NCBI GenBank assembly: GCA_017546585.1
Contig: JAFYWC010000024.1
Location: forward strand, 1 to 56,918
Reading direction: 5' to 3'
DNA from: Bacteroidales bacterium
Lineage (GTDB): Bacteria; Bacteroidota; Bacteroidia; Bacteroidales; UBA932
Length of the DNA stretch: 56,918 nt
Program-made: the position numbers and the translations under genes
Shown: in pieces, positions 1 through 56,918 of the stretch
How the letters are laid out: each line of letters opens with the position of its first letter
Numbering within the stretch: position 1 is the first letter of the stretch
Notes under the pieces: generated by a model
The model's input: the letters and a program-made list of their open reading frames with translations, nothing else
Told to the model about the DNA's origin: nothing
Databases searched by the model: none

Positions 1-97
1 CCCTCGCGGAGAAACCGAAAGCGTGGTGAGGTTCGTGACAGGCTGGACCACAACAGACGAGGATATCGATCGACTTGAAGAGATAGTGAATGCATAA
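1..97 (+). CDS. C-terminal end of a probable low-specificity L-threonine aldolase (partial)
   Basis: Only the last 31 codons are present, read in the frame of bases 2-4 and ending at the TAA of 95-97. The residues VVRFVTGWTTTDEDIDRL resemble the extreme C-terminus of PLP-dependent threonine aldolases (Beta_elim_lyase family), which usually end with a 'vRfvTsw.tteedvd.l' strand and helix. The active site lies outside the window, so the assignment rests on this short tail. A strong terminator follows directly, so it is the last gene of its transcript. Another fold-type I PLP enzyme with a similar tail is possible. Confidence 0.5.
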   Translation, partial: PRGETESVVRFVTGWTTTDEDIDRLEEIVNA

Positions 98-101
98 AAA
101 G

Positions 102-141
102 AGACGCTGACTGAACATTCGTTCGTCAGCGTCTTTTTTTG
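102..141 (+). terminator. Rho-independent terminator after the partial aldolase gene
   Basis: A perfect 10-bp stem, AGACGCTGAC at 102-111 and GTCAGCGTCT at 125-134, can be extended inward by GAAC/GTTC and is followed by a run of T (to 141). It begins five bases after the stop codon. The rest of 142-263 shows nothing I can name. Confidence 0.9.
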
Positions 142-263
142 TGTTTGACTTCATTACCATCTGACTGGTCTCTGAGGTCCTTTAAAGTCAGGTTTTCTGC
201 ATCTGACACGCTCCCAAAGAAAAGGTTTAATGATATGCGTTTTTATGGATTTGTGCTGTTTCT

Positions 264-989
264 TTATATCCCGCGCTCTTTGCAGATCGCTTCGTAAGCT
301 TGCGAAATGGCCTTGAATTTCTCCTCAGCCGCCTTCTGGACATCTTCTCCGAGGGTGGCTACCTTGTCCGGATGATATTTGATGGCCATCTTGCGATATG
401 CCTTCTTTACCTCCTCGTTGGTTGCTTCTGGAGTGATTTCAAGAATCTTGTAATTGCTGTCGTTGCTTGGTCTGAACTGCGCGAAGATCGAGTCTGTCTC
501 ACTCTTTGAGAGACCGATATACGTAGCGATTGTCTCAAGGACGTCGATCTCTCTCTGATCAAATCCGTCGCACGCGCCTAGCGAAACAAGGTAATGATAC
601 AATTGAAGTCGCTGTGAATAGTCCATACAAGAACGGACCTGTGTGCAGACCTCGTACAGATTAATGTCCTTTGAAAGGATGTCCTTTACTATCTCTTCTG
701 CTTCATCGCCGGCCTGCATTCCAAAGTTTCTTGTGAAGAAACTGCGGAGTGTGGCGATCTCCTGTGCGGTGGTCTTTCCGTCAGCCTTTATGACTGCAGC
801 CGACAAAACCAGGAGACTAATAAGGAAACTGTTCCTCTGTCCCTGATTCCATTGCTGCTCTCCTGCCTGATCAGCGACCGCTTCCGAGAACTGTTCCACT
901 CTGGACGCAAAGTAATATCCCAATATGCCTCCGATAGGCCCGAACATCGCCCATCCGAGGGCTCCTATTATCCATTTACCTAATCCCAT
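264..989 (-). CDS. TerB/J-domain co-chaperone (DjlA-like)
   Basis: 241 aa. The N-terminus is a glycine-rich hydrophobic stretch (about residues 1-28, [20 protein letters not shown]) that could be a single membrane segment. A TerB-like helical domain follows (about 50-165), and a C-terminal J domain (about 180-241) carries the HPD tripeptide in KYHPDK. This order (membrane anchor, TerB, J) is that of DjlA-type co-chaperones, which stimulate the ATPase of DnaK through HPD. The protein is shorter than E. coli DjlA (about 270 aa). It is the last gene of the minus-strand cluster, 41 bases after the ABC-F gene. The client is unknown. Confidence 0.85.
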
Positions 990-1030
990 ACTTGTTGAAA
1001 TGTGTGCTTTAAAATCTTAACCTACTTAAC

Positions 1031-2842
1031 CTACTGCAACTCATAGAGTTCAAGGAGGCGGAGTTCCTTTTCGTCGGTCAGGTTTAGGATCTGACCGATG
1101 CGCTCGGAGGCCTGCTGGAGCTGGTCGAACGGGAGGGTGCCGCTGTTGAGGCTTGCTTCCAGTTCGGCCTTCTCGTTGGCGAGGTCTTCGAGGTCCTTTT
1201 CGAGCTGTTCGAGCTCCTTCTGCTCCTTGTAGGTCAGTTTCTTTTTCTTAGGCTGTGCCTGTGCCAGCGTTGATGCGGCCGCCTCGCGGGCCGCCTTTTC
1301 CTTTGCCGCCTTCTCTTCGGCGCGTGCCTGTGATCTCTGCTCTGCCTCGTACTCCTTGATGAACTCGCGATACTCGCTGTAGCTGCCGACGAAGTCCTTC
1401 ACAAGACCGTCTCCGCAGAAGATGAACAGGTGGTCCACAAGCTTGTCGAGGAAGTGACGGTCGTGAGACACGATGATGAGCGAGCCGCTGAATTCCTTGA
1501 GGTACTCCTCGAGGATATTGAGGGTCACGATGTCGAGGTCGTTGGTAGGCTCGTCGAGAATCAGAAGGTTAGGCTGCTGCATAAGGATGGTGAGCAGGTA
1601 AAGCCTGCGCTTCTCTCCACCGCTGAGTTTCTCGATCTTGTTGTTGAGCATCTCGTGCGGGAAGAGGAATCGGTTGAGCAGCCAGGTGTCGTTCACGATG
1701 TCCAGCACTGTGTCCTGTGGGTTGAACGACATTCCGCTCTGGTGGTAGTAGCCTATCTTGATTGACTCGCCACGCTCAATGCTTCCGGTCATTACGCCGT
1801 TGCCCAAGGCTTGCATATTGCCGGTGATGAGGTTGAGGAAGGTCGACTTTCCGGCTCCGTTGCGGCCCACGATTCCGACCTTTTCATACCTCTGGAAATT
1901 GTATGTGAAATTGTCCAGATAGCAGTCTTCGTCATAGAAGAAACTCAGATCCTTGCAGTTGATGATCTTTGTTCCAAGACGTGTGGAGCCCTTCATAGGG
2001 TCCATATTTACCTGCTTCTGTGTATATACCTGTGATGCCCTGTCCTTCAGATCGTAGAAGGCGTTGATGCGGTAGCGTGCCTTGCCTGTGCGGGCGCAAG
2101 GTGTGCTGCGGATCCACTCCAGCTCGCGCCTGAGGATGTTGCGCACCTTGTCTGTCTCTGCGTTGTAGTTGGCGATGCGCTCCTCGCGCTTTTCAAGGAA
2201 GTTCTGGTAGTTGCCGCGGTAGGTGTAGACCGCACCGTGGTCCATCTCCATAACGGTGTTGCAGACCCTGTCAAGAAAGTACCTGTCGTGGGTGACCATA
2301 AGGAGGGTGCAACGTGAACGGCTGAGGTGACCTTCCAGGAACTCGATCGCATCGATGTCGAGGTGGTTGGTCGGCTCGTCCATAATGAAGAACTCCGCCT
2401 CTGAGGCAAGCATCTGAGTGAGGGCCACTCTCTTTACCTCTCCTCCGGAAAGTTCCTTCATCTTCTGGTCAGGATTGTTGAGGTTGAAGTTGGTAAGGAA
2501 CTTCACGACTCTATGCTCGTACTCCCAGAGATGCTCCTGGTCAAGGGAACTTGTGAACTCCACGCTGGAAGCCATAATCTGATCGAAGATGGTCTTCTCC
2601 GGATCGAAGTCGTACTCCTGTTCCAGGAACGCGATCTTGATGTCCTTGAGGAACATTATCTTTCCGCCTGAGTCAGATTTGTCCTTTCCGGCCAGAATCC
2701 TCATAAGGGAGGTCTTGCCGGTACCGTTAGGTGCAATGAGAGCGATCTTGTCGCCCTCATTGATGTTGAATCCGATCTTTTCGAACAGGACCTTAGGTCC
2801 GTAGCTCTTCGATATGTTTTCTATCTGGAGATAACTTGCCAT
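1031..2842 (-). CDS. ABC-F family ATPase, Uup-like
   Basis: 603 aa, soluble, with two ABC cassettes and no membrane segments. The first cassette has Walker A APNGTGKTS (about residues 38-46), signature LSGGEVKR and Walker B FFIMDEPTNHLD. The second has GRNGAGKST (about 327-335), LSGGEKRR and ILDEPTNDLD. The segment between them is the ABC-F linker. The C-terminal about 100 residues are highly charged and predicted coiled coil (KKKKLTYKEQKELEQLEKDL), as in the Uup subgroup, where this domain binds nucleic acid. ABC-F proteins act on ribosomes or DNA junctions; resistance factors belong to the same superfamily, but the charged C-terminal domain favours a housekeeping Uup role. Start and trkA stop overlap as TAATG, suggesting translational coupling. 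Confidence 0.9.
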   Translation of the reverse strand: MASYLQIENISKSYGPKVLFEKIGFNINEGDKIALIAPNGTGKTSLMRILAGKDKSDSGGKIMFLKDIKIAFLEQEYDFDPEKTIFDQIMASSVEFTSSLDQEHLWEYEHRVVKFLTNFNLNNPDQKMKELSGGEVKRVALTQMLASEAEFFIMDEPTNHLDIDAIEFLEGHLSRSRCTLLMVTHDRYFLDRVCNTVMEMDHGAVYTYRGNYQNFLEKREERIANYNAETDKVRNILRRELEWIRSTPCARTGKARYRINAFYDLKDRASQVYTQKQVNMDPMKGSTRLGTKIINCKDLSFFYDEDCYLDNFTYNFQRYEKVGIVGRNGAGKSTFLNLITGNMQALGNGVMTGSIERGESIKIGYYHQSGMSFNPQDTVLDIVNDTWLLNRFLFPHEMLNNKIEKLSGGEKRRLYLLTILMQQPNLLILDEPTNDLDIVTLNILEEYLKEFSGSLIIVSHDRHFLDKLVDHLFIFCGDGLVKDFVGSYSEYREFIKEYEAEQRSQARAEEKAAKEKAAREAAASTLAQAQPKKKKLTYKEQKELEQLEKDLEDLANEKAELEASLNSGTLPFDQLQQASERIGQILNLTDEKELRLLELYELQ

Positions 2843-4200
2843 TACTTAAAGAATTTGTCGACTTCTTTTACTGCTTCAGGGAGGGCGAAGACCGCGACGC
2901 GGTCGTACGCCTGTATCTGGGTGTCACCCACTGCGATGAAAGAGTCGTTACCACGGATGATGCCGCCGATGATGGCGTTCTTAGGGAAGTTCATATCCTT
3001 CAGCATCTTCTTGGTGATAGCTGTGTCAGGAGCGACGATGTATTCAAGGACCTCGGCCTTGGTGCCGCTCATATACTTGACGAATCTTACCTTGCTGCTG
3101 AGAGTGAACTTGAAGATACGTCCGGCAGTGATGAGCTTCTTGTTGATCACTGCGTCCACACCCATACTCTCTGCAAGTCTGATGTACTCGAGGTTTTCCA
3201 CCTCTGCGATGGTTCTTTCCACGCCGAGGCTCTTTGCTGCAACGCAGGCGAGGATGTTTGTCTCCGAGTTGTTCGTCACAGCCACGAATGCATCGTACTC
3301 TCTGATCGACTCCTCGAGAAGCATATCCGAGTTACGTCCGTCACCGTTCACTACTGTCACGTTTGAAGGGAGTTTCTCGGAAAGTTCCATACACTTTGCC
3401 TTGTTCATCTCGATGAGCTTGATCGACTCCATCTGCTTGCTGAGCTGCTTTGCGACCATCTCGCCGATAGGGCTTCCTCCGAGAATCATCAGGTTGTTCA
3501 CCTCGATGTTCTTCTTGCCGATGTAGCGCATCAGCATATCCATACCCTCACGTTTGGAGATGATGAACACAAGGTCGTGATATTTGAACTTGGTATCGAA
3601 CTTAGGGATGATGGTGTCGTCCTTTCGCGAAATCGCTACAACTCTGAACTTCAGACCTTCAGCTGCCGCTACGGCACTGAACTCGGCCATATTCATTCCG
3701 ATGAGCTGAGACTCTTCCTCAAGCTTGAACACAGCCACCTGGAGCTTGCCTCGTGCAAACTCGAGTGTATCGGTGGTCGCGCTTCTCTTGAGAAGGTCGA
3801 CGATCTCGCCGGCAGCGATCTTCTCCGGATAGAACAGGAGGTCGATGCCCATTTCTGTAAACAGGTACTTGTTCTCGTATGTGAGATACTCCTCTGTGTT
3901 GATGCGGGCAGTAACCTTCTTGCTGCCCAGTTTCTTCGCAAGCATCGCGCTGACGATGTTCACGTCCTGTGAATCGGATGGATTCACAGCGATGAAAAGG
4001 TCAGCGTCGGGAACGCCTGCCTCGTGGAGAACTCGTATCGATGAGGGATTTCCTTCAACGGTAATGACGTCATTGGTAGCGACCAATGCATCAAGCCTTT
4101 CGCGACGCACGTCGATGACAGTCACTTCGTTAGCCTCATTGTTAAGCATCTTTGCGAGGTGTGATCCCACTTCGCCTGCTCCTGCGATGACGATCTTCAT
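2842..4200 (-). CDS. trkA: Trk system potassium uptake protein TrkA
   Basis: 452 aa, the normal size for two-module TrkA. It holds two RCK (TrkA-N plus TrkA-C) units. The first begins with the dinucleotide-binding loop GAGEVGSHLA at residues 7-16, followed by the acidic residue of VTVID; the second starts near residue 230 (LMILGGSPIGEMVAKQL). TrkA forms the cytosolic ring that gates the membrane channel TrkH in response to NAD(H)/ATP. No trkH lies next to it; two trkH genes sit about 28 and 44 kb away in this window. The stop overlaps the ABC-F start by one base, and the glycosyltransferase gene ends 12 bases upstream of the start. Confidence 0.95.
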   Translation of the reverse strand: MKIVIAGAGEVGSHLAKMLNNEANEVTVIDVRRERLDALVATNDVITVEGNPSSIRVLHEAGVPDADLFIAVNPSDSQDVNIVSAMLAKKLGSKKVTARINTEEYLTYENKYLFTEMGIDLLFYPEKIAAGEIVDLLKRSATTDTLEFARGKLQVAVFKLEEESQLIGMNMAEFSAVAAAEGLKFRVVAISRKDDTIIPKFDTKFKYHDLVFIISKREGMDMLMRYIGKKNIEVNNLMILGGSPIGEMVAKQLSKQMESIKLIEMNKAKCMELSEKLPSNVTVVNGDGRNSDMLLEESIREYDAFVAVTNNSETNILACVAAKSLGVERTIAEVENLEYIRLAESMGVDAVINKKLITAGRIFKFTLSSKVRFVKYMSGTKAEVLEYIVAPDTAITKKMLKDMNFPKNAIIGGIIRGNDSFIAVGDTQIQAYDRVAVFALPEAVKEVDKFFK

Positions 4201-4212
4201 AATAGTACCCGT

Positions 4213-5322
4213 CTAAATGTTATAGAATCTGCTTTTTCTGATACTGCAGAATATTCTCTTTCCTTTCTTCAGTGATTCGAGGATTATGCTCTTCTTGTAG
4301 AATCCCTTCACTGAAGTGTCTTCTTTTCTGTTTTCCAGATATTCCACTATTTCTTTCACGTCAGGCTCGGTCACCATCTTCCTGTACTCCTTGTGGGCAT
4401 TGTACACTGCCTTGAAGCAGTCAGTCTTCAATGTCACAAGATATACAACAGCAGAAAGGACGTCGAGACTCTCTCGTGCGATTATCCTTCGCACAGCCTT
4501 GTGGTTGCCCTTTGCAGCAGCCCTCTCGGCGCAGAATCCGCGTTTGTGGAACATCAGGGCGAATGTCTTCGCCAGATTGTTTCCGAGCATAAGGAGGTTG
4601 TTGCGGTAGTTCAGGAAGAGCTTGAATGGGGAAGTTGCCGGCAATGTTCCGCCGCCTACGTGGTACACTACGGATGACGGCACCACGGTGACCTTCCATC
4701 CTTCCAGCTGCATTCGCCAGCAGAGGTCGATCTCTTCCATATGCGCAAAGAACCTTTCGTCAAGGCCTCCGAGCTCACGGAACACTTCGCTTCTGACCAT
4801 AAGGCAGGCGCCTGTAGCCCACATCACGTCTTCCGGCTGGTCATACTGACCCTTGTCTGTCTCCAGTTTCTTGAGTATGCGGCCTCTGCAGAAAGGATAG
4901 CCGTATCTGTCGATATAGCCTCCCGCCGCTCCGGCATATTCAAACTTGTCGCGTTCCATCCAGCTGTGCAGCTTAGGAGCGCAGGCTCCGCATTCCGGAT
5001 GGGCGCTCATCCAGTCCACAAGTGGCTGGAGCCATCCGTCTGTAACCTCGATGTCGGAGTTTATAAGTACGAACAGATCAGAATCTATCTGTTCGAAAGC
5101 TTTGTTGTAGCCGCCTGTGAATCCGTAGTTCCTGTCTAGGACGATTGTGCGTACCTCAGGGAACAGTTCCTTCATCACAGTCATTGAACCGTCTTTCGAA
5201 GCGTTGTCCGCCACGATCACTTCAGCATCGTCGACGTCTTTGACAGTGCGTAAAAGACCCGGAAGGAACTCCTTGAGGAATCCTTCCGTGTTCCAGTTCA
5301 ATATGACAACGGCCGTCTTCAT
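4213..5322 (-). CDS. Family 2 glycosyltransferase (rhamnosyltransferase-like)
   Basis: 369 aa from the ATG at 5322 (MKTAVVILNWNTEG). The N-terminal GT-A domain shows the nucleotide-binding start VVILNWN, the ADNASKDGS segment (about 47-55), the metal-binding variant LINSDIEV in place of DxD, and the acceptor-side motif HMEEIDLCWR, as in WbbL/rhamnosyl-type GT2 enzymes. The C-terminal third is helical and basic and may lie on the membrane. It probably adds a sugar to a lipid-linked glycan or capsule, but donor and acceptor cannot be read from sequence. The frame stays open for 65 more codons upstream, but that stretch is alanine/threonine-rich antiframe of the slyD tail, so I chose the start one base after slyD ends. 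Confidence 0.88.
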   Translation of the reverse strand: MKTAVVILNWNTEGFLKEFLPGLLRTVKDVDDAEVIVADNASKDGSMTVMKELFPEVRTIVLDRNYGFTGGYNKAFEQIDSDLFVLINSDIEVTDGWLQPLVDWMSAHPECGACAPKLHSWMERDKFEYAGAAGGYIDRYGYPFCRGRILKKLETDKGQYDQPEDVMWATGACLMVRSEVFRELGGLDERFFAHMEEIDLCWRMQLEGWKVTVVPSSVVYHVGGGTLPATSPFKLFLNYRNNLLMLGNNLAKTFALMFHKRGFCAERAAAKGNHKAVRRIIARESLDVLSAVVYLVTLKTDCFKAVYNAHKEYRKMVTEPDVKEIVEYLENRKEDTSVKGFYKKSIILESLKKGKRIFCSIRKSRFYNI

Positions 5323-5323
5323 A

Positions 5324-5932
5324 TTAATGGCAGCCGCAACCGCAGTCTCCGTCGTGACCGCATCCGCCCTCGTGGTCGTGGCATCCGCCGCAGTCACCGC
5401 CGCACTCGCCGCCGTGTCCGTGGCATCCGCCGCCACAGCCGCAGGTGTGTACATATTCTCCGTGGAGGCCTTCAGTAAGCTCCTTCTCGGTAGCCTCGCG
5501 TACTGTGAGGATCTCACCTGTGAAGTGGAGGGTCTTGCCGGCCATCTGGTGGTTGAGGTCCATCTTTACTGAATCCTCTGTAACCTCTACGACTACGCCT
5601 GGGATCACAGCACCCATACTGTTCATCATAGGGATTGTGTTGCCTGGTACGAGAAGGTCCTCGCGGATCTCGCCGTTTACCTCGAACGCCGCCTTAGGGA
5701 GGTCGATGATCCTTGATGGATCTACTTCGCCGTATCCGTCTACAGGAGAGAGTGTCACGTCAAACTTGTCACCTGGCTCCATTCCTTCGATGTGAGCCTC
5801 GAGCTTAGGAAGAAGACTTCCTGTGCCGTGTATGTAGTCAAGTGGTTTTTCCTTTGTTGTGTGGTCGACTACCTGTCCGTCAACCTCGAGTTCGTAGCTG
5901 AATTCAACTACCTTGTTCTGTTCGATCTTCAT
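5324..5932 (-). CDS. slyD: FKBP-type peptidyl-prolyl isomerase SlyD with Cys/His-rich metal tail
   Basis: 202 aa. Residues 1 to about 70 and 125-150 form the FKBP fold (VEFSYELEVDGQVVD, PLDYIHGTGSLLPKLEAH, GMEPGD), interrupted by the inserted-flap domain typical of SlyD (about 70-125). The last 41 residues (162-202) contain 10 cysteines and 7 histidines among glycine and acidic residues (for example CGCGGGCHGHGGECGGDC). E. coli SlyD has a comparable tail that binds nickel or zinc and serves hydrogenase maturation. Here the isomerase and chaperone roles are safe; the metal use is inferred. No hydrogenase or urease genes are in the window. It lies 17 bases downstream of pmbA and one base before the glycosyltransferase start. 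Confidence 0.93.
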   Translation of the reverse strand: MKIEQNKVVEFSYELEVDGQVVDHTTKEKPLDYIHGTGSLLPKLEAHIEGMEPGDKFDVTLSPVDGYGEVDPSRIIDLPKAAFEVNGEIREDLLVPGNTIPMMNSMGAVIPGVVVEVTEDSVKMDLNHQMAGKTLHFTGEILTVREATEKELTEGLHGEYVHTCGCGGGCHGHGGECGGDCGGCHDHEGGCGHDGDCGCGCH

Positions 5933-5949
5933 ATGTCGTTACTTTAATT

Positions 5950-7311
5950 TTATGCTGAAAATGATACGTTTTCAAATGCCAATGTGGGTATCTGCCATCT
6001 TACGCTTGCACGTGAATCGCTGCCGGCTGCGAGGAAGTTGCTCCAGAGTTCCATAAGATTGCCTGTGATGAGCATCTCTCTTACAGGGTGGAGCGTCTTG
6101 CCGTTCTTGAACGCAAAGCCCTCTATGCCGAACGAAAAATCTCCGGTCACAGGGTTGCAGTTGCCTCCGTTGAAACCAGTCACAAGGATTCCGTTGCCGC
6201 ATAAGCGCAGAATATCTTTCAAAGATACTTCTTTTTCCTTGTTAGACAAGTCTTCACCTTTGATAAAAGGCATAAGGCAAGGCCTTGAAATATCTTCGAC
6301 AGTAGGCTGTATGCCCATCTTGTTACCTATGTATGTGCTGGTGAAATACTGCTTCACCACGCCCTTCTCTATCACTGGTGCATCCTTTGTCGCGATGCCT
6401 TCGGTGTCGAACATCCTTGAGCCGTTCTTGCCGGGAGTTCTTGCCATATCCATAAGGGTGAGTCCTTCAGGGAATACCTGCTTGCCCACTGTGTCCTCGA
6501 GGAACGACATCTTCTGCTGGATGGCTGCTGCATTCAAGGCGGAAATGATAGGGGAGACGAGTCTTGATGCCACGCTGCTGTCCACTACCATCTTGTAGTG
6601 TCCGCTTCGGCGCGGCTTCGGCCCGATCTGCCTTACGGCACGCTCGAGGGCCTTAGCGCCGAAGCCATCGGCGTCTATGCCGTCTGCCGAGAATGAGGAC
6701 TCCCACCAGAATCCGCTGTATTTGTTGCCTTCGTTGTCCTGGATGGTCATTTCAGAGAAACAGCTGAAGCAGGTTTCTGTGTGTCTTCCTTCGAATCCCT
6801 GGGAATCAGTAACATAATTATCCTCCGAAGACTCGCTGTATTCGCACTCCTCGGAAATGAGGGTGTAGCCTTCCTCTGCGACCTTTCCGAATATGCTGAA
6901 CTCTTCTGCCTTCTTCAGTCTGCTTTCGCTGTCCGAGGTCTCGTAGCGCTCGTCGTACAGTCCGAGTTCCTTTCCTCCCTTTGCGTCCGTTGCGGTTCTT
7001 GAAGGATCAGGAAGGGTTCTGTCCTTGTCTTCTCCAAGCATCCTGACCATATCTATGGCTTTGAGAATGAAGTCCTCAAGGCCTTCCTTCTCGAGTCTGT
7101 TTGTGGAGAATGTGCCGTATCTTCCCTCAACGAAAAGATACAGATATATCGATCTGTCAGCCGCGTGTGTCACTTTGTCCAGTTTTCCGTTGAACATAGT
7201 GCAGCTGTCCATAACGCTCTTGCTGAGGGATACTCTCGCTCCTGAGGCTCCTGATGCCGTAGCAAAACTGATGCAATGCTTGGCCAATAGTATTTCCTTC
7301 TCTGTAATCAT
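5950..7311 (-). CDS. pmbA: TldD/PmbA family protein, TldE/PmbA subunit
   Basis: 453 aa, normal length. It has the TldD/PmbA fold with the conserved NGGNCNPVTGDFSFGIEGF segment near residue 390 and the PFIKGEDLS region, but lacks the HExxxH zinc motif present in the partner gene directly upstream. That division is standard: TldD carries the metal site and PmbA/TldE is its non-catalytic partner in a heterodimeric metalloprotease that cuts unfolded or modified peptides. In enterobacteria the pair matures microcin B17 and degrades CcdA; the Bacteroidales substrate is not known. Start and tldD stop overlap as TAATG, in keeping with equal expression. Confidence 0.92.
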   Translation of the reverse strand: MITEKEILLAKHCISFATASGASGARVSLSKSVMDSCTMFNGKLDKVTHAADRSIYLYLFVEGRYGTFSTNRLEKEGLEDFILKAIDMVRMLGEDKDRTLPDPSRTATDAKGGKELGLYDERYETSDSESRLKKAEEFSIFGKVAEEGYTLISEECEYSESSEDNYVTDSQGFEGRHTETCFSCFSEMTIQDNEGNKYSGFWWESSFSADGIDADGFGAKALERAVRQIGPKPRRSGHYKMVVDSSVASRLVSPIISALNAAAIQQKMSFLEDTVGKQVFPEGLTLMDMARTPGKNGSRMFDTEGIATKDAPVIEKGVVKQYFTSTYIGNKMGIQPTVEDISRPCLMPFIKGEDLSNKEKEVSLKDILRLCGNGILVTGFNGGNCNPVTGDFSFGIEGFAFKNGKTLHPVREMLITGNLMELWSNFLAAGSDSRASVRWQIPTLAFENVSFSA

Positions 7312-8726
7312 TATTCACCTCCTACAGTAAGATTGCTGATAAGTACTGTCGGCATACCGCAGGAAACCGCTACGCTCTGCTCCTTGCCGCACGTCCAGGT
7401 GCCGTTGTCTATCTTGAGGTCATTGCCCACTGCCACGATGTCCGCAAGTGCCTGAGGGCCGTTGCCTATGATGTTTATGTCCTTTACCGGCATAGTGAGA
7501 CGACCGTCTTCGATGAGGAAGCCGCTCTTGACGAAGAATGTGAAGTCGCCTTCGCCGATCTTCACCTGTCCGTTGGAGAACTCATCCACATATACGCCGT
7601 TCTTCACTGATGCGATCATTCCCTGTGGGTCTGCTGAGCCGCTTTCCATATAGGTTGCGCGCATTCTCGGGATAGGGTTGTAGCGGAAACTCTCCCTACG
7701 GCCGTTGCCTGTCGGAGCGACTCCATACCAGGCTGCGCTGATCCTGTCGTGGAGATATGACTTAAGTACGCCGTCCTCCACCATATATGTCTTCTGTCCA
7801 GGAACTCCTTCGTCGTCATAGTTGACTGCGCCTCTGTTTGAAAACACTGTTCCGTCGTCTACAACGTTGACGCCCTTAGGGCATACCTGCTTGCCGAGTT
7901 TGTCTGAGAAGATGGACTGGCCCTTGCGGTTGAAATCCGCCTCGAAGGCGTGTCCCATTGCCTCGTGGAGAAGGATGCCTGATGCTCCGGCACCCATAAC
8001 TACGCTCATCTGTCCGCCCTTCGGCCTTCTTGCTTCGAACCTTTCGTCGATGCCCTTCACTGCCTCCTCTGCTATCTCCGCCGCCAAAGCCGGGCAGATG
8101 AACTCGGAACCGATCCTGAAACTGCGTGATACGCTCTTGTTCTCTGTCTTTCCGTTCTGATGGAACACTATGCTGACGCTCAGACTGCCCATAGGTCTTG
8201 TGTCGACAGTCAGCTCACCGAGCGAGTTGTACATCATTATGTCTGACACGGAGTAGGCGAGTCTTGCGATGACTTTTACGATTCTGCTGTCTTTCGCTGT
8301 GATTTCCTGCTCCAGCGCTGTGAGGAAAGGCAGAAATGTCGAAGCCTCTGAATTCCTCCAGTCATTGGTCATAGGGTAGAAATCGGGACGTCTGTCCTCC
8401 ACTTTAGAATATACTCTTCCGTCACCCTCGCAGGAAGCGATGGCTGATGCGGCATCCGCCGCCTTCAGCATCTCCGCCGGCTCGAGGTTCTCGGAATATG
8501 CGTATCCGGTCTTTTCACCTTTCAGCACACGGATGCCCACTCCATAATCTGTATGGAATCCACCCGATGTGACTGCTCCGTCTTTAAGTATGAGATTGTA
8601 GTATGAAGTGTACTCGAAGTAAAGGTCCGCATAGTCGCCGCCCCTTCGAAGGGCTGTCGCGGTTGTTTTTTCCAGCTCCGGTACAGTTGTGTTGAATAAG
8701 TCGAGATAAAATCTGATGTCGTTCAT
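7311..8726 (-). CDS. tldD: Metallopeptidase TldD
   Basis: 471 aa from the ATG at 8726 (MNDIRFYLDL). The zinc-binding motif HEAMGH (HExxxH), near residue 255 and followed by AFEAD, is the catalytic signature of TldD; a further conserved stretch is MPVKDINIIGNGPQAL near the C-terminus. The frame is open to an upstream ATG at 8756, but that would run into the zeta-like gene ending at 8737 and add ten residues (MTHCLYNFIK) not usual for the family, so the internal start, 10 bases after that gene, is preferred. It forms the active subunit with the pmbA product encoded immediately downstream. Confidence 0.93.
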   Translation of the reverse strand: MNDIRFYLDLFNTTVPELEKTTATALRRGGDYADLYFEYTSYYNLILKDGAVTSGGFHTDYGVGIRVLKGEKTGYAYSENLEPAEMLKAADAASAIASCEGDGRVYSKVEDRRPDFYPMTNDWRNSEASTFLPFLTALEQEITAKDSRIVKVIARLAYSVSDIMMYNSLGELTVDTRPMGSLSVSIVFHQNGKTENKSVSRSFRIGSEFICPALAAEIAEEAVKGIDERFEARRPKGGQMSVVMGAGASGILLHEAMGHAFEADFNRKGQSIFSDKLGKQVCPKGVNVVDDGTVFSNRGAVNYDDEGVPGQKTYMVEDGVLKSYLHDRISAAWYGVAPTGNGRRESFRYNPIPRMRATYMESGSADPQGMIASVKNGVYVDEFSNGQVKIGEGDFTFFVKSGFLIEDGRLTMPVKDINIIGNGPQALADIVAVGNDLKIDNGTWTCGKEQSVAVSCGMPTVLISNLTVGGE

Positions 8727-8736
8727 CTTGATGAAA

Positions 8737-9354
8737 TTATAGAGACAGTGCGTCATCGGTCTCCTCGGCGTTATGTCGTCTTTCCAGACCGATCGCCTTG
8801 ATCTTTTCGTAAGTTTCCTTGTCTCTGATGTTGATTACGTCGCTCTTCGATCCCTCGGCAATGACCCTGAACGGAATCTGCGAATTGTCTGCCAGGATCC
8901 ATCTTTCGCTGATAGGCGCATAGTAATGGAAGAAATAGTCTATGCCCACCTGGTATCTTCTGCGGATGGTCTCCTCAGGAATGTCGTGTCCGCCAGCTTC
9001 CACCCTGGCACGGACTCTCTCTACTGCAAGTTCCGGAGTCTTCAGCCAGAAATAAAGCAGAGTGACTGTGTAGCCTTCCGCCTGCGCCGCCTTGACGATT
9101 TTCAGCAGAGTCCTTGTCGCCAAAGTAGTCTCCACCGCAAAGTCTTTCTTGTTCTTGAGCAGGTAGCGGATCTTCATAAGCATATAGCGGCTTGCCTGGA
9201 TGGATGCCTTGGAAGGATCGAAAGGGGAGAGACCCTTTGCAAACTCGTCAGAGTTTACGAATTCACGGCATTCCAGCATCTCAGGCAACAGAGAATATGA
9301 AGCCGTGGTCTTGCCGGCTCCGTTGCATCCTGATATAATGTATAATCTTGGCAT
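8737..9354 (-). CDS. Zeta-toxin-like P-loop kinase
   Basis: 205 aa. Walker A is SGCNGAGKTT (residues 8-17). The NSDEFAKGL segment (about 38-46) carries the aspartate that zeta-type kinases use next to the substrate. A later part (VETTLATRT, then LYFWLKTPELAVERVRARVEAGGHDIPEETIRRRY) has the arginine-rich lid typical of zeta toxin/UDP-GlcNAc kinase-like proteins. True zeta toxins phosphorylate UDP-N-acetylglucosamine and pair with an epsilon antitoxin. No small antitoxin gene is adjacent; the gene sits seven bases from the DUF2400 gene and ten from tldD inside a housekeeping cluster. It is therefore more likely a chromosomal kinase of unknown substrate than an active toxin. Confidence 0.8.
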   Translation of the reverse strand: MPRLYIISGCNGAGKTTASYSLLPEMLECREFVNSDEFAKGLSPFDPSKASIQASRYMLMKIRYLLKNKKDFAVETTLATRTLLKIVKAAQAEGYTVTLLYFWLKTPELAVERVRARVEAGGHDIPEETIRRRYQVGIDYFFHYYAPISERWILADNSQIPFRVIAEGSKSDVINIRDKETYEKIKAIGLERRHNAEETDDALSL

Positions 9355-9361
9355 AGTCTCG

Positions 9362-10060
9362 TTATTGTGTCACTCCGTATCCGAAAAGTGCGAAGTCTCC
9401 TTTGCACGGATCGTCCGGCCATATTTCCTTGAATGCGTCTGTAATCTCCCGGGCTGTAACGATGTCCTTCTGCTTGCGGGAAGTCATTCCCAATGCCGCG
9501 GCCTGTGTGTATACGTGTACATCCAGCGGGAGTATGAGCTTGCTCTTGTCGGACTCCTTCCAGACTCCCAGGTCCACCTTTCCGTCATCGCGGACCATCC
9601 ATCTTCTCATCATACTGATCTTCTTGTTTGGAGCTTTCCTGTCCTCCTTCTGCCCGAAGATGCAGCATCTGATCTCCGTGTCATTGAGCCCTTCGATGGA
9701 ACTGCGGACCGAGTATATGTTTCGGAGTCTGTCGCAGATCTCTGCGAACTGGCTCCATTTGATGGTTCTGTGAAGACTGACGTTCTCGTCCCTGTACTCT
9801 CCGTTCATCACGTAGTCGTACGGTCTCCAGCACATCTCGTCCAGCATTCTTCCGCAGTCGCGTACGATCATCGCACGCCTTCCCCACGCAAGATGCGAAG
9901 CCAGCAGGCCTGCAATCTCCACGTCAGCCAACGAAGCCTCTCCTACTGCATATTTCTGAGCGAAATGTTTCGGAAATATGATAGGGTCCTCGGTGAAATA
10001 CTTCGGGTCGTTATATTCCTCCGCCCACCCGATAAGCGTTTCCTTGATTCCCGCGTCCAT
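9362..10060 (-). CDS. TIGR02757/DUF2400 family protein
   Basis: 232 aa from the ATG at 10060 (MDAGIKETL). It matches the family by the PIIFPKHF segment, LASHLAWGRRAMI, and the C-terminal LILPLDVHVYTQAAALGM and DFALFGYGVTQ; the pattern 'PLDvHv...a..lGL' followed by 'DfaLFGlGv' defines this Bacteroidetes-rich family. Its function is not established. The late segment resembles the end of HhH-GPD DNA glycosylases, so a nucleic-acid role is conceivable. The reading frame continues 13 codons upstream through the promoter and terminator stem (10061-10099), which argues against that longer start. It is the first gene of the nine-gene minus-strand cluster. Confidence 0.82.
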   Translation of the reverse strand: MDAGIKETLIGWAEEYNDPKYFTEDPIIFPKHFAQKYAVGEASLADVEIAGLLASHLAWGRRAMIVRDCGRMLDEMCWRPYDYVMNGEYRDENVSLHRTIKWSQFAEICDRLRNIYSVRSSIEGLNDTEIRCCIFGQKEDRKAPNKKISMMRRWMVRDDGKVDLGVWKESDKSKLILPLDVHVYTQAAALGMTSRKQKDIVTAREITDAFKEIWPDDPCKGDFALFGYGVTQ

Positions 10061-10069
10061 AACAAACCA

Positions 10070-10100
10070 CAAATATACAAAAACAGGAGGTAAACTCAAA
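10070..10100 (-). promoter_or_regulatory. Bacteroidetes-type promoter for the DUF2400-to-J-domain cluster
   Basis: On the minus strand a -7 box TATATTTG lies at 10077-10070 and a -33 box TTTG at 10100-10097, 19 bases apart, matching TTTG-N19-TANNTTTG. The -33 box falls in the loop and stem of the terminator of the upstream POT gene. The expected transcription start is only about 3-6 bases before the ATG at 10060, giving an almost leaderless message. Confidence 0.6.
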
Positions 10101-10117
10101 TTGTTTACCTCCTGTTT
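10081..10117 (-). terminator. Strong terminator after the POT transporter pair
   Basis: A perfect 15-bp inverted repeat, AAACAGGAGGTAAAC at 10081-10095 and GTTTACCTCCTGTTT at 10103-10117, with a 7-base loop. Read on the minus strand it is followed by TTTTTGTATATTT, and it lies 18 bases beyond the stop of the POT gene. Confidence 0.88.
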
Positions 10118-10134
10118 AAAACGTTATGGTCAAG

Positions 10135-11802
10135 TTACTTTGTAGCTGACTCGATACGCTTCATATTAGCGAACATAAATACACCTGCAACGATACAGAT
10201 CGCGAGGAGTACTACCCAGATTGTCCAAAGTGGAATTCTCATCCAGAGGAGACCAGGTACCGAAACAAGGTAGTTTCCGATTGCAGTAGCTGCAAACCAG
10301 CCACCCATCATCATACCCTTGTACTTAGGAGGAGCAACCTTTGACACGAATGAGATACCCATAGGTGAAAGGAGAAGCTCTGCGAAAGTAAGCACGAGGT
10401 ATGTGCTGATAAGCCAAGTCGGAGATACGAGGTCAGGGCTCACTGTTCCGCCGAGCGCCTTTGGAGAAGCGAGGTGGAGTGATCCGAGGGTGAGGATGAG
10501 GAAGCCTGCTGCTGCAACGAACATTCCGAGTCCGATCTTACGTGGTGCCGAAGGCTCCTTGCCCTTCTTTGCAAGTGCTCCGAAGATGGCGAGTGATACC
10601 GGTGTGAGGGCTACCACATAGAATGGGTTGAACTGCTGGAAGTCAGATGGCTGGATGTTCACTGTGCCCGGCATTCTGAGGTAGAGAGCTGCTGCAAGTC
10701 CCCAAAGACCTACTGTAACTGCACCTGAGATGGCCTTTGTCTTCTTTGACTCTGACTGGAATACGCTGAAGAGTGTATAGACTGAGAGTGCGATGAGGGC
10801 GAGACACCAGATGTTGAATCCGATTCTGAGACCGCCTGTCACGCTGCTGGCTGTATAGTCGCGAGCGAAGAATGTCATTGTCGCACCGTTCTGGTGGAAT
10901 GCCATCCAGAAGAAGATAACTACAGCGAATACGAAGATGAGAGCTCCGATGCGGCTCTTTGTCTGCTCTGGAGTAAGCTCGACTTCCGCTGTCGGGTTGG
11001 CAGCCTTTGCCTGCTTTGCATTTACGTCAGCGTGCTTGAACCAAGCGCGGCAGCTGAAGTAGATGAGTACAGAGAGGATGAGCGATACGCAAGCTACAGC
11101 GAAACCTCCGTTGTAAGCAGCAGAAAGTCTCTCGATGTAGTAAGGTGCGAATTCAGCCATAGTCATATCTGCAGCTCCCGGCATTGTAGCGGCGATGCTC
11201 TCGAGGTTTGCCATATTCTCTGGAGTGATAGTGCCGTTCATCACCTGATGAGCGAGTGCAGGAACATTGGCGTTGTAGAAGAGATCGTACTTGCTGAGTG
11301 ACCAGTTGGTCATAGCCTTTGCCATTGAAGGTGCGAACATCGAACCTACGTTGATGGCCATATAGAAAAGGCTGAATGCCGCGTCTCTCTTTGATGAGTA
11401 CTTAGGATCGTCGTAGAGGTTGCCTACCATTACCTGGAGGTTACCCTTGAAGAGACCTGTACCGATTGCGATGAGGGTGAGTGCTCCGAACATAAGGATC
11501 TTTCCTGCCATATCCGGTGCTGTAGGGATGGCGAGGCAGAGATATCCGAGGAACATCACGCCGATACCGAGAGTCACGCACTTTCCGTAACCGATCTTGT
11601 CGGCGAGGATACCGCCGAAGAAAGGCATAAAATATACGCCGGCAAGGAAGATCGAGTAGATCTGGGTTGCCGCTGCTGCGCTGAAACCGAACTTCGCCTG
11701 GATGAACAGGAGGAAGATGGCCAGCATAGTGTAATAGCCGAAGCGCTCACCAGTGTTGGCGAGCGCGAGGGCAAAGAGTCCTTTTGGTTGACCTTTGAAC
11801 AT
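10135..11802 (-). CDS. POT/PTR-family peptide MFS transporter (copy 1)
   Basis: 555 aa integral membrane protein with about 14 hydrophobic helices. The N-terminal GERFGYYTML (residues 17-26) is the POT signature around the proton-coupling ExxERFxYY motif; FKGNLQVMVGNLYDD and FYMAINVGSMFAP are the PTR2 signatures of helices 4-5. POT proteins import di- and tripeptides with protons across the inner membrane. It lies 21 bases downstream of a closely related copy and both are probably one transcript, ending at the hairpin at 10081-10117. A peptide-import role fits the peptidases encoded nearby (PepD, DPP-IV). Substrate range cannot be read from sequence. Confidence 0.93.
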   Translation of the reverse strand: MFKGQPKGLFALALANTGERFGYYTMLAIFLLFIQAKFGFSAAAATQIYSIFLAGVYFMPFFGGILADKIGYGKCVTLGIGVMFLGYLCLAIPTAPDMAGKILMFGALTLIAIGTGLFKGNLQVMVGNLYDDPKYSSKRDAAFSLFYMAINVGSMFAPSMAKAMTNWSLSKYDLFYNANVPALAHQVMNGTITPENMANLESIAATMPGAADMTMAEFAPYYIERLSAAYNGGFAVACVSLILSVLIYFSCRAWFKHADVNAKQAKAANPTAEVELTPEQTKSRIGALIFVFAVVIFFWMAFHQNGATMTFFARDYTASSVTGGLRIGFNIWCLALIALSVYTLFSVFQSESKKTKAISGAVTVGLWGLAAALYLRMPGTVNIQPSDFQQFNPFYVVALTPVSLAIFGALAKKGKEPSAPRKIGLGMFVAAAGFLILTLGSLHLASPKALGGTVSPDLVSPTWLISTYLVLTFAELLLSPMGISFVSKVAPPKYKGMMMGGWFAATAIGNYLVSVPGLLWMRIPLWTIWVVLLAICIVAGVFMFANMKRIESATK

Positions 11803-11823
11803 TGTTTCTGTATTTTTGAGTTA

Positions 11824-13383
11824 TTACTTAGTCACTCTCTCAAGCCACTTCACCATACCGAACATTACGCCCATTGAGATGAAGCATACGATAGCGAACA
11901 CAGTCCAGCACTGCCAGATCGGCCAAGCGTTGTACATAAGAGGACCGAGGAAAAGGAAGAGGTTTCCGATTGCGGTCGCTCCGAGCCAGAGACCCTGGCA
12001 GAGACCGAGCATACTCTTAGGAGCTACCTTCGATACGAAAGAAAGTCCGAGTGGAGAGATGAAGAGTTCTGCTACTGTGAGGAAGAAATATGTTGCGATG
12101 AGTACCCACCAGTGTGCCTTGTCAGCCATCTGCTCTGCGATAGGGAGAGCCTTGTAAGCCTCTGCTGAAGGATAGCCCTTGAGCATAGAGAACACTGCGA
12201 GGAATACGAATGCGAGACCTGCGATGAGCATACCGATACCGATCTTCTTAGGAGTAGAGATCTCCTTGCCGCGACGTGCGAGTGCACCGAAGATGGCCAT
12301 AATGATCGGAGTGAGTACGATCACGAAGAATGGGTTGATTGCCTGCCATACCTCTGGAGCAACTGCTGAAGAGTCGACGAAGTCGCGTGCGAAGAATGAA
12401 AGCGACATACCGTTCTGGTGGAATGAGAACCAGAAGAAGATTACGATTCCGAGCACTGCGAAGAGAGCGTACATACGCTGCTTGATCTCCTTTGCCATAG
12501 CGAGCTTTTCCTCTGCTGTATACTCTACGCCCTTTACAGCCTCTTTCTTTGCTGGGTTAGGGAACTTCTTCTGTGAAAGGAAGAAGATCACGAGAGAGAT
12601 GCACATTGCAGCCACCGAAGCGATGAACGAGTAGTGGATACCCTCGTTGAAGATCTGGAGGTAGTTCTGGCAAGATGCAGCCATATCAGCGATGTTTCCG
12701 CCGGCTGCAGCCATCATTGTGTTGAGGTTCTCAAGTGCCTGAGCGCCCATACCTGCCGCATTGTTGATGAACTGGTGGCAGAGTGCAGGGAGCTGTGCGT
12801 TGTATACCATTCCGTTGGTCTCGAGCCACCAAGAGCGGAGGAGAGGAGCGACGAAAGGAGCGATGAGACCTCCGACGTTGATGAATACGTAGAAGATCTG
12901 GAATCCTGAGTCACGCTTGTCCTTTGCCTCAGCGAGTGCCTGAGGGCCCTGCTTTGCTGCTTCAGCCTCGAAGTTGTCGTACATCTGACCTACGATTGCC
13001 TGGAGGTTGCCCTTGAAGAGACCGTTACCGAAGGCGATCATAAACAATGCGAAGCAAGTGAGCGGGAGAAGCCAGCTGATGTTGCCTGAAGTTGCGAGGA
13101 TAGGAATAGAGAGAAGCACGTATCCTGTAGCCATAATGATGAGGCCGGATTTGATAGTGCCCTTGTAGTTCTGGGTGCGGTCAGCGATGAGACCTCCCAC
13201 GAGGCTGAGAAGGTAGATACCTGCATAGAAGAATGAGTAGATAGTACCTGCAGTACCCTCTCCGAGACCGAATTTAGAGCAGAGGAACAATACGAGTACG
13301 GCGTTCATAATGTAGTAGCCGAAACGCTCACCCATATTGCTGAGTGCTGCTGCCAATAGACCTTTTGGATGTCCTTTAAACAT
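11824..13383 (-). CDS. POT/PTR-family peptide MFS transporter (copy 2)
   Basis: 519 aa, about 14 membrane helices. It shares with copy 1 the N-terminus MFKGHPKGLLAAALSNMGERFGYYIM, the FKGNLQAIVGQMYDN and FYVFINVGGLIAP motifs, and the C-terminal LSFVSKVAPKSMLGLCQG-type segment, so the pair arose by tandem duplication. The ERFGYY motif needed for proton coupling is intact in both. Copy 1 is longer mainly in the region between the two six-helix bundles and near residues 340-400. This gene is promoter-proximal. Two diverged copies side by side suggest different peptide preferences, which is inference. Confidence 0.93.
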   Translation of the reverse strand: MFKGHPKGLLAAALSNMGERFGYYIMNAVLVLFLCSKFGLGEGTAGTIYSFFYAGIYLLSLVGGLIADRTQNYKGTIKSGLIIMATGYVLLSIPILATSGNISWLLPLTCFALFMIAFGNGLFKGNLQAIVGQMYDNFEAEAAKQGPQALAEAKDKRDSGFQIFYVFINVGGLIAPFVAPLLRSWWLETNGMVYNAQLPALCHQFINNAAGMGAQALENLNTMMAAAGGNIADMAASCQNYLQIFNEGIHYSFIASVAAMCISLVIFFLSQKKFPNPAKKEAVKGVEYTAEEKLAMAKEIKQRMYALFAVLGIVIFFWFSFHQNGMSLSFFARDFVDSSAVAPEVWQAINPFFVIVLTPIIMAIFGALARRGKEISTPKKIGIGMLIAGLAFVFLAVFSMLKGYPSAEAYKALPIAEQMADKAHWWVLIATYFFLTVAELFISPLGLSFVSKVAPKSMLGLCQGLWLGATAIGNLFLFLGPLMYNAWPIWQCWTVFAIVCFISMGVMFGMVKWLERVTK

Positions 13384-13460
13384 AGTTGATTTGGTTTTTA
13401 TTTAGTTGTTAGTTGATTTTCGGGTCTGTTCTGTGCCTAACGCACTGATTGACAATCGCG

Positions 13461-13468
13461 CAAAGATA
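13461..13468 (-). promoter_or_regulatory. -7 box upstream of the POT transporter pair
   Basis: CAAAGATA on the plus strand reads TATCTTTG on the minus strand, a match to TANNTTTG, about 78 bases before the POT copy 2 start. I see no convincing -33 TTTG at the proper distance, so only half of the promoter is supported. Confidence 0.4.
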
Positions 13469-13516
13469 GTAAATTTAATTTAGAGGTAAAATAGAGGAAA
13501 TAAGGAGGAAAATTGA

Positions 13517-13524
13517 TATATTTG
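13517..13524 (+). promoter_or_regulatory. -7 box upstream of the acyltransferase gene
   Basis: TATATTTG matches the Bacteroidetes -7 consensus and would start a message about 65 bases before the ATG at 13596. The expected -33 TTG is not clear. The 212 bases between the POT and acyltransferase genes are AT-rich and otherwise hold nothing I recognise. Confidence 0.45.
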
Positions 13525-13595
13525 CTTTTTATATAGTGGCTATTTATGGCCATAACTGACCATATAAGAGTAATATTGAGCGTATACTATTGAGA

Positions 13596-14504
13596 ATGAA
13601 TAAGATATTGGTAAAGATCGTCAGGGGTATAATGCTGCTTCTGTCACAGCTGCCTCTGAAAGTCCATTACTTTTTCGGAGACATTCTGTCTTTCCTGGCA
13701 ATGAATGTCATCAAATATCGTTATGATGTCGTGATGGTGAATCTGTCACGTTCTTTCCCGGACAAGAAATACAAGGAACTCAAGAAGATAGCTTCGGATT
13801 TCTATCGTCATTTCGGTGAGATCTTCGCAGAGGCGATCTGGTTCGGAGGAAGCGACTACAAGCGCCTTCAGGAGCAGGGAATCGTAACTGTTGTAAATCC
13901 TGAGGTGGCATCGGAGTGCTTCTCCAACAGCCCGAGCCTGACAGTTCTGAACTCCCACTGCGGAAACTGGGAACTTCTCGGCGGCTTCCTCGGTTATCCG
14001 ACAAAGACCGGTGAGGGATATTCTTTCGGAGAAGAACACATTGCTGTGGTTTACAAGGAATTGCATAACAAGGTGTTCGATGAGGTCTTCAGATACAACA
14101 GAGCCGCTGCGCTTGAGACAGTAGGTATCGAGTGTGAGATCGAGTCTACAAAGATTCTCCGATTCTCGATGAAGCACAAGGATGTGAAGAAGGTATACAT
14201 CTATCCTACCGACCAGTACCCTTACAGTTATGCGAAGAAGTATCCGATGGGTATATTTATGAATCAGCAGACGGATGCGATGGTCGGAAGCGTCGGAATC
14301 GCCTGCAAGATGTCCCACGCGGTGGTTTACCTCAAGATGAAGCACGTTGCCCGTGGAAAATATGAGATGGAGTTCATCAAGCTTGCCGACAATGCGGCTG
14401 ACCACACTCCGGAGGAGATAATGAGAAAGTATTATGATGTCCTTGAGGCAGAGATCAACGAGACTCCTCACAACTGGCTCTGGACACACAAGAGATGGAA
14501 ATAA
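13596..14504 (+). CDS. LpxL/HtrB-family lysophospholipid (lipid A) acyltransferase
   Basis: 302 aa from the ATG at 13596; a TTG two codons earlier is less likely. An N-terminal hydrophobic stretch (about 10-35) anchors the protein in the inner membrane. The catalytic HxxxxE/D motif is in NSHCGNWELLGG, where His and Glu (H-C-G-N-W-E) match the LpxL family. The middle contains VYKELHNKVFDEV and the end HNWLWTHKRWK, both standard for HtrB-type enzymes, which transfer a secondary acyl chain to lipid A or a related lipid. Bacteroidales usually make penta-acylated lipid A with one such enzyme. It heads a plus-strand cluster with DUF4831, pepD and yjdM. Confidence 0.9.
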   Translation: MNKILVKIVRGIMLLLSQLPLKVHYFFGDILSFLAMNVIKYRYDVVMVNLSRSFPDKKYKELKKIASDFYRHFGEIFAEAIWFGGSDYKRLQEQGIVTVVNPEVASECFSNSPSLTVLNSHCGNWELLGGFLGYPTKTGEGYSFGEEHIAVVYKELHNKVFDEVFRYNRAAALETVGIECEIESTKILRFSMKHKDVKKVYIYPTDQYPYSYAKKYPMGIFMNQQTDAMVGSVGIACKMSHAVVYLKMKHVARGKYEMEFIKLADNAADHTPEEIMRKYYDVLEAEINETPHNWLWTHKRWK

Positions 14505-14513
14505 AATAAACTG

Positions 14514-15581
14514 ATGCATATGAACAGGATTTACGCGCTGCTTGCAGCAGCAATTGCCTTTACTTCTTTCTCGCTGGATTCATCAGCACAGAAGAAGACA
14601 GATCCGGAAGGATTCCTTACCTATTCTCTTCCTTCGACTACCATCGTTCTCGAGGTTGAGGCTGTACAGGAGAAATTCTATGTTGGACCTTATGCAAAGT
14701 ATGCGGAGAAGTATCTCGGCATCAAGGCACGTCAGAAGGATGAGACCACATTCCAGCTTACTCAGGTACGTATGAGTCCGCTTCTTGAGGCTGACCAGAC
14801 AAGAAGATACACTGTGAATGTGAAGAAGGGACAGCTTGACGGAGCCTTCCTCAAGCTTGCTTCTGCAGGCCTCATCGGCTTCTCTGATGCCAAGTTCGGT
14901 GACGAGTCTGTATGGCGTTTCCCTACTGAAAGCCAGGGCAACTTCTCTGGCAAGGGTGTATCTTCAAACCTTACATCGCAGTCGGCGACTCTCTATCGCA
15001 ACGAGAAGAAGTCTTCAGCATATGACAAGGTTTCTGTTCAGCAGGATATGCTCGTGGAGAAGTCTCTCGAGCAGAGAGCGGCAGAGACTGCAGCAATGAT
15101 CCTCAAACTCCGCAAGCAGCGTCTTCAGATCGTTACAGGCGACACTGACGCTACTTACAGCGGCGAGGCTATGGGTGCTGCAATCGCAGAGATCACCAGA
15201 CTCGAGGAGGAATATATGATGCTTTTCGCAGGCTACTCTGAGTTCCAGACCCAGACTATGCGTTTCGAGGTGGTACCTGTAGACGGTCGTGACAGCCAGA
15301 TCTATGTTGCCTTCCGTCTTTCGGATGCAGCAGGTCTCCTTCCTGCGGAGAACCTTTCGGGAAGACCTGTGCTGATGGAGATCGTTCCTCAGGAGTTCGC
15401 TCAGCCTGTCGTATCTGACGAAGAGGCAAAGAACAAGAGAGAGGCAGTGGCATACTACCGTATCCCGGCTGTCTGCACAGTGAAGCTTATGGACGGCGCA
15501 GACCTTCTCCTCCAGAGCAGAATGCCGATTTACCAGCTCGGTCAGGAAAGCTCGCTTCCGATCAACGTTATCTTGAAATAA
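14514..15581 (+). CDS. DUF4831 family secreted protein
   Basis: 355 aa from the ATG at 14514, or 353 from the second ATG at 14520. An N-terminal signal peptide (NRIYALLAAAIAFTSFSLDSSAQ, cleavage near residue 25) exports it to the periplasm. The rest fits DUF4831, a Bacteroidetes family of unknown function: GFLTYSLPSTTIVLEVEAVQEKFYVGPYAKYAEKYLGI, with a long middle region and a DSQIYVAFRLSDAAGLLP segment. Such proteins are predicted beta-rich and envelope-associated. It lies 9 bases after the acyltransferase gene and 20 before pepD, so it is probably co-transcribed. I do not assign a function. Confidence 0.78.
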   Translation: MHMNRIYALLAAAIAFTSFSLDSSAQKKTDPEGFLTYSLPSTTIVLEVEAVQEKFYVGPYAKYAEKYLGIKARQKDETTFQLTQVRMSPLLEADQTRRYTVNVKKGQLDGAFLKLASAGLIGFSDAKFGDESVWRFPTESQGNFSGKGVSSNLTSQSATLYRNEKKSSAYDKVSVQQDMLVEKSLEQRAAETAAMILKLRKQRLQIVTGDTDATYSGEAMGAAIAEITRLEEEYMMLFAGYSEFQTQTMRFEVVPVDGRDSQIYVAFRLSDAAGLLPAENLSGRPVLMEIVPQEFAQPVVSDEEAKNKREAVAYYRIPAVCTVKLMDGADLLLQSRMPIYQLGQESSLPINVILK

Positions 15582-15601
15582 ACTAACAAACTAATAATAC
15601 T

Positions 15602-17083
15602 ATGAGCATTAAAGAATTGGATCCACAGATAGTGTGGAAGAACTTCTACGCATTGACACAGATTCCACGTCCTTCAAAGCACGAGGAACTTGCAGTTGAG
15701 TATATGTATAACTGGGGTAAGGAGCACGGCCTCGAGACTATCAAGGATGAGGTAGGAAACATCATCATCCGCAAGCCTGCTACTCCAGGTTATGAGAATA
15801 TGAAGGGTGTTATCCTCCAGGGACACATCGATATGGTACCTCAGAAGAACGCTGATACAGTTCACGATTTCGAGAAGGATCCTATCCAGACTTGGATCGA
15901 CGGCGAGTGGGTAAAGGCAAAGGGTACTACTCTCGGCGCTGACAACGGTCTCGGCCTCGCTATGGCTATGGCTGTTCTCGAGTCTTCAGACCTCAAGCAC
16001 GGTCCTATCGAGCTTCTCTGTACTATCGACGAGGAGACAGGTATGACAGGTGCTATGGCTCTCAAGCCAGGCGTTCTCCAGGGAGATATCCTCATCAACC
16101 TCGACTCAGAGACTGAGGGTGAGCTTTATGTAGGTTGCGCAGGCGGTCTTGACGCTTCTGCTACTTCTACATATGTACCTGCTGAGGCTCCGGAGGCACA
16201 CCAGTGCTGGTCTCTCGCAGTGAAGGGCTTCAAGGGTGGTCACTCAGGTATGGACATCATCCTTTGCAGAGGAAATGCCAACAAGCTTGCTGCACGTATC
16301 CTCTACGCCCTTATGACAAAGGCTGACGTGAAACTCCTCGACCTCGAGGGCGGTACACTCCGCAACGCTATCCCACGTGAGGCTTTCGCTACAGTATATG
16401 TACCTGAGGCTAAGGTGGCAGAGGCTGAGAAGGTATTCGCTGAGGTTGCAGCTGCAATCAAGGCTGAGTACGCAGGTACAGACCCTGATTCTGAGTTCAT
16501 CTTCAAGCCTTACGAGTGCACAGAGGGCGAGTGCTGCCACGGTGACGAGTGCAAGTATGTTCCAGAGGCTGATGCGCTCCGTTTCGTTCGCGCCATCCTC
16601 GCTTGTCCAGACGGAGTAGAGCGTATGAGCAGCGAGATGCCAGGTCTCGTTGAGACTTCAAACAACCTCGCAATGGTTAAGATCGAGGCTGGTGAGTTCA
16701 GCGTCAAGACTCTTATGAGAAGTTCAGTTGATACAGCAAAGGATGCTCTCGCAGCAAAGTTTGAGTCAGTATTCTCTCTCGCAGGTATCGAGACTTCATT
16801 CGCAGGCGGTTACTCAGGTTGGGCACCTAACCCGGAGTCTGCAATCCTCGCGACAATGAAGAAGGTATACAACGACCTCTATGGCAAGGAGCCTGCAGTT
16901 ATGGCTATCCACGCAGGTCTTGAGTGCGGTATCCTCAGCGGCGCATATCCACATTGGGATATGGTGTCTTGCGGACCTACTCTTATGAGCCCTCACTCAC
17001 CGGACGAGCGTGCAAATATTCCATCAGTAGCCAAGTGCTGGGAGTTCCTCAAGGCGGTTCTTGAGAACATCCCTACTAAATAA
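15602..17083 (+). CDS. pepD: Cytosol non-specific dipeptidase PepD (aminoacyl-histidine dipeptidase, M20C)
   Basis: 493 aa, the normal length. Metal ligands of the M20 fold are visible: ILQGHIDMVPQ (His near residue 82), TLGADNGLGLA (bridging Asp), the DEETG pair with the catalytic Glu, and the late AGLECGIL segment preceding the last His region. GGHSGMDI belongs to the dimerisation or 'lid' domain. The enzyme hydrolyses Xaa-His and many other dipeptides in the cytosol, which fits the two peptide importers encoded upstream. Residues 306-317 form an unusual cysteine cluster (C306, C311, C312, H313, C317). The gene is rich in preferred codons, suggesting high expression. Confidence 0.95.
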   Translation: MSIKELDPQIVWKNFYALTQIPRPSKHEELAVEYMYNWGKEHGLETIKDEVGNIIIRKPATPGYENMKGVILQGHIDMVPQKNADTVHDFEKDPIQTWIDGEWVKAKGTTLGADNGLGLAMAMAVLESSDLKHGPIELLCTIDEETGMTGAMALKPGVLQGDILINLDSETEGELYVGCAGGLDASATSTYVPAEAPEAHQCWSLAVKGFKGGHSGMDIILCRGNANKLAARILYALMTKADVKLLDLEGGTLRNAIPREAFATVYVPEAKVAEAEKVFAEVAAAIKAEYAGTDPDSEFIFKPYECTEGECCHGDECKYVPEADALRFVRAILACPDGVERMSSEMPGLVETSNNLAMVKIEAGEFSVKTLMRSSVDTAKDALAAKFESVFSLAGIETSFAGGYSGWAPNPESAILATMKKVYNDLYGKEPAVMAIHAGLECGILSGAYPHWDMVSCGPTLMSPHSPDERANIPSVAKCWEFLKAVLENIPTK

Positions 17084-17096
17084 TTTATTATATAGA

Positions 17097-17426
17097 ATGA
17101 ACGATATTCCAAAGTGCCCGAAATGTGGCAGCGAATACACTTATTTTGACGGTTCTCTCTATGTCTGCCCAGACTGCTCGTACGAGTTCCACTCTGCAGA
17201 AGAGACAGTTGAGGCTGATGATGTAGCAAGAGACAGCAACGGAGCAGAGCTCTTTGATGGCGACGCAGTGACAGTCATCAAAGACCTTAAGGTAAAAGGC
17301 TCGTCAATGGTCATCAAGCGTGGAACCAAGGTCAAGAGCATCCGCTTGACCGAGAACCCGGAAGAAGTCGACTGTAAGATTGACGGCAGCAGCATTGTCC
17401 TCAAGACCTGCTTCCTCAAGAAGTAA
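17097..17426 (+). CDS. yjdM: PhnA/YjdM-family zinc-ribbon protein
   Basis: 109 aa from the ATG at 17097 (MNDIPKCPKCGSEYTYFDG). An N-terminal zinc ribbon is formed by CPKC and CPDC, 19 residues apart, followed by the conserved C-terminal domain DGDAVTVIKDLKVKGSSMVIKRGTKVKSIRLTENPEEVDCKIDG. The family was once called alkylphosphonate uptake protein PhnA, but no phosphonate genes are nearby and the actual function is not known. It follows pepD by 13 bases and is the last gene before a terminator. Confidence 0.92.
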   Translation: MNDIPKCPKCGSEYTYFDGSLYVCPDCSYEFHSAEETVEADDVARDSNGAELFDGDAVTVIKDLKVKGSSMVIKRGTKVKSIRLTENPEEVDCKIDGSSIVLKTCFLKK

Positions 17427-17431
17427 ACACA

Positions 17432-17467
17432 AAGGAGATGTCCATCACCGGACATCTCCTTACTTTT
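17432..17467. terminator. Terminator between convergent yjdM and cysteine desulfidase genes
   Basis: A perfect 12-bp stem, AAGGAGATGTCC at 17432-17443 and GGACATCTCCTT at 17450-17461, with a 6-base loop, is followed by ACTTTTT on the plus strand. It sits five bases after the yjdM stop and 20 bases from the converging gene, so it may serve both; the T-run is better on the plus strand. Confidence 0.85.
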
Positions 17468-17486
17468 TATGTATGCTGGTCTGGGA

Positions 17487-18809
17487 TTATTTGCAGACCA
17501 TAATGTCGAGAATCATATCGTCGGTATGCTGCATACCGACTGAACCGATTCTTCCGAGGTTCTGGATGGTCTTCTCGATATCCTTCTCGATGATTCCGTC
17601 GTGCTCCGAGATGCACATTCCCTCTCTTGCGAGGACTGCAGACTGGAGGGCGCTGGATACTCCTGATGCGACCTTCATTGCGCATCCGACCTTTGCACCG
17701 TCACAGACCATACCTGTGATGTTTCCGATCATATTCTTGATCGCCGAGCATACCTGGGTGTAGTCTCCGCCGCGGAGGTAAACGAGTCCGCAGGAAGAAC
17801 CTGTTGAAGCGATCACGCAGCCGCAGAGAGCAGAGAGCTTGCCGAGGTAGCCCTTGATGTGGATGGCAACAAGGTGGCTGAGCACGAGAGCACGTGCCAG
17901 TTGCTCGTCGGTAGTCTGGTACTTGAGTGAATATGCGATTACAGGCATAGTGACTGTGATACCCTGGTTTCCGCTTCCTGAGTTGCTCATTGCAGCCAAG
18001 GTGCATCCTGCCATACGGGCATCTGATGCAGCTGCTGTGAGAGCCATAGCGTAGCTGAGGAAATCGCTGCCGAACACCTCCTTGTTGGCGGAAGCGCAGA
18101 TTGCCTGGCCGACTCTGAGACCGTAGTTGCCTCTGAGTCCTTCCTCTGCAAGAGCCATATTCAAGGTTCTTGACTCAAGGATGAATTCGATGTCCTCATA
18201 TGCAACTGTGCTGGCGAATTCAAAGATCTCCTTCACTGTGAGGTGATAGTCCAGAGTTGTCTTTGAAGGGGCTGCCGCCTCTTCGCATTTCATTGCCGAA
18301 GTGAGAACTTCCTCGCAGAATCTTGTCTCGACGATATTGTCGTGGTCGTTCTCGATCACTGCTGAAGCTGTGTTGCCGCAACCGTCAGTAACGATGGCCT
18401 TTACATAGAGTTTGAGACTGGTCTCTGCAAGAGCCACGGTTACGATGTTCTCTTCAACCATCTCTTTTGAGCGTGCGATCGCCTTGTCATCAAGATCGTG
18501 AAGCACTTCGAGACCGTACTTCGACTTTCCGCATACGGCTCCCAAAGCGGAAGCGATATGAAGACCCACCATACCCGTGCCAGGTATGCCGACTCCCATT
18601 CCGTTCTTGAGGATGTTTCCGCTCACCTCCACACGCACTTTGTATGAAGGGGAGAATCTCCAGCCTGAATCAGCCGAGCCGCATTTGTCTTCGATGATCT
18701 CCATCGCCTTGGCAACAGCAAGTGCCACTGCGATCGGTTCTGTGCAGCCTAAGGCTGGCTTAACTTCCTTCTTGATCAGTTCGATGATCTCTGATTCCCT
18801 TGGTGTCAT
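17487..18809 (-). CDS. L-cysteine desulfidase family protein (CyuA/UPF0597, serine dehydratase alpha-like)
   Basis: 440 aa, the usual length of UPF0597/CyuA. Cysteines that could ligate a [4Fe-4S] cluster are present: GCTEP (C22), and CDGAKVGC near residue 350, plus CGCV and SSCGL in between. The SNSGSGNQGITVTMP loop is the family's substrate-binding signature. CyuA-type enzymes break L-cysteine into pyruvate, ammonia and sulfide under anaerobic conditions, which fits an anaerobic amino-acid user. No cyuR regulator or cyuP transporter is adjacent. The start overlaps the preceding stop by four bases (ATGA), so it is the last gene of the minus-strand operon. Confidence 0.88.
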   Translation of the reverse strand: MTPRESEIIELIKKEVKPALGCTEPIAVALAVAKAMEIIEDKCGSADSGWRFSPSYKVRVEVSGNILKNGMGVGIPGTGMVGLHIASALGAVCGKSKYGLEVLHDLDDKAIARSKEMVEENIVTVALAETSLKLYVKAIVTDGCGNTASAVIENDHDNIVETRFCEEVLTSAMKCEEAAAPSKTTLDYHLTVKEIFEFASTVAYEDIEFILESRTLNMALAEEGLRGNYGLRVGQAICASANKEVFGSDFLSYAMALTAAASDARMAGCTLAAMSNSGSGNQGITVTMPVIAYSLKYQTTDEQLARALVLSHLVAIHIKGYLGKLSALCGCVIASTGSSCGLVYLRGGDYTQVCSAIKNMIGNITGMVCDGAKVGCAMKVASGVSSALQSAVLAREGMCISEHDGIIEKDIEKTIQNLGRIGSVGMQHTDDMILDIMVCK

Positions 18810-21800
18810 TTCTTGAAATATTGGAGGGTGATTGATATAATCTTGTCAAGGTCTTCGTCATTGACGAATGTCTCGATAGGGAAGCCGACGCAGACGGTTC
18901 TGTAGCCGTTTCCCTGGTATGCGACAGCTGCTGCGATGCCCGTGTCGCTGTATCTCATTATTGTCTTTGCTGCTTTTCCGGCAGGAGCGATTCCGTCAGG
19001 ACACTCCACGCAGTAGCTTTCGCTGTTGAGGCTGTTGTGGAATGAACCTGCTGCAGCATCCTCCGTGCCCACATTCTCGCAGAATTCATATTCCACCTCT
19101 GCACTGCGGCCCGCATAGCTTCGGATCCATTTGTAACCGAGGACTTCCTTGGCGAACTTCTGGCTGGTTGTCCTGTAGGTCTTGTCGACCTCGTAAGGAT
19201 AGATCTGATCCCAGATGTCGGTGCCGATATACGCTCCGCTCACAAGCACATTTCCGCCTTCGGCAGTGAAGCTTCTGAGAGCGTTCTGCATCTCATATGG
19301 GAAGACGGAGAATCTTGTTCCTGTAGAGTCGTTGCCGGTCACTGTGGTCACCTGCTTACCGCAGATGAGGTCTGCCGTCCAGGCTGACTGTCTGAAGAGC
19401 GAGTCGCTGCAGAATGTCTCGTTGCTGCACGAACAGAAAGGATGGCCTGCCTTGAGGATAGCCTTTCCGTGTGCATATGCATAGTCGAATGTATTGCCAG
19501 GAACCTTTTTGCCTGCGTAGTCGTCATAAGAACCGCCGAAGCCCGGGTTGGCGTTGGAGATCCATTCCATATTGCGGCGGAACTGATACATATCGCCGAT
19601 GAATGTAATGTCTTTTCCGTCTGCGACTCCGCTGTCGGTCTTGCCGTCGAATCCTGCGTATGAAGGGGTGTCGATGTATGCCGGTCCGCTGATTCTGTCG
19701 AAGTTGTTCACTACAAGGACTGCCTTGTCTGCGCATCCGTTCTCAGGGAGTCCGATGCTGACAGTCTCAGACGGGAAACTCTTTCCTCCGTCGTTGTATG
19801 CCACGATCCTGTAGCTCTTGATTTCGCCTGGAGTCAAAGGAAGTTCAATCGAATATGCTGCACCGTCCTTCTTGAAGTCTGTGATTACGTGGCCTGTGTC
19901 GAAGGCTCCGTCCTCTGTTCTTGTGTAAAGGATGAATCCCTTTGCGTCAGCAGTCGGTTCGATGATGTCCTTCTGCGCCTCCCAACTGAGGATAGCCTTT
20001 CCGGCCTCTCCGAATCTGATGCCGATGGACTTCACAGGCAATGGCTGCACTACATAAGGAACTCCGTATCTGCGGCTTAGATATTTGAGCATACCCTTGT
20101 AGATCGACCTGCTGACAGAGAATCTGAACTCCGGATCAAGTCCGTATTTCATATCTGCGAAGTTCTGGTGAGAGAGGAGTTCAAGGAGCATAGAAGGGCA
20201 GGAAGGAGTGCGTGACTCTCTGTAGCCTCTGTCCCATACTGCTCTTCTGTTCCATTCAGGATTCCAGTCCTCCTGGATGTCGTGTACGATCTGGCTCTGT
20301 ACGATGTCTGCGAACTCTCTGCTGGTCATTCTGCTCTCACCTCCAGGAAGCCTGTCCTTGTTCTCTGACTTGAGAGTGTAGATCGCGAGTGTGCCGATGA
20401 TTGCGTCATCAGGAGTTACACCAGCGTCTGTGTGGAAACCCATTGAAAGATCCACAGGTACACCTTTGCCTTCGGTCTTAGGGTTCATATATGAGCCGCC
20501 GCTGATCCAGTTCACCCAGTCTCCGCGTGACATATAGTCATCCTTGTAATCGTCTTCCAGTTCGTTAGGGCTATACACGGATTTGTCCACTCCTGCCCAC
20601 TGGAGCCAATATCTTGCGCCTTCCACCGAACGTGCTGCACCTGATACGGCTGCAGGCTCCTCAGAGCCGTCAACCTTTCTGGCGATGTTGCCCATTCCGC
20701 CTCCGAACTTGACGGCGTCAGCGGTCACCTTGCTGCCTTTTGCGTGCTTGTATCCTTCCGGAGTCCTGTTTGACAACGATACATATCCGTTGCTGCCCTT
20801 GTCGAACTCGAAGGTGCCGAGATATACCCAGAGGCTTCCGCTGATCTTCTGGTTCACGACGAACTCTGTCTGGCCTCCGAGATGATGGACAGTATAATGT
20901 GCTGCAGTTGTGCTCTCCGGGAGCGACTTGTATGAGACGTATACAGCATACTCGCCACGCTCCGGGATATCCGGGCGCCACTCGGCTGTCGCCTCGGCTG
21001 CCTTTGACTCCGATGAGATCTGGGCACATTCTCTTGCTGTACCCATAGTGAACGGATTGTCGTAGCCCTCGTAGTATTCCTTGATGTCAGCGAAACCTGT
21101 TCCTGCACCCTTCCAGTTGCCTTTTTCGGTATACACTGCAGTTCCTCTTCCTCCGAGTGTGGCCTCGTTGTCAGCTATCACTTCGTGGATCTGAGTGTCC
21201 CTTTCACGTGGCAGCATAACGTATGCTCCTGCATTCTCGAGCATCGGTACGAGGTAGGGAAGTACATAACCCTGCGTGTACATATCCTCGACGGTCTGGA
21301 AAAGGCAAGGCCTCTGCCATATCCAGCTTTCTGTGTTGTGTGCGAAATAGAGTCCGTGGCTCTGCCATACGGCGATTGTCCTGCCGTCAAGTCCTTTGGC
21401 GAACTCCGGTTCGCCGAGGCGGGTCACGAAAGACGTCTTGCCCTTCGGGTCAGACGTCTTGTGACGTGACCCCACAGGCGAGCCGCTGAACCCGAGCTTA
21501 GACACCTCAAGCCTTTCTATGCTCACATTGCGTGAGTAGACATTGCCGAGGGTGTATTTGCTGTATTTTTCAGGGAAGAGACTCTTGAGCGTGGTCCTGA
21601 ACCACTTTGAGTCGTCGGTTCTGAACGGGTAGTCTCCGAGAGATTCTGTAAAATAGAAGTCGAGTGTGGTTCCTCGTTTCATTATGCTCTTCAGTCCAAG
21701 CACACCCTTCACTTCAGTACGCTCGATGAGCAATGTGTTCAGGGAGTCGCAGACTTCCTTGAAGTCCTTGACTATCGTGCTCTGTGCGCTGCCGTTGAAC

Positions 21801-21844
21801 GCCAGCGTGAAGAATGCCACAATGATTATTAATGCCTTTTTCAT
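18806..21844 (-). CDS. Secreted amidase_3-like protein with inserted golvesin domain and FN3 ('xanthan lyase' type)
   Basis: 1012 aa with a Sec signal peptide (about 1-21, ending NGSAQ). Residues 155-215 resemble the first half of N-acetylmuramoyl-L-alanine amidase 3 (IAVWQSHG with H163, E187 in TVEDMYTQG, then LPRERDTQ). Residues 465-590 resemble the second half (SMGFHTDAG with H471, PSMLLELLSH with E555). Between them, about 240-390, lies a golvesin C-terminal-like domain (YAVYVSYKSLPES...AHYTVHHLGGQTEFVVNQ). After residue 600 comes an FN3-like module and a C-terminal domain containing FTAEGGNVLVSGAYIGTDIWD, similar to a GATase-like fold. Such proteins are often labelled xanthan lyase by transfer; the visible residues suggest a zinc amidase of peptidoglycan or another substrate instead. 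It is probably periplasmic or exported. Confidence 0.75.
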   Translation of the reverse strand: MKKALIIIVAFFTLAFNGSAQSTIVKDFKEVCDSLNTLLIERTEVKGVLGLKSIMKRGTTLDFYFTESLGDYPFRTDDSKWFRTTLKSLFPEKYSKYTLGNVYSRNVSIERLEVSKLGFSGSPVGSRHKTSDPKGKTSFVTRLGEPEFAKGLDGRTIAVWQSHGLYFAHNTESWIWQRPCLFQTVEDMYTQGYVLPYLVPMLENAGAYVMLPRERDTQIHEVIADNEATLGGRGTAVYTEKGNWKGAGTGFADIKEYYEGYDNPFTMGTARECAQISSESKAAEATAEWRPDIPERGEYAVYVSYKSLPESTTAAHYTVHHLGGQTEFVVNQKISGSLWVYLGTFEFDKGSNGYVSLSNRTPEGYKHAKGSKVTADAVKFGGGMGNIARKVDGSEEPAAVSGAARSVEGARYWLQWAGVDKSVYSPNELEDDYKDDYMSRGDWVNWISGGSYMNPKTEGKGVPVDLSMGFHTDAGVTPDDAIIGTLAIYTLKSENKDRLPGGESRMTSREFADIVQSQIVHDIQEDWNPEWNRRAVWDRGYRESRTPSCPSMLLELLSHQNFADMKYGLDPEFRFSVSRSIYKGMLKYLSRRYGVPYVVQPLPVKSIGIRFGEAGKAILSWEAQKDIIEPTADAKGFILYTRTEDGAFDTGHVITDFKKDGAAYSIELPLTPGEIKSYRIVAYNDGGKSFPSETVSIGLPENGCADKAVLVVNNFDRISGPAYIDTPSYAGFDGKTDSGVADGKDITFIGDMYQFRRNMEWISNANPGFGGSYDDYAGKKVPGNTFDYAYAHGKAILKAGHPFCSCSNETFCSDSLFRQSAWTADLICGKQVTTVTGNDSTGTRFSVFPYEMQNALRSFTAEGGNVLVSGAYIGTDIWDQIYPYEVDKTYRTTSQKFAKEVLGYKWIRSYAGRSAEVEYEFCENVGTEDAAAGSFHNSLNSESYCVECPDGIAPAGKAAKTIMRYSDTGIAAAVAYQGNGYRTVCVGFPIETFVNDEDLDKIISITLQYFKK

Positions 21845-21851
21845 ACGCTGC

Positions 21852-22253
21852 TTATCTTTTTCTCAAGGTATCGATTGTCATAGTGATGAATGCCAGCAGG
21901 GCGCCTGCCGCAAGTCCAAGGGAGTCGGCTGCCATATCCTTCACGTCTTTCGATCTGTATCCGAGCAATCCCTGGATCTCCTCTGTGGCTGCTGCAAGTC
22001 CGAAGCCCACTGCCGCAAAGATGACGATGAGGCTGATTTTTCTCCAGATGCTTGCCTTGCACGGAACGAATGCCAGATATGCGAGGATGACGAAAGGCAG
22101 GAACATAATGAAATGCGCAACCTTGTCGGAAGGAAGGCCGAACCACAATGCAGGCATATCAGGCAACTGCTCGCCCTGGGTGAAGCACAGGTAGAGCACG
22201 GCCGCTATGTAGCAGCAGAACATTATTCGGAATATGTTTTTGACGTTCTTCAT
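21852..22253 (-). CDS. VanZ-like membrane protein
   Basis: 133 aa with about four hydrophobic helices. It carries the VanZ-family pattern: an N-terminal helix, DKVAHFIMFLPF (about 44-55) and ATEEIQGLLGYRSKDVKDMAADSLGLAAG (about 88-116), which matches the family's 'E..Q.....R..d..D...N..G'. VanZ gives low-level teicoplanin resistance in enterococci, but most family members are unrelated to resistance and of unknown role. Its start overlaps the stop of the ABC exporter gene (TAATG) and its stop is seven bases from the amidase-like gene, so it belongs to that envelope-related operon. Confidence 0.85.
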   Translation of the reverse strand: MKNVKNIFRIMFCCYIAAVLYLCFTQGEQLPDMPALWFGLPSDKVAHFIMFLPFVILAYLAFVPCKASIWRKISLIVIFAAVGFGLAAATEEIQGLLGYRSKDVKDMAADSLGLAAGALLAFITMTIDTLRKR

Positions 22254-24085
22254 TACAGGGCCTGCATATCGTTAAGTTTCTTGTAGTATCCGTTGAGCGC
22301 GAGGAGCTCTTCGTGCTTGCCTCGCTCCACGATGTGTCCCTCGTGGAGAACGCAGATCTCGTCCGCATTCTTGATTGTAGACAGACGGTGTGCGATGGCG
22401 ATGGTTGTTCTTGAACCGGTGAGCCTGTCAAGAGCCTCCTGTACGAGTTTCTCCGACTCGGTATCGAGAGCGGACGTGGCCTCGTCAAGGATGAGGACAG
22501 GAGGATTCTTCAGAATTGCACGTGCGATGCTGAGTCTCTGACGCTGACCGCCTGAAAGCTTGGCTCCACGGTCTCCGATGTTGGTCTGGTATCCTTCCTC
22601 CTTCTCCATAATGAACTCGTGTGCATTGGCGATCTTTGCCGCCTCAACTACCTGTTCCATTGTGGCACCTTCCACACCGAAGGCTATGTTGTTGAAGATT
22701 GTGTCGTTGAAGAGAATCGCTTCCTGATTCACGTTGCCGATGAGGCTGCGGAGATCCTTGATTCTGAGGTCGCGGATGTCTGTACCGTCTATAGAGATCT
22801 TTCCGGCGCATACATCGTGGTAGCGAGGGATGAGGTCCACCAGCGTAGACTTGCCGGAACCTGATTGGCCCACCAGTGCGATCATCTTGCCCTTAGGCAC
22901 AGTGAGGTCGATGTCTGTAAGTACCTGTCTTCCGTTAGGATATGAGAATGATACTCCGCTGAACTGGATCTTGTCGTCGAATCCGGTGATTGCCTTTGGT
23001 CCTGCGATTTCCTTGATGTTGTTCTCCGCCTTCATAATCTTGTCGATTCTTTCCATCGAAGCAAGACCCTTAGGAATGTTGTAACCTGCCTTCGAGAACT
23101 CCTTGAGAGGATTCAGCACGCTATAAAGGATGACCATATAGAAGATGAAGGTCGGTGCGTCGATAGGCGAGGCGTCGCTGAGGATCAGCGTGCCGCCGAA
23201 CCAGAGCACGATCATAATCATACAGGTTCCGAGGAACTCGCTGACCGGATGTGCTGAAGCCTGACGGATGGATACGCGGCTTGCGGCGTTCTTGTGCTCG
23301 TTGGATGTGTTGGCGAATCTCTCCTTCATCTTGTCCTCGGCGATGAATGCCTTGATGATGCGGAGTCCGCCCAATGTCTCCTCAAGCTGAGACATTATCT
23401 CGCTCCACTTCGACTGTGCCTCGAGCGACTGTCTCTTGAGCTTCTTTCCTATGGCGCTCATTCCCCAGGCCATAAACGGAACCACAGCCACAGTGAAGAG
23501 AGTCAACTGCCAGCTGGTCGCGATGAGCGTGCCGAAATAGAAGAAGATGAGGATAGGGTTCTTGATGAGCATATCAAGCGAACTGGTGATCGAGTATTCG
23601 ATCTCGTTCACGTCGCCGCTCATTCTTGCGATGATGTCTCCCTTTTTCTGCTGAGAGAAGAATCCGATAGGAAGACTGAGAAGCTTGTTGTATACCTGTG
23701 TCCTGATGTCCCTTACTATACCTGTCCTGAGAGGAACCATAATTGCTGAAGAACCGAAGTAGCAGGATGTCTTGAGCGCGGTCATCGCGATCATAAACAG
23801 TCCGATGATCATAAGGGTCTTAGATCCTCCCCAGGTCTTCATTGCAAGGGTGGCATAGTAGTACATATTGTTCATTACCAGATCTTTGACCGGTGCACCG
23901 CTGTCCCACGGAATGAATTCATACGCCGTGGTGTCCAGACCGAAGAGGATCTGGAGAAGAGGGATGATCAGAGTGAATGAAAATATGTTGAAGATTGCAG
24001 AAAATATGTTGAGCACTACAGCCCAGGCCATATATTTTCTGTAGGGTGCTGCGAATCTTTTGAGTATCTTGAGGAAATCTTTCAT
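22253..24085 (-). CDS. ABC exporter, MsbA-like (permease-ATPase fusion)
   Basis: 610 aa from the ATG at 24085 (MKDFLKILKRF); an upstream ATG at 24109 would add MHIYERQD. The N-terminal about 340 residues hold six membrane helices of the type I exporter fold. The C-terminal ATPase has Walker A GQSGSGKST, signature LSGGQRQR, Walker B VLILDEATSALD and the switch His in AIAHRLSTI. The half-transporter would act as a homodimer and most resembles lipid A or lipid-linked flippases (MsbA) and drug exporters. Its setting beside VanZ-like and amidase-like genes favours envelope lipid export, but this is inference. It lies 45 bases after the M28 gene. Confidence 0.9.
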   Translation of the reverse strand: MKDFLKILKRFAAPYRKYMAWAVVLNIFSAIFNIFSFTLIIPLLQILFGLDTTAYEFIPWDSGAPVKDLVMNNMYYYATLAMKTWGGSKTLMIIGLFMIAMTALKTSCYFGSSAIMVPLRTGIVRDIRTQVYNKLLSLPIGFFSQQKKGDIIARMSGDVNEIEYSITSSLDMLIKNPILIFFYFGTLIATSWQLTLFTVAVVPFMAWGMSAIGKKLKRQSLEAQSKWSEIMSQLEETLGGLRIIKAFIAEDKMKERFANTSNEHKNAASRVSIRQASAHPVSEFLGTCMIMIVLWFGGTLILSDASPIDAPTFIFYMVILYSVLNPLKEFSKAGYNIPKGLASMERIDKIMKAENNIKEIAGPKAITGFDDKIQFSGVSFSYPNGRQVLTDIDLTVPKGKMIALVGQSGSGKSTLVDLIPRYHDVCAGKISIDGTDIRDLRIKDLRSLIGNVNQEAILFNDTIFNNIAFGVEGATMEQVVEAAKIANAHEFIMEKEEGYQTNIGDRGAKLSGGQRQRLSIARAILKNPPVLILDEATSALDTESEKLVQEALDRLTGSRTTIAIAHRLSTIKNADEICVLHEGHIVERGKHEELLALNGYYKKLNDMQAL

Positions 24086-24130
24086 ATCCTGACGTTCATA
24101 AATATGCAAATATAATCATTATTTGCATAT

Positions 24131-25165
24131 CTAGAGCATCTTGTCCAGCCAGTGATATATAAGATATATCCTCTTTCTGAGGATGTCGTAGTCGAGTGTC
24201 TCCGCAGTGTCGCGTGTCTTGTTGGTGTTGAGGGTGATTCCCGATGTGAAGAATACAGACGGAATGCCGTTGTCCACGAAGACTCTCTGGTCTGAAAGAC
24301 GGTAGAACATCTGCGTGAAATTCTTGCTTCCGTAGTATGTCAGGTCGATCTCCATATCGATGGCGTATGCCTTGTTGCAATAGTGAAGAAGGTCTCTCTG
24401 CGATGGCTTGAGAGAGTTGTTCCCGAGCATTATGATGAAGTCCTTTCTTCCTGATTTCAAAGGAGATAGAGTGCTTCCGATCTGGTCGATATTCACCATC
24501 AGCTTCACCTTGTCCTTCGTGATGGTCTTGCCGCTAAGAGGGTCGGTGAGTTCTCCGTTTTCAATCATTTTCCAGAGACCTTTCGAACCGGCCATATCCA
24601 CTTCCTTGCCGTCGAATGCGACAAAGATGATGTTGTGGTCGTAAGTCTTGCCGAACATCTTTGTGGTGGCTACCATCTTTGCGATGTTCAGCAGGGCGAT
24701 TGTTCCGGATGCATTGGCGTCTGCGCCTGGGTAGAACTTGCCGTCAAGCATTCCGATGTGGTCGTAATGCGCTCCTACGATGACATACTTGTCTCTCGGC
24801 ACGTGCTTCGATCCCGGAATCATACCGACGATGTTTCTGCCGAGCGTTCCCTGGTTTGTGTGGAACTTCTTTCCGTAGCTTTCACCGATCTTCATCAGGC
24901 CGACTTTCTCAAACTCGCGGATGAGCCAGAATGCCGCCTCCGAGCCGCCTCTGGTGCCGGTGCCTCTGCCTTCGCAGAGCGGGTCGCAGAGGAAGCCGAG
25001 CTGCTGCTTGAGCTTGCTGGCATAGACTGTGTTCCTTGCAGGCTGGTGCTGCTGGATCATATAGCTTTGTGCGTATGCATCCATATCTGCGGCACCCGAA
25101 AGAATCAGGGCGGCCACAGCTGCTATAAGCAGTTTGATGGATTTTTTTGAACTTTTTGTCTGCAT
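24131..25165 (-). CDS. M28-fold peptidase, probably catalytically impaired
   Basis: 344 aa with a signal peptide (about 1-33, ending DAYAQ). The M28 (leucine aminopeptidase/PSMA-like) fold is clear: GAHYDHIG (H133), GADANASG (D149), FVAFDGKEVDMAGS, MVNIDQIG (D227). In active M28 enzymes the fourth block reads 'EE.gl.GS', the first Glu being the general base; here it is K187-E188. The last zinc ligand, His in 'H(x3)DT', is replaced by asparagine (N315 in NKTRDT). Two of the key residues are thus missing, and I expect loss or change of peptidase activity. It is the first gene of the operon running to the cysteine desulfidase and is divergent from the TPR gene. Confidence 0.8.
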   Translation of the reverse strand: MQTKSSKKSIKLLIAAVAALILSGAADMDAYAQSYMIQQHQPARNTVYASKLKQQLGFLCDPLCEGRGTGTRGGSEAAFWLIREFEKVGLMKIGESYGKKFHTNQGTLGRNIVGMIPGSKHVPRDKYVIVGAHYDHIGMLDGKFYPGADANASGTIALLNIAKMVATTKMFGKTYDHNIIFVAFDGKEVDMAGSKGLWKMIENGELTDPLSGKTITKDKVKLMVNIDQIGSTLSPLKSGRKDFIIMLGNNSLKPSQRDLLHYCNKAYAIDMEIDLTYYGSKNFTQMFYRLSDQRVFVDNGIPSVFFTSGITLNTNKTRDTAETLDYDILRKRIYLIYHWLDKML

Positions 25166-25189
25166 ACGCGCAATAAATGACTATATTTG
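25155..25189 (+). promoter_or_regulatory. Probable promoter of the TPR-HAD-WalJ operon
   Basis: A -7 box TATATTTG at 25182-25189 lies 23 bases after a TTTG at 25155-25158, which overlaps the start of the divergent M28 gene. The spacing is slightly long. A message would begin about 65 bases before the ATG at 25261. Confidence 0.5.
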
Positions 25190-25260
25190 TAAATTGGCTT
25201 TTAAGTTTGGGACGCCAAAAATAGGAAAATTTGAGCAATTAAAGGGAATTTATTTGAGTT

Positions 25261-27273
25261 ATGCATAAAGTTTTGAAATTTGTCGTGGTCATCTTCCTTC
25301 TCCTGACTGCAGGAGTCGTGAAGGTCAATGCCCAGTACGACAAGGACGTCTTCTTTATGCGTGGACGACAGGCTCTTGCCGACGGACGCTATGCTCTCGC
25401 CATTGAAAACTTCAATGTGCTCACCAAGCTCGATACGACAGATTACTGGAACTATTTCTTCCGCGGCATCGCCAAATACAACCTCGGAGACCTTCGAGGA
25501 GCCAAGAGGGATTTCGACCGTTCGGTCAGACTGAATCCTGTATTCACATCCGGCTATCACTACAGAGGAATCACAGAAAGCCGTTTCGGCAATTATGACG
25601 AGGCGCTGACTGATCTTCAGAAGGCCATAGAACTCAGACCTGGCTATGTGGGACTGTACTTCAGCCGTGGTGTGACATATTTCCTTTCTCAGCAGTTCGA
25701 GAAGGCGGTCGGTGATTTCGACCTCTACATCAGGAAGGAACCGAAAGACCCTTCCGCATATCTGAACAGAGGTGCAAGTTATCTCTTCCTCGGTGATACT
25801 CTCAAGGCTGTGAACGACTACAACAAGGCCATCAAGCTTGACCGCTTCGATCCGGAGGGCTATGTCCGCAGAGGAAGACTCTATGCCTCTCAGAAGGACT
25901 ATGCGAATGCCGTGGCCGATATGGACAGGGCCATCGAACTGGATACCACCAATACCTTCGCATACTTCAACAGAGCGATTATGTACTATGAACAGGAGAA
26001 GTATCAGGAGGCTATGGCTGACCTCAACGAGGTCCTGGAGGATGAACCCGGCAATGCTTTGACGCTCTATAACAGGGGTCTCATCAATGCGCAGTTGGGT
26101 GCATATGAGGATGCCCTGGACGATATGGACAGGGTGCTGAACATAAATCCTGAGAATGTGCTTGCATATTTCAACCGAGCATCGATCTTCATCGAACTGG
26201 GGCAGTACCGCAACGCTCTCGAGGATTACGACAAGGCTATCGAACTTTATCCTGACTTCGCCAAGGCATATATGAACCGCTCATATGTGAAGGGACTGCT
26301 CGGCGACCGCAAGTCTGCCAAGAAGGACTACGATACCGCTCAGCAGAAGGTGCGTGAGTACAGGGCGAAGAACATCACAGATGCCGGTTCGTTTGCGGAT
26401 ACGACAAAGAAATACAGCACTCTGCTTAGTCTGGATGCCGATTTCGCGAAGAAGGACTTCAATGACGAACTTCTTCAGAACAGAGACATAGATGTGCGCC
26501 TGAGACCGCTGTACAGATTTGTTCTTACTGGCGTGAAGGACAATACAAACTATGCTCTTGCACAGGGCTATGAGAACCCTCTGATTTCAAGGCTCAAGGC
26601 GACGCTTCCTGTGGGTGCCGATGTGAGAAATGAGAATGTGGCCCTCAATCCAAAGGCGTTGGCGCAGGCTGAGACTGCAGCGTGGTCCGGAAACTCGGCT
26701 ACAGACCTCTTTGTCAGAGCGATGTATGAGTCCAGCCAGAAGCAGTTCAATTCTGCTCTCAACTATTACGGCAAGGCCATCGATGCGACTGAGGAAGTCG
26801 AGGGTATCGAGGAACTTTACAGCGCATTCTATCACATCAACAGAGGTGTGCTCCGTGCAGAGATGATCGAATTCATTTCTTCGATCGAGAGCAATGTACA
26901 GGTGCTTTCGATGGATGATACCGGAAATACCAGGGCAAGAGTAAAGGATCAGGTGAACCGTCAATATGACTATACGGACGCGATAGAGGATATGAAGAAG
27001 GCGGCAGAAATCGTTCCGGATCTGCCTTATGTTTACTTCAACCTCGGAAACCTTTACTGCCTTTCGGCAGAACATATAAATTCAATCGATAACTATACGA
27101 AGGCCATAAGCATCTATCCGTTTATGGGTGATGCATACTTCAACCGTGGACTTGTGCTTATCTATCTCAAGGACAAGGAGAAAGGATGTATCGACCTGTC
27201 CCGTGCAGGAGAACTCGGTGTGCAGGATGCGTATGGCGTCATCAAGAAATATTGTGAAGACAAAAATGATTAA
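25261..27273 (+). CDS. Secreted or periplasmic tetratricopeptide-repeat protein
   Basis: 670 aa with a signal peptide (KVLKFVVVIFLLLTAGVVKVNAQ, about 1-25). About ten consecutive TPR units run from residue 30 to 350 with typical A-x-x-D-x-x-x-A-I-x-L/I-x-P spacing (for example GNYDEALTDLQKAIELRP). After a linker (about 355-470) more TPRs appear near 485-520 and 570-665. TPR superhelices bind protein partners; in Bacteroidetes such large exported TPR proteins sit in the periplasm or outer membrane, but the partner cannot be told. The stop overlaps the HAD start by eight bases, pointing to coupled translation of TPR, HAD and WalJ-type genes. Confidence 0.85.
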   Translation: MHKVLKFVVVIFLLLTAGVVKVNAQYDKDVFFMRGRQALADGRYALAIENFNVLTKLDTTDYWNYFFRGIAKYNLGDLRGAKRDFDRSVRLNPVFTSGYHYRGITESRFGNYDEALTDLQKAIELRPGYVGLYFSRGVTYFLSQQFEKAVGDFDLYIRKEPKDPSAYLNRGASYLFLGDTLKAVNDYNKAIKLDRFDPEGYVRRGRLYASQKDYANAVADMDRAIELDTTNTFAYFNRAIMYYEQEKYQEAMADLNEVLEDEPGNALTLYNRGLINAQLGAYEDALDDMDRVLNINPENVLAYFNRASIFIELGQYRNALEDYDKAIELYPDFAKAYMNRSYVKGLLGDRKSAKKDYDTAQQKVREYRAKNITDAGSFADTTKKYSTLLSLDADFAKKDFNDELLQNRDIDVRLRPLYRFVLTGVKDNTNYALAQGYENPLISRLKATLPVGADVRNENVALNPKALAQAETAAWSGNSATDLFVRAMYESSQKQFNSALNYYGKAIDATEEVEGIEELYSAFYHINRGVLRAEMIEFISSIESNVQVLSMDDTGNTRARVKDQVNRQYDYTDAIEDMKKAAEIVPDLPYVYFNLGNLYCLSAEHINSIDNYTKAISIYPFMGDAYFNRGLVLIYLKDKEKGCIDLSRAGELGVQDAYGVIKKYCEDKND

Positions 27274-27898
27274 GGCTTTAATTTTTGATATGGGAGGAGT
27301 CCTTGTGGATCTCGATATCGAGGACTGCAAGGCGGTATTCAAGGCTTCTTTAGGCTATACTGAAATTGACAACATCATCGATGCCTGCCACCAGAAGGGC
27401 ATCTACGGAGATCTCGAGGAGGGCACGCTCTCTGCCGAGGACTTCCGTTCCATCGTCCTCGCAGGTTCGCGCCCTGGTGCGAGACCTGAGGAAGTGGACG
27501 AGGCTATGTCGCATATCCTTGTCGGCATCGAGCCATACAAGGCAGAGATGCTCAAGAAGCTTTCAGAGAAGTATACTCTCTATATGCTCAGCAACAACAA
27601 CCCGATCTGCCTTCCGTTCTCGCGCAAGATGTTCGAGGAAGTGGGCGCACCTCTTGAAGAGGTGTTCGAGAAGTGCTTCTTCTCTTTCGAGATGAAGGCT
27701 CTCAAGCCGTCTGAGGCATTCTACAAGGCTGTGATCAATGAAATAGGACTTCCGTCAGAGGAAATGCTTTTCATCGACGATTCCCAGAAGAATGTCGACG
27801 GAGCCATCGCTGCCGGTCTTCCTTCGATCTATTACGAACCGGGAACCGACCTTGCAAAACTTCTTGATGACACTTTGAATATGGAGGAAGGTCGCTGA
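27266..27898 (+). CDS. HAD-superfamily (IA, YihX-like) phosphatase
   Basis: 210 aa from the ATG at 27266. Motif I is FDMGGVLVD (nucleophile D8); the usual second aspartate is glycine (G10), as in YihX-like HAD proteins with 'DxGNV/GGV'. Motif II is MLSNNNP (about 105-111), the motif III lysine is in ALKPSEAFYKAV and motif IV is FIDDSQKNVDGA. The helical cap between about 15 and 85 is of the C1 type. These enzymes hydrolyse small phosphorylated metabolites such as sugar phosphates or FMN; the substrate cannot be predicted. It overlaps the TPR gene by eight bases and the next gene by one (TGATG). Confidence 0.88.
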   Translation: MIKALIFDMGGVLVDLDIEDCKAVFKASLGYTEIDNIIDACHQKGIYGDLEEGTLSAEDFRSIVLAGSRPGARPEEVDEAMSHILVGIEPYKAEMLKKLSEKYTLYMLSNNNPICLPFSRKMFEEVGAPLEEVFEKCFFSFEMKALKPSEAFYKAVINEIGLPSEEMLFIDDSQKNVDGAIAAGLPSIYYEPGTDLAKLLDDTLNMEEGR

Positions 27899-28692
27899 TG
27901 GTAAAGTTTATGAGCCTTTCCAGCGGCAGCTGCGGCAACTGCTACTACCTCGGAACCGAGGCAGGCGGTATCCTTATCGATGCTGGTGTGAGCCTGAGAC
28001 GTCTCAAGAAGGTGTTCCAGGAAAACAACCTCGATATGGATTCCTTTGCAGCCGTACTTGTCACACACGACCATCTTGACCACATCCGTCACCTCGGATC
28101 GTTCTGCAAGCGTCTCAGCAAGCCTGTATATTCGTCACCAGTCATTCATCAGGCCCTTGCACGCCACACATTCACCGCTCCGACCATCGGAAGCTGCAGA
28201 AAAGTGCTGGAAGAGGGTGTATGGCAGGAGGTTGCAGGTATGAAGGTGCGTTTCTTCGTCGTTCCTCACGATGCGACCCAGACTGTGGGTTATGCTATCG
28301 AGGTCGAGGGACATAAGTTCGTGATTATGACAGACGTCGGAAGAATGACCGATGAGGCTGTGGAGTTTGCCCGTCAGGCGGATACAGTCGTAGTGGAGTC
28401 AAACTACGATATGGATATGCTTATGGGAGGTCCATATACGTACGAACTCAAGATGAGGATCGTGCAGGGTTGCGGCCATCTCAGCAATGACGAATGTGCA
28501 AGCGCGATCAGACGTTTCTGGCATCCGGGACTCAAGAATATCTTCCTCTGTCACCTCAGTGAAAACAACAACACTCACGACCTTGCCTACAGATGTTCGG
28601 CAGAGGCCCTGAGTGAGATCGGTGTAGAGAAGGGCACTGTTGCGTTGAGATGTCTCCCGCGCCAGTACCCGTCTCAGATGTTTACTCTTTAA
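27898..28692 (+). CDS. MBL-fold metallo-hydrolase, WalJ/YycJ (VicX) type
   Basis: 264 aa. It starts with KFMSLSSGSCGNCYYLGTE, the hallmark of the WalJ/YycJ family, and has the metal motif THDHLDHI (about 59-66), a later H in VVPHDA, D in IMTDVG, and CHLSENNN near the end. The family binds two metals and is thought to act as a DNA 5'-exonuclease or phosphodiesterase; in Gram-positives it lies with the walRK kinase pair, which is absent here. Its 3' end overlaps the converging GH95 gene by 11 bases. The start overlaps the HAD stop, consistent with one operon. Confidence 0.9.
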   Translation: MVKFMSLSSGSCGNCYYLGTEAGGILIDAGVSLRRLKKVFQENNLDMDSFAAVLVTHDHLDHIRHLGSFCKRLSKPVYSSPVIHQALARHTFTAPTIGSCRKVLEEGVWQEVAGMKVRFFVVPHDATQTVGYAIEVEGHKFVIMTDVGRMTDEAVEFARQADTVVVESNYDMDMLMGGPYTYELKMRIVQGCGHLSNDECASAIRRFWHPGLKNIFLCHLSENNNTHDLAYRCSAEALSEIGVEKGTVALRCLPRQYPSQMFTL

Positions 28693-31069
28693 CAGGGAAT
28701 TTCCAACTGTACTTCTTTCCGGGAACGGTGTTGACCTTGATTTCTCCGTAAGGCGAAACTATGGTCTCGCTTTCTTTCCAACCACCTGTAAGTGTGATGC
28801 TTACGGGTTTTCCGTCTTTCCATACCATATCAATGGTCGCGCCTCCTCTGGTACGGAATCCTTTAAGTTCTCCGTCCTTCCATTCGCCAGGAAGGGCAGG
28901 GAGGAGAGTGATGTTTCCGTCCTGGCTCTGGATGAGCATTTCGCCTACTCCGGCTGCACCTCCGAAGTTTCCGTCAATCTGGAACGGAGGGTGTGAGCAG
29001 AAGAGGTTAGGGTAGGTGCCGCTGACTCCCCATACGGCCGGTGACGGATGGAGAAGGCTTCTGAACAGTTTCAACGCTCTGTCTCCGTCTCTTAGTCGTG
29101 CCCAGAAGTTCATCTTCCACGCACGGCTCCAGCCTGTGGCTTCGTCGCCGCGTCTGTTGAGTGTGACACGTGCAGCTTCGGCAAGTTCCGGAGTCTTAGA
29201 CGGACTGATCTGATTGCCCGGATGCAGACCGTAAAGGTGTGAAACGTGTCTGTGCTGAACATCCACTTCTTCATAGTCTTCCATCCATTCCATAAGGTAG
29301 CCCTCGTCGCTGATTCTGTGCGGAGGGAGTTTCTCGATTATTGTCTGCATTTTAGCCTGCAGTTCCTCTGACGGTTCCGCAAGGCCTTCTGCCTTGAGGA
29401 TGGCTCCTGCCTCAAGCGTGTTTTCGAAGAGTTCTCTTACAAGCTGGTTGTCCATTGTCGGACCGAGGCATATGCTGGCGCGCTTGCCGTCGCTGTAGAA
29501 TTCGTTCTCAGGTGATGATGTAGGTCCTGTCACCATATATCCGTTCACCGGTTCTTCTATCATAGTAGATGCGAAGAACTTTGCGGCTCCTTCCAGTGCA
29601 GGGTACACTCTTTCAAGATACTTGATGTCACCGGAGTACAGCCAATGCTCCCAGAGATGTGCGCACAGCCAGGCTCCACCTGTGTTTGTAGCACCCCAGG
29701 ACGGATGCTCGCCCGGTGCTGTGTAGTTCCAGATGTTGGTCATCATATGCTGTACCCAGCCTTCGGCTTCTGGGCCGTAGAAATCTTTTGCGGATTTTTC
29801 TCCGCTTGGTATCAGTCTGAGTACCAGTTCTGTAAGAGGTAGATGAAGTTCGCTGAGATTGCCTTGCTCCGCAATCCAGTGGTTCATCTGGACATTGATG
29901 TTGGTGTGGTAGTCTCCGTTCCAAGGAGTGTTGAATGTATTTGCCCAAAGTCCCTGGAGGTTAGGTGGAAGACTTCCTTCGCGGGTGCTGCTTATAAGGA
30001 GATATCTTCCGAAATTGTAGTACAGAGCTGCGAGTGCATTGTCCTTCGCACCCTCTGCATAGGCGACAAGCCTTTCGTTTGTCGGAAGACCTTCTGTTCC
30101 GGACTCGGAAACTATGCTGACATATGCTCTGTCGTAAAGCTCCTTGAATGCCTTCACGGCCCTTTTGTGCAGTTTGTTATGCTTTAAATCGGCTACAGTT
30201 TCCTTTGCACTGCTGTCATAGTTTTCGCCGCCGAGATAATTTGTCTCTGCAGATGTGATGATCCATACCTTGTCGGCATCGCTTACGCTGACGGCAAGCG
30301 CCTCCGGGTCATATTCGGTCTTGGAATTACGGCCTGATGCAATGACTCTTGTGTAGGCAGAGTATCTTACTCCCTCTACGCCCTCTGCTCCGCTGTTCAG
30401 TGTGCCGCTCATCTTCAGAAGTCCCTCCTCTGTCAGCTCAAGGCTGCATCTGCCGGCCCTGTCCTGGCGGACAGTCAGTCCGACAGACGCATCCTCCGAT
30501 CCGCTGACCTCGATCACCATTACGTCGTCCTCTCGGGACGCATAGTAACGTCTTGTGTATCTTGTGTTTCCTTTGGTGAAATCGGTCCAGATGGTGCTCT
30601 CCTTGAGGTCGAGTCCGCGTGTATATGCACCCGCTTCCTCTTCGCTGTCATACGCATAATCGATGACCAGCAGGCCCAACACCTCGTAGCTTCCGTATGT
30701 GCCGCCACCTGTCGGCTTCTTCGGCACGAATCTGCGGTACATTATCTCCTGCGCTTCTGCGTTGCGGCCCTGCATCAGCAGTTCCCTGATCTCCTTCAGG
30801 CTTTCCGCCGCGTCCGGGTTGGCGTAATCCGCCTCCGATCCGCTCCACATCGAGATCTCGTTCAGCAGCACGTGGTCCTGATCCACGCCACTGTACGGCA
30901 TCATTCCCAATCTTCCGTTGCCTACCGGCAAGGTCTCCTCCCAGTATTCGGCCGGGCTGTCGTACCAGAGTGTGTTTTCAGGGTCTGTCGGAACAGAAAA
31001 AGTGTCTGCCTGAGTGCAGGAAATGGCGAAAACGGCGAGAGTCGATATGAGGATGTTTTTTGTCTTCAT
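28682..31069 (-). CDS. GH95 family alpha-L-fucosidase, lipoprotein
   Basis: 795 aa, near the usual 750-850. The N-terminus KNILISTLAVFAISCTQ has a lipobox with C18, so it is likely anchored in the outer membrane or periplasm. Domains in order: N-terminal beta-sandwich beginning LWYDSPAEYWEETLPVGNGRLG, a linker, the (alpha/alpha)6 barrel, and a C-terminal beta domain. Key residues of 1,2-alpha-L-fucosidase are present: N390/N392 (HTNINVQMN), general acid E521 (SPENEF) and D699 (FQIDGNFGG). GH95 inverts alpha-fucosyl (sometimes alpha-galactosyl) linkages in milk, mucin or plant glycans. No SusC/D genes are adjacent, so it is not part of a visible polysaccharide locus. Confidence 0.92.
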   Translation of the reverse strand: MKTKNILISTLAVFAISCTQADTFSVPTDPENTLWYDSPAEYWEETLPVGNGRLGMMPYSGVDQDHVLLNEISMWSGSEADYANPDAAESLKEIRELLMQGRNAEAQEIMYRRFVPKKPTGGGTYGSYEVLGLLVIDYAYDSEEEAGAYTRGLDLKESTIWTDFTKGNTRYTRRYYASREDDVMVIEVSGSEDASVGLTVRQDRAGRCSLELTEEGLLKMSGTLNSGAEGVEGVRYSAYTRVIASGRNSKTEYDPEALAVSVSDADKVWIITSAETNYLGGENYDSSAKETVADLKHNKLHKRAVKAFKELYDRAYVSIVSESGTEGLPTNERLVAYAEGAKDNALAALYYNFGRYLLISSTREGSLPPNLQGLWANTFNTPWNGDYHTNINVQMNHWIAEQGNLSELHLPLTELVLRLIPSGEKSAKDFYGPEAEGWVQHMMTNIWNYTAPGEHPSWGATNTGGAWLCAHLWEHWLYSGDIKYLERVYPALEGAAKFFASTMIEEPVNGYMVTGPTSSPENEFYSDGKRASICLGPTMDNQLVRELFENTLEAGAILKAEGLAEPSEELQAKMQTIIEKLPPHRISDEGYLMEWMEDYEEVDVQHRHVSHLYGLHPGNQISPSKTPELAEAARVTLNRRGDEATGWSRAWKMNFWARLRDGDRALKLFRSLLHPSPAVWGVSGTYPNLFCSHPPFQIDGNFGGAAGVGEMLIQSQDGNITLLPALPGEWKDGELKGFRTRGGATIDMVWKDGKPVSITLTGGWKESETIVSPYGEIKVNTVPGKKYSWKFPVKE

Positions 31070-31089
31070 CTGCGCGTGTGTTATTACCT

Positions 31090-31120
31090 CAAAGTAACAA
31101 ATTCTTTATTATATTTGCAA
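31090..31120 (-). promoter_or_regulatory. Possible GH95 promoter
   Basis: On the minus strand TTG (31120-31118) is followed after 20 bases by TTACTTTG (31097-31090), one mismatch from TANNTTTG. It overlaps the opposing -7 box of the plus-strand gene, so the two divergent promoters may interfere. Confidence 0.4.
31110..31117 (+). promoter_or_regulatory. -7 box upstream of the HAMP-like protein/trkH operon
   Basis: TATATTTG matches the consensus and lies 25 bases before the ATG at 31143; no clear -33 box at the right distance. Confidence 0.45.
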
Positions 31121-31142
31121 GTTGAGTCAAAACAGTTGTATT

Positions 31143-31982
31143 ATGGCGATCAATATATTCAGACGCAGGAGTGAGGCAAGACCTTCGATGAAGGTGAGGC
31201 TTGTGCGAGCATTGGGTTCCATTGCGGCGATCCTGCTCCTTTCGGGTGTGATATCCATTCTGGAATATCGCAGAATGAGCGATTATGTGTCGGAGCTCAT
31301 CGCTTCCGACATCAAGAGCATCAACCTTTCACAGAAACTTTCCGACATCACCCAGGAGTATGACCAGCAGATGCTGGCGGTGGTGGTGACCAACGATATT
31401 TCACTTATGCCGGACTTTGACCTGGAGTATTTCAGGGCACAGTCGGATTCGCTGAGAAATTCGATCAAGTCTCAGGCAGCTCTTCCTATCGTGGATTCTC
31501 TGGAGGTGTCCTTCAACGAGTTTATGAATACTTCACTGAAGTTTGACGAGGTCTTTCTTGCGGACACAATCAATACCGGAGAGTGGTTCTTCGGTACGCT
31601 TCAGCCACGCTACAGCAAGTTCCGTGATGACGTGAATGTCCTCAATGAGGCTATCCATACAAACCTCCAGACCAATTCATCGGATTTCGATGCGGGATTC
31701 TACAGGAGCATCATCCCTGGAGTCGTGTCTGTGTCGGCTGGAATCCTTCTGGTTTTCCTTCTGCTGTATTTCATTATGGCCAATTATGTGAGGCCGCTGT
31801 ACAAGATGTCTGACGGCATCGACGACTACAGGGCTTCAGGACGAAGGTATAACTACAACTTCGACGGTGACGATCAGCTTGCGAACATCAATGCAGGTCT
31901 GACCGAACTTGTAGAGGAGAATGTGGAACTCAAGAGACGCGTAAAGGCGTTGAGGGAAGAACGCGAAAAGGATCAGGAGTAG
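31143..31982 (+). CDS. Two-helix membrane sensor-like protein with HAMP-like region, no output domain
   Basis: 279 aa from the ATG at 31143; a TTG at 31122 is rejected. Residues about 18-42 and 195-217 are hydrophobic helices (VRALGSIAAILLLSGVISIL and SIIPGVVSVSAGILLVFLLL). Between them is a helical extracytoplasmic domain of about 150 residues resembling four-helix-bundle sensor modules. After the second helix, YVRPLYKMSDGIDDYRASGRRY looks like a HAMP linker, then a short charged coiled coil to the end. The histidine kinase or signalling domain expected after HAMP is absent, and no frameshift remnant follows: trkH starts one base after the stop. It may be a truncated sensor or a TrkH-associated regulator; I do not recognise a named family. 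Confidence 0.7.
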   Translation: MAINIFRRRSEARPSMKVRLVRALGSIAAILLLSGVISILEYRRMSDYVSELIASDIKSINLSQKLSDITQEYDQQMLAVVVTNDISLMPDFDLEYFRAQSDSLRNSIKSQAALPIVDSLEVSFNEFMNTSLKFDEVFLADTINTGEWFFGTLQPRYSKFRDDVNVLNEAIHTNLQTNSSDFDAGFYRSIIPGVVSVSAGILLVFLLLYFIMANYVRPLYKMSDGIDDYRASGRRYNYNFDGDDQLANINAGLTELVEENVELKRRVKALREEREKDQE

Positions 31983-31983
31983 A

Positions 31984-33435
31984 ATGAATGTAAAGGCGAT
32001 ATCTCTGAATGTGGGCAAGGCTCTGCTGGTCAGCGCCTTGTTTATGTTCCTGTCGATCGTGGTGTCCCTCATCGACGGGATGGACTCCGCGTTCACGCCT
32101 TTGCTCATCAGTTTCATCATTACTCTTATCGTAGGATCATTCCCTTTCATTTTCGTAAGGAGTGCCCAGGTGATGAGCCTGAACGACGGCTTTCTCACCA
32201 TCGTGCTTTCCTGGCTTCTTTCATTCATATTCGGAATGCTCCCATATGTCCTTTGGGGAGGGGAGTTCACTCTCATAAATGCCTGGTTTGAAAGCGTTTC
32301 CGGATATACTACTACCGGCTCTACAATTCTGACGGACATCGAGGCCCTGCCGCGAAGCCTGCTTTTCTGGAGGTCGTCGACCCACTATATCGGAGGTCTC
32401 GGAGTAGTCGTGTTCCTTCTTCTGGTTATGCCTCAGGCGAGTCCATACCGTCTGAAACTGACGAATATGGAGATGTCTTCGCTCTCGAAGGAAGGCTACA
32501 GATACAAGTCAAGCAAGACTGTCTTCATCATCACCGGAGTCTATCTTGGATTTACGATCACATCCTGCCTTTCGCTTTGGGCGGCGGGAATGTCGTTCTT
32601 CGACGCTCTGAACCATTCGTTCAGTATAGCGGCGACCGGAGGATTCAGTACCAAGAACCTTTCTATCGGATATTTCCAGTCCGACCTGATCAATGTCATA
32701 GTAATCTTCTTTATGGCAGTGTGCGCTATGCATTTCGGACTCATATATGCGGTCTTTGTCACCCGCTCCTTCAAGCCTATGAGGAATACAGTGGTGGCAT
32801 ATTATTTCGGTTCGATCGCAGTCTGCTCGATAATCATAATGTTCTCGCTTCTTACGCAGGGAGGCTATGATTCGTTCGGCAGGGCGTTTATGGATTCCAC
32901 CTTTACTGTAGTCAGCTATATGTCCACTGCCGGTTTCGGTATCTGTGACAACTCCACCTGGCCTTGGGTGGCAGGTGTCGTGCTGATCTTCGTGTCGTTC
33001 CAGTGCGGATGTTCGGGTTCGACTACCGGAGGTATCAAGGTGGACCGTATCCTCATTGCATTCAAGGCGATAGGAAACGAGATCAGAAAGAGGCTTCATC
33101 CTACCGCTGTTACTCAGGTGAGGATGAGCGGCCATCATCTTTCTGACAGTTCTGTACATTCTGTGATGATGTACATAGTTACCTATGTCTTCATCATCTT
33201 CATATCTATGATCATCGTGATGATGACCGGAGCGGAGGCTACCGAAGCGGTTTCCGGTGTCATCGCTTCTGTAGGATCCGTAGGACCTGGACTCGGAGAA
33301 GTAGGCTGTATGGACAACTATGCGGCTCAGTCGGCAGTAGCCAAGTTCGTATATGCATTCGATATGTTCCTGGGTCGTGTGGAGATCTTCCCTGTGCTCA
33401 TAGTGATGTCAATGCTGTTTAACAAGAGGAGGTAA
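31984..33435 (+). CDS. trkH: Potassium uptake protein TrkH (copy 1)
   Basis: 483 aa membrane protein of the SKT superfamily with four membrane-pore-membrane repeats. Selectivity-filter loops are visible: GYTTTGSTIL (about 110-119), AATGGFST (about 220), STAGFGICDNS (about 315) and SVGSVGPGLG (about 430). TrkH conducts K+ inward under control of the TrkA ring. The only trkA in the window is at 2842-4200 on the other strand. A second TrkH of the same length is encoded at 48173-49624. The gene follows the HAMP-like gene by one base and precedes the helicase gene by two, so the three are co-transcribed. Confidence 0.95.
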   Translation: MNVKAISLNVGKALLVSALFMFLSIVVSLIDGMDSAFTPLLISFIITLIVGSFPFIFVRSAQVMSLNDGFLTIVLSWLLSFIFGMLPYVLWGGEFTLINAWFESVSGYTTTGSTILTDIEALPRSLLFWRSSTHYIGGLGVVVFLLLVMPQASPYRLKLTNMEMSSLSKEGYRYKSSKTVFIITGVYLGFTITSCLSLWAAGMSFFDALNHSFSIAATGGFSTKNLSIGYFQSDLINVIVIFFMAVCAMHFGLIYAVFVTRSFKPMRNTVVAYYFGSIAVCSIIIMFSLLTQGGYDSFGRAFMDSTFTVVSYMSTAGFGICDNSTWPWVAGVVLIFVSFQCGCSGSTTGGIKVDRILIAFKAIGNEIRKRLHPTAVTQVRMSGHHLSDSSVHSVMMYIVTYVFIIFISMIIVMMTGAEATEAVSGVIASVGSVGPGLGEVGCMDNYAAQSAVAKFVYAFDMFLGRVEIFPVLIVMSMLFNKRR

Positions 33436-33437
33436 GG

Positions 33438-34883
33438 ATGGGCAGAAGTGACTTTCTTTATTCTTCTTTTGTTTCGCGTCTGAAGTTTGAACCCACCGAG
33501 TGCCAGGACAATCTGCTGCGCAAGGTGGCGGATTTCGTCAGTACGGATGACGATGACATACTGGTAGTGAACGGATATGCCGGTACCGGTAAGACTACTT
33601 CGATTTCGGCGGTGATATCTGTTCTGAAGGAGTATCAGACCAAATGTGTGCTTCTTGCTCCTACGGGAAGAGCGGCCAAGGTCTTGTCTTCTTATGCAGG
33701 CCAGCCGGCCTATACAATCCATAAGCATATATACAGGCAGAAGTCTGTCGGAGGCGACGGCTTCGGTCAGTTCAGTCTGGCTCCGAACAAAGACAAGGAT
33801 ACTCTCTTTGTCGTGGATGAGGTGTCTTTGATAGGCATCGATGCCGGACAGCAGCAGTCCACATCGTCTTTCGGCTCGGGCAATCTGCTTGAAGACCTCA
33901 TATCTTTCGTGCGTTCCGGTGCGGGATGCAAGATGATTCTGATCGGAGACTCGGCGCAGTTGCCTCCGGTGGGACTGGATGCAAGTCCTGCGCTGCTGCA
34001 CGATTATATGGCTATGATGGGCGGAACTGTTTTCGCGGAGCTTTCCACTGTGGTGCGTCAGCAGAGCGAGTTGGGCATTCTGTATAATGCGACCTTGATC
34101 CGTCAGATGATTTCGGAACTGGAATATGGTCCTGGGATTATGGATATCTGTGATCTGGGGCTTGAAGTGGAGCAGTTTCCGGATATCGAGAGGATAACAG
34201 GAGGCGATCTGATTGAGAAGATATCTGATGCATACGGACAGTATGATGAGGATGAGACGATCATCCTGTGCCGTTCCAATAAGAGGGCGATCAAGTACAA
34301 TCTTGGTGTCAGGTCGACAGTGCAGTTCAAGGAGGAGCGCCTGGTGCGTGACGACAAGCTGATGATTGTGAAGAACTGCTATCAGTTCCTGGAGGGTATC
34401 GAGGGCCTGGACTATATCGCCAACGGAGATATCGCGAAGCTGCAGAAGATATCGAAGTTTGAAGAGAGGTACGGACTGCATTTCGCGGAGGCGAGAATAT
34501 CGTTCCCGGACTATGATGATCAGGAGATTGTGGCGAAGGTGATTCTGGATACGCTGGAGTCGGAGAGTGCTTCGCTGACATATGAGCAGTCTAATATGCT
34601 GTATCAGGGTGTGAATGAGGATTATGCGCATATCACTACCAAGAAGAAGAGGTATGAGGCTGTGAGGGAGGACAAGTATTATAATGCGTTGCAGTTGAAG
34701 TATGCGAATGCGATCACTTGTCACAAGTCGCAGGGAGGTCAGTGGAGGTGTGTGTTCATTGACAATCCGTTCTGGCAGGAGGAACTGACGGTGGATGATC
34801 TGAAGTGGCTTTACACAGCGATCACTCGTGCCACCGAAAAAGTTTATCTGGTAAATTTTAAAGATGAACTATTTAATATGTGA
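33438..34883 (+). CDS. RecD-like superfamily 1 DNA helicase
   Basis: 481 aa. Walker A is GYAGTGKTTS (about residues 45-54), motif Ia LLAPTGRAAKVLSS, Walker B LFVVDEVSL, motif III LIGDSAQLPPV, motif V/VI TCHKSQGGQW near 430 and LYTAITRATEKVYLV near 465, the UvrD_C_2 end of RecD-type helicases. The length suits a stand-alone RecD-like 5'-3' helicase without the long N-terminal part of RecD2. It probably works in DNA repair or at stalled forks. The start is two bases after trkH, an odd operon partner. The TGA stop (34881-34883) overlaps the first bases of the 119-bp structured element. Confidence 0.9.
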   Translation: MGRSDFLYSSFVSRLKFEPTECQDNLLRKVADFVSTDDDDILVVNGYAGTGKTTSISAVISVLKEYQTKCVLLAPTGRAAKVLSSYAGQPAYTIHKHIYRQKSVGGDGFGQFSLAPNKDKDTLFVVDEVSLIGIDAGQQQSTSSFGSGNLLEDLISFVRSGAGCKMILIGDSAQLPPVGLDASPALLHDYMAMMGGTVFAELSTVVRQQSELGILYNATLIRQMISELEYGPGIMDICDLGLEVEQFPDIERITGGDLIEKISDAYGQYDEDETIILCRSNKRAIKYNLGVRSTVQFKEERLVRDDKLMIVKNCYQFLEGIEGLDYIANGDIAKLQKISKFEERYGLHFAEARISFPDYDDQEIVAKVILDTLESESASLTYEQSNMLYQGVNEDYAHITTKKKRYEAVREDKYYNALQLKYANAITCHKSQGGQWRCVFIDNPFWQEELTVDDLKWLYTAITRATEKVYLVNFKDELFNM

Positions 34884-35000
34884 TACCAGTTATGCCTCGA
34901 AGGCTACGGAGCAAAGCTCCTATCCCTCCCAGCTTTCAGCTGGGCCCCTCCCACTGACGAGGCCGTGGGTGGCCACGGCCTTCGGGGCATAACCGGTATC
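34882..35000. repeat. 119-bp structured element with 23-bp imperfect terminal inverted repeats
   Basis: The outer arms are 34882-34904 (GATACCAGTTATGCCTCGAAGGC is the left arm, split here as GATACCAGTTATGCC then TCGAAGGC) and 34978-35000, complementary over 23 bases with one mismatch and one G-U pair. Inside are three perfect hairpins: GGAGC/GCTCC (34908-34920, loop AAA), CCCAGCT/AGCTGGG (34928-34944, loop TTC) and GGCCGTGG/CCACGGCC (34961-34980, loop GTGG), the last sharing GCC with the outer right arm. Two CCCTCCCA-like stretches separate them. It fills nearly all the space between the helicase and DPP-IV genes. No ORF is present. It looks like a small dispersed palindromic element or MITE, or a structured RNA. 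Confidence 0.75.
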
Positions 35001-35027
35001 AACAGAAATTGAAATAAATTTAAGATT

Positions 35028-37172
35028 ATGAATAGAAAGTTGATTTTATCGTTGGTGTTTACGGTTGCTGGTGTAGTGGCGGCTGCACAGGAGTTCAATC
35101 CGGTTCCACGTGCGTGGAAATGGGTCGACAGCCAGGAGGCTATTTTCAGCTATGACGGAAGTTATGCTGACGAGGGTGCGTTTGCGGTAAATGCAAAGAC
35201 CGGCAAGCGTCGTGACGGTGTGCAGGCTCCGGCAAAGTATTCTGCCTTCCCGATCGAGCCGGCAGGTGCAGTGAATCTGACATATTCACCGGATTCTACC
35301 AAACTGGCATTCACCCGTGACAACGACCTCTATGTCGTGGATATCGCCAGCGGAGCGGAGACTCGTCTTACAAATGACGGTTCTGATGTGATCCTGAACG
35401 GATATGCTTCGTGGGTGTATTTCGAGGAGATCTTCGGCCGTCCGTCAAAGTACAGGGCGTTCTGGTGGTCACCTGACAGCAAGAAGATCGGATTCTACCG
35501 CTTCGACAACAGCCAGGTGCCTATGTTCCCGATCTATTCGGCTTTTGCCAACCCTGCAGCTGCGGCTTCACAGTCGCAGAGCCCTCGCGTTACCGACCTC
35601 GCCCTCGGCGGTTCGCTCAGCGAGACACGCTATCCGAAGGCAGGCCAGACAAATCCTGAGGTCCGTATCGGAATCGTTGACCTTTCAAGCGAGTGCCTCA
35701 GCTGCCCTATGCGCTGCGCAACTTTGGAACTTCCGATCGTATGGGCGGATTTCGATCCGACTTTGGACCAGTATTTCGGTATTCCTTTCTGGGGACCGGA
35801 TTCGCAGGAGTTCTTCATTGCACGTATGCCACGTCTTCAGAATACCATCGATCTTTATGCGGTGAATGCCGCAGACGGCACAAAACGCCACGTATATAAT
35901 GAGACTTACAAGACCTGGCTCAATTGGTTCGAGGGCGTAGTGTTCACCGACAACGGCCTTTATATGGCACGTGAGTTCGAGACCGGATGGCAGCAGATCT
36001 ACTTCCTTTCATATGACGGAAAGACATTCCGCCGCCTCACTGACGGCCCTAACTGGAATGTTGACATCGTACGCGTAGATGAGAAGAAGGGTGATGTATA
36101 TTACACTGCAAAGCGTGATGCTGTGGCAAAGCAGGCGCTTTACAAGGTGGACAAGAAGGGCGTGATCACTGCTCTCACTGATCCGGCTTACAATGCTACC
36201 GGCATCTCTTTCTCGCCTGACGGAAAGTATTTCGTTGCATCATATTCAAATACCAAGACTCCTACAAAGGTAGCTGTATACAATACTGCGTCTAAGAAAC
36301 AGACTGTAGTTGCAGATATGCAGGGACCTGACTACGATGCATCAAAGTATGCTCTTGGAGAACTTGTGTATATGACTACTGAGGACGGTTTCACTCTTCC
36401 TGCAATGATCGTATATCCGAAGGATTTCGATGAAACGAAGAAGTATCCTGTACACGTTGACATCTATGGCGGTCCGAACACTCCGCTTGTACGTGACCGT
36501 TGGGTTATGCCTACTGCTTCGAACCAGTGGTATTCAAATAACGGAATCATCCAGATTACTGTTGATCCGCGTGCAGCCGGCCACAACGGACGCGAGGGTC
36601 TTGATATGATCTACCGTCAGCTTACCGTATGGGAGGTGAAGGACTTCTGTGCTTGGGCCGAGTGGCTTCAGTCGCTCCCATATGTCAATGGTGACAAGAT
36701 CGGTGTAGAGGGTTTCTCTTTCGGAGGCACAATGACTTCTATGCTTCTTATGCAGGCTCCGGACAAGTTCCATTACGGTATTGCCGGAGGTGGTGTGTAT
36801 GACTGGGCTCTCTATGATTCACATTACACTGAGCGTTATATGGATACACCTCAGAACAATCCTGAGGGATATGCGGTGTCTAAGGTGCTGAACTATGTAA
36901 GCGGATATCCGACTTCATATACGTCATTGCGAGAAGCGTCAGCGACGTGGCAATCTGTCGAGCCGGTAATGCTCAAACTGACCCACGGTACCGGCGATGA
37001 CAATGTCCACCATCAGAACACTCTTCAGCTTCTTGATGTCCTTCACCGTGAGGGCAAGAAGTTCGACTTTATGATCTATCCTGACGGAATGCACGGCTAT
37101 TCAGGCTATCAGGGAGCACACTTCCTCAATGCCAACCACGCATTCTGGCTCAGATATCTCAAAGGTCTCTAG
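35028..37172 (+). CDS. S9B dipeptidyl peptidase IV-type serine peptidase
   Basis: 714 aa with a signal peptide (about 1-20, ending VVAAAQ), so periplasmic or surface-exposed. The N-terminal beta-propeller (about 60-440) shows the DPP-IV pattern SWVYFEEIFGRPSKYRAFWWSPDSKKIGFYRFD, in which the Glu-Glu pair clamps the peptide N-terminus (here E-E in YFEEIFG). The C-terminal alpha/beta hydrolase carries the triad S564 (GFSFGG), D657 (HGTGDDNVH) and H689 (PDGMHGYSG). It would release Xaa-Pro or Xaa-Ala dipeptides for the POT importers. Residues 632-643 (TSLREASATWQS) are encoded by a palindromic repeat that appears as an extra loop just before the Asp segment. The gene follows the 119-bp element. 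Confidence 0.92.
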   Translation: MNRKLILSLVFTVAGVVAAAQEFNPVPRAWKWVDSQEAIFSYDGSYADEGAFAVNAKTGKRRDGVQAPAKYSAFPIEPAGAVNLTYSPDSTKLAFTRDNDLYVVDIASGAETRLTNDGSDVILNGYASWVYFEEIFGRPSKYRAFWWSPDSKKIGFYRFDNSQVPMFPIYSAFANPAAAASQSQSPRVTDLALGGSLSETRYPKAGQTNPEVRIGIVDLSSECLSCPMRCATLELPIVWADFDPTLDQYFGIPFWGPDSQEFFIARMPRLQNTIDLYAVNAADGTKRHVYNETYKTWLNWFEGVVFTDNGLYMAREFETGWQQIYFLSYDGKTFRRLTDGPNWNVDIVRVDEKKGDVYYTAKRDAVAKQALYKVDKKGVITALTDPAYNATGISFSPDGKYFVASYSNTKTPTKVAVYNTASKKQTVVADMQGPDYDASKYALGELVYMTTEDGFTLPAMIVYPKDFDETKKYPVHVDIYGGPNTPLVRDRWVMPTASNQWYSNNGIIQITVDPRAAGHNGREGLDMIYRQLTVWEVKDFCAWAEWLQSLPYVNGDKIGVEGFSFGGTMTSMLLMQAPDKFHYGIAGGGVYDWALYDSHYTERYMDTPQNNPEGYAVSKVLNYVSGYPTSYTSLREASATWQSVEPVMLKLTHGTGDDNVHHQNTLQLLDVLHREGKKFDFMIYPDGMHGYSGYQGAHFLNANHAFWLRYLKGL
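36923..36957. repeat. Palindromic repeat (CATTGCGAG type) inside the DPP-IV gene
   Basis: The stretch GTCATTGCGAGAAGCG (36923-36938) and GACGTGGCAATCTG-like end (36944-36957) have complementary parts: ATTGC with GCAAT and, nested inside, CGTC (36937-36940) with GACG (36944-36947) around loop AGC. The wording 'CATTGCGAG...GCGACG..GCAATC' is that of dispersed intergenic palindromes I know from several bacterial phyla. Here it is read in frame as SLREASATWQS (residues 633-643). Confidence 0.6.
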
Positions 37173-37187
37173 TATAATACTTTACGA

Positions 37188-39278
37188 ATGGAGATAGAGA
37201 AGGATAATATATTTGAAATGGTCGCGCGCTATGTGAATTTCACAGGGCGCTCGATCTTTCTTACCGGTAAGGCAGGTACAGGAAAGACAACTTTCCTGAA
37301 ATATATTGCCGAATCTACCCTCAAGCGTTTCGTTATTCTGGCGCCTACCGGAGTGGCGGCAATCAATGCGGGAGGAAGTACCATCCATTCGTTTTTCCAG
37401 CTACCTCTGTGTCCATATCTGCCGGATGTTCCGGAACTCGTTACGGAGTATCAGATGCCGGACCGCTACAGGAGCCTTAAAAAGGAACGTCAGAAGATCA
37501 TCCGCACACTCGATCTGCTGATCATAGACGAGATCTCTATGGTCAGGGCGGATCTGCTGGATGCAGTTGACGCTACACTCAGACGCTACCGTCGCAATGA
37601 TCTTCCGTTCGGAGGTGTCCAGCTGCTGATGATCGGAGATGCTCAGCAGCTTTCTCCCGTCGTGAAGGAGAACGAACGCCCATATATGGAGAAGGTCTAT
37701 CCTTCGCCTTACTTCTTCTATTCCAAGGCTTTGCAGAAACTCAGCTATGTGACTGTGGAGCTGCAGAAGGTCTATCGTCAGAAGGATTCGGAATTTCTGG
37801 AGCTTCTGAATGCAGTTCGTGAGAACCGTGTGACTCAGAACGTCTTGAATACTCTCAATTCCCGTCTGAATGCATATGAGGATGATGACGATGTCATTCG
37901 TCTTACTACTCATAACGCACAGGCAGACGGTGTCAATTCCAGAAAACTTGAGGCTCTGCCGGGCGAGTATCGCCATTTCGAGGCAATCGTTGATGGTGAT
38001 TTCCCTGAGAATATCTATCCTACTGATGCTTCGCTGTCGCTCAAGGAGGGCGCACAGGTGATGTTCATCAGGAACGATTCCGACGGGCAGTATTATAACG
38101 GAAGGCTTGGAAAGATCACCGCCATCAGACCTAATGGGGTAGTGGAGGTGGAGTGCGCAGACGGTGGCCTCCCTGTTTCCGTAAGCCCGGTGGATTGGGA
38201 GAATATCCAGTATGGTCTCAATGATGATGGAGAGATTATGCCGACTGTGGTGGGCAAGTTCACACAGTTGCCGCTGCGCATTGCGTGGGCGATAACCATC
38301 CACAAGAGCCAGGGACTTACATTCGACCGTGTCATAATAGATGCATCTTCGGCATTCGCATTCGGACAGGTCTATGTGGCTCTGTCCCGCTGCCGTTCCC
38401 TCGAGGGAATTTCGCTTGATTCTCCGGTAAGGCTTTCCGGCATATGCTCTGATATGCACGTGTCTGCATTCAATGCGTCCATTCCGCCTGCTTCAGCAGT
38501 TGAGGGCCAGCTTGCGGAAGAAGAACGTAAATATTTCTATGACAGTCTTTCACAACTTTTTGAACTGGATTCCGCTGTGCGTCTTTTGGAACGTTTCAGA
38601 AAGTCCTGGGCGGGCACTGTGGAGAAAGTGTATGAGCCTGAATATCTCGGCCTGATGACAAATGTACAGAAACTGGCGGATGCTCGCGATGTGGCTGAAA
38701 AGTTTGAAAAGCAGCTAAGGAACATCCAGCGTGCGCGAATGGCCGACGATACATATCTGAACGAGAGACTTGCTAAGGCTGCAGGCTACTTCCTGCCGGT
38801 AATGGAGGAGGTGAGGGAGCATTGCAGAAAGTGCAGTTCTCTTGAAATCGACAATAAGGAGGTCCGTGCACAAAGCAAGGAGGCTTCGGATGAACTGCTT
38901 ACTGTTCTGGATATAAAGTGTCGCGCATTGGCGCTGATTCCTAAGGGCCGTTTCACTCTGGAGGCCTATAGCCGTATCCGCACCGAGTCTCTTCTCGAGG
39001 ACCGTTCAGTAAAGGCGTCGCGTAAGCATAAGGTCGCAGACGTCTCGATGACCGTCAATGAAGAACTCCGTGAAAAGCTCCAGCAGTGGCGCCTTGAACG
39101 TTTCAAGAAGGATAACGTTCCGGCGTACACGATTATGCACCAGAGCACCCTAATGGCCATTGCATCGCTCATCCCTCACACCGAAAGGGAACTCCTCTCC
39201 ATCAAAGGTTTCGGCGAAGCCCGCCTCAAGAAATACGGCTCAGAAATCCTCGCCATCACCACTGAATTCCAGAAGTAG
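37188..39278 (+). CDS. PIF1-like helicase with C-terminal HRDC domain
   Basis: 696 aa. The SF1B helicase core spans about 1-430: Walker A GKAGTGKTT (27-35), APTGVAAINAGG, Walker B LLIIDEISMV, IGDAQQLSPV, and near 365-400 the pair TIHKSQGLTFDRV and VALSRCRSLEG of PIF1/Dda-type enzymes. The middle is charged and helical. The last about 75 residues (LREKLQQWRLERFKKDNVPAYTIM to IKGFGEARLKKYGSEILAI) form an HRDC domain, as in RecQ, which binds structured DNA. This fusion is common in Bacteroidetes. It probably unwinds forks, R-loops or G-quadruplexes. The gene starts 15 bases after the DPP-IV stop and is followed by a 430-base non-coding stretch. Confidence 0.92.
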   Translation: MEIEKDNIFEMVARYVNFTGRSIFLTGKAGTGKTTFLKYIAESTLKRFVILAPTGVAAINAGGSTIHSFFQLPLCPYLPDVPELVTEYQMPDRYRSLKKERQKIIRTLDLLIIDEISMVRADLLDAVDATLRRYRRNDLPFGGVQLLMIGDAQQLSPVVKENERPYMEKVYPSPYFFYSKALQKLSYVTVELQKVYRQKDSEFLELLNAVRENRVTQNVLNTLNSRLNAYEDDDDVIRLTTHNAQADGVNSRKLEALPGEYRHFEAIVDGDFPENIYPTDASLSLKEGAQVMFIRNDSDGQYYNGRLGKITAIRPNGVVEVECADGGLPVSVSPVDWENIQYGLNDDGEIMPTVVGKFTQLPLRIAWAITIHKSQGLTFDRVIIDASSAFAFGQVYVALSRCRSLEGISLDSPVRLSGICSDMHVSAFNASIPPASAVEGQLAEEERKYFYDSLSQLFELDSAVRLLERFRKSWAGTVEKVYEPEYLGLMTNVQKLADARDVAEKFEKQLRNIQRARMADDTYLNERLAKAAGYFLPVMEEVREHCRKCSSLEIDNKEVRAQSKEASDELLTVLDIKCRALALIPKGRFTLEAYSRIRTESLLEDRSVKASRKHKVADVSMTVNEELREKLQQWRLERFKKDNVPAYTIMHQSTLMAIASLIPHTERELLSIKGFGEARLKKYGSEILAITTEFQK

Positions 39279-39421
39279 TGTACACCCTCCGTATGCTCTT
39301 ACCCACTTTTTTACGTAGTCAGTCTCTGACTTCCTCTGTCTTAGACTACACCATCCCCGGATTGTGTGCATACGCTGTATATTCACTCTGTGTATGTGCT
39401 TCTACGTCAGATGCGTGTGCC

Positions 39422-39463
39422 CCTGTGCGTGATGTGACGTTTTGTCGTCATTTTGCGCACAGG
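39422..39463. repeat. REP-like hairpin R1
   Basis: Left arm CCTGTGCGTGATGTGAC (39422-39438), loop GTTTTGTC (8 bases), right arm GTCATTTTGCGCACAGG (39447-39463). The arms pair over 17 positions with three G-U wobbles and one mismatch. It shares TGTGCG and GTGAC with R2-R4 and is the most decayed copy. Confidence 0.75.
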
Positions 39464-39508
39464 TGTTTTCTGTAACGTGTTGTACTACTGTGTGTTATAA
39501 GGATGCCT

Positions 39509-39546
39509 TGTGCGTGAAGTGACAGAATTTCGTCACTTCGCGCACA
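39509..39546. repeat. REP-like hairpin R2
   Basis: Left arm TGTGCGTGAAGTGAC (39509-39523), loop AGAATTTC (8 bases), right arm GTCACTTCGCGCACA (39532-39546). 15 pairs, one of them a G-U wobble. It lies 45 bases after R1. Confidence 0.85.
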
Positions 39547-39564
39547 CTAGATTAACTATAAGTG

Positions 39565-39603
39565 GAAATTTGTTCCGTTTTTTTAAAAAATCGAACAAAT
39601 TTC
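39565..39603. repeat. AT-rich palindrome upstream of the RAYT gene
   Basis: GAAATTTGTTC (39565-39575) is perfectly complementary to GAACAAATTTC (39593-39603); the centre CGTTTTTTTAAAAAATC continues the symmetry through T and A runs, giving a nearly loop-free palindrome of 39 bases. It is unrelated in sequence to R1-R4. It could act as a terminator or a cruciform. Confidence 0.7.
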
Positions 39604-39650
39604 TCTTTGTAAATCGATACTCTGCACACCTCTATAGCTGATTTTGGACT

Positions 39651-39681
39651 TTATCCGCGTACTTTTTTGTTACGCGGATAA
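39651..39681. repeat. Hairpin overlapping the RAYT promoter
   Basis: A perfect 11-bp stem, TTATCCGCGTA (39651-39661) and TACGCGGATAA (39671-39681), with loop CTTTTTTGT. The loop contains the TTTG that I read as the -33 box, so the hairpin may act as an operator or protein-binding site for the gene downstream. Confidence 0.7.
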
Positions 39682-39696
39682 GTACATCGATCTTTG
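39666..39696 (+). promoter_or_regulatory. Probable promoter of the RAYT gene
   Basis: TTTG (39666-39669) is followed after 19 bases by GATCTTTG (39689-39696), one mismatch from TANNTTTG. The message would begin near 39702, only about seven bases before the ATG. Confidence 0.5.
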
Positions 39697-39708
39697 TGCA
39701 AAAAACAT

Positions 39709-40560
39709 ATGAATTACTATCACATATATACTAAGGGACTTGAAGATCGGCAACTTTTCAGAGATGAGGATGACTATGTGGCAGCAATGAATTTGATAGC
39801 AGTGGCCTTCTTCGGTGGTGCGATTGAAATCTTGGCTTTTGTTCTTATGTCGAATCACGTCCATTTTGTAATTCGTGCACATCGGGATCAGGCGGAGAAG
39901 TTTATATCACTATTCAAAAATCTGCTCTCAAGATATTTGAGGTCACGCTATAATGAAGCAAAGTCGTTGAGACATCTGAAGACCTCTATAGATCCCGTAG
40001 ACGCCAGCATAGATGATATAAAGAGACTGATTGCATATATACTGAACAATCCGGTCAAGGCGGGTATCAACTGCGTTCCCCAGGGATATGAGTGGAGCAG
40101 TGCGCGTTGCTATTTTAATCTGATGGATTCTCTATCTGACACTGTGCCTATCAGCGAATTCAGCGTCAGAGAGCAGAGAAGGATATTACATTCGTATAGT
40201 AGACTTCCGGCAACCTGCCGCGTAAATACCAAAGGTTATGTTACACCCCAGTCTTATGTGAACTCGATCGCAGTTGAGAGGCTTTTCAAGTCTAGCCGTT
40301 CATTTGAGTTCTTTCTGAGTTCTTCCCTCTCGATTCGTAAAGGTGTAAGTGAAAATATAACCTTCAGCGATTCTACCTTGAATACTGCAATGAGGGAATT
40401 GTTGGAAAAGAAATATGATGCGGCTTCTATTGATGAACTTGACGACTTCCTTAAGAAGAATATTCTCAAAGATCTGAAGAGCAGGTTCAGTGCCTCATCC
40501 AAGCAATTGGCCCGCATTTCAGGGCTTTCTGTCAACGAAGTCATACGATATCTGGATTAG
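39709..40560 (+). CDS. REP-associated tyrosine transposase (RAYT, IS200-like Y1_Tnp)
   Basis: 283 aa from the ATG at 39709; a TTG at 39694 is less likely. The N-terminal about 130 residues are a Y1 (HUH) endonuclease: it begins NYYHIYTKGLEDRQLFRDE, the metal-binding HUH pair is H50-x-H52 in MSNHVHF, and the nucleophile is probably Y76 or Y81 in SRYLRSRYNEAK. YILNNPVKAG is the typical motif after the active site. The C-terminus (about 215-283) ends in a helix-turn-helix (SASSKQLARISGLSVNEVIRYL), as in RAYT rather than TnpA of IS200/IS605. RAYTs nick single-stranded REP hairpins. There is no tnpB and no classic IS end; instead two hairpins lie on each side. The gene is more AT-rich than its neighbours, suggesting transfer. 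Confidence 0.9.
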   Translation: MNYYHIYTKGLEDRQLFRDEDDYVAAMNLIAVAFFGGAIEILAFVLMSNHVHFVIRAHRDQAEKFISLFKNLLSRYLRSRYNEAKSLRHLKTSIDPVDASIDDIKRLIAYILNNPVKAGINCVPQGYEWSSARCYFNLMDSLSDTVPISEFSVREQRRILHSYSRLPATCRVNTKGYVTPQSYVNSIAVERLFKSSRSFEFFLSSSLSIRKGVSENITFSDSTLNTAMRELLEKKYDAASIDELDDFLKKNILKDLKSRFSASSKQLARISGLSVNEVIRYLD

Positions 40561-40572
40561 AATCTCACTATA

Positions 40573-40612
40573 CTGTGCGCGAAGTGACTATATTTTGTCA
40601 CTTCGCGCACAG
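40573..40612. repeat. REP-like hairpin R3
   Basis: A perfect 16-bp stem, CTGTGCGCGAAGTGAC (40573-40588) and GTCACTTCGCGCACAG (40597-40612), with loop TATATTTT (8 bases). It begins 12 bases after the RAYT stop codon. Same core as R1, R2 and R4. Confidence 0.9.
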
Positions 40613-40655
40613 GGTGTTTGGTTAACTAGTTGATATGTAGGAGGATATAAAAAGA

Positions 40656-40699
40656 GAGTGTGCGTAATGTGACTGAAAAATGTCACATTACGCACACTC
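40656..40699. repeat. REP-like hairpin R4, also a likely ffh terminator
   Basis: A perfect 18-bp stem, GAGTGTGCGTAATGTGAC (40656-40673) and GTCACATTACGCACACTC (40682-40699), with loop TGAAAAAT (8 bases), 43 bases after R3. On the minus strand the stem is followed by TCTTTTTATAT (40655-40645) and lies 25 bases past the ffh stop, so it can end the ffh transcript as well. Confidence 0.9.
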
Positions 40700-40724
40700 G
40701 ATATGTATCGTACCGCGAAGGGGA

Positions 40725-42053
40725 CTATCTGCGGCGGCCGAAGCCTTTCATCATATTGCCCATATTGGCGCCCATAACGGTCTTCATCATCTTACGGGTA
40801 CCCTCGAACTGCTTGATGAGCTTGTTCACCTCAGGGAGGGAAGTACCTGAACCGTCAGCGATTCTCTTGCGGCGGCTTCCGTTGAGGCACTCAGGGTGCT
40901 CACGCTCGTATGGAGTCATAGAAAGGATGATCGCCTCGATGCCCTTGAATGAGTTGTTGTCCATATCCACATCCTTGAGCACCTTGCCCATACCTGGAAT
41001 CATAGATGCGAGATCCTTGATGTTGCCCATCTTCTTGATCTGCTGGATCTGGTTGTAGAAATCCCAGAGAGTGAACTGGTCCTTTGCGAGCTTCTTCTTG
41101 AGTTCGCGTGCCTGAGCCTCGTCGAACTGCTCCTGAGCCTTCTCCACGAGGGAAACGACGTCACCCATACCGAGGATTCGGTCAGCGATACGTGACGGGT
41201 GGAACACATCGAGTGCCTCCATCTTCTCACCTGTGCTGACGAATTTGATAGGCTTTCCTACTACTGCCTTGATAGAGAGTGCGGCACCACCACGGGTGTC
41301 ACCGTCCATCTTCGTGAGCACGACTCCGTCGAAGTCGAGTCTGTCGTTGAATGCCTTTGCAGTCTCCACTGCGTCCTGACCGGTCATAGCATCCACTACG
41401 AAGAGAGTCTCTGTAGGCTGAACTGCAGTGTGGAGCGCTGAGATCTCGTCCATAAGCTCCTGGTCTACAGCAAGACGGCCGGCTGTATCGACGATCACTA
41501 CAGAGTAACCCTCAGCCTTTGCCTTCTTGATTGCGTTCTGAGCGATCTGGATAGGATCCTTTACGCCTTCCTCAGAATATACCTCCACTCCGATCTGCTG
41601 ACCGAGCACCTTCAACTGGTCGATCGCTGCCGGACGGAAATAGTCGCAGGCTGCGAGGAGGACCTTCATTCCGCGCTTGCTCTTGATGTTCAACGCGAGC
41701 TTTCCTGAGAAAGTGGTCTTACCGGAACCGTTGAGACCGGCAACGAGCACAACTGCAGGAGAACCCTTGAGGTTTACATCAGAAGCCTCGCTTCCCATAA
41801 GGGCTGCAAGCTCGTCGTGAACGATCTTCACGATCATCTGCTGCGGCTTCACTGCTGTGAGGACGTTCTGTCCGATAGCCTTCTTCTTTACATCATCGCA
41901 GAACTGCTTCGCTATCTTGTAGCTCACGTCGGCGTCCAGGAGGGCGCGACGGATGTCCTTCATCGCCTCTGAAATGTTGATCTCGGTGATCTTTCCTTCA
42001 CCCTTGATGATCTTGAACGATCTCTCAAGTCTTTCGGTTAAATTCTCAAACAT
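40725..42053 (-). CDS. ffh: Signal recognition particle protein Ffh (SRP54)
   Basis: 442 aa. The N domain (about 1-85, ALLDADVSYKIAKQF) is followed by the G domain with G1 GLNGSGKTTFSGKLA (about 108-122), G3 DTAGRLAVD, G4 TKMDGDTRGGAALS and the closing GTGEK-like VSTGEKMEALDVF. The M domain (about 295-442) is methionine-rich, binds signal sequences and 4.5S RNA, and ends GNMMKGFGRRR. It delivers nascent membrane proteins to FtsY. In the second position of G1 it has GLNGSGKTT, within normal variation. It is 14 bases downstream of lysA, and R4 probably terminates it. Confidence 0.97.
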   Translation of the reverse strand: MFENLTERLERSFKIIKGEGKITEINISEAMKDIRRALLDADVSYKIAKQFCDDVKKKAIGQNVLTAVKPQQMIVKIVHDELAALMGSEASDVNLKGSPAVVLVAGLNGSGKTTFSGKLALNIKSKRGMKVLLAACDYFRPAAIDQLKVLGQQIGVEVYSEEGVKDPIQIAQNAIKKAKAEGYSVVIVDTAGRLAVDQELMDEISALHTAVQPTETLFVVDAMTGQDAVETAKAFNDRLDFDGVVLTKMDGDTRGGAALSIKAVVGKPIKFVSTGEKMEALDVFHPSRIADRILGMGDVVSLVEKAQEQFDEAQARELKKKLAKDQFTLWDFYNQIQQIKKMGNIKDLASMIPGMGKVLKDVDMDNNSFKGIEAIILSMTPYEREHPECLNGSRRKRIADGSGTSLPEVNKLIKQFEGTRKMMKTVMGANMGNMMKGFGRRR

Positions 42054-42067
42054 ATTGTATTATTCTA

Positions 42068-43273
42068 TTATTCAAAGTAATCCACAACCTGCGGCGCTTC
42101 ATCGAGTGCATCGCTGAATACGGACGGCGCAAGGTCCTTCATATTGTAACGGCTGGCCATCACCTGTCCGTATGCTCCTGTGCTTCGTATAGCCATAAGG
42201 TCGCCTCTCACGCTGAGCGGCAGCAGTCGTCCTGCTCCCCATACGTCGCTGGACTCGCAGACAGGACCCACGATGTCGTATGCCTGGTGGGTAGGGTAGA
42301 ATGTCCTCTGTGATGCGGAAAGGTTCTCGATCTTGTGGTATGCACCGTAAAGTGCAGGCCTGATGAGGTCGTTCATACCGGCATCCATAATGAGGAAGTT
42401 CTTTGTCTCTCCGCTCTTCACGAAAAGCACTCTCGAGATGAGTGTGGCGCACTGTGCCACGAGCGAACGGCCCGGCTCGACGTGCACTGTCTGGTCCTCA
42501 CGGCGCTCGATGTTCTCTGCAATTGTCCTGAACCAGGTCTCGAACTCCGGAATGGCGCTTCCGTCAGGATCGTCGTAATCTACTCCGAGTCCACCACCGA
42601 GGTTGATATTCTGGACCTTGAGTCCGTTGCGCTCGAAGTATGCCACAATCTCGTTCACTCTCTTGCACTCGAGGGCGAATACCTCATCCACTCTGGTGAT
42701 CTGTGATCCGATGTGGAAGTGAAGACCGATGAAGTTGATGTGCTCGCACTTCTGAAGAATGTCGATGAGCTTGTCGAACTCGTGCTGTGATATACCGAAC
42801 TTGTTTTCGTAAAGACCGGTAGTCACGTATTTGTGAGTATGGGCGTCGATGTCAGGATTGATGCGGACAGATACGTTCGCCTTCAGGTTATGGATGTGCG
42901 CCATCTCGTTGATGACGAAAATCTCCTGAAGAGACTCGCAGTTGAATGCTTCGATTCCGAGCTTCAGGGCGTTGTAGATCTCCTTGTCGCTCTTTCCGAC
43001 TCCTGCGTATACGATCTTTTCTGCAGGGAAGCCGCAGTCGTGGGCGTGAAGCACTTCGTTGCCGCTGACGCAGTCAGCTCCGAAGCCTACGCCGCTGATG
43101 TACTCCAGCAGTCTTCTCTCCACATTTGCCTTTACTGCGTAATGAACCTTGAGCCTATACTTTGAGGCAAGTTCTGCAGCCGTGTTCACGGTCTTGCGGA
43201 ACAGGTCCATATCGTAGTAATAGAACGGAGTCGCAATTCTGTCCAGTTTCTCTATTGTATTGATATCAAGCAT
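42068..43273 (-). CDS. lysA: Diaminopimelate decarboxylase
   Basis: 401 aa from the ATG at 43273 (MLDINTIEKLDRIATPFYYYD); the frame is open 37 codons further upstream, but that part covers the promoter. It is a fold-type III PLP enzyme: K48 in HYAVKANVE forms the Schiff base, HFHIGSQI (His of the barrel), NLGGGLGVDY and EPGRSLVA are family signatures, and GPVCESSDVW contains the catalytic Cys-Glu of the second domain. It makes L-lysine from meso-diaminopimelate. The carboxynorspermidine decarboxylase NspC is a relative, but these motifs and the length favour LysA. It is divergent from the deoxyhypusine-synthase-like gene and co-directional with ffh. Confidence 0.9.
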   Translation of the reverse strand: MLDINTIEKLDRIATPFYYYDMDLFRKTVNTAAELASKYRLKVHYAVKANVERRLLEYISGVGFGADCVSGNEVLHAHDCGFPAEKIVYAGVGKSDKEIYNALKLGIEAFNCESLQEIFVINEMAHIHNLKANVSVRINPDIDAHTHKYVTTGLYENKFGISQHEFDKLIDILQKCEHINFIGLHFHIGSQITRVDEVFALECKRVNEIVAYFERNGLKVQNINLGGGLGVDYDDPDGSAIPEFETWFRTIAENIERREDQTVHVEPGRSLVAQCATLISRVLFVKSGETKNFLIMDAGMNDLIRPALYGAYHKIENLSASQRTFYPTHQAYDIVGPVCESSDVWGAGRLLPLSVRGDLMAIRSTGAYGQVMASRYNMKDLAPSVFSDALDEAPQVVDYFE

Positions 43274-43331
43274 CTTATATACTGTATTCCTGTTAAGTGT
43301 CGTCCGTTTTTCCAAAATGTAGGAAAAACGA

Positions 43332-43363
43332 TTGCAAAAATAGCGAAAAATTCCGTAATTTCG
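43332..43363 (+). promoter_or_regulatory. Probable promoter of the deoxyhypusine-synthase-like gene
   Basis: TTG (43332-43334) is followed after 21 bases by TAATTTCG (43356-43363), a near match to TANNTTTG. It interleaves with the divergent lysA -7 box, so the two genes share a compact control region. Confidence 0.45.
43335..43342 (-). promoter_or_regulatory. -7 box of the lysA-ffh operon
   Basis: CAAAAATA on the plus strand reads TATTTTTG on the minus strand, matching TANNTTTG, about 62 bases before the lysA ATG. A -33 box is not clear. Confidence 0.45.
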
Positions 43364-43417
43364 CAGTTTGGAGTGAGAATCCAACTAACTGACAAAACTT
43401 TTAAATAATATAGCAAT

Positions 43418-44392
43418 ATGGAAAAAGGACCTATTTCACAGTTCATTACGCATCACTATCGTCATTTCAACTCTGCAGCTCTCGTTGACGCTGCAAAGGC
43501 ATATGACGAGCATATGAACAAAGGTGGCAAGATGATGCTTGCTATGGCAGGAGCAATGTCAACTGCAGAGCTCGGCCTTTCACTCGCAGAGATGATCCGT
43601 CAGGACAAGATCCAGATCGTATCTTGCTCGGCTAACAACCTCGAAGAGGATATTATGAACCTCGTGGCTCACAACCACTACTACAGAGTTCCAAACTATA
43701 GAGACCTCACTCCAGAGCAGGAGAAGGAGCTTCTTGAGAAGCATATGAATCGTGTAACTGACACTTGTATCCCTGAGGAGGAGGCATTCCGCCGCCTTGA
43801 GGATCACCTTCTCGACGTATGGAACGAGATGAAGGCTACAGGTGAGAGACTCTTCCCTTGGGAGGTTATCTACAAGCTTCTCCGCAGTGGCGTTCTCGAG
43901 CAGTACTATGAGATCGACCCTAAGGACAGCTGGGTACTTGCAGCTTGCGAGAAGAACATTCCTATCATCGTTCCAGCTTGGGAGGACTGTACAACAGCCA
44001 ACATCTACACAGCACACTGTATCAGCGGCGAGTTCGAGCCAAATATGATCAAGAACGGTATCGAGACAATGATCTTCCTTACTGAGTGGTATCGTGAGAA
44101 CTGCGGCGGACAGGGCGTAGGATTCTTCCAGATCGGTGGAGGTACAGCAGGTGACTTCCCAATCTGTGTTGTTCCAATGATGGCTCAGGACCTCGCTTGG
44201 CCAGACGTTCCGCTTTGGGCATACTTCTGCCAGATCTCAGACTGTACAACTTCTTACGGTTCTTACTCAGGAGCAGTTCCTAACGAGAAGATCACTTGGG
44301 GCAAGCTCGATGTAGACACTCCACGTTTCATCGTAGAGTCAGATGCTACAATCGTTGCACCTCTCATCTTCTCTTACGTTCTCGGCTGGTAG
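43418..44392 (+). CDS. Deoxyhypusine synthase family protein (bacterial type)
   Basis: 324 aa. It aligns with deoxyhypusine synthase along its length: AMAGAMSTAELGLSLAEMIRQDKIQIV (NAD-binding start), ANNLEEDIMNLV, NIPIIVPAWEDC, FFQIGGGTAGDFPICV, and WGKLDVD with K296, the equivalent of the lysine that forms the imine with the aminobutyl group. Eukaryotic and archaeal enzymes modify eIF5A; bacteria lack that target, and bacterial relatives are thought to make homospermidine or related polyamines from spermidine or putrescine. The enzyme keeps the lysine, so it should be active. The codon choice suggests high expression. It lies divergent from lysA and is followed by its own terminator. Confidence 0.88.
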   Translation: MEKGPISQFITHHYRHFNSAALVDAAKAYDEHMNKGGKMMLAMAGAMSTAELGLSLAEMIRQDKIQIVSCSANNLEEDIMNLVAHNHYYRVPNYRDLTPEQEKELLEKHMNRVTDTCIPEEEAFRRLEDHLLDVWNEMKATGERLFPWEVIYKLLRSGVLEQYYEIDPKDSWVLAACEKNIPIIVPAWEDCTTANIYTAHCISGEFEPNMIKNGIETMIFLTEWYRENCGGQGVGFFQIGGGTAGDFPICVVPMMAQDLAWPDVPLWAYFCQISDCTTSYGSYSGAVPNEKITWGKLDVDTPRFIVESDATIVAPLIFSYVLGW

Positions 44393-44410
44393 TTCCGGAA
44401 CAGAATAATC

Positions 44411-44443
44411 AAGCTGCCGGCCCGCACAAGCCGGCAGCTTTTC
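44411..44443 (+). terminator. Terminator after the deoxyhypusine-synthase-like gene
   Basis: A perfect 11-bp stem, AAGCTGCCGGC (44411-44421) and GCCGGCAGCTT (44430-44440), with an 8-base loop, is followed by TTTCAT. It lies 18 bases after the stop codon. Confidence 0.88.
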
Positions 44444-44472
44444 ATATAAACGAATAAATTCTTCTCCCCTCA

Positions 44473-45660
44473 ATGTTTGGTCTGTCAGACTTCGTTCTAA
44501 CCACAGAACTCTGTCTCTTTGTTACAATAGTCACGTCCATAGTCTTGGGATCCCTTCTTCTCCTCATCAAGGTTCCTGATACAGACTATTCACGCAAGAT
44601 ATCCAACGCCAAGAATACAATGGCGGTGTCGTATTACATATGCGCACTGCTTATGATTCTGAATCTCAACTATACGAGTCTTGCGAACTTCGACAGTTTC
44701 ACATCTCTTATGATGTTCGTCGTGACAGCTGTATCGTCGGCCATCCTGTCCTATTCGTTGATGAATGTGATCGAGGAGAATTTCATCGACAAGGACAAAT
44801 TCTATCTCAACATCGTTGTCCTGATGATCGCGAGCTGCCTCCTGATGAGATCCTTCTGGTGGGATGAATGCTGGCTCAGATCAGCGATATTCATCGCTTG
44901 CATTGTTCTTTTCCTTTTCCACAGTTCTGTGCATATCATCCTTTTTCGCAGAGTGTATAGGAAGTGCGTCCGCAAGGTCGAGCAGTACTATGATGAAGAG
45001 GAAGACAAACGACTCAAATGGGTCAGATTCTGTTACGTGATTATGATGCTCACCCAGATCTTCGTCCTGGTGTATATGATGCTACCACGTAACTTTATGA
45101 AGATCTATGTCCTCTGGTATGCTGTCTTTATGCTGTACTTCACAGCGAACTACATCTCATTCATCGGAAGCCACAAGGTGATGCTTGATGCGTTTGCATA
45201 CAAGGCCCTTTCCGGTCAGGATCTTATGAGAAAGATTGACGAGAGAAGGCAGAGGATCGCAAAGCGAGGCAGAAGAAAAGGTGCGGAAGTGGAAGAGGTT
45301 TCACTCCCTGAGTATACTGAAGTGGAATTCGCAAAGCTTGAGAGGGCTCTTCAGAAATGGGTCAGAGAAAAAGGTTTCAGGGAATACGACAAGACCCGTG
45401 ACCAGATTGCAGACGAACTTCATACTTCAAAGGAAATCCTCCATCTTTATTTCACGACCAAGATGGGCATCGATTTCAGATCGTGGAGAACAAATCTCCG
45501 CGTAGAGGAGGCAAAGAGACTCCTTCTGGAGAATGTGGATGCCTCTACAAGCATTATCGCCGAAGCGTCGGGCTTCAGCGATAAGTCAAATTTCCATAGA
45601 CAGTTCGTCAAGATTGTGGGATGTTCCCCTAAAGAGTGGCGCGAGTCAAACGGTAAGTAA
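44473..45660 (+). CDS. Membrane-anchored AraC-family transcriptional regulator
   Basis: 395 aa. The first about 250 residues hold six or seven hydrophobic helices (for example LCLFVTIVTSIVLGSLLLLI, FTSLMMFVVTAVSSAILSYS, SAIFIACIVLFLFHSSVHII). A basic linker (RRQRIAKRGRRKG, about 260-272) leads to a C-terminal AraC/XylS double helix-turn-helix (about 295-392), with RDQIADELHTSKEILHLYF as the first HTH and STSIIAEASGFSDKSNFHRQFVKIVGCSPKEWR as the second. This one-component layout lets a membrane or extracellular signal reach DNA directly. Targets are unknown. The 3' end overlaps the converging lipoprotein gene by 32 bases. Confidence 0.88.
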   Translation: MFGLSDFVLTTELCLFVTIVTSIVLGSLLLLIKVPDTDYSRKISNAKNTMAVSYYICALLMILNLNYTSLANFDSFTSLMMFVVTAVSSAILSYSLMNVIEENFIDKDKFYLNIVVLMIASCLLMRSFWWDECWLRSAIFIACIVLFLFHSSVHIILFRRVYRKCVRKVEQYYDEEEDKRLKWVRFCYVIMMLTQIFVLVYMMLPRNFMKIYVLWYAVFMLYFTANYISFIGSHKVMLDAFAYKALSGQDLMRKIDERRQRIAKRGRRKGAEVEEVSLPEYTEVEFAKLERALQKWVREKGFREYDKTRDQIADELHTSKEILHLYFTTKMGIDFRSWRTNLRVEEAKRLLLENVDASTSIIAEASGFSDKSNFHRQFVKIVGCSPKEWRESNGK

Positions 45661-46111
45661 CTGAGCTTCTGCTTAACTGGAAATTGCAGTCGTTTACGAT
45701 GAACGTGTTTGACTCATAGTCGAATGACGGGCTGTTCCAGGATATCATTACCTGTTGGGTCTGACTCTCGTAGATCCCGTTTTCATCTTTAACATCCAAT
45801 ACGCAAAGAAGCGGCTCATAAGCTCCGACTGTCTCAGTTGTGAAGATACCGTTGCTGTCAGTATACACTATGGCAGAAGCAATTGACGGTGCTGAAGGGT
45901 CGTTCTGAGGATATACCTTCACAGAAACCGAGATGCCTTCGAGAGGCGTACTTGTATCATTGTCGGAGATCACTCCTGTGATAAGTATAGTCCTCCCTAT
46001 ATCCGAGTCGGGATAGACGATGGCATCATCATAATACATACCTTCGCTGCACGACACGACAACTGTTGTAGCCAACAGCAATGCAGCAATATGTGAGAGG
46101 ATCTTTTTCAT
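45629..46111 (-). CDS. Small lipoprotein with carboxypeptidase-regulatory-like (Ig-like) domain
   Basis: 160 aa. The signal peptide ends in TTVVVSC with the lipid cysteine at C21. After a short linker (SEGMYYDDAIVYPDSD) a beta-sandwich of the CarboxypepD_reg/transthyretin-like type follows: ILITGVISDNDTSTPLEGISVSVKVYP, then YTDSNGIFTT. The layout resembles the Bacteroidetes lipoproteins that accompany a radical SAM enzyme ('rSAM/lipoprotein system'), but no radical SAM gene is in the window, so I do not claim membership. The first residues after the cysteine (SEGMYYDD) are partly acidic and could allow surface export. Its 3' end overlaps the AraC-type gene by 32 bases. Confidence 0.72.
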   Translation of the reverse strand: MKKILSHIAALLLATTVVVSCSEGMYYDDAIVYPDSDIGRTILITGVISDNDTSTPLEGISVSVKVYPQNDPSAPSIASAIVYTDSNGIFTTETVGAYEPLLCVLDVKDENGIYESQTQQVMISWNSPSFDYESNTFIVNDCNFQLSRSSVTYRLTRATL

Positions 46112-46149
46112 TCGTCGCCAAAGTTACTTAAAATTCAATTATCTGCAAA

Positions 46150-46989
46150 TCAGCCGACTATGTGTCTGCTGTGCTTCAACGCACGGATGTTTTCAGCAAG
46201 TCTGTCCTTTTCGGTTGCAGGAAGAGCCCAATCCAGGAATCGTTCCCTGATGTAGTTCACTGTCTGCAGGGTCGGGTGGCACATATCTTCAGCATAGAAT
46301 CTGTAGTCTCGCAGTTCATCCATAACTATCTCATATGAAGGGAAATAGTCGGCATCTACATTGTTGATGCCAAGCAGAAGTGTGGATTTGCTGATCTGGT
46401 TGCCGTGTGCTCCGTCCTTGAAATGACGTATAGGGCTTACAGTGAAGATGAAGTCGCGTCCAGGGCAGAGTTCCATAATCTCGTTGAGGGCAGTTGCAGT
46501 CTCATCCACGGAAAGAAGTTCTCTTTCGAACTCCTTTGGATGACGTTTCAGGCAGTTTGACACTATGTGCCCTCTTTCCAGATGTCTATAGCACCAGGCG
46601 GTGCCCAGGGTGATGATGACCTTGTTGCATCCTCTGAAGAATTCACAGGCTTCATCCAGCTTTGCGTTTGCATTGCCGATGAATTCCGCTGCGGAGCCTT
46701 TGGCAAATGAAGTGTGGTGGCAGAAAGAGCAGGTCCTTCCGTCTCCGGCTCCTATCTCGATGCAGTCATCTTCAGTGAAATATGTGTGGCTTGCCAATCG
46801 TTTCACGGCGCTTAGGATGGATGCGGGATTGTAGAGTGTGCCGAACGGGTTCACACACACGTTGAATCCCAGATCGCGGAGCTGTGTTCCGATGTTGTCG
46901 GAGAAACAGCTGCCAAGCATCAGGATCTTGTCATCATATGAAATGCCAGCTCTGCAAGGCTGGTCTGTCACAGGTGTCTGTAGTTTCAT
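46150..46989 (-). CDS. GSCFA domain protein
   Basis: 279 aa from the ATG at 46989 (MKLQTPVTDQPCRAGISYDDK). The family is named after the motif seen here as ILMLGSCFSDNIG (about 22-34), and NPFGTLYNP follows (about 45-53). ITLGTAWCYRH, FTVSPIRHFKDGAHGNQISKSTLL and YFPSYEIVMDELRDYRFYAEDMCHPT are the other conserved blocks; the GS near the start and the late DxxHP recall SGNH/GDSL hydrolases, so a lipase or acyl-esterase role is possible but unproven. The length is slightly below the usual about 310-330. It is divergent from the envelope protein gene at 47061. Confidence 0.88.
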   Translation of the reverse strand: MKLQTPVTDQPCRAGISYDDKILMLGSCFSDNIGTQLRDLGFNVCVNPFGTLYNPASILSAVKRLASHTYFTEDDCIEIGAGDGRTCSFCHHTSFAKGSAAEFIGNANAKLDEACEFFRGCNKVIITLGTAWCYRHLERGHIVSNCLKRHPKEFERELLSVDETATALNEIMELCPGRDFIFTVSPIRHFKDGAHGNQISKSTLLLGINNVDADYFPSYEIVMDELRDYRFYAEDMCHPTLQTVNYIRERFLDWALPATEKDRLAENIRALKHSRHIVG

Positions 46990-47002
46990 TGTCGGGCTGA
47001 AC

Positions 47003-47036
47003 TTTGTGCAAAAATACACGAAAAGTACTATCTTTG
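47003..47036 (+). promoter_or_regulatory. Promoter of the envelope protein gene
   Basis: TTTG (47003-47006), then 22 bases, then TATCTTTG (47029-47036), a perfect TANNTTTG. The message would start about 20 bases before the ATG at 47061. Confidence 0.65.
47009..47016 (-). promoter_or_regulatory. -7 box of the GSCFA gene
   Basis: CAAAAATA on the plus strand reads TATTTTTG on the minus strand, 20 bases before the GSCFA ATG. It lies between the -33 and -7 boxes of the divergent promoter, so both cannot easily be occupied at once. Confidence 0.5.
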
Positions 47037-47060
47037 AAAGATATTCAATGTTTTATGTAT

Positions 47061-48176
47061 ATGAAATACGGTAAACACATCATAGTCTCGCTTCTGGCCT
47101 TTGTGCTGTCTGCCGCGGCATTCGCCGCTGACACCACAAAGACCGTCCGCTTCGCCTACGACCTCGATTTTGAGATGCGCTTTGACAACAGGGAATACTA
47201 CAAGAGCAGATTCTCAAGATCGATGACCGTCTTCGGTGCACGAGTGGCTCCGGCTGTCGGAATTGCGGTAGGCAATGATCCGACTGCGAGCCATAAGGTG
47301 ATGGTGGGCGCAGATGTGATGAAGGACTTCGGAGGGACTCAGAAGGGGATTCTCAGTGAAGTCACATTCTACTATAATCTGGACAAGGATTTCGGAGATA
47401 CTGAACTTTCTCTTTATGCTGGAATCTTCCCTCGCCGTGAGGCGACCGGCAGTTATTCCACAGCTTTCTTTTCAGACTCTCTTGCCTTCTACGACAACAA
47501 TCTTGAGGGCCTTCTTATAAAGGTCAGAAGACCGAAGGCGCAGTTCGAGATAGCCTGTGACTGGATGGGACAGTACGGCGACAATTCGCGTGAGCGTTTT
47601 ATGATATTCTCCAGTGGAGAAGGCCTTGTAGCCCCATTCCTCTCGCTCGGATATTCTGCTTATATGTATCATTATGCAAATTCCCTTCAGCATAAGGGTG
47701 TAGTGGACAATATCCTTCTGAATCCATATGGGAGACTCGATTTCGGCGAGAAAGTCGGCGTGCAGTGCCTTTCAGCCCGCCTGGGCTGGCTTCAGGCGCT
47801 TCAGCACGACAGGGAGAACGTCGGACACTATGTCTTTCCTGGAGGGGGTGAGCTCGATCTTGAGGCAAGGCATTGGGACGTCGGAGTCATCAACAGGCTT
47901 TTTGTCGGAAAGGATATGATGCCATACTACAACAGCAAGGATAACGTGGGTGACAAGTACGGCAATACGCTTTATATGGGAGATCCTTTCTACAGGCTGC
48001 ACGATGACGGCGAGACAGGTCTGGGAATGTATGACAGGCTGGAGTTCTACTACGAACCAAGGATAAAAGGCACGGAGGAATGGCTTAAGATCAGGATCGC
48101 TGCCATATTCCACTTCAACAGTCAGAAATATTGCGGCACTCAGCAGATGGTGACCGTGATGTTCAATCTTCCTTAA
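47061..48176 (+). CDS. Uncharacterised exported protein, possible outer-membrane beta-barrel
   Basis: 371 aa from the ATG at 47061 (MKYGKHIIVSLLAFVLSAAAFA); an ATG two codons earlier is equally possible. The signal peptide is cleaved near AFAA-D. The mature part is rich in short amphipathic strands with alternating hydrophobic and polar residues and many aromatic residues (VRFAYDLDFEMRFDNREYYK, ISGEVTFYYNLDKDFGDTELSLYAGIFP-like), and ends with TQQMVTVMFNLP, close to the aromatic-rich C-terminal strand of porin-like barrels. I do not recognise the family. It overlaps the converging trkH copy 2 by four bases. Confidence 0.65.
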   Translation: MKYGKHIIVSLLAFVLSAAAFAADTTKTVRFAYDLDFEMRFDNREYYKSRFSRSMTVFGARVAPAVGIAVGNDPTASHKVMVGADVMKDFGGTQKGILSEVTFYYNLDKDFGDTELSLYAGIFPRREATGSYSTAFFSDSLAFYDNNLEGLLIKVRRPKAQFEIACDWMGQYGDNSRERFMIFSSGEGLVAPFLSLGYSAYMYHYANSLQHKGVVDNILLNPYGRLDFGEKVGVQCLSARLGWLQALQHDRENVGHYVFPGGGELDLEARHWDVGVINRLFVGKDMMPYYNSKDNVGDKYGNTLYMGDPFYRLHDDGETGLGMYDRLEFYYEPRIKGTEEWLKIRIAAIFHFNSQKYCGTQQMVTVMFNLP

Positions 48177-49624
48177 CGTTCCCTTTTGAACAACATCGAG
48201 ATCACGATGAGGATAGGGAAGATCTCAAGCCTTCCCATAAACATATCAAGAGTATAGATGAATTTTGCGGCCTCGGGCTGTGCGGCATAGTTGCCCATAG
48301 TGCCGAGGCTTCCTATGCCCGGACCTACGTTTCCGATGGATGCGAGAACTCCTGAGAACGCGTCTCCGATTTCAGCACCTGTGAAGAGAACAGCTATAAA
48401 TGAAAGGAAAAGTACAGCGATGTAGAGCACGATGTAAAGGAATACGGATGATACTGTCTCTTCCGGAACAGCGCTGCTGCCGATCTTTGTCCTGAAGATG
48501 GATGAAGGAGCGAGACGCTTCTTGAATTCTCCTCCGATTGCTTTGAATGCGATGAACATTCTGTCAGCCTTGATACCTCCGGTAGTCGAGCCTGAGCATC
48601 CGCAGTGGAAGGCTGCGAAAAGCAGAAGGGCATTTGCCAGAACCGGCCAGGCGCTGTTGTCGGACTGTCCGAATCCGGTTGTCGTGATGTAGCTGATCAC
48701 CTGGAATGACGATGCTACGACAGCCTTTCCGAAAGAGTCGTAACCGCCTTTGCCCATAAGCGAAATCGTTACCATCACGGAAAGTACCAGAATAGCACTG
48801 AGGTAGTATCTGTTGATGCTCTGTCCCATAGGTTTGAGGGAGCGTGTGGCAAAGATTGCGTAGATCAGTCCGAAATGCATTGCAGACAAGGTCATCAGAA
48901 TCATCAGCACGATATTGATGGCCGTTGAATCATAATACATTATGGATGTATTCCTCGTGCTGAATCCACCTGTCGCAACTGTGCTGAACGAGTGGTTTAC
49001 GGCATCGAATATGTCCATTCCGGCAAGCCAGAGACTGAGGATGCCGACAGCTGTGAGTCCGAGGTAAACGGATGTGATGACCCTTACTGTCTTTGAGGAT
49101 TTGTACCTGTATCCGTCTTTCGTGATCGCTGACAGCTCAAGATGTGAAAGTTTGAGTTTGAATGGGCTTGCGTCCGGGAGGATGAGCAACAGGAATATGA
49201 TCACGCCGAGACCTCCGATGAAATGAGTAGACGACCTCCAGAAAAGAAGACTCTTCGGAAGCCTTTCAATGTCGGTCAGGATTGTGGATCCTGTAGTCGT
49301 GTATCCCGAAACGCTTTCGAACCAGGCGTTCATCAATGTGAATTCTCCTCCCCAGAGCACATACGGCAGCATTCCGAATATGAATGAAAGCAGCCAGCTG
49401 AGTACGATGGTGATGAATCCGTCCTGAAGCGAGTTCTGTGGGGCCTTCTTGCCGAATATCAGCGGAAAGGAGCCGAAGATCATCGTGATGAGGCAGCTGA
49501 TGAGAAGAGGAGTGAATCCTGAGTCCATACCGTAGATTATGGATACACCTACAGAAAGCATCATAAACAATGCGTTCACCTGCAGCGCCTTTCCGACGTT
49601 TATGGATATGGATTTGATGGTCAT
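48173..49624 (-). CDS. trkH: Potassium uptake protein TrkH (copy 2)
   Basis: 483 aa, the same length as copy 1 and clearly its paralogue (shared blocks include TIVLSWLLSFIFGMLPYVLW and NAWFESVSGYTTTGSTIL). The four filter loops are intact: GYTTTGSTIL, VATGGFST, TTTGFGQSDNS and SIGNVGPGIG; the third differs from copy 1 (STAGFGICDNS). It lies nine bases after a LuxR-type regulator gene, suggesting this copy is controlled by a different signal from the one for copy 1. No trkA is adjacent; both copies probably use the TrkA encoded at 2842-4200. Confidence 0.95.
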   Translation of the reverse strand: MTIKSISINVGKALQVNALFMMLSVGVSIIYGMDSGFTPLLISCLITMIFGSFPLIFGKKAPQNSLQDGFITIVLSWLLSFIFGMLPYVLWGGEFTLMNAWFESVSGYTTTGSTILTDIERLPKSLLFWRSSTHFIGGLGVIIFLLLILPDASPFKLKLSHLELSAITKDGYRYKSSKTVRVITSVYLGLTAVGILSLWLAGMDIFDAVNHSFSTVATGGFSTRNTSIMYYDSTAINIVLMILMTLSAMHFGLIYAIFATRSLKPMGQSINRYYLSAILVLSVMVTISLMGKGGYDSFGKAVVASSFQVISYITTTGFGQSDNSAWPVLANALLLFAAFHCGCSGSTTGGIKADRMFIAFKAIGGEFKKRLAPSSIFRTKIGSSAVPEETVSSVFLYIVLYIAVLFLSFIAVLFTGAEIGDAFSGVLASIGNVGPGIGSLGTMGNYAAQPEAAKFIYTLDMFMGRLEIFPILIVISMLFKRER

Positions 49625-49633
49625 CTGCTGTTT

Positions 49634-50224
49634 CTAAATGTCGTTGATGTCTACGATACCTGACAGGACTGCCAGCACTGTGAGCTTTCCGATCGAACGG
49701 GTCTGCAGTTTCTCGCAGATGTTGTTTCTGTGGAAGATGACTGTCGGAGTGGAAATGCCCAGTTCGTCTGCTATCTCCTTGTTTATAAGTCCTTTGACCA
49801 TAAGGGTGAGGACTGACTTCTCGCGAACGGAAAGAATGTCTGCTATGTTGCTGCTCTTCTTGCGCTCGGCCATCTTCTCGCCTCCGCAGTGTCCGGCCTG
49901 ATCCAGCTGAAGCAGCTGTCCGGCCACCTCCTGCTCAGTCACTGAAACGTCAAGCACCCTGAATCCGGCCTTGCTGATGTTGTCGTTCGGGCCTGCAGAC
50001 ATAACGGTAGTCTGCTCTTTGAGAGGTTCGAACTCGTCCACTTCATTGAACAGAATGTCCGAACTTACGAAGAAATGAACGAAGTGTCTGTTGGAATCCT
50101 TGATGAACTCCTCCACGGAGTTGTATGTGTACACTTCGACAAGGTCGAAAATGTCCCACAGGATACCTCTGAGCGCCATTCCGCTCAGTGTGTTCTGATC
50201 TATTATCGCAAAGCAAGGATTCAT
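49634..50224 (-). CDS. LuxR-type regulator with degenerate receiver-like N-terminus
   Basis: 196 aa. The C-terminal about 65 residues form a LuxR/GerE helix-turn-helix: LSVREKSVLTLMVKGLINKEIADELGISTPTVIFHRNNICEKL. The N-terminal about 110 residues resemble a response-regulator receiver in outline (FAIIDQNTLSG at the first strand) but lack the acidic pair and the phospho-acceptor Asp at the expected place (VHFFVSSDILF), so phosphorylation is doubtful. It precedes trkH copy 2 by nine bases and is divergent from the flavodiiron gene; it may sense redox or ionic state and control either. Its -7 box lies almost at the ATG. Confidence 0.85.
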   Translation of the reverse strand: MNPCFAIIDQNTLSGMALRGILWDIFDLVEVYTYNSVEEFIKDSNRHFVHFFVSSDILFNEVDEFEPLKEQTTVMSAGPNDNISKAGFRVLDVSVTEQEVAGQLLQLDQAGHCGGEKMAERKKSSNIADILSVREKSVLTLMVKGLINKEIADELGISTPTVIFHRNNICEKLQTRSIGKLTVLAVLSGIVDINDI

Positions 50225-50228
50225 AATA

Positions 50229-50236
50229 CAAATATA
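50229..50236 (-). promoter_or_regulatory. -7 box of the luxR-trkH operon, next to the start codon
   Basis: CAAATATA on the plus strand reads TATATTTG on the minus strand. Its last base is five bases from the ATG at 50224, so a message started here would be leaderless or nearly so. No -33 TTTG is evident. Confidence 0.4.
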
Positions 50237-50244
50237 GAAATATA

Positions 50245-50277
50245 TTGCCCTCCATATTCATTTTATCATTATTTTTG
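50245..50277 (+). promoter_or_regulatory. Promoter of the flavodiiron protein gene
   Basis: TTG (50245-50247), then 22 bases, then TATTTTTG (50270-50277), a match to TANNTTTG. The leader would be about 45 bases. Confidence 0.6.
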
Positions 50278-50327
50278 CAAAGATATTCCGGTCAAAACAG
50301 AATATCATTGTAAAAACAAAAGGAAAT

Positions 50328-51503
50328 ATGACCAAGATCAGCGATAGAATATATTCAGTCGGTGTCAACGATGACGACAAGGTGCTTTTTGAGGGCTTGT
50401 GGCCTCTTCCTTATGGAGTAAGCTACAACTCGTATCTTGTGGTCGATGAGAAGGTGGCTCTGATCGATACGGTCGAGTGTGGATTTGAAGAGGAGTTCCT
50501 TTCCAACATCAACGACGCGATAGGCGGCAGAGACATAGACTATCTGGTAGTCAATCATATGGAGCCGGACCATTCTTCACTCGTGGCATATATGCTTGAG
50601 ACATATCCGGGACTTCAGATCATAGCAAATGCGAAGACTGTCCCTATGCTCAAGGGCTATTACGGCACGCCAGAGGAAAGGATTACGGTTGTAGGAGAAG
50701 GCTCAAGCCTTTCTCTCGGAGGATGCACATTGAATTTCAGCCTCATCCCTATGGTACATTGGCCTGAGACTATGGTCACCTGGCTTGCAGAAGAGAACAC
50801 ACTCTTTTCGGGTGATGCCTTCGGTACCTTCGGTGCAGTTGCAGAAGAGGTCGTAGATGCAGACGGCACATTCGAGCAGTATAAGGATGAGATGACGAGA
50901 TATTATGCCTGCATCGTAGGCAAGTACGGTACTCCTGTCCAGACTGCATTGAAGAAACTCTCTGGTCTGGAGATCAAGAGGATATGCAGCACCCACGGTC
51001 CTGTATGGGAGCAGAACATCCCTCAGGTCGTAAGCCTTTACGACAAGATGAGCCGCTACGAGGTTGAAAGGGGAGTATGCATCGTCTACGGATCGATGTA
51101 CGGCAACACCGCTGCGGCTGCAGATGCGCTTGCCCTCGAACTCGAGGCCCGCGGCATCCCTTACGCCATCCACGACCTTGCCGGAAACAATGCCGGCGAA
51201 CTCGGACTTTCCGGTGCCCTCAGAGACGTGTTCAAATATGATACAATCATTGTGGGTTCACCTACATACAACAACGGTATATTCCCTCCTGTAGAGACAT
51301 TTATGAAGGCTCTGCAGGCCCGCCTTATAAAAGGCCGCCGCTTCTACGCCTTCGGTTCATACACCTGGTCGGGCGCAAGCGTCAGCCAGCTCAACGCCCT
51401 CGCTTCCGCTATGGGCTTCGAGCTCCTCGGGGACGGCCTTTCATTCGCCCAGGCCTACACCAAGGAAAAGGTGGATATGGCAGCCGTTGCAGATATGATT
51501 TAA
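50328..51503 (+). CDS. fprA: FprA-type A flavodiiron protein
   Basis: 391 aa, the usual size. The N-terminal metallo-beta-lactamase-like domain carries the di-iron ligands: NHMEPDHSS (HxExDH, about 76-81), MVHWPET, FSGDAFG and CSTHGPVW. The C-terminal flavodoxin domain (about 250-391) binds FMN through the phosphate loop YGSMYGNTAAAAD and YTWSGASV. Such proteins reduce oxygen to water or nitric oxide to nitrous oxide and protect anaerobes. There is no rubredoxin domain or gene nearby, so the electron donor is encoded elsewhere. It is followed 34 bases later by pta and is divergent from the LuxR-type gene. Confidence 0.95.
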   Translation: MTKISDRIYSVGVNDDDKVLFEGLWPLPYGVSYNSYLVVDEKVALIDTVECGFEEEFLSNINDAIGGRDIDYLVVNHMEPDHSSLVAYMLETYPGLQIIANAKTVPMLKGYYGTPEERITVVGEGSSLSLGGCTLNFSLIPMVHWPETMVTWLAEENTLFSGDAFGTFGAVAEEVVDADGTFEQYKDEMTRYYACIVGKYGTPVQTALKKLSGLEIKRICSTHGPVWEQNIPQVVSLYDKMSRYEVERGVCIVYGSMYGNTAAAADALALELEARGIPYAIHDLAGNNAGELGLSGALRDVFKYDTIIVGSPTYNNGIFPPVETFMKALQARLIKGRRFYAFGSYTWSGASVSQLNALASAMGFELLGDGLSFAQAYTKEKVDMAAVADMI

Positions 51504-51537
51504 AAGAAAACAATATAAACAAATAACTTACATTACT

Positions 51538-52545
51538 ATGACTCTTATTGAAAGCATTATCGAGCGCGCTAAATCAAACAAGCAGCGCATCGTGCTCCCT
51601 GAATCACTCGAGGAGCGTACACTCACTGCAGCTGACAAGTCACTCGCAGAGGACATCGCAGACATCATCCTCATCGGTAACCCTGATGAGATTTTCGCTT
51701 TGGCTGACAAGCTCGGCCTCAAGCACATCGGCAAGGCTACCATCATCGATCCTGCTACAAGCGAGAAGACTGCAGAGTATGCAAACCTCCTCTATGAACT
51801 CCGCAAGAACAAGGGTATGACTCCTGAGAAGGCTGCTCAGCAGGTTCTCGATCCGCTCTACTTCGGTTGCCTCATCATCAAGAGCGGCGATGCAGACGGT
51901 CAGATCAGCGGTGCTCTCTCTACAACAGGCGAGACTCTCAGACCAGCCCTCCAGATCATCAAGTGTGCTCCTGGCATCAGCTGTGTCAGCGGCGCTATGC
52001 TTATGATCACTCAGACTCCAGAGTACGGTGAGAACGGTGTGCTCGTAGTGGGTGACGTTGCTGTAACTCCTATGCCGGATGCAGCTCAGCTCGCACAGAT
52101 CGCAGTCTGCACAGCTCAGACAGCAAAGAGCGTCGCAGGTTTCGCAGATCCTAAGGTTGCAATGCTTTCATTCTCTACTCTCGGTTCAGCAAAGCACGAG
52201 GTTGTAGACAAGGTGATCGAGGCTACTAAGCTCGCTAAGGAGCTTGATCCTGCTCTCAAGGTTGAGGGTGAGCTCCAGGCTGATGCCGCTCTCGTTGCTT
52301 CGGTTGGCCAGAAGAAGGCTCCAGGTTCGGAGATCGCAGGTCACGCAAACGTTCTCGTATTCCCTTGCCTCGAGGTAGGTAACATCGCCTACAAGCTCGT
52401 TCAGAGACTCGGCAATGCAGACGCTATCGGACCTATCCTCCAGGGTATCGCCCGTCCGGTAAACGACCTCAGCCGTGGCTGTTCAGTTGATGATATCTAC
52501 AAGATGGTAGCTATCACAGCTTGCCAGGCAATGGACGCAAAATAA
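51538..52545 (+). CDS. pta: Phosphate acetyltransferase
   Basis: 335 aa, the short form containing only the PTA_PTB catalytic domain. It begins MTLIESIIERAKSNKQRIVLPE and has the signatures LIIKSGDADGQISGALSTTGETLRPAL, AVTPMPDAAQLAQIAV, MLSFSTLGSAKHE, VEGELQADAAL and NVLVFPCLEVGNIAYKL. It converts acetyl-CoA and phosphate to acetyl phosphate for ATP generation and acetate excretion. The usual partner ackA is not adjacent; the next gene, 10 bases on, is a methyltransferase. Strong codon bias suggests high expression. Confidence 0.96.
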   Translation: MTLIESIIERAKSNKQRIVLPESLEERTLTAADKSLAEDIADIILIGNPDEIFALADKLGLKHIGKATIIDPATSEKTAEYANLLYELRKNKGMTPEKAAQQVLDPLYFGCLIIKSGDADGQISGALSTTGETLRPALQIIKCAPGISCVSGAMLMITQTPEYGENGVLVVGDVAVTPMPDAAQLAQIAVCTAQTAKSVAGFADPKVAMLSFSTLGSAKHEVVDKVIEATKLAKELDPALKVEGELQADAALVASVGQKKAPGSEIAGHANVLVFPCLEVGNIAYKLVQRLGNADAIGPILQGIARPVNDLSRGCSVDDIYKMVAITACQAMDAK

Positions 52546-52555
52546 TTGAATTCCT

Positions 52556-53284
52556 ATGGCAAACGATGTTATGCAGCAGATGAATGATCCTATGGGGTCG
52601 GCGATAGCCGATTTCTACAGGACCGGCAAGGCAGACACTCTCGTCGTTCGATCATCGATGTTCGAAGATGACGAGATTCCTGTCGAGACGCTCTTCCGTG
52701 AGTTTGAGGAAATGCCGGAGCTCGAGCAGATCGCCCTCAAGGCGGCTTCGGGCGACATTCTTGATGTTGGTGCCGGCAGCGGATGCCATTCGATGGCCCT
52801 CGAGAAGATGGGCAAGAAATCTGTCGCGATCGATATCTCTCCTCTTTCCGTAGAAGTTATGAAGGAAAGAGGAGTGGATGCGCGACTTGTAAATCTATAT
52901 GATGAATCATTCTCTGAGAAGTTCGACACCATCCTTATGCTTATGAACGGCACCGGTATTGTCGGCAGGCTTGAAAATATGCCTGGATTCTTCGGGAGAA
53001 TCAAGCAGCTTCTTAAGCCGGGAGGATGTGTGCTTATCGATTCAAGCGACCTTCGTTATCTCTATGAAGAGGAGGACGGAAGTTTTATGATAGACCTTTC
53101 TGACGAGTATTACGGTCAGCTTGACTATCAGATGGCATATAAGGATGTGGAAGGTGAGCCGTTCGACTGGCTCTATGTCGACTTTGAGACGCTGTCCTTC
53201 TACGCCGAACAGGCCGGCTTTAAAACAGAATTAGTCGCGGAAGGTGAGCACTATGACTACCTCGCGCGACTAAGCTGCAATTAA
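52556..53284 (+). CDS. Class I SAM-dependent methyltransferase
   Basis: 242 aa. The Rossmann motif I is ILDVGAGSGCHSMAL (about 68-82), motif post-I ends VAIDISPLSVE, and motif IV is FDTILMLMNGTGIVG. LKPGGCVLIDSSDL matches the beta-5 region. The N-terminal about 60 residues (MGSAIADFYRTGKADTLVVRS) may form the substrate cap. The substrate (small molecule or protein) cannot be told. It lies 10 bases after pta and ends close to the converging glsB gene, so it shares the fprA-pta direction of transcription without an obvious functional tie. Confidence 0.88.
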   Translation: MANDVMQQMNDPMGSAIADFYRTGKADTLVVRSSMFEDDEIPVETLFREFEEMPELEQIALKAASGDILDVGAGSGCHSMALEKMGKKSVAIDISPLSVEVMKERGVDARLVNLYDESFSEKFDTILMLMNGTGIVGRLENMPGFFGRIKQLLKPGGCVLIDSSDLRYLYEEEDGSFMIDLSDEYYGQLDYQMAYKDVEGEPFDWLYVDFETLSFYAEQAGFKTELVAEGEHYDYLARLSCN

Positions 53285-53301
53285 ATTCCCAAAATCAGGG
53301 A

Positions 53302-54240
53302 TTAATCTTCATCATTATTATACGAGCCGATGTATCTGGAGAATTTTTCTTCATATATGTCGGCTATTGTTATCATCATACCTGTGTCATAGCAGTCTCC
53401 GAAGTCAGGGTCGAAAGTGGTTCCGAATGTCTTCATTGTAGGGGAGAGACCGATATAAGAGTGGATGAGCGGTGGAATTGTGTCTCCGAAAGATTTCACG
53501 AAATTGTTCAGGATGATGTAGTTCTCCTTGTAGTCGCTTCCTGTGAAGAGTTCCTTGAAGAACTCCTCCTGCTGGGGCGTCCAGGTCTCAGGGTTCTTTG
53601 AAGTAAGCAGTCCCTTTCTGTCTCCGAATGACATATCAAGATAATAGACCATTGCCTTTCTGCTAAGTTCGGGGCTGGTACTGTATATGGTAACCTTTCC
53701 GGCAAGGTATTTTACATCGGGGTTAGTCGCCACGATGCCTCCGATTCCGTCCCAAAGGTTGTCCAGCGCAAAGAGAGCCTTGCGGCCAGCCTGCGATGAC
53801 TGGTACTTAGGCTGCACGAATGCACGTGCCATCTCGATGCAGTATGGGAAATAGTCATCGATGAATTCCTGTGAGAAAGTGAAGAGGTGCTCTGTGTTCA
53901 CGTACGGCTGGCCGTTCTCGTGGAATGAAGCCATTGACCATTTGGTGAATCTGTATCCTCCGATGATTTCGTCGGCTTCCGGATTCCATACCACCAGCTG
54001 GAAGCAGGCCTTGTCTTCAAGGTCGAAATGGTCGAGGTCACACTCTGTGCCGCTGCCGCCTCCTACTGCTCTGAAGGATACTTCGCGGAGACGTCCGATC
54101 TCTCTGAGGACGTTCGGAGCGTTTTCGTTGTTTACTATATAGATTTCGTTGTTTCCTCTGTTTGTAGTGCGGAGGAAAGTATTCTCGTTCAGTTCCGCTT
54201 TGAGAAGCTGGACGTCAACAGGTTCAATGATTGGAATCAT
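53302..54240 (-). CDS. glsB: GNAT-type N-acyltransferase GlsB (glycine lipid synthesis)
   Basis: 312 aa from the ATG at 54240 (MIPIIEPVDVQLLKAEL), 11 bases after glsA; the frame extends 27 codons further upstream into glsA, which I reject. The N-terminal two thirds follow the OlsB/hemolysin-like acyltransferase pattern: GRLREVSFRAVGGGSG, DHFDLEDKACFQLVVWNPEADEIIGGYRF, then CIEMARAFVQPKYQ. In Bacteroides thetaiotaomicron the homologue glsB, beside glsA, N-acylates glycine to N-acylglycine (commendamide type), the first step to glycine lipids of the membrane. The adjacent O-acyltransferase makes the same assignment here strong. The C-terminal about 100 residues are specific to Bacteroidetes members. 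Confidence 0.86.
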   Translation of the reverse strand: MIPIIEPVDVQLLKAELNENTFLRTTNRGNNEIYIVNNENAPNVLREIGRLREVSFRAVGGGSGTECDLDHFDLEDKACFQLVVWNPEADEIIGGYRFTKWSMASFHENGQPYVNTEHLFTFSQEFIDDYFPYCIEMARAFVQPKYQSSQAGRKALFALDNLWDGIGGIVATNPDVKYLAGKVTIYSTSPELSRKAMVYYLDMSFGDRKGLLTSKNPETWTPQQEEFFKELFTGSDYKENYIILNNFVKSFGDTIPPLIHSYIGLSPTMKTFGTTFDPDFGDCYDTGMMITIADIYEEKFSRYIGSYNNDED

Positions 54241-54251
54241 AGGTTCGGGTT

Positions 54252-55097
54252 TTACATATTCGAAGGACAGCCGTTGTCCTTTGAAAGGAGTTCCACTTTG
54301 TCTTTGATTTCGGCTGCCCACTGGAGGTCAGTCTTTGATTTGTCGAAGGTCTCATAAGGAATCGGATCGCCGAAGGTGATGACGAATTCCTGGCCTGACT
54401 TGTTGAAAAGCTCGTCCACGAGGAAGAGCATTCCTATGTTCATCTTCAGCCCGAGTACGCGGCTCAGCCAGCTGAAGAAATAATATATGTTTGAATTGTG
54501 TCCGGAGATATGTACCGGAACTACATCTCTTTCATATTTGCGGGCCTGGGTGATGAACATCTTCTTCCAAGGCATTTCAGTCACCTTGCCCTTGATCTTC
54601 TTTGCGCACAGTCCGGCAGGAAACACCAGCACCTGTTCGCCTGACTCGAACATTGCTGCTATCCTTGCGCTGATTTCTCTGCTCTGGCTTTTGCTCTGTA
54701 CCTTGACAGGTGTGAAGAACTCTGCCAAAGGCTTGAGATTCATAAGGAGCTGGTTGGCTGGAACCCTGAATCCACCTCCGTATATCTTATAAAAGGCAGA
54801 GCCGATGATGAGGGCTTCAGGGCCGCCGAGCGGGTGGTTGCAGGCGAAGATGTATTTCTTGTCTTTGCCGAGTTTTTCCACACCGCGCAACTTGTATGTG
54901 ATGCCGACGTATTTGAGGGCATCGTCAAAGAATTCCGCGCCCTTGTAGTGCTCGGACGTCAGAATGCATTCGTTCATCTGATCCTGGTGAATCCTTCTTT
55001 TCAGAAACTTGACCGCAAAGCGAGGAAGCTTCTTCTTCAGTTTCGGTCCCAGGATCTTATCAATGTCGATCAGATAATCATTTCTGTTCTCTGACAT
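54252..55097 (-). CDS. glsA: 1-acyl-glycerol-phosphate acyltransferase-like GlsA
   Basis: 281 aa. The PlsC-type block I is FACNHPLGGPEAL (about 87-99), a variant of NHxxxxD with Glu in place of Asp; block III-like VFPAGLCAKK and block IV-like VVPVHISGHNS follow. There is no N-terminal signal, but hydrophobic stretches near 180-200 may touch the membrane. In Bacteroides glsA adds a second acyl chain to the 3-hydroxyl of N-acylglycine made by GlsB. The start overlaps the end of the permease gene by 20 bases and the stop lies 11 bases before glsB, so the three are one transcript with the permease first. Confidence 0.86.
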   Translation of the reverse strand: MSENRNDYLIDIDKILGPKLKKKLPRFAVKFLKRRIHQDQMNECILTSEHYKGAEFFDDALKYVGITYKLRGVEKLGKDKKYIFACNHPLGGPEALIIGSAFYKIYGGGFRVPANQLLMNLKPLAEFFTPVKVQSKSQSREISARIAAMFESGEQVLVFPAGLCAKKIKGKVTEMPWKKMFITQARKYERDVVPVHISGHNSNIYYFFSWLSRVLGLKMNIGMLFLVDELFNKSGQEFVITFGDPIPYETFDKSKTDLQWAAEIKDKVELLSKDNGCPSNM

Positions 55098-56451
55098 ATG
55101 ACTTTCTTATAATAAGGTAGAATATTATACCGATTGCGATCCAGGCCAAAAGGACGGTCTGGCTCTGTCTTGTAAGCGCTCCAGGCATACCTGGGATGAC
55201 AAGGAGAGACAGGAAGAAGAGCGAACAGATACATCCGGCGATTCCGAATGTCATATATTTCACGCTTCCGTGTCTCTTTGCTATGATTGCTGCCGAGGCA
55301 GTAGTGTATGCGAATACGATGGCTGCTCCCACGCTTGTCATATCCACGATCCAGATAAGTATCTCGCGACCGAACCAAGGTGCGAAAAGACTCATTATCA
55401 TAGTGAAGATGATTGCGTTTCTTGGAGTTCCGTGTCTAGGCGACAGTTTGCTGAACCACTTCGGAAGGCTGCCTTCGAGCGACATCGCGTACATAAGTCT
55501 TGATGTCGAGATGTAGAAGGCGTTCATTCCTGAAACCACTGCGCAGAACATTGCGATGCCGAGAACGATGATTCCTGCAAGTCCGAGAGTCTGTCTCACC
55601 ACGACTCCGGTAGGCCAGTTGTGTCCGTCTGCAAGAAGCTCTGTCCAAGGCTTCAGGCCTGCTGCTGTGACTGTACACATTGCAATATACAGTACTGCCG
55701 CTACGAGGATCGATGAAATCATAATGCCGACAGACCTTTTGTGGCTGAAGTTGTATTCTTCGGCGCTCTGCGGGATGCAGTCGAAACCGATATATGCCCA
55801 AGGGGCCATAGCCACGATACTGAATATCGCTTTCCAGGAAGTCTTGCCTGCCGGGATTCCGGGAGCGAGGTTGCCCCAGTCTGTGTTTCCGAGAACGAGG
55901 AATGAGATCGCGCAGATGCAGCCGACTAGGGTAAGCGCGATCGCTGTCTGTGTCCAGGCTGCCTGCTTGATGCCTCTGATGTTGAGGAAGGCCATAAGGA
56001 TGATGGCTGCGGAAGCGAGGATCACCTCGCCGGCATATACGTCCCAGCCCGCTATCTGATAAAGGTGTCCCTGCTGGATGATTCCCGGGAAGAGGTAGCG
56101 GCTGATGAGTGCAAGTGCGGTTGCGTTGAGAGGGATGAGGCTCCAATAGGCTAGGATCATTCCCCAGCCGCATACGAATGCGTTGCGTTTGCCGAATGCC
56201 TCCTTTGTATATATGAATTCGCCGCCGCTGACGGGGAACTGTCTGATGAGGTATCCATAGCTGAGCGCGATCACAATGATCAGCGCTGCTCCTATGAACA
56301 TTCCGACTGCCGTTCCGAGAGGTCCGGCCTTTGGGAGGAATGAACTGCCGGGGAGTACGAAGCATCCCCAGCCGATTATGGCTCCTAAGGCAAGTCCCCA
56401 TACGTCGATGGGACGCATCGCCTTCTTGAATTTGCCATTTTTGTTTGACAT
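55078..56451 (-). CDS. APC-family amino acid permease
   Basis: 457 aa with about 12 membrane helices. It begins with the APC motif IDVWGLALGAIIGWGCFVLPGSSFLPKAG; the unwound helix 1 carries GAIIGWG as the substrate backbone-binding loop. PVSGGEFIYTKEAFGKRNAFVCGWGMIL and ISTSRLMYAMSLEGSLPKWFSKL are further family marks. It imports or exchanges an amino acid; the substrate is not evident. Overlap by 20 bases with glsA suggests coupled expression with glycine lipid synthesis. A Bacteroidetes-type promoter was not clear upstream of 56451 on this strand. Confidence 0.9.
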   Translation of the reverse strand: MSNKNGKFKKAMRPIDVWGLALGAIIGWGCFVLPGSSFLPKAGPLGTAVGMFIGAALIIVIALSYGYLIRQFPVSGGEFIYTKEAFGKRNAFVCGWGMILAYWSLIPLNATALALISRYLFPGIIQQGHLYQIAGWDVYAGEVILASAAIILMAFLNIRGIKQAAWTQTAIALTLVGCICAISFLVLGNTDWGNLAPGIPAGKTSWKAIFSIVAMAPWAYIGFDCIPQSAEEYNFSHKRSVGIMISSILVAAVLYIAMCTVTAAGLKPWTELLADGHNWPTGVVVRQTLGLAGIIVLGIAMFCAVVSGMNAFYISTSRLMYAMSLEGSLPKWFSKLSPRHGTPRNAIIFTMIMSLFAPWFGREILIWIVDMTSVGAAIVFAYTTASAAIIAKRHGSVKYMTFGIAGCICSLFFLSLLVIPGMPGALTRQSQTVLLAWIAIGIIFYLIIRKSYVREQK

Positions 56452-56571
56452 AGGTATAGGTTTAAATCCAATTTAAGGTGCTAAGGTATGAAATAGTTTG
56501 CAAAAAATTGTCATTTTATCGCTAAATCTTGATATCGGGGCTCATAAGTGTGTGATAGTAAGTATAAAACA

Positions 56572-56603
56572 TTTGGTGGATTGATTTTTTATTTCTATAT
56601 TTG
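56572..56603 (+). promoter_or_regulatory. Consensus promoter of rpsF
   Basis: TTTG (56572-56575), then 20 bases, then TATATTTG (56596-56603): a perfect TTTG-N20-TANNTTTG. The leader is about 65 bases, AT-rich near the ATG, with no Shine-Dalgarno sequence. Confidence 0.78.
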
Positions 56604-56624
56604 CAGCCCATTTTGGTGGATTGA
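56572..56624 (+). repeat. 13-bp direct repeat over the rpsF promoter and leader
   Basis: TTTGGTGGATTGA occurs at 56572-56584 (including the -33 box) and at 56612-56624 (in the leader), with starts exactly 40 bases apart. Confidence 0.8.
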
Positions 56625-56637
56625 GTCCGTCGAATGG
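56608..56637 (+). promoter_or_regulatory. Possible S6 leader structure
   Basis: CCATT (56608-56612) pairs with AATGG (56633-56637); inside, GGA (56618-56620) pairs with TCC (56626-56628) around TTGAG, leaving unpaired TTGGT and GTCG on either side. rpsF mRNAs of many bacteria carry a leader that binds the S6:S18 dimer, in which an unpaired CCG is important; here TCCG spans the inner stem edge. The match is by eye only. Confidence 0.3.
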
Positions 56638-56673
56638 ATATAAACTATTATAAAACAATAAATTACAAACAAA

Positions 56674-56918
56674 ATGCTTAAACAGTACGAAACCGTTTTC
56701 ATTGCTACTCCCGTTTTGTCTGATGCTCAGATGAAGGAAGCGGTCGCAAAGTACACTAACTACCTCAAGGAGCGTGGTGCAGAGATTGTGTACGAAGAGG
56801 ACTGGGGTCTTAAGCAGCTCGCTTACCCTATCCAGAAGAAGACTACAGGATTCTATTATCTTATCGAGTTCAAGGCTGAGCCTTCACTCATCGCAAGACT
56901 CGAGACTCAGTATCGTCG
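56674..56918 (+). CDS. rpsF: 30S ribosomal protein S6 (N-terminal part, cut by window end)
   Basis: The first 81 codons are present, from the ATG at 56674: [15 protein letters not shown], then [38 protein letters not shown] and [14 protein letters not shown]. These match the ribosomal S6 fold (YE..fI..P.ls, then 'wG.r.LAY.I.k...G.Y'). S6 binds 16S rRNA together with S18 on the small-subunit platform. In Bacteroidales rpsF is normally followed by rpsR and rplI; those would lie beyond the window. Typical of a highly expressed gene are the consensus promoter and the biased codons. Confidence 0.97.

Follow-up and report, generated by a model that had tools for sequence, protein, structure and literature searches.

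In the window analysed here, the whole stretch of 56,918 nt from a Bacteroidales contig, a RAYT gene is framed by two pairs of similar hairpins, and we asked whether these hairpins belong to the protein encoded between them. The four hairpins reported in the first-pass annotation are all present, and we refer to them as hairpins A and B of a left doublet (39424..39461 and 39509..39546) and of a right doublet (40574..40611 and 40659..40696), all on the + strand. They share a 38-nt core, TGTGCG-N4-GTGAC-N8-GTCAC-N4-CGCACA, which can form a 15-bp stem with an 8-nt loop. The stem is perfect in right hairpin A and imperfect in left hairpin A (copy 1), where GTCAT replaces GTCAC and gives a G-T pair. 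Folded as single-stranded DNA, the four have z-scores of -6.2 to -9.9, and 0/200 shuffles match any of them. In copy 1, two more bases of the loop are paired by the folding program, leaving 6 unpaired, and in copy 2 there is also pairing inside the loop; no further secondary structure is predicted in the spacers. A search of Rfam gave no family at gathering score, with three sub-threshold microRNA matches at E 0.18-0.88. The description of the loops as unrelated in sequence extends beyond the window, as 26 hairpins from two genomes have 26 different 8-nt loops, 77% A+T, with no fixed sequence.

The repeated unit is the doublet, not the single hairpin. The gaps of 45 and 43 nt originally given within the two pairs reflect uneven trimming; from core to core both are 47 nt, the hairpins of each doublet start 85 nt apart, and the unit measures 123 nt (hairpin, 47 nt, hairpin). 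The two doublets have the same orientation and align in direct register on either side of the RAYT gene, the left one between a helicase gene and a candidate RAYT promoter, the right one filling the gap between the stop codons of RAYT and ffh, which converge. Read inwards from either hairpin, the 47-nt spacer has 5 nt, TTTnTnTAA, 4 nt and TTGA (26 half-spacers). Since the spacer is thus an inverted pair of boxes, the doublet is arranged head to head, as in a REPIN. With positions derived from this consensus, the left spacer has the box TTTnTnTAA-N4-TTG(A) at 39467..39483 (+), inwards from hairpin A, and its inverted copy at 39487..39503 (-), inwards from hairpin B; the right spacer (40617..40653) has its two inverted boxes at 40617-40625 (+) and 40645-40653 (-). 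The outer flanks carry no signal like the spacer box, and the GT[AG]G foot of canonical REPs has no consensus counterpart among 26 inner and 26 outer flanks. The hairpin alone does not discriminate strands, because it is nearly symmetric and has no fixed loop. At the outer feet, the dinucleotide CT stands directly outside 14/36 ends, vs 6/36 at the inner feet and a background of 6%, in a count over 18 doublets from three genomes (excluding one doublet in contig C43 of the relative G151, for which no locus was at hand) whose signal was picked after inspection of the data and whose ends are not all independent. By eye, CT is nearly absent from these positions in another relative, G021 (B side 0/6, A side 1/5).

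If the hairpins serve the RAYT, as the first-pass annotation proposed, further copies should exist in the genome and relatives without the gene should lack them. Both expectations were borne out. A pattern search with up to 3 mismatches in the window's own genome (2.49 Mb, 163 contigs, 95.6% complete) found 12 hairpins, all in six 85-nt doublets, which adds 8 hairpins in 4 doublets to those of the window; a reversed-pattern control gave 0 matches. The four remote doublets lie in contigs C21, C45, C113 and C119, those in C45 and C119 being degenerate (2 and 3 mismatches). The genome G056 contains 14 hairpins in 7 doublets, all exactly 85 nt, two of which bracket its RAYT (56% identical), so the spacing is 85 nt in 13/13 doublets of the two genomes. 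All nine remote doublets (4 own, 5 in G056) fall outside ORFs of at least 90 aa. Across doublets, hairpins are 74% identical and spacers 43% on average (28-55%), and the flanks, at 26-27%, are unrelated for the remote doublets; spacing is kept better than sequence. Six doublets are a low copy number, which we count against the reading of the doublet as a RAYT substrate.

RAYT matches occur in 85 of 150 genomes, namely the own genome, 77/90 congeners and, weakly, 7/59 from other families of the order. The own-type hairpin was found in 2/150, the own genome and G056, which has the closest RAYT; it was found in 0 of the 13 congeners without a RAYT match and in 0 of those with more distant RAYTs. 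Two further Bacteroidales metagenome assemblies fit alongside these. G150 (RGIG7503, from water-buffalo colon), with a RAYT 92% identical, gave 6 matches to the own-type hairpin, in three pairs at 85 nt, one of which is truncated at a contig end, and G151 (SIG154), with a RAYT 58% identical, gave 0. Among the genomes searched, the motif is therefore confined to those with the same or a close RAYT, and the proposal that the hairpins are RAYT substrates passed these computational checks.

This distribution also bears on another possibility, that each doublet is a two-way terminator in which hairpin A and its inward T-rich box stop one strand, and hairpin B and the inverted box the other. Four consecutive T are found within 12 nt at 17/36 inner vs 2/36 outer ends, and in the right doublet, between the convergent RAYT and ffh genes, both hairpins scored as terminator-like inwards (2 vs 1.3 expected in shuffles). 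Yet these T-runs lie about 5 nt past the stem on its inward side, and the left doublet is upstream of the candidate RAYT promoter. Moreover, the neighbours of the nine remote doublets are convergent in 2 cases, co-directional in 5, divergent in 1 and undetermined in 1, and the hairpins are more than terminators for the adjacent genes. Finally, a terminator could do without an exact spacing of 85 nt, without a TTGA box and without being confined to genomes that have a matching RAYT. We thus regard termination as a quite improbable explanation of the doublets, one that may nonetheless describe a side-function of the hairpins.

The gene between the doublets (39709..40560, +) encodes a RAYT / TnpA-REP-like HUH endonuclease of 283 aa from its ATG, with NHVH, Y110 in YILNNP and an HTH-like C-terminal tail. 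Its assignment as an IS200-like RAYT gene is sound: the protein has a Y1_Tnp domain (31.4 bits, cut-off 23), the HUH motif and the catalytic Tyr, and the flanking palindromes recur elsewhere. NCBIfam REP_Tyr_transpos, at 47.5 bits, is below its cut-off of 80 and is still the best NCBIfam match; by sequence, no relative of solved structure was found at E 1 or better. Across 20 aligned RAYTs, including that of the window, H50, H52, Y110 and N114 are invariant; some of the proteins lack the P of NP. The invariance of the HUH and Tyr residues implies that endonuclease activity has probably been kept by selection. Unlike E. coli TnpA-REP, the window RAYT has no Trp between NHVH and YILNNP, and so no W[QE] guide-reading motif, a motif that, in the description of the TnpA-Y1 subclasses, is not conserved in every one (PMC6006769). 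The missing Trp of the guide-reading region is in keeping with the missing GTAG. The genome holds 10 RAYT matches, three others among the matches listed being 26-33% identical. We considered an IS200/IS605 insertion sequence and rejected it, given these identities and the lack, among the matches listed, of near-identical gene-plus-ends copies.

Upstream of the gene, we recognize a candidate promoter at 39666..39696 (+), composed of TTTG, 19 nt and GATCTTTG, which we take to be of the Bacteroidales type. It is downstream of the left doublet, about 120 nt away. A palindrome, TTATCCGCGTA...TACGCGGATAA (39651..39681, +), spans its -33 box, is conserved in relatives and may be an operator. A second, A+T-rich palindrome upstream of the RAYT gene (39565..39603, +) occurs also in G056, G021, G150 and G151, and not in G007.

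Could the doublets themselves be operators, that is, double-stranded sites, bound but not cut, through which the HTH-like tail would serve autoregulation or the organisation of the chromosome? The units are palindromes in double-stranded DNA as well, 85 nt corresponds arithmetically to about 8 helical turns and the 52 nt common in the genus (see below) to about 5, and the tail has a weak HTH match (HTH_24, E 0.087, below cut-off). In addition, G-T mismatches in the stems do not clearly exceed A-C mismatches (17 vs 9, with 20 others). Against this stand the invariant HUH and Tyr catalytic residues, the distance between the left doublet and a candidate promoter that has a palindrome of its own, and the action of the relatives described in PMC8266576 on single-stranded REP. 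We therefore consider operators unlikely.

Instead, we think it likely, on the strength of the sequence comparisons, that this RAYT is an HUH/tyrosine single-strand endonuclease of the TnpA-REP class, with the 123-nt doublet as its own REPIN-like, non-autonomous substrate. When the strand becomes single, for example as lagging-strand template, both hairpins would fold and a dimer of the RAYT could bind the two. Strand discrimination and a guide, the role of GTAG in canonical REPs, would then come from the box next to each hairpin, and Tyr110 would nick near the outer feet, where CT is over-represented. Such nicking might on rare occasions move or remodel the doublet.

If a protein reads the folded form, changes in one arm of a stem should be matched in the other. 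The covariation noted at first among the four window copies is real but modest. Across 26 hairpins, 92.6% of 390 cells are paired; both sides have changed in 16 cells, vs a shuffle mean of 8.4 (0/500 shuffles as high), and the covariation score is above all shuffles. Two other counts do not exceed the shuffles: pairs changed on both sides (4; 329/500 shuffles as high) and further pair types (11; 186/500 as high). As the sequences are related, covariation is supportive, not conclusive, and stem replacement between species is a stronger argument than covariation within the set. Departures from Watson-Crick pairing differ between the two hairpins: stem position 10 is not Watson-Crick in 9/13 copies of the upstream hairpin A and in 2/13 copies of hairpin B. 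Within one genome, the base of the stem and its loop-proximal part are nearly invariant, and thus the stem sequence probably matters to the cognate RAYT. The suggestion that structure, not sequence, is recognized therefore stands in part: from one species to another, stems are replaced and pairing and layout are retained, but within a genome these two parts of the stem hardly vary.

This turnover is seen in two relatives. In G021 (RAYT 46% identical), 8 hairpins carry the stem GTCGGCTNAGTGCA, which was found in none of the other genomes among the 150; two pairs are spaced at exactly 85 nt and three at 86-87 nt (five resolvable), and for one hairpin no partner was found. G151 has the stem GTGGCTATAGTG in 14 hairpins, found in G151 only among 8 genomes searched, with six pairs at exactly 85 nt and 2/14 hairpins without a partner among the matches. 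The pairs at 86-87 nt in G021 and the two unpartnered hairpins of G151 count against the substrate reading. Judged by eye, the spacer box is kept in both genomes despite their different stems. Moreover, the own genome, G150 and G151 can be aligned 5' of the RAYT gene without gaps through the doublet, G151 having new stems there and the box being kept. G007, with a RAYT 46% identical at the same locus as the window, shows no repeated hairpin in the scan. Judging from these alignments, hairpin shape seems to be kept while sequence changes, in some relatives.

These observations speak to whether the doublets are still in use or are relics of an extinct element, similar by common descent and with no present function. 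Low copy number, slow turnover and degenerate copies (C45, C119) are compatible with relics. Neutral decay, though, would add insertions and deletions, and all 13 doublets of two species keep 85 nt even though their spacers are 43% identical; likewise, the paired changes and the different stem at the same position before the G151 RAYT suggest selection for pairing. We find it very hard to believe that the doublets are mere remnants, and retain the view that they are probably substrates of the RAYT.

To see how general this arrangement is, we scanned 74 RAYT loci of the genus, which are not a random sample: they comprise four own-genome Pfam matches, the best 30 matches and 40 further ones among the matches listed, taken largely by rank; G055:C114 and G049:C59 were left out for their short flanks, and G000:C62 and G000:C123 were included as own-genome matches. 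At a similarity threshold of 10/11, 34/74 loci have a pair of similar hairpins on the same side within 110 nt, 35/74 have similar hairpins across the gene and 51/74 have either kind. The smallest spacing in the 34 loci is 51 nt (10 loci), 52 (17), 53 (2), 54 (1), 70 (1) or 85 (3). At 49 control loci, 27 for Ffh and 22 for purE, with neither base composition nor coding flanks matched, same-side similar hairpins were found in 0 cases. The control left out the Ffh loci L104, L107 and L108, which have a RAYT beside them, and the purE loci L134-L141 of the own genome and its nearest relatives, of which L134, L138, L139 and L140 carry a doublet; one control locus, L127, was scanned with ill-fitting gene coordinates. 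The remaining 23/74 loci, that of G007 among them, have neither kind of repeated hairpin, and we count them against the substrate reading.

A flank repeat common to both sides of the gene is present at 45/74 loci and is direct in 42 (38-208 nt, median about 95). We considered whether such loci, and that of the window, are TIRtrons, in which a RAYT-like gene (TIRYT) has long terminal inverted repeats, some with GGGGWSAS (PMC3733652), and rejected this, as the window doublets are in direct register and 42/45 flank-repeat loci are direct; single hairpins, being palindromes, also match inverted. The likeness to TIRYTs described in that report is in flanking repeats unrelated to GTAG REPs, some of them there self-complementary and some dimers.

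Across 51 loci, stem similarity correlates with RAYT identity (Mantel r 0.20; 0/2000 permutations as high). Above 70% RAYT identity, stem similarity is 0.84, from 5 pairs only; below 70%, it averages 0.29 to 0.35, and random stems give 0.26-0.33. As stems of RAYTs less than 70% identical are hardly more alike than by chance, the spacing of about 52 nt is common to dissimilar stems. Some loci are arrays with a 52-nt period, with 16 units in L065, and one genome of the genus has up to 12 RAYT matches. We tentatively propose, with rather more doubt than confidence, that the genus harbors radiating RAYTs, with as many as a dozen in one genome. Each would have a private hairpin 'address' set in a two-hairpin frame of fixed size (about 52 nt, 85 in this clade), which a dimer would read, and a stem code that would drift quickly with the enzyme. 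This would yield many orthogonal systems of single-stranded hairpin recombination, some in arrays of up to 16 units.

How does the window compare with RAYT systems already described? In Pseudomonas fluorescens SBW25, REPINs are reported as inverted palindrome pairs with preferred spacings of 71 and 110 bp, extragenic and RAYT-specific, and singlets are interpreted there as decayed doublets (PMC3116915). By that account, the doublets here are alike in being paired inverted units that are extragenic, preferentially spaced and tied to a RAYT. They differ from SBW25 REPINs in that each half is a full 15-bp hairpin with an 8-nt loop, in having inverted TTTnTnTAA-N4-TTGA boxes and no GTAG, and in number, 6 here and hundreds there; the RAYT differs in its length of 283 aa and long C-terminal tail, and RAYT matches reach 12 in one genome of the genus here. 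As described for E. coli TnpA-REP, the system here combines an HUH/Tyr enzyme with a hairpin beside a short conserved motif; the E. coli enzyme cleaves at CT, the dinucleotide enriched here at the outer feet, and both a GTAG foot, absent here, and a stem bulge matter for its activity (PMC8266576). Closer in taxonomy, 'atypical secondary structures' without GT[AG]G and with copies elsewhere flank the RAYTs of TnpA-Y1 subclass 2.6 in Bacteroidetes (Quentin et al., 2018; PMC6006769). The window shares flanking structures without GT[AG]G and further genomic copies with this subclass, but its RAYT has 283 aa and YILNNP, compared with a median of 179 aa and YIH[QN]NP, and by these two features falls outside the subclass; we found no account there of a doublet layout, of spacer boxes or of stems being replaced.

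The claim that a Bacteroidales version is poorly described thus needs narrowing, as atypical structures beside Bacteroidetes RAYTs were reported in 2018. REPINs are already known; for the two-hairpin geometry combined with stem turnover, we found no description in the RAYT, REP and REPIN literature, including that on Bacteroidetes (titles and abstract starts of open-licence papers, with the first 15 of 146 listed for newer RAYT work). As far as the literature seen extends, hairpin recognition by RAYTs and its coevolution have been little explored outside Proteobacteria. The RAYTs 92, 58, 56 and 46% identical to that of the window, with the stem changed in two and the layout retained, form a natural series, and a recognition code is therefore testable by stem swaps. 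A preferred distance common to unrelated stems points to a complex with two hairpins, which is a structural prediction, and the proteins may form a set of orthogonal single-strand DNA endonucleases.

Finally, the surroundings of the gene give some indication of its history. The own genome shares its RAYT locus with G150, G056, G021 and G007; ffh lies beside the RAYT in the window, G021 and G007, and the helicase gene precedes it in the window, G150 and G056. In G026 and G066 (Ffh 94-95% identical), the helicase gene directly adjoins ffh, and neither a RAYT nor a doublet lies between them; different RAYTs lie elsewhere in these genomes. In G151, no helicase gene and no ffh turned up within 3 kb of the RAYT, which therefore sits with its doublets at another place. 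The RAYT-less junction and the other site in G151 together imply that RAYT and doublets have been acquired, lost or relocated together, as one unit. No remote doublet could be matched to a clean empty site that would mark a recent insertion, so movement of the doublets is at best slow. Upstream of purE, the own genome and G056 carry a doublet of the own type, and G026 and G066 carry one of a different type, 72 nt from start to start. Counterparts of both RAYT-locus doublets and of those in C45 and C113 are present in G150; for the C119 flank, no usable counterpart was found in 11 genomes. At the position of the own C21 doublet, G150 has a single hairpin and the own genome is 180 nt longer, a difference for which a microhomology deletion could also account.

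Two palindromes occupy the region upstream of the RAYT (39565-39681): an A+T-rich one at 39565-39603 and a second, TTATCCGCGTA...TACGCGGATAA, at 39651-39681, which spans the candidate -33 box. Both are also present in G150, G151, G056 and G021, genomes whose RAYTs are 92, 58, 56 and 46% identical to that of the window, respectively. The palindrome at 39651-39681 may be an operator.

Using the window RAYT as query, we searched the genus and found up to 12 RAYT matches per genome (the maximum, in G054), with most of the matches listed being 26-40% identical to the query. This load of divergent RAYTs is unusual. The window's own genome encodes a second RAYT (L005, contig C45), accompanied by 103-nt direct repeats that contain a hairpin. 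The stem of this hairpin, AAGCGTGGCAGATCC, recurs unchanged in the congener G026 (L091, contig C42), next to a RAYT that shares 79% identity with this second one. Stem and gene at these two loci constitute another RAYT-stem pair. Hairpins also form arrays beside RAYTs, as in G047 (L065, C36:4930-7307), where 16 units with a 52-nt period lie 3' of the gene; the arrays at L074, L045, L096 and L098 are shorter.

The gap upstream of purE (L138, L139, L134, L140) carries hairpin doublets whose stem type differs between species: the window's genome and G056 have the own type (85 nt), and G026 and G066 share a second one of 72 nt. At positions 1648-1753 of L008 (contig C45), additional degenerate GAAGTGAC and GTCAC cores lie past the doublet, ahead of purE. 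At another shared intergenic site, the window's genome has a doublet (L006) whereas G150 has one hairpin (L168); the extra stretch at L006 stops, as judged by eye, at the foot of hairpin B or at most 2 nt away.
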